The notes under the pieces: generated by a model
The model's database searches: none
Told to the model about the DNA's origin: nothing
The model's input: the letters and a program-made list of their open reading frames with translations, nothing else
Part shown: piece after piece, positions 1 through 20,617 of the stretch
How positions within the stretch are numbered: position 1 is the first letter of the stretch
How the letters are laid out: the number at the start of each line of letters is the position of its first letter
Position numbers and translations under genes: made by a program
Assembly (NCBI GenBank): GCA_023475715.1
Contig: JAMCVO010000007.1
Location: forward strand, 1-20,617
Reading direction: 5' to 3'
Origin: Actinomycetota bacterium
Lineage (GTDB): Bacteria; Actinomycetota; Humimicrobiia; Humimicrobiales; Humimicrobiaceae
Length of the DNA stretch: 20,617 nt

Positions 1-119
1 GGCAAAAATATAAATCTTACAAGATTTTTCGGTCTCATTTATAATTAAATCAAGAAGCTGTATATATTGTACAAAGTCAATATTCAAAGCATCAACTGTC
101 TGATAAATATCTTTGATGG
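1..119. other. Chimeric left end built from fakA fragments
   Basis: This stretch is not independent sequence. Bases 1-26 are identical to bases 665-690 in the same orientation. Bases 22-119 are the exact reverse complement of bases 291-388, a perfect 98-bp inverted copy. The two blocks share a 5-base overlap (agatt, 22-26). Normal fakA reading resumes at about 115-120. Plus/minus/plus joins with microhomology are typical of multiple-displacement-amplification chimeras or misassembly at a contig edge. A real genomic rearrangement is possible but less likely. The coding potential of 1-112 should be ignored. Confidence 0.9.
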
Positions 120-1558
120 GTGCAAGAGGAAACTCGGGTGTAATTCTGTCTCAGATTTTGAAAGGTTTTTTGGATAAGCTCAGAGATGCTGAAAAATTAG
201 ATTTTCATCAGTTAAGAGATGCTTTAAAATCTTCAATGGAATTGGCATACAGTTCTGTTCAAAATCCAACCGAAGGGACAATGCTTACAACCATCAAAGA
301 TATTTATCAGACAGTTGATGCTTTGAATATTGACTTTGTACAATATATACAGCTTCTTGATTTAATTATAAATGAGACCGAAAAATCTGTTTTAAGAACA
401 ACTTTTTTGCTTCCTGTATTAAAACAAGCAGGTGTTGTGGATGCAGGGGCACAAGGAATACTTGAAATATTAATCGGATTAAAGAAGGCTATAATGTATT
501 TAAAAAATAATAATACTAACAATAAAAAAAACAAAAAAGATGCCCGCAATGATGAAGTTAAAGAAACAGAAAACATAATGGAAACAGGAGAAAAAAAAGG
601 CTTAAGGCAAATTAACCTGAAATCAGATATAAAATTTACCTACTGCACGGAATTAATCCTAAAAGGCAAAAATATAAATCTTACAAGATTGAGAGAAGAT
701 ATTGAAAACCTGGGAGACAGTGCGCTGGTTGTCGGAAATGACAGGCTTGTTAAGATACATGTTCATACTAATTATCCGCAAAAAGTCCTGAAAAGAACAT
801 TAAAGGAAGGTACGCTTCATGAAATTCAGATAAATAATATGATAGACCAGAGCATGCAGGCAATGGTTCCCGAAGAAGCCGAAGGTGTTGGGATACCGGT
901 GAAGGATGTTGGACTAATATCAATTGCAAATGGGGATGGATTTATAGAAGTATTTAAAAGTATCGGTGTTGATATTGTTATAAAAGGTGGCCAAAGCATG
1001 AATCCGTCAACTTATGATATAGTTAAAGCAATAAATAAAATTGAAAGTGAAAAAGTAATTTTATTTCCAAATAATAAGAATATAATACTTACAGCTAATC
1101 AGGCTAAAAAAATTGTTAAGAAAAGCGTTACCGTTATTCCAACAATTTCGATACCACAGGGGATATCTGCCGCTTTAGTCTATAATAATGATTTGAATTT
1201 GGAAGAAAATATAAGCAATATGGAAAAAGCCATAAACAATATCAAAACAGGCGAAATTACCAATGCGGTAAGAGACGCAAATTTATTTGTTGGCGAAATT
1301 AAAAAAGGTGCATTTATTGGTCTTAGCAATGGAAAAGTTAAGGTAGTATCGGATACATTGATTGATGCCACTGTTGAGCTTGCGAAGGAAATGATTGAGG
1401 GAACCGAAGAGGTTCTGACTTTTTATTATGGTGAAGGTATTACTGCTGATAAAAATAAGGAATTGGAAGCCCTTTTAAAAAATTACTTTCCTAAGATCGA
1501 AATAGAATTTCATAGGGGTGGGCAGCCTCTATACCCATATATTTTTTCAATTGAATAA
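113..1558 (+). CDS. fakA: Fatty acid kinase FakA-like / DAK2 domain protein, N-terminus lost
   Basis: This is a DAK2 (DhaL-like) domain protein of the FakA/YloV family, the kinase subunit that phosphorylates fatty acids held by FakB proteins. The visible protein begins at the conserved MGARGNSGVILSQ segment. It continues through the rest of the DAK2 domain to about residue 130, a low-complexity Asn/Lys linker (about 131-165), the middle domain, and the conserved C-terminal end HRGGQPLYPYIFSIE. FakA proteins are usually about 550 residues, so roughly the first 70-80 are missing, including the Asp-rich ATP/Mg site (DGDTG type). The open frame begins at a TTG at 113, inside chimeric sequence, so this start is an artefact; real coding begins at about 116-120. 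The gene ends 22 bases before rsmD. recG, which often lies between these two genes, is absent. Confidence 0.85.
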   Translation: MMGARGNSGVILSQILKGFLDKLRDAEKLDFHQLRDALKSSMELAYSSVQNPTEGTMLTTIKDIYQTVDALNIDFVQYIQLLDLIINETEKSVLRTTFLLPVLKQAGVVDAGAQGILEILIGLKKAIMYLKNNNTNNKKNKKDARNDEVKETENIMETGEKKGLRQINLKSDIKFTYCTELILKGKNINLTRLREDIENLGDSALVVGNDRLVKIHVHTNYPQKVLKRTLKEGTLHEIQINNMIDQSMQAMVPEEAEGVGIPVKDVGLISIANGDGFIEVFKSIGVDIVIKGGQSMNPSTYDIVKAINKIESEKVILFPNNKNIILTANQAKKIVKKSVTVIPTISIPQGISAALVYNNDLNLEENISNMEKAINNIKTGEITNAVRDANLFVGEIKKGAFIGLSNGKVKVVSDTLIDATVELAKEMIEGTEEVLTFYYGEGITADKNKELEALLKNYFPKIEIEFHRGGQPLYPYIFSIE

Positions 1559-1580
1559 TTTTAGTAACTGGTGATGCTAT

Positions 1581-2135
1581 ATAAGAATTATTGCTGGCAA
1601 GTTTAAAGGAAAAAAACTTAAAATACCTGGGGATTATGATATTCGGCCAACACAGGATAGGGTTAAAGAAAGCATTTTTAATGTGTTAGGTAAAACAATA
1701 AACAATAGCAAAGTCCTTGACCTGTTTTCAGGCTCGGGCTCACTGGGAATAGAAGCATTAAGCAGAGGATGCCAGATTGTTTACTTTGTAGATAATAGCT
1801 TAAAAGCCATAAGTTTAATAAAGAAAAATCTTGAGCTTTTAAAAAATTTAGAAAAAACCTACAAAATAATAAAAAGTGATGCTGTAGATTTCTTAAAGAA
1901 AAACAAATCCATCATATGGGATTTCATATTTATTGACCCTCCTTATAAAATTGAAAGCAGAGTTATAAGTGAGATATGCAGTATCTTTTCTGAAAAGAAA
2001 ATAACTAATAAAAGTACTATAATAATTTATGAATTCTTTTTCAAAAGAGATGTAAGTAAAGAAATAAGCAATTTAAAGATTATAAAAGAATCATTCTTCG
2101 GTGATAAAAAGGTGCTTTACTTGGCACCTTTATGA
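1581..2135 (+). CDS. rsmD: 16S rRNA (guanine966-N2)-methyltransferase RsmD, apparent ATA start
   Basis: RsmD methylates G966 of 16S rRNA on the small subunit using SAM. The frame gives the family N-terminus RIIAGKFKGKK, then IRPTQDRVKESIFNVL (residues 21-36), SAM motif I DLFSGSGSLGIEA (47-59) and the catalytic DPPY (119-122). From 1581 the product is 184 residues, normal for RsmD. No ATG, GTG or TTG exists in this frame between an upstream in-frame TGA (1572-1574) and the GTG at 1683. Starting at 1683 would delete about 34 conserved residues. The codon aligned with the usual initiator Met is ATA at 1581, preceded by GGTGAT (1570-1575), an anti-Shine-Dalgarno complement at suitable spacing. 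A G-to-A sequencing error or variant at 1583 would also explain it. Gene identity is secure; the start codon is inference. Confidence 0.9.
   Translation: MRIIAGKFKGKKLKIPGDYDIRPTQDRVKESIFNVLGKTINNSKVLDLFSGSGSLGIEALSRGCQIVYFVDNSLKAISLIKKNLELLKNLEKTYKIIKSDAVDFLKKNKSIIWDFIFIDPPYKIESRVISEICSIFSEKKITNKSTIIIYEFFFKRDVSKEISNLKIIKESFFGDKKVLYLAPL
2108..2131 (+). other. Hairpin over the end of rsmD
   Basis: AAAGGTGC (2108-2115) and GCACCTTT (2124-2131) form a perfect 8-bp stem with an 8-base loop, overlapping the last codons of rsmD (stop 2133-2135). The stem is not followed by an uninterrupted T run, so it is a poor intrinsic terminator. It could be a processing or attenuation structure between rsmD and coaD, or chance within coding sequence. 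Confidence 0.35.
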
Positions 2136-2202
2136 ACTAAAAAAATTTTATATCTGTCGCCGGAATAAATTAAAAAAATATTATTTAAATTTTATAAAAA
2201 AT

Positions 2203-2694
2203 ATGAAAAAAATCGCATTATGCCCCGGAACTTACGATCCAATAACCGAAGGCCATAGGGATGTAATTATAAGATGTGCACAGGTATTTGATATGGTTAT
2301 AGTTGCAGTTTCAAGAAGCAACAGAAAAAAGCCAATGTATTCATTAAAACAAAGGCTTGATTTTGTAAAAAGAATATTTAAAGATGTCAAGAATATCAGG
2401 ATTATTTCTTTTGAGGGATTGCTCATAGATGTTGCAAAGAAAGAAAAAGTTGGAGTAATAGTCAAAGGTTTAAGGGCCATTTCGGATTTTGAATATGAGT
2501 TTCAGATGGCACAAATAAATAAAAAGTTAAACCCTGAAATTGAAACTATGTTTTTTGTGACAAATCCAAAATATGCTTATCTTAGCTCAAGCGTGGTTAA
2601 GGAAGTTGCAAGTTTTAACGGATGCATAAGAGGATTGGTGCCGGAAGAAATAGAGCAGGATATAATTAAAAGTTTTAAAAAAATAAAGCATTAA
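2203..2694 (+). CDS. coaD: Phosphopantetheine adenylyltransferase CoaD
   Basis: CoaD transfers AMP from ATP to 4'-phosphopantetheine to make dephospho-CoA, the fourth step of CoA synthesis in the cytoplasm. The nucleotidyltransferase motif GTYDPITEGH (residues 9-18, His18 in the TxGH signature) is present. So are YSLKQRL, the substrate-binding segment VKGLRAISDFEYEFQMA and the C-terminal YLSSSVVKEVA. Length is 163 residues, normal for the family. I chose ATG 2203 because MKKIALCPGTYDP matches the usual N-terminus. The frame stays open further upstream to 2101, but that would add 34 non-homologous residues overlapping rsmD. The leader is almost pure A/T with no Shine-Dalgarno site. It follows rsmD, the common rsmD-coaD pairing. 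Confidence 0.95.
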   Translation: MKKIALCPGTYDPITEGHRDVIIRCAQVFDMVIVAVSRSNRKKPMYSLKQRLDFVKRIFKDVKNIRIISFEGLLIDVAKKEKVGVIVKGLRAISDFEYEFQMAQINKKLNPEIETMFFVTNPKYAYLSSSVVKEVASFNGCIRGLVPEEIEQDIIKSFKKIKH

Positions 2695-2725
2695 ATTAAT
2701 AAAATAAAACTATACGGAGAGTATC

Positions 2726-3184
2726 ATGGATGCATTGGAACTTATCGATAAATTGGAAGAAATTGTAAGTAAAGGTAAAAAAATACCATTTTCATCTAAT
2801 TTCATAGTTAATGAAAACGAAATTTACGATCTCTTGGATGAATTAAGAAACGTGCTGCCCGAGGAATTCAAACAGGCAAGATGGATCGTTAAAGAAAGAG
2901 AAAGCATGCTGGAAGAAGCAAAAAGGACATCGTCGCGTTTAATTAAAGAAGCCGAAGAAAAAGCAGATGCTCTGCTGAATGAAAGTGAAATAATAAAAAA
3001 TGCTTTGAAGAAATCTGAAGAGCTGATGTCAATTTCTGAAGCTAAAGCAAGGACGATAAGGCTTGAGGCTGAAGACTATGCAGATGAAAAAATGGCTAAC
3101 CTGGAAGCCGTACTTTATAAAATCTTATCTGCAATAGAAAAGGGAAGAGAACAGTTTAAATCATCTTTTACTGCTAATAAATAA
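2726..3184 (+). CDS. Coiled-coil protein of unknown function (DivIVA / ATP synthase b-like helix)
   Basis: This is a soluble 152-residue protein dominated by a charged helix (about residues 45-145) rich in Glu, Lys and Ala with heptad-like spacing. It begins with an amphipathic N-terminal segment of DALELIDKLEEIV type. I see no transmembrane segment, signal peptide or catalytic motif. Proteins of this appearance, often annotated as ATPase, ATP synthase subunit b-like or DivIVA-like, lie between coaD and the yceD/rpmF genes in several Gram-positive lineages. Here the DUF177 (yceD) gene is absent, so it sits directly upstream of rpmF. The ATG is preceded by CGGAGAG (2716-2722) at good spacing. 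The role is unknown; a scaffold function in cell envelope or division is only a guess from the helix type. Confidence 0.75.
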   Translation: MDALELIDKLEEIVSKGKKIPFSSNFIVNENEIYDLLDELRNVLPEEFKQARWIVKERESMLEEAKRTSSRLIKEAEEKADALLNESEIIKNALKKSEELMSISEAKARTIRLEAEDYADEKMANLEAVLYKILSAIEKGREQFKSSFTANK

Positions 3185-3200
3185 TAATAATAATATTTTA

Positions 3201-3228
3201 TTGATTAATTATTTTTATGTGGTATATT
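3201..3228 (+). promoter_or_regulatory. Candidate sigma70-type promoter for rpmF
   Basis: TTGATT (3201-3206), a 16-base spacer and TATATT (3223-3228) form a plausible housekeeping promoter. A TGn extension (3220-3222) precedes the -10 element. The region lies between the coiled-coil gene and rpmF. A second candidate, TTGTCA (3236-3241) with TAACAT (3258-3263), lies closer to the gene, so the exact choice is uncertain. Confidence 0.45.
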
Positions 3229-3287
3229 AAGATATTTGTCATATTATAACAAGTTTGTAACATATTGTTCATTAGGAGGTAATGGTA

Positions 3288-3554
3288 GTGGCGGTACCAA
3301 AAAATAAAAAGTCCAAATCAAAAAGAGACATGAGAAGGACACATGATAAATTAAAAATAGCGAGTATAGTTGAGTGTCCAAGGTGCCACAGCAAAAAAAT
3401 TGCTCACAGGGTTTGTGAAAATTGTGGCTATTATGATAACAAAGAGATTATAAAAATAAAAAGTAAAGAAAAAAATAAAGAAAAAAGCAAAGAAACTGCA
3501 AAAACCAAAACATCTGGCGGCAGAAGAAAAAAAGAAAAGATTTCAGCTGAGTAA
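3288..3554 (+). CDS. rpmF: 50S ribosomal protein L32 with lysine-rich C-terminal tail
   Basis: Large-subunit ribosomal protein L32 of the zinc-binding type. The N-terminus MAVPKNKKSKSKRDMRR is characteristic. Four cysteines (C30, C33, C43, C46, as CPRC and CENC) form the zinc ribbon. I chose GTG 3288 because it gives the canonical MAVPKNK start and lies 7 bases after AGGAGGT (3274-3280). The in-frame ATG at 3282 is too close to that site. L32 is usually about 60 residues. This one is 88, because residues from about 54 onward form a Lys/Glu/Ser-rich tail with no recognisable fold. A promoter candidate lies just upstream. The usual next gene, plsX, is displaced by the two acetate-module genes. 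Confidence 0.95.
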   Translation: MAVPKNKKSKSKRDMRRTHDKLKIASIVECPRCHSKKIAHRVCENCGYYDNKEIIKIKSKEKNKEKSKETAKTKTSGGRRKKEKISAE

Positions 3555-3588
3555 TATTTATTGATTTATTGGGAGACAGGGGGAATTT

Positions 3589-5691
3589 GTGAAATTTGCC
3601 GATTTTTTTTGCCCAAAATCAGTTGCTGTTATTGGCGCAGCAAGAGAAGAATCTAAAGTGGGACATACAATAGTAGACAATATTTTGAATTCAGGATATC
3701 CAGGGAAAATTCTTTTAATCAATCCAAATGCTAATGAAATTCATGGAATAAAATGCTACAAGTCAGTTCTTGATGTTGAAGAGAATATTGATCTTGCAAT
3801 AATGGTTATACCAAATAAATTTATTCTGCAGGTCTTAGAAGATTGTTCAAAGAAAAAAACAAAATTTGCAATCATTATTTCGGCGGGATTTAAAGAAACC
3901 GGTATAGAAGGTGCTTTACTTGAAAAACAATTGATAGAAAAAGCAAGGAAATTTGCCATAAGGATCCTTGGTCCAAACTGTTTGGGAATGATTGACTTTA
4001 ACTGTCCTATTAATGGTTCTTTTTCGCCAAATACGCCTGATAAGGGTGTTATTGGTTTTATATCACAATCAGGTGCGCTGGGAACCGCAGTTCTTGACTG
4101 GGCAAAGACAAACGGTATTGGCCTTTCCAAATTTGTATCTATGGGAAATAAGGCAGATATAAATGAAATTGATCTTTTTGAAGATTGGCTTAATGATAAA
4201 AACACTAACGTTATAACCGCTTATCTCGAAGGTGTAACAAATGGTAAAGAATTTATGAGAGTTTGCAATAAGGTTACGAAAAAGAAGCCAATTATAATTG
4301 TTAAATCCGGAAATACTAATGCAGGAGCGAAAGCAGTATCATCTCATACAGGAACTCTTGCAGGATCAACGAGAGCATATGATGCTGCTTTTAGACAAAC
4401 TGGTGTAATAAGAGCAAAAACAATAAAAGACTTATTTAATTTCGCAATTGCTTTTGCTCATCAACCGATACCAAAAGGTAACAGGATTGTAATAATTACC
4501 AATGCAGGCGGACCCGGAATAATGGCCAGCGATGCCTGTGAAGAAAATAAAATGCAGCTTGCAAAAATTGATACTCAAACTGTCGAAATTTTAAAAACTA
4601 TCCTGCCTTCCTCAGCAAATTTTTATAATCCGGTTGATGTTCTTGGTGATGCCCTTGCAGACAGATACGGAAAAACTTTTGAAATAATTTTAAAAGATAA
4701 AAATGTTGATGCAATTATTGTGCTTCTAACACCACAGGCTATGACACAGGAGCTGGAAACTGCAAAAGCTCTTATTAAGGCAATAAAAGAATCAGGCAGA
4801 GAAATACCTGTTATTACAAGTTTTATGGGTGGCTCAGAAGTAAAAGAAGGAGTGGATTATCTAAATAAAAATGGTATTCCTAATTTTACGATTCCGGAAG
4901 AAGCCGTCCCAACTCTTCGTGCTATGATTGATCAGGGAAACTGGATGGCTAAAAAAGAGGATTCGAAAAAAATATTTAAAGCGGATAGAGAAAAAGTTAA
5001 AAATATTTTTGAAAAATCCATAAAAGAAGGCAGGCTGGAGTTAGGAGAAATGGAATCACGCGGAGTTCTGGAAGCTTATGGTATAAGAGTGCCGATAGCA
5101 AAAGTTGCAAGAGATTTGAAAGAGGCAAAAGAGGTCGTTAAATTGACAGGTTATCCGGTTGTTTTAAAGATTGACTCTCCTGATATATTGCATAAGACCG
5201 ATGTCGGCGGTATAAAAATTGGTATAAAGAATTATAAAGAACTTGAGGAAAGTTTTGAGGGCATAATATCTAATGTTAAAAAATATATGCCATCCGCAAA
5301 AATAAATGGAATTTCAATCCAGGAAATGATTGAATCCAAGAAAGAAACAATTATCGGAATTAATAAAGACTCCCAATTTGGTCCGATGATAATGTTTGGT
5401 CTAGGCGGCATTTATGTTGAAATACTTAAAGATGTATCGTTTAGAATTGCCCCAATTTCCCTAACAGATGCCAGAGAAATGGTCGAGGAAATAAAGACTA
5501 TTAAATTACTCAAAGGGGTAAGGGGAGAAAAACCTTCTGATATAGAAAGTATAGTCGAAGTACTGCTAAAAATTTCTCAGCTTGTTACCGATTTTCCTGA
5601 TATAATAGAAATGGATATAAATCCATTATTTGTGAAAGAAGAAGGAAAAGGTTCGATTGCGGGAGATGTAAGAATTAGAATACAGGAATAA
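3589..5691 (+). CDS. ADP-forming acetate/acyl-CoA ligase, fused alpha-beta single chain
   Basis: This is an NDP-forming acyl-CoA synthetase of the acetyl-CoA synthetase (ADP) family. It interconverts acyl-CoA, ADP and phosphate with free acid, CoA and ATP, conserving ATP during acetate or other acid formation. The 700-residue chain carries the CoA-binding Rossmann domain (about 1-130, with VAVIGAARE and ILGPNCLGMI), two succinyl-CoA-ligase-like domains (about 150-455) and a C-terminal ATP-grasp domain (about 480-700, with GYPVVLKIDSPDILHKTDVGG). The phosphohistidine is recognisable in SSHTGTLAGS (His253). The GTG start at 3589 follows an AGGGGGA site. It is the first gene of a pair with the downstream BioD-like/DRTGG gene. 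Substrate preference (acetate versus branched or aryl acids) cannot be read from sequence. Such enzymes suggest fermentative, peptide- or acid-linked energy metabolism. Confidence 0.92.
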   Translation: MKFADFFCPKSVAVIGAAREESKVGHTIVDNILNSGYPGKILLINPNANEIHGIKCYKSVLDVEENIDLAIMVIPNKFILQVLEDCSKKKTKFAIIISAGFKETGIEGALLEKQLIEKARKFAIRILGPNCLGMIDFNCPINGSFSPNTPDKGVIGFISQSGALGTAVLDWAKTNGIGLSKFVSMGNKADINEIDLFEDWLNDKNTNVITAYLEGVTNGKEFMRVCNKVTKKKPIIIVKSGNTNAGAKAVSSHTGTLAGSTRAYDAAFRQTGVIRAKTIKDLFNFAIAFAHQPIPKGNRIVIITNAGGPGIMASDACEENKMQLAKIDTQTVEILKTILPSSANFYNPVDVLGDALADRYGKTFEIILKDKNVDAIIVLLTPQAMTQELETAKALIKAIKESGREIPVITSFMGGSEVKEGVDYLNKNGIPNFTIPEEAVPTLRAMIDQGNWMAKKEDSKKIFKADREKVKNIFEKSIKEGRLELGEMESRGVLEAYGIRVPIAKVARDLKEAKEVVKLTGYPVVLKIDSPDILHKTDVGGIKIGIKNYKELEESFEGIISNVKKYMPSAKINGISIQEMIESKKETIIGINKDSQFGPMIMFGLGGIYVEILKDVSFRIAPISLTDAREMVEEIKTIKLLKGVRGEKPSDIESIVEVLLKISQLVTDFPDIIEMDINPLFVKEEGKGSIAGDVRIRIQE

Positions 5692-5709
5692 AAAAAGGAG
5701 GTAGCATAT

Positions 5710-6768
5710 ATGACTCCTTTGCTTTTTACTTCAAATCAGTCATTTTCTGGCAAGAGCTCACTTTGCGTAGGTGTAGGAAGCATTCTTAAAGATATGGGCT
5801 TAAAAGTTGGTTATATGAAGCCTGTGGGTACTTTACCTGTAATAGTTAATGGTATCGTCACTGACGAAGATTCGCAGTATATATCCAAAATTTTTGGTAT
5901 GAAGAATAACGCCACTGATATATGCCCCATTATTTTATCTGAAGATTCTTATAAAGACTTCTTAAAAGACAGTAAATCTTCGGGCAATCTTCTGGAAAAA
6001 ATAAACAAAGCATTCAATAATATCAAGCAAGGCAGAGACATAATACTGCTTGAAGGTGGAAAAAGCATTGAGGATGGATTATTTCTTGGTATTTCATCAA
6101 GAGATATATGCAAGAAAATAAATGCAAAAACAATTGTGATTTTTAAATATTTACCTGAAATAATAGATCAAGTTTTATATTATAAAGAATATTTCGATAA
6201 TAATTTTGGGGGAATAATCATCAATCAGGTACCCAAAGAAAGTATAGATTATCTAAAGGATTTTATACTGCCTTTTCTTTTAAATAAAAAAATAAATGTA
6301 TTTGGTTGCATAACTTCCGATAAGATTTTGTCGTCCGTCAGCATTAGGGAAATGGTAAAGTATTTAGACGGCAAGATATTAAGCGCAAAAGATAATGTGG
6401 ATGAGCTTGTGGAAACTTTTATGCTTGGAGCCATGGGCCAGGAACAAGCTCTTAAATTTTTTAGAATGAAAGCAAATAAGGCAGTTATCACAGGTGGGGA
6501 TCGGGCAGATATTCAGCTTGCAGCACTTGAGACTAATACCAAGTGCCTAATTTTAACAGGGAACTTTCAACCAAGCAGTGTCGTTCTTGGACGAGCGGAA
6601 GAAATTGGTGTTCCCATGATACTGGTAAAATATGATACTCTTACTACGGTTGAGAAACTGAATGTAATAATTGGGCATTCGGGATTCCATGCATTTAAGA
6701 AAATCGATAAGATAATTCAAATAACTAAAGAATTTATTGATATTGAAGGTTTATTAAAGCTTAAATGA
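5710..6768 (+). CDS. BioD-like P-loop plus DRTGG domain protein (phosphotransacetylase N-terminal-like)
   Basis: A 352-residue protein resembling the stand-alone N-terminal region of long phosphotransacetylases (COG0857 type). An N-terminal dethiobiotin-synthetase-like P-loop domain (about 1-200) has the Walker A-like TSNQSFSGKS at residues 7-16 and the conserved MKPVG at 36-40. A DRTGG domain follows (about 207-320) with TGGDRADIQLAAL at 261-273. There is no phosphate acetyltransferase catalytic domain. The ATG is preceded by AGGAGGT (5696-5702), 18 bases after the acyl-CoA ligase gene, so the two are probably co-translated. In large Pta enzymes this region is linked to regulation. A regulatory or sensing partner of the ADP-forming ligase is my inference from context. 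The biochemical activity is unknown. Confidence 0.8.
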   Translation: MTPLLFTSNQSFSGKSSLCVGVGSILKDMGLKVGYMKPVGTLPVIVNGIVTDEDSQYISKIFGMKNNATDICPIILSEDSYKDFLKDSKSSGNLLEKINKAFNNIKQGRDIILLEGGKSIEDGLFLGISSRDICKKINAKTIVIFKYLPEIIDQVLYYKEYFDNNFGGIIINQVPKESIDYLKDFILPFLLNKKINVFGCITSDKILSSVSIREMVKYLDGKILSAKDNVDELVETFMLGAMGQEQALKFFRMKANKAVITGGDRADIQLAALETNTKCLILTGNFQPSSVVLGRAEEIGVPMILVKYDTLTTVEKLNVIIGHSGFHAFKKIDKIIQITKEFIDIEGLLKLK

Positions 6769-6800
6769 ATTGAAAATAAATTTACTGGAATAACACTTTA

Positions 6801-7808
6801 TTGGAAAAAAATCTACAAAAATATAGCATAATAGTGGATGCAATGGGAGGTGATTTTGCTCCTGATGAAATTCTAAAAGGAGCCATCCAGGAAAGCAGAA
6901 ATCTTAATATAAACCTGATTCTTGCTGGTAAAGATAAAATAATAAGAAATTCTGCGTCTCGTAATAATCTTGATATAAGCAACATCGAGATACTGGACTG
7001 TGCCGATGAAGTTGCTATGGACGACCACCCTTCGGATGTAATTAAGCATAAGAAAGAATCTTCAATTTATTTGGGCACCCAGTATGCAGCAAAAAAAGAA
7101 AGAAGTGCATTTTTATCTGCCGGAAATACCGGTGCGGTACTGGCTTGCTCTCTTTTTAATATGAAAAAAATAAAAGGAATCATGCGTCCGGCAATAGCTG
7201 TTGTAATTCCTCTTGCAAACAGCAGATTTATATTAATTGATGCCGGCGCAAATTTGGAAGTTAAACCTGTATATTTAAAGCAATTTGCAAGCATGGGCAA
7301 AATTTTGAGTCAAAATATTTTAAATATTGAAAATCCAAAGATTGGTTTATTGAACGTCGGGGCTGAAGAAAAAAAAGGAAGCGAAATTTTAGTTGAAGCT
7401 TTCAAATTATTGAGTGAATCAGATATTAATTTTATTGGTAACGTTGAAGGGCGAGACATATTTGAAGGAAGCACGGATATTGTCGTATGCGACGGTTTTG
7501 TTGGAAATGTTTTACTGAAATCAGTGGAAGGTATTGCAAAATTATTTTTTGGTGAAATAAAAAGTATTTTAACATATAATCTAATAACAAAACTTGCAGC
7601 TTCTGTTCTTAAGGGACGATTTAAAGCGATGAAAAAGAAATTTGACTATGAAGAATATGGGGGAGCTATGCTGTTAGGAATAGATGGAATTTCTATGATC
7701 TCTCATGGAAGCTCAAAAGCAAAAGCGATAAGCAGTGCGATGAAAGTTGCTTATGAAAATTTAAAAATTGATATTGTCGGTAAAATAAAAAGTGAGATAA
7801 CCAAATAA
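6801..7808 (+). CDS. plsX: Phosphate acyltransferase PlsX
   Basis: PlsX makes acyl-phosphate from acyl-ACP and phosphate. PlsY then uses acyl-phosphate to acylate glycerol-3-phosphate, the first step of phospholipid synthesis at the inner membrane face. Family signatures are IIVDAMGGDFAPDEILKGA at the N-terminus, GNTGA, DAGAN, NVGAEEKKG, then GRDIFEG, CDGFVGN and SHGSSKAKA near the C-terminus. Length is 335 residues, normal. The start is TTG 6801. No better start precedes VDAMGGD, and the ribosome site is weak (GGA at 6787-6789). acpP follows after 25 bases. The fabH, fabD, fabG and fabF genes that commonly lie between plsX and acpP are absent here. Confidence 0.95.
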   Translation: MEKNLQKYSIIVDAMGGDFAPDEILKGAIQESRNLNINLILAGKDKIIRNSASRNNLDISNIEILDCADEVAMDDHPSDVIKHKKESSIYLGTQYAAKKERSAFLSAGNTGAVLACSLFNMKKIKGIMRPAIAVVIPLANSRFILIDAGANLEVKPVYLKQFASMGKILSQNILNIENPKIGLLNVGAEEKKGSEILVEAFKLLSESDINFIGNVEGRDIFEGSTDIVVCDGFVGNVLLKSVEGIAKLFFGEIKSILTYNLITKLAASVLKGRFKAMKKKFDYEEYGGAMLLGIDGISMISHGSSKAKAISSAMKVAYENLKIDIVGKIKSEITK

Positions 7809-7833
7809 AGTCTAATAAAAACAAGGAGGAAAT

Positions 7834-8070
7834 GTGGAAAATTTTGACAAGCTCAAAGAAATACTTGTAGATGTACTTGGAGTAAAGATGGAAGATATAA
7901 AAGCAGAAAGCAAGTTTGTTGATGACCTGGGGGCAGATTCACTTGATTTGGTAGAATTAATAATGTCTTTTGAAGATAAATTCGGTATTGAAATTAGTGA
8001 TGAAGAGGCCGAAAAGATAATATCAGTCAAAGATGCATTAGACTATATTAATTCTCACATCAGTAAGTAA
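7834..8070 (+). CDS. acpP: Acyl carrier protein
   Basis: Small acidic carrier protein that holds growing fatty acyl chains on a 4'-phosphopantetheine arm. The modification site is Ser36 in [12 protein letters not shown], the same position as in E. coli ACP. The 78-residue length and the helical acidic composition are typical. The GTG start at 7834 lies 3 bases after AAGGAGGA (7823-7830). An ATG at 7832 is out of frame. The gene supplies the acyl-ACP substrate of the upstream PlsX and is followed by rnc, as in many bacteria. Confidence 0.96.
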
Positions 8071-8128
8071 TTAAAACCTATGTTGATTTTTTAAAAGTAT
8101 TTTAAAAAATAAAAAATTTAGTTCATAG

Positions 8129-8134
8129 TATAAT
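8129..8134 (+). promoter_or_regulatory. Candidate -10 element just upstream of rnc
   Basis: A perfect TATAAT lies 8 bases before the rnc ATG (8143) in the 72-base AT-rich gap after acpP. No good -35 hexamer is visible at 16-18 bases, so the promoter call is weak. If used, transcription would begin within a base or two of the start codon, giving a nearly leaderless mRNA. There is no Shine-Dalgarno site for rnc. Confidence 0.35.
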
Positions 8135-8142
8135 GATAACTG

Positions 8143-8856
8143 ATGGAAGAAGGGTTACTAAGAAAAAAAGTTAAGAGTTGGCTTATTGGTCTTGGAATTG
8201 ATCCAGGCGACTTAAAAATATATATCGAAAGTCTAACCCATAGATCTTTCGCAAGAGAAATCAATATAAAATCAAGAGGAAATGAACAATTAGAATTTTT
8301 AGGTGACAGTGTCCTGTCTTTTATAATAACCAGTTACCTCTATAAAAATTTTGGGTATTTTCCTGAAGGAAGACTTGCAAAAATCAGGTCATTACTGATA
8401 AGCGGAAAAAACTTAGGAGATATAGCAAAAAAGATCCGGCTTGATAAGCAGATACTCCTTAGTGAAAATGAGGAATCTTCCAAAGGAAGGGGAAAAGAAT
8501 CAATCCTTGCAGACAGTCTGGAAGCTTTTATAGGTGCGCTTTATATTGATAAGGGAATAAATTTTGTAAGCCAATGGTTCTTAAGTAAGTTTGAAGACAC
8601 TATTGAAGAAAAAACCAATGACCCAAAAATATCCGATTATAAAACTTACCTTCAGGAAATAATTCAGGCAGACTACAATAAGTTGGTAAAATATGACATT
8701 GAAAAATCAGAAGGACCTGACCATAATAAAATTTTTTATTCAATAGCTATTTTAGATGATAAAATTATTGGAAAAGGTTCAGGAAAGAGCAAAAAAGATT
8801 CAGAACAGGAATCTGCTAAGAATGCATTAAAAATATTGTATAATTTAAAGATATAG
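8143..8856 (+). CDS. rnc: Ribonuclease III
   Basis: RNase III cleaves double-stranded RNA, including rRNA precursors. The N-terminal nuclease domain (about 1-150) has the signature NEQLEFLGDS (residues 47-56) with acidic residues E48, E51 and D55, then E76, D124 and E127, matching the E. coli metal-site pattern. A double-stranded RNA-binding domain covers about 161-235, ending in the typical GKGSGKSKKDSEQESAKNAL. Length is 237 residues, normal. ATG 8143 fits the domain start, with no Shine-Dalgarno site upstream. The following rnc-smc-ftsY-ffh order is widely conserved. Confidence 0.96.
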   Translation: MEEGLLRKKVKSWLIGLGIDPGDLKIYIESLTHRSFAREINIKSRGNEQLEFLGDSVLSFIITSYLYKNFGYFPEGRLAKIRSLLISGKNLGDIAKKIRLDKQILLSENEESSKGRGKESILADSLEAFIGALYIDKGINFVSQWFLSKFEDTIEEKTNDPKISDYKTYLQEIIQADYNKLVKYDIEKSEGPDHNKIFYSIAILDDKIIGKGSGKSKKDSEQESAKNALKILYNLKI

Positions 8857-8882
8857 AAATATGCTATTGAGTAGGTAAAACA

Positions 8883-11258
8883 TTGTTTTTAAAAAACATC
8901 ACCCTCAGGGGTTTTAAATCATTTGCAAATAAGAGTCAATTAATTTTTGAACCAGGAATATGTGTAATTGTCGGTCCGAATGGCAGCGGCAAGAGTAATG
9001 TAGCCGATGCTATTTCGTGGGTTCTCGGAGAACAACGGGCAAAATCTCTTCGCGGAAACTCAATGGAAGATGTTATATTCAGAAATAAAAAAGAAGAACT
9101 TGCAATTGCGGAAGTATCCCTTTCTTTTGACAATTCTGATAATTTTTTAAACCTTGACTTTAAAGAAGTTAAAATCACAAGAAGAGTATTCGTAAAGGGT
9201 GGAAGTGAGTACTTTATAAACTCATCTCCATGCAGACTTATAGATATACAAGATCTAACTGCTGAGCAAGGAATCGGAAAAGGATTTTATACAATAATAA
9301 ACCAGGGCCAGGTAAATGATATTGCAGTTTTAAAACCTTCAGACAGAAAAATAATTATAGATGAGTTAATAGGTGTAGCCAAGCATAAAATCAGAAGAGA
9401 TAAATCTAAAAATAAACTACTAAAAGTATCCGGTGATATAGAAAGAATAGACGATTTAATGCATGAAGTTAAAAGAACTCTTGATCCGCTGGAAATAGAA
9501 TCTAAAAAAGCCCAGCAATATTCTGAAGTACATAATAATCTAAAGAGTGAAGAGTTATCTCTTTTTATTTCAGAATTAAATGAATTAAATAAGAAATGGG
9601 AAGATGAAAATGCAAAAAATGAGGAAAATGAAATAAGATTAAAAGAAATAAATCAAAAAATAGAACTTTTTATTAAAGAAAAAAGCCAGCAGCAGAAAAA
9701 TATTTATAACAGCAGGTCAAGATATAATTATCTAAAAGAAAAAATAGATGATTTCAATTTAAAGGAAAATAAAGCCAGCAGCATGATAAATCTATTTGAG
9801 AGTAAAAAGAATGTGTTTAGCACTTTAAATAATATGTTAAAAATGGAATATTCCAGCCTTAAATCATCAACCCAGCAAATTTCAGTTACTAAAAGCTTTA
9901 ATGAAAATAAAAAAAGCAATGCCTACCAGGAAAATGCTAAATTTATTTTAAGAAGTTTTAAAAACCTGGATAATAAAATAAATGAATTCTTCAGCAAGAT
10001 AAAAAATTATATTTCCAGAATTGAATTAATAATTGAATTTGAAAAGGATAAAGAATCAATTAAAAAAGAGTTAACTGAATTGATGGAGCTGATAAAAAAA
10101 TATATTGGTTCATCAATTGATTCAATAGATGATGGTAAGAAAAATATTGAAATAACGAATGAAAGAAATAAATCAGCCAAATTATTTGCTGAAATAGAGA
10201 AAAAGCTCGAAAATATTCAAACTCTTGAGAATTATTGTCTGAACAGAGTTAAAGATACTGAAAAAATATTATCAGTTTTAAATATTTTTATAAAAACTGC
10301 TCAAAGGATAAAAGACAGGCTTTATCCGGAATATAAAGAACTTTATAGAAAAATTGAAGATGAAGATAAAAGTTTTTATGAATTTGATAATAAGATAAAT
10401 GATGCAAGAATAGAAAAACAAAATATTGATAATGAACTTTTTAAAATCAACTTTACCAAGCAGCAGATAAAAGAAAATGTAACAAATAAAACAGAGGCCG
10501 TAGTAGATGCTTACAATCTTCCGGTAGAATATATATTTAAGAATTATAAACCCTGTGAAGACATAGAAAAAACTTCCCGGATTGTCAGAAGATTAAAAAA
10601 CGAGATAAAAAATTTTGGCAGTATTAATCCAAACGCAACCATAGAATTTAACAGGGTAAAAGAAAGATATGATTTTTTACAATCTCAACGTGACGATCTT
10701 TTTAATAGCAAAAAAAATCTTGAACTTTTGATAAATGATATAAATAAAAAAATAGAAGAATTATTTGCTGTAAAATTTGAAGAAATAAACAACAACTTTA
10801 AAACATATTTTAAAATATTGTTCCCCATTGGAGAAGGCAGAATGAATCTGATAAATTCAGACAATAATAGTGGAGATGAAATAGGAATAGATATGAAGGT
10901 TGATATCGGAAACAATAAACTTGTACAGTTATCATTATTGTCTGGTGGTGAGAAAGCTTTGATATCTATTGCTTTCTTATTCTCTATATTTGCATCGAAT
11001 ATTGCACCTTTTTATGTTTTTGATGAGATAGATGCAGCTTTGGATGATATGAATTTAAACAGATTTATTGCCTTGGTAAAAAAATTCTCTTCGGGAAGGC
11101 AGGTAATAATAATTACACATCAGAAAAAAACAATGGAAGTGGCCAATACAATCTATGGTGTAACAATGCAGTCGACGGGTGTTTCAAAAATCGTTTCCGA
11201 GAAGATGGAGAAGATACATGAAAAGGCTATTAAAGAATCTAAACTTAATATGGAATAA
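8883..11258 (+). CDS. smc: SMC-family chromosome segregation ATPase, short and apparently hinge-less
   Basis: SMC ATPases organise and segregate chromosomes, normally as hinge-dimerised V-shaped dimers with ScpA and ScpB. Both ATPase halves are intact. The N-terminal head has Walker A GPNGSGKSNV (31-40) and the Q-loop region ending in INQGQVNDI. The C-terminal head has the signature LLSGGEKAL (685-693) and Walker B FYVFDEIDAAL (710-720), then the D-loop and ITHQ. The SMC-specific RYDFLQSQRDDL and NFKTYFKILFPIG segments precede the C-head. The protein is only 791 residues against about 1,150-1,200 in usual SMCs. Between about 170 and 640 I see only coiled coil and no Gly-rich hinge domain. A turn near 405-425 would give arms of about 235 and 215 residues. 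TTG 8883 is the start (MFLKNITLRGFKSF). It overlaps ftsY by 41 bases. An in-frame deletion artefact cannot be excluded. Confidence 0.88.
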   Translation: MFLKNITLRGFKSFANKSQLIFEPGICVIVGPNGSGKSNVADAISWVLGEQRAKSLRGNSMEDVIFRNKKEELAIAEVSLSFDNSDNFLNLDFKEVKITRRVFVKGGSEYFINSSPCRLIDIQDLTAEQGIGKGFYTIINQGQVNDIAVLKPSDRKIIIDELIGVAKHKIRRDKSKNKLLKVSGDIERIDDLMHEVKRTLDPLEIESKKAQQYSEVHNNLKSEELSLFISELNELNKKWEDENAKNEENEIRLKEINQKIELFIKEKSQQQKNIYNSRSRYNYLKEKIDDFNLKENKASSMINLFESKKNVFSTLNNMLKMEYSSLKSSTQQISVTKSFNENKKSNAYQENAKFILRSFKNLDNKINEFFSKIKNYISRIELIIEFEKDKESIKKELTELMELIKKYIGSSIDSIDDGKKNIEITNERNKSAKLFAEIEKKLENIQTLENYCLNRVKDTEKILSVLNIFIKTAQRIKDRLYPEYKELYRKIEDEDKSFYEFDNKINDARIEKQNIDNELFKINFTKQQIKENVTNKTEAVVDAYNLPVEYIFKNYKPCEDIEKTSRIVRRLKNEIKNFGSINPNATIEFNRVKERYDFLQSQRDDLFNSKKNLELLINDINKKIEELFAVKFEEINNNFKTYFKILFPIGEGRMNLINSDNNSGDEIGIDMKVDIGNNKLVQLSLLSGGEKALISIAFLFSIFASNIAPFYVFDEIDAALDDMNLNRFIALVKKFSSGRQVIIITHQKKTMEVANTIYGVTMQSTGVSKIVSEKMEKIHEKAIKESKLNME

Positions 11259-12105
11259 ATTTAAAAAAAGCAATGACTCATTTTGGGATGAAGTCGAAGA
11301 GCAGTTGATTCTAAATGATATAGGAGCAAGTACTGCAAGCAGTATTATTTCTGATGTAAGGAAGCATGCTTTTAAAGAAAATATCAACAATATAGAAACA
11401 ATAAAAGAATTTTTAAAAGACAAGATTGTTAAAATATTGGATAATGACACTTCTTCAGGCAGCAGTATTGTTAAATTTTCAAGTGAAATACCTGCGGTCT
11501 GGATGATGGTTGGAGTAAATGGAGTAGGGAAGACTTCATCAATTGCTAAGATAGCCAATCTGTTTAAAAATCAAAATAAAAGTATTTTGCTTACTGCGGC
11601 CGATACTTACAGAGCTGCTGCATTTGAACAGATTGACCACTATGCAAAATTGCTTGATATTGAAATAGTACATCATCAAAGATATTCTGATCCTGGTGCA
11701 GTAGTCTATGATAGTATTGAAAAAGCAATTGCAAAAAAGATAGACTTGGTACTGATAGACACGGCTGGGAGAATGCATACCTCATATAATTTGATGGAAG
11801 AATTGAAAAAAATCAAAAAAGTAATATGTAAAAAACTATGCAGGGAAGCTGATGAAATATTGATGGTTATAGATTCTACAACAGGACAGAATGCAAAGAT
11901 CCAAGCATCCATCTTTAATGAAGCTTTAGATCTTACGGGCATAGTTCTGACAAAAACTGACGGAACGTCAAAAGGTGGTATTGTATTGACCATTAAGCAT
12001 GAATTAAATATTCCCATAAAATTTATCACAAGTGGTGAAAAAATTAATAATATTGATTTTTTTGATCCAATTAAATTTACTGAAATGCTATTTAACCAGG
12101 AGTGA
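11218..12105 (+). CDS. ftsY: Signal recognition particle receptor FtsY
   Basis: FtsY is the SRP receptor GTPase at the membrane that docks Ffh-ribosome complexes at the translocon. The NG domain is complete: P-loop GVNGVGKTS (residues 99-107), TAADTYRAAAFEQ, DTAGRMH, DSTTGQNA and TKTDGTSKGG. I chose ATG 11218 (MKRLLKNLNLIW) because GGAG (11207-11210) lies 7 bases upstream. An in-frame start at 11179 would add 13 residues with no support. The 295-residue product lacks the long acidic A domain of E. coli FtsY, as in many Gram-positive bacteria. It overlaps smc at its 5' end and nearly touches ffh, with only 4 bases between the FtsY stop and the Ffh start, suggesting translational coupling. Confidence 0.95.
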   Translation: MKRLLKNLNLIWNKFKKSNDSFWDEVEEQLILNDIGASTASSIISDVRKHAFKENINNIETIKEFLKDKIVKILDNDTSSGSSIVKFSSEIPAVWMMVGVNGVGKTSSIAKIANLFKNQNKSILLTAADTYRAAAFEQIDHYAKLLDIEIVHHQRYSDPGAVVYDSIEKAIAKKIDLVLIDTAGRMHTSYNLMEELKKIKKVICKKLCREADEILMVIDSTTGQNAKIQASIFNEALDLTGIVLTKTDGTSKGGIVLTIKHELNIPIKFITSGEKINNIDFFDPIKFTEMLFNQE

Positions 12106-12109
12106 CATA

Positions 12110-13429
12110 ATGTTTGAATTTTTAACAAAAAAATTTGAAGATCTTTTTTATAAAATAAGAAATAAAGGGAAGCTAAGCCCTGTAGATTTGGATAATGCCA
12201 TCAGAGAAATAAGACTTGCGTTGCTTGAAGCGGATGTAAATTTTAAAGTAGTTAAGGAGTTTCTTGAAAATATAAAACAAAAGGCAATTGGAGCCAATGT
12301 TCTTGAAAGCCTCACTCCTTATCAGCAGATAGTAAAAATAGTAGATGAAGAAATGATTTCAATGCTTGGCAGTACCGGAAGTGAAATTACTTTTTCGCCA
12401 AAGATTCCTACAATATTTATGCTTGTAGGATTGCAGGGAACAGGTAAAACTACCGCTACAATAAAATTGGCAAACTTTATTAAAAATAAATATCAAAGAA
12501 AAGTTTCTGTAATAGCTGCTGATATTTATCGGCCTGCTGCAGTTAAACAGCTTGAAGATCTTGCAAAAAAATATGGATTTGATATTTACTCGGAAACAAA
12601 TCCTGATCCCATAAAAATATCTGTAAATGGTATAGAAGCTTTGCGAAAAAATAGCAATGACGTAGTAATCATAGATACGGCCGGCAGGCTTCAAATAGAT
12701 ACAGATATGATGAATGAACTGAAAAATATCAGATCAAAAGTCTTACCGCATCAAATTATGCTGGTATTGGATGCAATGACAGGCCAGGAAGCAGTTAATA
12801 TTGCTTCCGAATTCAACCGTATTCTCGAGTTTGATGGAATAATATTGACAAAACTGGACAGTGACACAAGAGGTGGTGCAGCTCTCTCAATTAATCATGT
12901 AATAAAGAAGCCGATAAAGTTCATTTCAACTGGTGAAAAGATTGAAGAATTTGATTTATTTTACCCTGACAGGATTGCTTCAAGAATACTTGGAATGGGT
13001 GATGTTTTAACTTTAATAGAAAAAGCCGAAAAAGTCATTGATGAAAAAAAAGCTAAAGAGCTTGAACAAAAAATTTATAAAAACGAGCTCAATTTTATTG
13101 ATTTTGTCGATCAGCTAAAAAGTATAAGGAAAATAGGTTCACTTGATAAAATACTCTCCATGCTGCCGGTAAAAAACAAGAGCATGATTTTTAAAAATGC
13201 CAAAATAGATGATTCACAAATCGACAGGATAGAGTCGATGATAAATTCAATGACCATAGAAGAAAAGATGAAACCTCATATTATTAATGGCAGCAGAAAA
13301 AAAAGAATAGCTGCGGGAAGTGGAACATCTGTAGGTGATATAAACAGACTGCTTAAGCAATTTAGTATGGCGCAACAGGCATTGCGGCAATTTTCCAGAT
13401 TCGGAAAAGGATTACAAATGCCTTTTTAA
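12110..13429 (+). CDS. ffh: Signal recognition particle protein Ffh
   Basis: Ffh binds signal sequences emerging from the ribosome and SRP RNA, and forms a GTPase pair with FtsY. It shows the N domain (about 1-90), the G domain with GLQGTGKTT (107-115), AADIYRPAA, DTAGRLQ (189-195) and TKLDSDTRGG, and a C-terminal M domain. The M domain includes RKIGSLDKILSMLP and the RNA-binding RIAAGSGTSVGDINRLLKQF. Length is 439 residues, normal. I chose ATG 12110 (MFEFLTKKFEDL) with AGGAG at 12098-12102, which overlaps the end of ftsY. An in-frame upstream extension lies within ftsY and is not conserved-looking. No 4.5S/SRP RNA gene was recognised nearby. Confidence 0.96.
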   Translation: MFEFLTKKFEDLFYKIRNKGKLSPVDLDNAIREIRLALLEADVNFKVVKEFLENIKQKAIGANVLESLTPYQQIVKIVDEEMISMLGSTGSEITFSPKIPTIFMLVGLQGTGKTTATIKLANFIKNKYQRKVSVIAADIYRPAAVKQLEDLAKKYGFDIYSETNPDPIKISVNGIEALRKNSNDVVIIDTAGRLQIDTDMMNELKNIRSKVLPHQIMLVLDAMTGQEAVNIASEFNRILEFDGIILTKLDSDTRGGAALSINHVIKKPIKFISTGEKIEEFDLFYPDRIASRILGMGDVLTLIEKAEKVIDEKKAKELEQKIYKNELNFIDFVDQLKSIRKIGSLDKILSMLPVKNKSMIFKNAKIDDSQIDRIESMINSMTIEEKMKPHIINGSRKKRIAAGSGTSVGDINRLLKQFSMAQQALRQFSRFGKGLQMPF

Positions 13430-13445
13430 ATGACCTAAAAAATAT

Positions 13446-13474
13446 TTTGCAGTTTTTTGATAAAAATATATAAT
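13446..13474 (+). promoter_or_regulatory. Candidate promoter for the rpsP operon
   Basis: TTTGCA (13446-13451), 17 bases, then a perfect TATAAT (13469-13474) in the 105-base AT-rich gap between ffh and rpsP. The predicted transcription start near 13481 would give a leader of about 54 bases before the rpsP TTG. The -35 match is poor, so confidence rests mainly on the -10 element and its position. Confidence 0.45.
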
Positions 13475-13534
13475 TGAATTCATTAAAAATTTGAGCTGAA
13501 AATTGTTATTTATAGAATGCAGGAGGTTATTGCT

Positions 13535-13780
13535 TTGAGTGTAAAGATCAGATTGTCCAGAGTTGGTGCAAAGAAGCAGCCATATTACAGAATTGTTGTT
13601 GCTGATGGAAGAAAAGCCAGAGACGGAAAGTTCATTGAGAACATTGGTACATATGACCCTAAGAGAGAGCCCTCTAAAATAGAAATTGATAAAGAAAAAG
13701 CACTTGATTGGCTTCAGAAAGGCGCGAAGCCTACAAATACTGTTCAAAAGATTTTCAATATTGTCAATTTAAAACAGTAG
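13535..13780 (+). CDS. rpsP: 30S ribosomal protein S16
   Basis: Small-subunit ribosomal protein S16, needed for 30S assembly. [20 protein letters not shown] followed by [22 protein letters not shown] is the family signature. The product is 81 residues, normal. I chose TTG 13535 because it gives the conserved N-terminus and lies 8 bases after AGGAGG (13521-13526). The in-frame ATG at 13517 lies upstream of that ribosome site and would add six unrelated residues. It is the first gene of rpsP-khpA-rimM-trmD-rplS and has a candidate promoter upstream. Confidence 0.96.
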
Positions 13781-13807
13781 ACATAAAAAAGAAAACGGAG
13801 GTAAACT

Positions 13808-14041
13808 GTGAAAGAACTTCTAGAGTACATGGTGAAAGAATTGGTGGATAATCCAGAAGAAGTAGATATTACTGAAGAACCTGAAGGGGATAAAACAGTG
13901 ATTTTTAAGCTTCATGTTGCAGAAAATGATTTGGGAAAAGTAATTGGCAAAAAGGGAAGAACAGCAAATGCACTTAGAGTTATTATGAGGGCTGCTTCTG
14001 CTAAAAGAGGTAAATCTTCAATTGTTAAAATAATAGACTGA
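13808..14041 (+). CDS. khpA: KH-domain RNA-binding protein KhpA (YlqC)
   Basis: A small single KH-domain RNA-binding protein (77 residues) of the KhpA/YlqC family, almost always located between rpsP and rimM in Gram-positive bacteria. The GxxG loop is GKKG at residues 47-50 within LGKVIGKKGRTANALRVIM. In Firmicutes KhpA works with KhpB (Jag) in RNA binding linked to cell growth and division; that partner is not in this window. The GTG start at 13808 follows GGAGGT with good spacing, 27 bases after rpsP. Confidence 0.93.
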   Translation: MKELLEYMVKELVDNPEEVDITEEPEGDKTVIFKLHVAENDLGKVIGKKGRTANALRVIMRAASAKRGKSSIVKIID

Positions 14042-14107
14042 TTTATCTTTTAAATTTATATAGATAATTAATTTTTTAATATAGTTAAGATATATAAGTT
14101 TTTAAAA

Positions 14108-14131
14108 GACATAATCTTTAGAAATTATGTC
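14108..14131 (+). promoter_or_regulatory. Inverted repeat covering the rimM start codon
   Basis: GACATAAT (14108-14115) and ATTATGTC (14124-14131) are perfect 8-bp complements separated by 8 bases. The second arm contains the rimM ATG (14127-14129). In RNA this hairpin would hide the start codon, and rimM also lacks a Shine-Dalgarno site, whereas rpsP and khpA have strong ones. This suggests translational down-regulation of rimM. A DNA operator is an alternative. Confidence 0.5.
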
Positions 14132-14690
14132 AGAAAAAGTTTCAATAGCTCGTCTAATCGGGGTAATCGGTAAGCCACGTGGCCTTAAGGGTGAATTATA
14201 TGTCAGGTTTCTTACCGGTTATCCCAATACTTTTAGAAGCGGTGACTTGATTTATCTGGATGAAGACTGTGTAAAAGAAATAATTATCGAAAATGTAATT
14301 GAACTCAATAATAAATCCAGAACCTTATTAAAATTCTTTAATTATAACAACAGAAATGAAGCAGAAAAATTAAGAGGCTGCTTATTATACAGAAAAGAAA
14401 AAGACAAGCCTGAAATTGGCGAGAACAATTACTGGGTCGATGATATTATTGGTTGCCTGATTTATGCTCCGGATAAAAATATTATCGGCAAAGTAAAGAA
14501 TGTTGAAAATTTTCCCTCCAATGACAGCCTTATAGTTGAGTTAGAAAATATGGATACAGATATTAAAAGTACCGGTAAGTCAAAAAAAAATCGTGATACC
14601 ATTATAATACCCATGATCGAAGATTTTATTCTTGATATTGATATTAAAAATAAAAAAATAATACTTAAAAAAGTACCTGAATATATTTAA
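14127..14690 (+). CDS. rimM: Ribosome maturation factor RimM
   Basis: RimM is a 16S rRNA processing and 30S head assembly factor that binds S19. The N-terminal RimM domain has LIGVIGKPRGLKGELYVRF. The C-terminal PRC-barrel starts at about residue 104 (NYWVDDIIGCLIY) and ends with DTIIIPMIEDFILDIDIKNK. A short charged insert (about 145-155) lies in the PRC-barrel. Length is 187 residues, slightly above usual. The ATG lies inside an inverted repeat and has no Shine-Dalgarno site. It follows khpA after an 85-base AT-rich gap and precedes trmD by 16 bases. Confidence 0.93.
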   Translation: MSEKVSIARLIGVIGKPRGLKGELYVRFLTGYPNTFRSGDLIYLDEDCVKEIIIENVIELNNKSRTLLKFFNYNNRNEAEKLRGCLLYRKEKDKPEIGENNYWVDDIIGCLIYAPDKNIIGKVKNVENFPSNDSLIVELENMDTDIKSTGKSKKNRDTIIIPMIEDFILDIDIKNKKIILKKVPEYI

Positions 14691-14706
14691 TTTTCCATAC
14701 TTTCTC

Positions 14707-15408
14707 ATGATAAAAATTGATGTAATAACAATATTTCCAAATATTTTTGACAACTTCACAAACTTTGGCGTAATAAAAGAGGGGATAAATAAAAAATTGT
14801 GTGAGTTAAATATATATAATTTAAGAGACTTCACAGACGATAAGCATAAGAAAGTTGATGATAGGCCATACGGCGGCGGTGCAGGAATGGTTTTTATGGT
14901 TCAACCCATGGACTCTGCAGTAAAGCATATTAAAGAAAAAAATGCTGTGCTACAAACAAAACTTCAAAAAACAATACTATTGGCCCCCAGCGGCGACCAA
15001 TTAAAACAAAGCACACTTAAGTATTTGTCCGGAATGGAAAATTTAATTATTATTTGCGGCAGATATGAAGGTGTAGATGAAAGAATCAAAGACCTGGCAG
15101 TTGATATGGAAATTTCAATTGGAGATTTCATTTTAACAGGCGGAGAAATACCTGCAATGGTCTTAATAGATGGTACCATAAGGCTGTTGGAAGGAGTCGT
15201 AGGTAAAGAAGAATCTTTAAAAAATGAGTCATTTGAGAACAATTTGCTTGACTATCCACAGTATACACGCCCGGAAACATATAAAGGCCTGAAGGTACCC
15301 GATGTTTTGCTAAGCGGCAACCACAACCAAATTAAAAAATGGAGAAAAGATAAATCTGTTGAAATTACCATTAAAAAGAGGCCGGATTTATTTGACAAAA
15401 ATCATTAA
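14707..15408 (+). CDS. trmD: tRNA (guanine37-N1)-methyltransferase TrmD
   Basis: TrmD methylates G37 next to the anticodon using SAM, which prevents +1 frameshifting. SPOUT trefoil-knot features are clear: PYGGGAGMV (55-62), LLAPSGDQL (91-99), CGRYEGVDER (117-126), IGDFILTGGE (138-147) and the C-terminal LDYPQYTRPE. Length is 233 residues, normal. At the position where E. coli/H. influenzae TrmD have the catalytic Asp169 (EDSF), this protein appears to read NESF (E174). Glu could still serve as base, but the alignment should be checked. ATG 14707 has no Shine-Dalgarno site, matching rimM and unlike the ribosomal protein genes of the same operon. Confidence 0.95.
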   Translation: MIKIDVITIFPNIFDNFTNFGVIKEGINKKLCELNIYNLRDFTDDKHKKVDDRPYGGGAGMVFMVQPMDSAVKHIKEKNAVLQTKLQKTILLAPSGDQLKQSTLKYLSGMENLIIICGRYEGVDERIKDLAVDMEISIGDFILTGGEIPAMVLIDGTIRLLEGVVGKEESLKNESFENNLLDYPQYTRPETYKGLKVPDVLLSGNHNQIKKWRKDKSVEITIKKRPDLFDKNH

Positions 15409-15526
15409 ATTCATTATATTTGGTTAGTTTGTTTTCAGATAACTTTTGAAATAAATTAATTTGTATTTACAGTAATTATTTTTTTAGTTAATAATTTTGA
15501 TAATCCTTAGATATATGGAGTTTATA

Positions 15527-15868
15527 ATGAACACTATAGATAAAATAGAAAGCAAGTACTTAAGAACTGATATCCCTGAATTCAAATCAGGAGATAAAGT
15601 AAAAGTAAATATTAAAATCAGTGAGGAGAATAAAGAGAGAATTCAATCTTTTGAAGGTATTGTCATAAAGACTCATGGTTATGGTATTAATAAGGCTTTT
15701 ACGGTTAGAAAAATTTCTTTTAATGTTGGTGTTGAGAGAACTTTTCTTACTAATTCACCGGTTATTCAATCGATAACAAAATTAAATTCCGGAATTGTCA
15801 GAAGATCAAAACTATATTACCTAAGGAAAAAAGTGGGTAAAAAAGCAAAAGTTGAATTCAAAAAATAA
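15527..15868 (+). CDS. rplS: 50S ribosomal protein L19
   Basis: Large-subunit protein L19, at the 30S-50S interface. MNTIDKIESKYLRTDIPEF, GDKVKVNIKISEENKERIQS, FEGIVIKTHG and SGIVRRSKLYYLRKKVGKKA are typical. Length is 113 residues. I chose ATG 15527 with GGAG (15517-15520) six bases upstream. An in-frame TTG at 15497 would add ten residues with no support. The preceding 118-base AT-rich gap after trmD could hold a separate promoter (for example TTTACA at 15466-15471), but no convincing -10 accompanies it. The 3' end overlaps lepB by 17 bases. Confidence 0.95.
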   Translation: MNTIDKIESKYLRTDIPEFKSGDKVKVNIKISEENKERIQSFEGIVIKTHGYGINKAFTVRKISFNVGVERTFLTNSPVIQSITKLNSGIVRRSKLYYLRKKVGKKAKVEFKK

Positions 15869-16388
15869 AAAAAATATATTTAGAGAATTCCTTGGTTATT
15901 TTATTGTTGCAATAATTGCCGCTGTTTTCTCAATAACTTTAAGAATATTTATTATAGAACCCTATATAGTACCTACTCCTTCAATGACTCCAACACTTCT
16001 TGTAGGTGATAAGGTCATCGTATACAAACTGGAATATAAACTAAAACCAGTCAGAAGAGGCGATATTGTAGCTTTTTACTCTCCGATTGAAAAAAAGAAT
16101 CTTGTTAAAAGAGTGATAGGGCTGAGCAATGAAGAAATTACTCTGACAAAAAGTGGAGACATTCTTATTAATGACAAAAAAATTTCAGAATCTTATTTGC
16201 CGGATAACATTTCACCGTCCTATGAAGATAAAAGCTACAAAATAAATAAAAATGAATTATTTGTAATGGGTGATAACAGAAACAATAGTGCAGACAGCAG
16301 AGTTTTTGGGCCCATATCGTTAGATAGAGTATTTGGTAAGATAGTTTTTATATACAGTCCCTTTTCCAGAATTGGTAAACCTGACTGA
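15852..16388 (+). CDS. lepB: Signal peptidase I
   Basis: Type I signal peptidase, a membrane-anchored serine protease that removes signal peptides from exported proteins. One transmembrane segment is visible at about residues 14-36. The catalytic pair is Ser44 (in PTPSMTPTLLVGDKV) and Lys86 (in NLVKRVIGL), with the C-terminal box GDNRNNSADSR near 140-150. The product is 178 residues, typical for Gram-positive enzymes. The only start that includes the membrane anchor is TTG 15852, overlapping rplS by 17 bases without a clear Shine-Dalgarno site, so translation may be coupled to rplS. The rplS-lepB-rnhB-yraN order is common in Actinobacteria and Firmicutes. Confidence 0.95.
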   Translation: MNSKNKKNIFREFLGYFIVAIIAAVFSITLRIFIIEPYIVPTPSMTPTLLVGDKVIVYKLEYKLKPVRRGDIVAFYSPIEKKNLVKRVIGLSNEEITLTKSGDILINDKKISESYLPDNISPSYEDKSYKINKNELFVMGDNRNNSADSRVFGPISLDRVFGKIVFIYSPFSRIGKPD

Positions 16389-16402
16389 AACTAATTATAA
16401 AA

Positions 16403-17026
16403 ATGGAATTAAGAGAAGTCAAAAGACTTATAAACCTTTGCCAATTTGAGGATGAACTTTATTCAAATGGTTTTTTAAATATTGCGGGCGTTGATGAAGT
16501 TGGGCGAGGCTGCCTTGCCGGTCCACTAGTTGCAGCAGCCGTAATCCTTCAAAGAGACAAAATATTCATAGATAAATTAAATGATTCAAAAAAAACAACC
16601 AAGCAAAGAAGAAACGCTATTTTCAGAAAAATAATAAAAAGTTGCTCGTGTTGGTCTGTGGCAAAAGTATCTCCTGAAGTAATTGATAAAATTTCACTGC
16701 AGAAAGCCAACATTTTAGTAATTAAAAAAGCAATAAAAAGTCTAAAAATTAAACCTGATATTATTCTTGTAGATGCTTTAAATCCAAACATGAGGTCATT
16801 GATTGTTCCAATTGTCAAAGGAGATGAACTAAGTGCCACTATTGCTGCAGCCTCAATAATTGCAAAGGTTATAAGGGACAGGCTCATGATAAAAATGTCC
16901 AGAGTTTACCCTGAGTATGGTTTTGAACTTCATAAGGGATACGGTACAAGAAAACACTTAAAAATGCTGCAAAAATATGGCCCTTCTAAAATCCACAGGA
17001 TGTCTTTTAAGGGAGTCTTAAATTAG
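16403..17026 (+). CDS. rnhB: Ribonuclease HII
   Basis: RNase HII cuts RNA in RNA-DNA hybrids and starts removal of single ribonucleotides from DNA. The catalytic acids are recognisable: D31 and E32 in GVDEVGRGCLAGP, D124 in ILVDALN, and D141 in KGDELSATIAAASIIAKV. The D124-D141 spacing of 17 matches T. maritima RNase HII. HKGYGTRKH near the C-terminus is also typical. Length is 207 residues. ATG 16403 lies 14 bases after lepB with no clear Shine-Dalgarno site. Confidence 0.96.
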   Translation: MELREVKRLINLCQFEDELYSNGFLNIAGVDEVGRGCLAGPLVAAAVILQRDKIFIDKLNDSKKTTKQRRNAIFRKIIKSCSCWSVAKVSPEVIDKISLQKANILVIKKAIKSLKIKPDIILVDALNPNMRSLIVPIVKGDELSATIAAASIIAKVIRDRLMIKMSRVYPEYGFELHKGYGTRKHLKMLQKYGPSKIHRMSFKGVLN

Positions 17027-17039
17027 GGGGCAGATAATT

Positions 17040-17471
17040 ATGCTATCCAAACAACAGTTAGGGAGCCTCGGCGAAGATATTTCTGAAATATTTTTAGTGA
17101 AAAAGGGCTACTCAATTTTAAAAAGAAATTACAGATGCAGGCTGGGCGAACTCGATTTAATAGCAAAAAATAAAAACAAGATAGTTTTTATTGAAGTCAA
17201 AACAAGAACTAATTTAAATTTCGGTTATCCGGAAGAATCTGTGAATAATGTTAAAGTTCTTAAATTGAAAAAACTTGCAATTTTTTTTGCAGCTTCTGAA
17301 AATATAAATAACTTTGATGTGCAGTTTGATGTTATTTCAATAAATCTTTCAGAAACCTGCTTTTTAAATGATATACGGAATATAAAAAATATAAGTAAAA
17401 TTTGCAGCAATATGAAACTTTCGGAAATAGAAAAGAATTTTAATCTCGTGCATATCCAAAATGCTTTTTAA
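17040..17471 (+). CDS. yraN: UPF0102 family YraN-like nuclease-fold protein
   Basis: A small protein of the UPF0102/YraN family with a predicted restriction-endonuclease-like fold. The conserved core is GSLGEDISEIFLVKKGYSIL, then NYRCRLGELDLIA and IVFIEVKTRTN, with E and D plus the ExK motif expected of the metal site. Family members are usually about 120 residues. This one is 143, with a C-terminal extension rich in Asn and Ile. A G-rich site (GGGGG near 17024-17028) precedes ATG 17040. It is the last gene before the structured repeat and probably ends the upstream operon. Its cellular role is not established; a DNA-repair or recombination link is inferred from the fold and from neighbouring rnhB, comM and dprA. 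Confidence 0.9.
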   Translation: MLSKQQLGSLGEDISEIFLVKKGYSILKRNYRCRLGELDLIAKNKNKIVFIEVKTRTNLNFGYPEESVNNVKVLKLKKLAIFFAASENINNFDVQFDVISINLSETCFLNDIRNIKNISKICSNMKLSEIEKNFNLVHIQNAF

Positions 17472-17483
17472 AAAATATATTTA

Positions 17484-17705
17484 TTTGTGGAAGCATCTAA
17501 AATTTCGTGATAGCAATAAAGGAAAATTTTAAGAGCCATGATGGGTATTTCAAAAACACGCAGGCTTTTCCCCGGCGAGTAAAAGCCAGCTCAGTTTCAG
17601 GCTTCGCTCTCCTCCCGGAGGAGGAACCATGCCCGCTTAAGCCTTCAAATGGTTTTCTCAATACCCATCCTGGCTTATCAATTTATTTTTTATCACGAAA
17701 TTTTT
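17484..17705 (+). repeat. Structured interspersed repeat, copy 1 (MITE-like / RNA-like)
   Basis: The palindromic body runs 17499-17704 (206 bp), bounded by perfect 14-bp inverted repeats (17499-17512 and 17691-17704, with arm AAAATTTCGTGATA). Nested inside are AGCCA-t-GATGGGTATT (17534-17549) against 17660-17675, a 15-of-16-bp stem; the hairpin GGCTTTT (17563-17569)/AAAAGCC (17581-17587); AGGCTT (17599-17604)/AAGCCT (17639-17644); and the apical CTCCTCC (17609-17615)/GGAGGAG (17617-17623). The core is GC-rich against an AT-rich host. A near-identical copy starts at 20466. Homology between copies begins about 15 bases before the palindrome, at TTTGT. It starts 12 bases after the yraN stop. No coding gene is supported in this gap. 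Confidence 0.88.
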
Positions 17706-17730
17706 AATACTAACTTATTAGTTTGCATAT

Positions 17731-17759
17731 TTGACTAATTATATAAATACATATATAAT
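17731..17759 (+). promoter_or_regulatory. Near-consensus sigma70 promoter for comM-dprA
   Basis: TTGACT (17731-17736), a 17-base spacer and TATAAT (17754-17759) match the housekeeping consensus at 11 of 12 positions. The comM ATG begins at 17766, 6 bases after the -10, where transcription would be expected to start. The mRNA is therefore predicted to be leaderless, and no Shine-Dalgarno site is present. The promoter lies between repeat copy 1 and comM, so comM-dprA forms its own transcription unit. Confidence 0.75.
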
Positions 17760-17765
17760 TGGCAC

Positions 17766-19301
17766 ATGTTTTTTGAATTAAACAGTTTTGCTCTCATAGG
17801 CATAGAAGCAATCACCATTTCCATAGAAGCGCATATTTCCAACGGTCTGCCATCTTTTGACATTGTCGGCCTGCCCGATAAATCAATAAATGAATCCAGG
17901 CAAAGGGTAAAAGCTGCAATCATTAATAGCGGTTATAATTTTCCCATGAAAAAAATAATTATAAATCTTTCTCCTGCAGATATAAAAAAAGAGGGAGCTC
18001 TATATGACTTGCCAATTGCAATTGCAATATTAAGTGTAAGCGACCAGATTAAAATTAAGAATAAGGATAAATGCTGTTTTATTGGCGAACTATCATTGGA
18101 TGGAAATTTAAATCCAGTAAGAGGAATAATTTCCATGACCGAAGAAGCTTCCAGAGTTGGAAAGAAATACTTTTTTATGCCTTATGGTAATGCAGAACAA
18201 GCCAGTCTTATAGAAAATATAAAAATTATACCATGCAGAAGCTTAAAAGATATTATCAGATTATATTTAAATAATGAAAATCTAAGCAATCAATATTTCT
18301 CAATAAGCAGAACAAAAATTGAAAATAAATATGACGATCTGGATTTTTGTGATATAAAAGGACAGTTAAGATCAAAAAGAGCTATTGAAATTGCTGCAAG
18401 CGGAATGCATAACTTGATGCTCATAGGCCCGCCTGGCGCAGGTAAAACAATGCTTTCAAAAAGGATTATTTCTATATTGCCAAAATTAAGTTTGAATGAA
18501 AGCATAGAAGTAACAAAAATTTACAGCCTGCACAAAAAAAATAATTCCAATCTTATAACACAGAGACCATTTAGAAATCCGCATCATACTATTACGCGCA
18601 TCAATCTTATCGGCGGTGGTATTATACCGCGCCCGGGTGAAATAAGCCTTGCTCATAGAGGAGTTTTGTTCCTGGATGAATTTTCGCTTTTTCCAAGAAC
18701 GCTAATAGAGGATTTAAGACAGCCACTGGAAAATAAAGATATCATTATTTCCAGAAATAACATTTCTTTTAAGTTTCCATGCAGTTTTATGCTTGTCGTC
18801 GCTACAAACCCATGCATGTGCGGATATTTGGGAGACGAAAGAAAAAAATGTAAATGCAGAACCGGTGAGATAAGAAAATATTGGAACAGCATATCCGGAC
18901 CAATAATGGATAGAATCGATATGAAAGTTGATGTTCCTCGTTTAGGGGATGACGATTTTATAAATGAAGGTTTTACTGAATCATCCAAGATCATTATAAA
19001 AAGAGTTGAAGAAAGCAGGGAAATACAAAAAGAGAGATATTCAAATAGTAATATTAATTATAATGCTGAAGTAAATGCCAGAATAATATATGGCTGGATT
19101 GATAAGAATAATGAATTGAAAAAATTAATTCCAGAGCTCACCAAAAAATATAATTTAAGCGCCAGAGCACTGGCAAGTTTAATAAAAGTTTCAAGAACCA
19201 TAGCAGATATGGAGAAGTCAGGGAATATTAAATTATCTTATTTTATGGAAGCCTTGCAATATAGGATCAATTCTGGTCTCGAAGATATCATTAACAGTTA
19301 A
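17766..19301 (+). CDS. comM: ComM / YifB family Mg-chelatase-like AAA+ ATPase
   Basis: ComM (YifB) is an AAA+ helicase that promotes branch migration during integration of incoming DNA in natural transformation. The N-terminal ChlI/Lon-protease-like domain (about 1-165) has GLPSFDIVGLPDKSINESR and INLSPADIKKEGALYDLPIA. The AAA+ domain has Walker A GPPGAGKT (221-228), the NPHHT segment and Walker B VLFLDEF (300-306). A Cys cluster (C350, C352, C362, C364) precedes SGPIMDRIDMKVDVP, followed by the C-terminal Mg-chelatase domain. Length is 511 residues, normal. ATG 17766 is at the predicted transcription start of a strong promoter. dprA follows after 12 bases. Confidence 0.95.
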   Translation: MFFELNSFALIGIEAITISIEAHISNGLPSFDIVGLPDKSINESRQRVKAAIINSGYNFPMKKIIINLSPADIKKEGALYDLPIAIAILSVSDQIKIKNKDKCCFIGELSLDGNLNPVRGIISMTEEASRVGKKYFFMPYGNAEQASLIENIKIIPCRSLKDIIRLYLNNENLSNQYFSISRTKIENKYDDLDFCDIKGQLRSKRAIEIAASGMHNLMLIGPPGAGKTMLSKRIISILPKLSLNESIEVTKIYSLHKKNNSNLITQRPFRNPHHTITRINLIGGGIIPRPGEISLAHRGVLFLDEFSLFPRTLIEDLRQPLENKDIIISRNNISFKFPCSFMLVVATNPCMCGYLGDERKKCKCRTGEIRKYWNSISGPIMDRIDMKVDVPRLGDDDFINEGFTESSKIIIKRVEESREIQKERYSNSNINYNAEVNARIIYGWIDKNNELKKLIPELTKKYNLSARALASLIKVSRTIADMEKSGNIKLSYFMEALQYRINSGLEDIINS

Positions 19302-19313
19302 GCAAAATATGAT

Positions 19314-20456
19314 ATGCATAATAAAGATAATAAAGATAAACTTGACAGGATAAGTAAAGAAATTTTATATCTAACCACTGCTTTTAATATTAAGCAATCG
19401 GAAATTATCGAAGCTTATAAAAAAAATGACTTTAATATTACCAGAACATTAAATTCAGAAACTTTTAAAAATAAAAATATCCAAATGCAATTAGAAAATA
19501 ATAAAATTTCAGACTTTGATAATCTGATCGCTCATATAAAGAAAAATAATATTAATGTATTAAATATTTCAGAAAAAATTTATCCCAAACTTTTGAAAGA
19601 AATTTATTATCCTCCGCCTGTATTATTTTACAAAGGTAACCAAATATTAAAATCTGATTATTTGCTTGCTGTAGTCGGCACAAGAAAATGTTCAATTTAT
19701 GGTAAAGATGTTGCAGGATATATCAGCAGACAGCTTTCAAAAATTGGTATAACGATAGTTAGCGGAATGGCATCAGGAATAGACTATTGGGCACAAAAGG
19801 CCGCTTTGGAAGAAAAGGGAGGCAGCATTGGTATCCTGGGATGCGGTATAGATATTATTTATCCACCTGAAAATAAAGATCTATATAACCAATTAATTGA
19901 CAAAGGTAGTTTATTAACGGAATTCCTTCCAGGGACACCACCTTTAAAATCAAATTTTCCTGCCAGAAACAGAATAATAAGTGGGATGTCTATGGGAGTA
20001 GTAGTAATTGAGGCTGGTATTAAAAGCGGAGCACTGATAACCGGTGAATTTGCTTTGAATCAAAATAGAGAAGTTTTTGCCATACCTGGCAGCATATTCA
20101 ATCCGGAAAGCCAGGGATGCCATAAATTGATAAAAAATGGCGCAAAGCTTGTTGAAAATATTGATGACATTCTTGAGGAAATAAATCAATATTATAAGAA
20201 TGATATTTCACAGTGTCTCCAAAAGGAAAATCTTGAAAATAATTTCACACAAAGAGAAAAAATAAATATTTTAGGAAAAACGTTAAATCAAAAACAAAAA
20301 CTTGTTTTTGATTGTTTAGGCTGCTTGCCAAAAAGTATAGAAAAAATAGTTTGTGAAACAAAATTTAATTTAAAGGAAGTACTTCAGATAATATCTGAGC
20401 TTGAGGTAAAAGAACTTATAAAAGAAAAAAAGTATAATGCCTTTGTCAGATTATAA
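19314..20456 (+). CDS. dprA: DNA processing protein DprA (Smf)
   Basis: DprA binds single-stranded DNA entering during transformation and loads RecA. The N-terminal helical region (about 1-100) ends in YPKLLKEIYYPPPVLFYKGN. The extended Rossmann fold (about 113-300) has VVGTRKCSIYG, SGMASGIDYWAQKAAL, GILGCGIDIIYPPEN, NFPARNRIISGMS, SGALITGEFAL and VFAIPGS. A C-terminal winged-helix domain covers about 310-380. Length is 380 residues. Two usual positions differ: the His of GID..AH is Gln, and the GTN..LI motif reads GCHKLI. ATG 19314 lies 12 bases after comM without a Shine-Dalgarno site. The pair shares the comM promoter and is followed 9 bases later by repeat copy 2. Confidence 0.95.
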   Translation: MHNKDNKDKLDRISKEILYLTTAFNIKQSEIIEAYKKNDFNITRTLNSETFKNKNIQMQLENNKISDFDNLIAHIKKNNINVLNISEKIYPKLLKEIYYPPPVLFYKGNQILKSDYLLAVVGTRKCSIYGKDVAGYISRQLSKIGITIVSGMASGIDYWAQKAALEEKGGSIGILGCGIDIIYPPENKDLYNQLIDKGSLLTEFLPGTPPLKSNFPARNRIISGMSMGVVVIEAGIKSGALITGEFALNQNREVFAIPGSIFNPESQGCHKLIKNGAKLVENIDDILEEINQYYKNDISQCLQKENLENNFTQREKINILGKTLNQKQKLVFDCLGCLPKSIEKIVCETKFNLKEVLQIISELEVKELIKEKKYNAFVRL

Positions 20457-20465
20457 TATTGAACT

Positions 20466-20617
20466 TTTGTAGAAGCATTTAAAAATTTCGTGATAGCAAT
20501 AAAGGAAAATTTTAAGAGCCATGATGGGTATTTCAAAAACACGCAGGCTTTTCCCCGGCGGGTAAAAGCCAGCTCAGTTTCAGGCTCAGCTCTCCTCCCG
20601 GGGGAGGAACCATGCCC
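20466..20617 (+). repeat. Structured interspersed repeat, copy 2 (cut by window end)
   Basis: Same element and orientation as at 17484. The left inverted-repeat arm AAAATTTCGTGATA is at 20482-20495. From there to 20617 only four substitutions separate the copies over 136 bases: one in the loop of the GGCTTTT hairpin, two adjacent just after the CAGGCT segment, and one in the apical GGAGGA stem. Copy 2 also has one extra A and two substitutions in the shared 5' flank. The right arm lies beyond the window. It starts 9 bases after the dprA stop. Confidence 0.88.

Follow-up and report, generated by a model that had tools for sequence, protein, structure and literature searches.

In ring and loop-extrusion models, the hinge is the permanent joint of two Smc proteins and possibly a gate for DNA. 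Rad50/SbcC, which have a role in repair, combine a head and antiparallel arms without a hinge, as does the protein described here. In B. subtilis, where Smc acts as part of Smc-ScpAB, replacement of the hinge by a Rad50 zinc hook gives normal growth on rich medium, according to the passages of PMC5344682 on this construct. Which fold the joint has is thus uncritical, although a joint is still present. Both the zinc-hook protein and the mini-Smc constructs of the same work, with arms shortened in steps, are engineered and keep a strong dimerisation domain, unlike the protein of this study (PMC5344682). In hinge-less B. subtilis Smc, rod contacts between the arms probably contribute to dimerisation, as stated in the relevant passage of PMC5526789. 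Altered hinges have also been described in nature. A 2025 paper that treats the hinge as a gate reports, in its parts on MukB, Wadjet II/III and Acetobacter Smc, hinges that have no channel but are retained, mostly at the end of longer arms (PMC12647877). As for the archaea-specific SMC-related proteins (coalescin, Sph), they are short and hinge-less members of the SMC superfamily like our protein, and most bear a zinc hook in the account given in PMC9389158.

A hinge-less SMC as such is not wholly new, since a 2025 survey of ocean genes reported an abundant clade of them in marine Actinobacteria (OM-RGC cluster 9), modelled with AlphaFold (PMC12153180). The passages on this clade describe it as devoid of CXXC and not seen together with a regular SMC, and propose that it possibly represents an unknown lineage that lost the hinge. 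The protein of this study is likewise actinobacterial, hinge-less, without CXXC and without a regular SMC alongside. Those passages give no lineage and describe neither ScpAB, gene order nor recurrence. We set the two side by side by description only, so that they may belong to one lineage or to two. In the open-licence PubMed Central literature, we found no other report of a natural hinge-less Smc. Our finding agrees with the proposal made in those passages of PMC12153180 and adds to it a probable class, partners, a gene order, a tip anatomy and recurrence.

The window, i.e. the whole stretch of 20,617 nucleotides that was analysed, harbours an smc gene that starts with TTG and codes for a protein of 791 residues. 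The features of the gene and of its surroundings are as follows, all on the forward strand; 'class loci' are the smc loci of related genomes defined below.

8143..8856, + strand: upstream neighbour, presumably rnc (ribonuclease III); ORF, with a homologue adjoining smc in 30 of 33 class loci
8883..11258, + strand: hinge-less smc gene, 791 aa; ORF, translation, Pfam and TIGR02168 scans
8883..9374, + strand: N-terminal half of the head (residues 1-164), bearing Walker A; sequence, model, matches to solved Smc heads
9375..9872, + strand: N-terminal arm, predicted as a single long helix (residues 165-330); AlphaFold2 model, the helix running to 334 in the other model
9789..9836, + strand: conserved patch below the tip (residues 303-318); conservation among close relatives
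9873..9923, + strand: low-confidence loop (residues 331-347); AlphaFold2 model
9924..10103, + strand: predicted tip hairpin, helices 348-374 and 380-407; two AlphaFold2 models
10104..10166, + strand: low-confidence tip loop of variable length (residues 408-428); model, comparison with relatives
10167..10616, + strand: C-terminal arm (residues 429-578); AlphaFold2 model
10236..10238, + strand: C452, present in 54 of 54 close relatives
10617..11255, + strand: C-terminal half of the head (residues 579-791), bearing the LSGGE signature and Walker B; sequence, model, fold matches
11218..12105, + strand: downstream neighbour, presumably ftsY; ORF, with a homologue adjoining smc in 27 of 33 class loci

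The start codon of ftsY was picked by us within an ORF listed from 11179, and the names of both neighbours come from general knowledge and from an earlier reading of the sequence alone.

That the product belongs with the B. subtilis-type Smc proteins is indicated by its heads, neck region and gene position. It scores 615 bits against the NCBIfam Smc equivalog TIGR02168 (cut-off 567.35), with a match in two stretches, the best of which spans residues 2-445. In a Pfam scan with E values up to 10, SMC_N matches residues 2-768 with 215.9 bits, along with other ATPase models, and the split ABC head is present with its Walker A, signature and Walker B motifs. The sequence-only reading had described complete, SMC-specific head halves and the standard rnc-smc-ftsY position; both descriptions hold, and the gene order is kept in most class loci.

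The difference from the B. subtilis type lies between the heads. The same Pfam scan gave no match to SMC_hinge (PF06470) in the window protein, and a six-frame search of 40 related genomes found none either; the identical search was positive in 10 of 14 control genomes. PF06470 separated ten relatives cleanly, with matches in the four full-length Smc (64.7 bits in L003, 73.7 in L006, 41.5 in L009 and 107.1 in L010) and in none of the six short ones. It was also positive in 28 of 32 chosen genomes and in 308 of 396 sampled genomes of the phylum, a sample that by our count includes 39 genomes of the class and in which 49 of the 357 others were negative. The model is nevertheless incompletely sensitive, as it missed four of the 14 controls; one of these, Caulobacter, does have a ScpA match. 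For this reason we built a custom hinge HMM, trained on part of the full-length Smc set. All 124 full-length proteins left out, some of which resemble training members, scored at least 34.5 bits. Among 189 sequences below 1000 aa, counted with partial ones after 14 duplicate or cut loci had been removed, 188 scored at most 5.8 bits; the remaining one, P0167 (977 aa), does possess a hinge. The observation of a natural Smc without a detectable hinge is confirmed.

We obtained two AlphaFold2 models; the first had a poor head (10-residue blocks with pLDDT 28-47 over most of residues 1-140), and the second was used. Both arms and the tip are predicted to be all-helical, and neither model has a strand between residues 165 and 578. 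Rows of the fold search are dominated by the head and arms, so that the tip falls outside what they test. Only 412 residues separate the heads, compared with 805-851 in full-length L003, L009 and L010; the arms are therefore shortened in addition to the loss of the hinge. The model gives paired arms of about 166 and 150 residues and a tip made of a helical hairpin (348-407) followed by a loop (408-428), instead of the apex at 405-425 and the nearly equal arms of about 235 and 215 residues initially proposed. The arms come near the minor mode of 163 residues in prokaryotes (the main modes reported in the relevant passages of PMC5344682 are 238, 341 and 515, with another minor one at 423), but arm definitions differ and we give this no weight. 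Among the 42 core-class rows of alignment A3, tip segments range from 89 to 143 residues in length, and a relaxed linker would explain this better than the fixed, 'designed' short hairpin first envisaged. What stands of the sequence-only interpretation is the natural hinge-less Smc, its short relatives and the presence of scpA and scpB in related genomes; the position of the apex and the equal arm lengths need correction.

To place the protein, we used 40 species genomes from the class to which the nearest bin, G001 (isolate KR13_N2.mb.106), belongs. One of the matches, at 54% identity, is from Candidatus Hydromicrobium, which NCBI assigns to Actinomycetota, class Candidatus Humimicrobiia, and we infer that this is the class of G001. 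An smc match was found in 37 of the 40 genomes; that of G040 is weak (E 2.5e-4), which leaves 36 counted. All 26 complete ORFs code for 730-893 aa, with start codons chosen by script, and the remaining loci are cut by contig ends. The three class loci in which rnc does not adjoin smc are all cut on that side, as are three of the six without adjoining ftsY. In the other three (L064-L066, of a branch with proteins of 885-893 aa), no ftsY occurs in the 0.4-1.1 kb available and rnc precedes smc.

The partners of Smc are found in these related genomes, ScpA in 36 and ScpB in 35 of the 40, and in 33 and 32, respectively, of the 36 with a hinge-less smc. Matches to ScpA mostly cover positions 1 to about 230 of the 232 of the model, and thus both of its ends are kept. 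G001 has ScpA and ScpB on a single contig, separated by about 150 bases. ParB is encoded in 35 of the 40 genomes, 34 of them over the ParB cut-off, and was not found in G001. Three genomes (G008, G024, G028) have ScpA and ScpB matches and no smc match, perhaps because they are incomplete. Given that ScpA, ScpB and ParB are widespread in the class, the window protein most likely acts as chromosomal Smc in a ParB-Smc-ScpAB system.

How might such a system work? The explanation that we consider best overall, and to which we give about an even chance of being right, is that of the chromosomal ParB-Smc-ScpAB ATPase of an uncultured actinobacterium, whose hinge was lost in the ancestor of the class, with contacts between arms or tips as a substitute. 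The arms would have been shortened and smc retained in its rnc-smc-ftsY locus. The heads would engage on ATP, ScpA with ScpB would span from one protomer's neck to its partner's head, and weaker arm or tip contacts would take over the second link once provided by the hinge. The conserved patch at about residues 303-318 and C452 are perhaps the sites of such contacts. In the patch, S307, K308, F312 and N317 are invariant in 54 of 54 close relatives. Part of the evidence goes the other way. The invariance of the patch and of C452 does not extend beyond close relatives: with deep branches added, K308 alone of the four patch residues stays nearly invariant, and C452 is absent from the 885-893 aa branch. 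For the hairpin, an HMM gave no match in two of seven left-out core relatives and in five of five from deep branches. Moreover, the zinc hook that works in B. subtilis still supplies a strong dimer link, as described in the passages of PMC5344682 cited above, which suggests that some link is needed.

The main rival is that nothing links the tips, so that only head engagement and ScpA-ScpB hold the protomers together, as a clamp that can open rather than a ring. We regard this as rather unlikely, though it accounts for several observations. No tip domain is conserved across the class, the tip varies in length, the HMM of the hairpin misses some relatives, the patch is not maintained in deep branches, and both the heads and ScpA/ScpB are retained. 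The residues of the upper arm that never vary among close relatives nevertheless suggest some contact, and what replaced the hinge successfully in B. subtilis was another dimerisation domain (PMC5344682, same passages).

Alternatively, the protomers might be linked by a hinge that has diverged, or by a separate partner, beyond the reach of sequence models. PF06470 does miss some genomes outside the class. Against a hinge of this kind, the custom HMM finds nothing in the class proteins, both models are free of strands from residue 165 to 578, and the stretch between the heads is too short to accommodate a hinge when measured against the three full-length Smc. We find this alternative improbable.

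It is more improbable still that the protein has changed function to become a Rad50- or RecN-like repair protein, with the chromosome folded by other means. Hinge-less SMC-family proteins such as Rad50/SbcC do act elsewhere, as noted in the passages of PMC12153180. Nevertheless, the window protein exceeds the cut-off of the Smc equivalog and stays far under those of the other families: its best score against NCBIfam Rad50 models is 52.6 bits (cut-off 1087), against RecN TIGR00634 46.9 bits (cut-off 407.85) and against NF045487, for the archaea-specific SMC-related proteins, 64.6 bits (cut-off 300). A zinc hook can be discarded, as the window sequence has no Rad50-type CXXC between residues 165 and 578, where C452 and C558 are the only cysteines. 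Besides, ScpA, ScpB, ParB and the smc locus are retained, and none of the 40 class genomes has a hinge-bearing Smc by PF06470 that could have taken over.

Finally, an assembly artefact (in-frame deletion, chimera or wrong gene model), against which the sequence-only reading had cautioned because of a chimeric left end, has a negligible probability: an inverted junction is indeed present at that end, but short relatives occur on many contigs, all 26 complete class ORFs are short and the contigs of the nearest bin are collinear with the window. The 39 closest relatives among the matches listed (P0003-P0041) are 751-793 aa long and 84-88% identical, and the best 120 of 7998 scored candidates, the window included, are 751-816 aa long. 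In G001, two contigs match window positions 6791-9650, 9980-10106 and 10203-13455 with a nucleotide identity of 89-90%. Positions 9651-9979 fall between the two contigs and are thus uncovered, and the length of the tip loop (10107-10202) is not the same. The inverted assembly junction is confined to about the first 115 bases, at the contig end and 8.7 kb from smc; by eye, bases 1-26 repeat 665-690, and bases ~27-115 are the reverse complement of ~291-385. We also observed that a gene at 5710-6768 (window 5694-6790) is absent from the otherwise collinear G001 contig (L002 4770-4803).

The loss of the hinge does not seem to be limited to this class. In three trees built on head columns only, the class Smc proteins form one clade, a branch with a protein of 849 aa included (support 66, 70 and 90), and the order within it differs between trees. 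At least two further hinge-less lineages are placed among full-length proteins. Proteins P0196 and P0200 (858 aa) are nested in a clade of Smc of 1,127-1,154 aa with a support of 100. L011 (852 aa, L011 4103-6658, from a Bifidobacteriaceae bin), which has no PF06470 match, groups beside the full-length Bifidobacterium Smc (support 100, 99 and 99). With a trace of 3.0 bits against the middle of the custom hinge HMM, it may hold a decayed hinge. A third set, of 916-945 aa and from the same phylum, lies among full-length proteins with weak support; it comprises P0128, P0139, P0158 and P0258 and the loci L078-L081, with the genomes G110, G247 and G286, to which G256 is added by its length. These four genomes are the ones without PF06470 among the chosen genomes, the other 28 all having it, and all four encode ScpA. 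From these separate positions, the hinge has probably disappeared on three or more occasions, the class being counted once. Apart from the class and the 916-945 aa set, a further 45 genomes of the phylum sample are PF06470-negative; diverged hinges, genes that are incomplete or additional hinge-less Smc may account for this.

It is tempting to speculate that the class runs a ParB-Smc-ScpAB machine throughout without a dedicated dimerisation domain at the apex, that in nature the motor can do without a hinge or any like-for-like substitute, and that the loss occurred independently several times; we advance this broader view tentatively, at somewhat less than even chances. A natural lineage with ScpA, ScpB and ParB but no hinge makes the need for the joint directly testable, and its small Smc is of use to structural studies. 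The marine hinge-less SMCs reported in 2025 may also gain a taxonomic and functional frame from it.

In the 916-945 aa group, P0128, P0139 and P0158 have a CX6C motif near the apex, with a wider spacing in P0258. As a hook it was rejected, since L079-L081 have no such pair and no apex column has a cysteine in at least five of the seven rows compared, L078 being left out. P0167-type Smc may or may not be evolutionary intermediates. P0167 on its own joined the class with a support of 100, but this grouping vanished when three more members were added. These proteins, P0167 and L082-L084 (genomes G046, G061 and G075), are 967-985 aa long and keep their hinge with about 600 residues between the heads, which indicates that arms can shorten without hinge loss.
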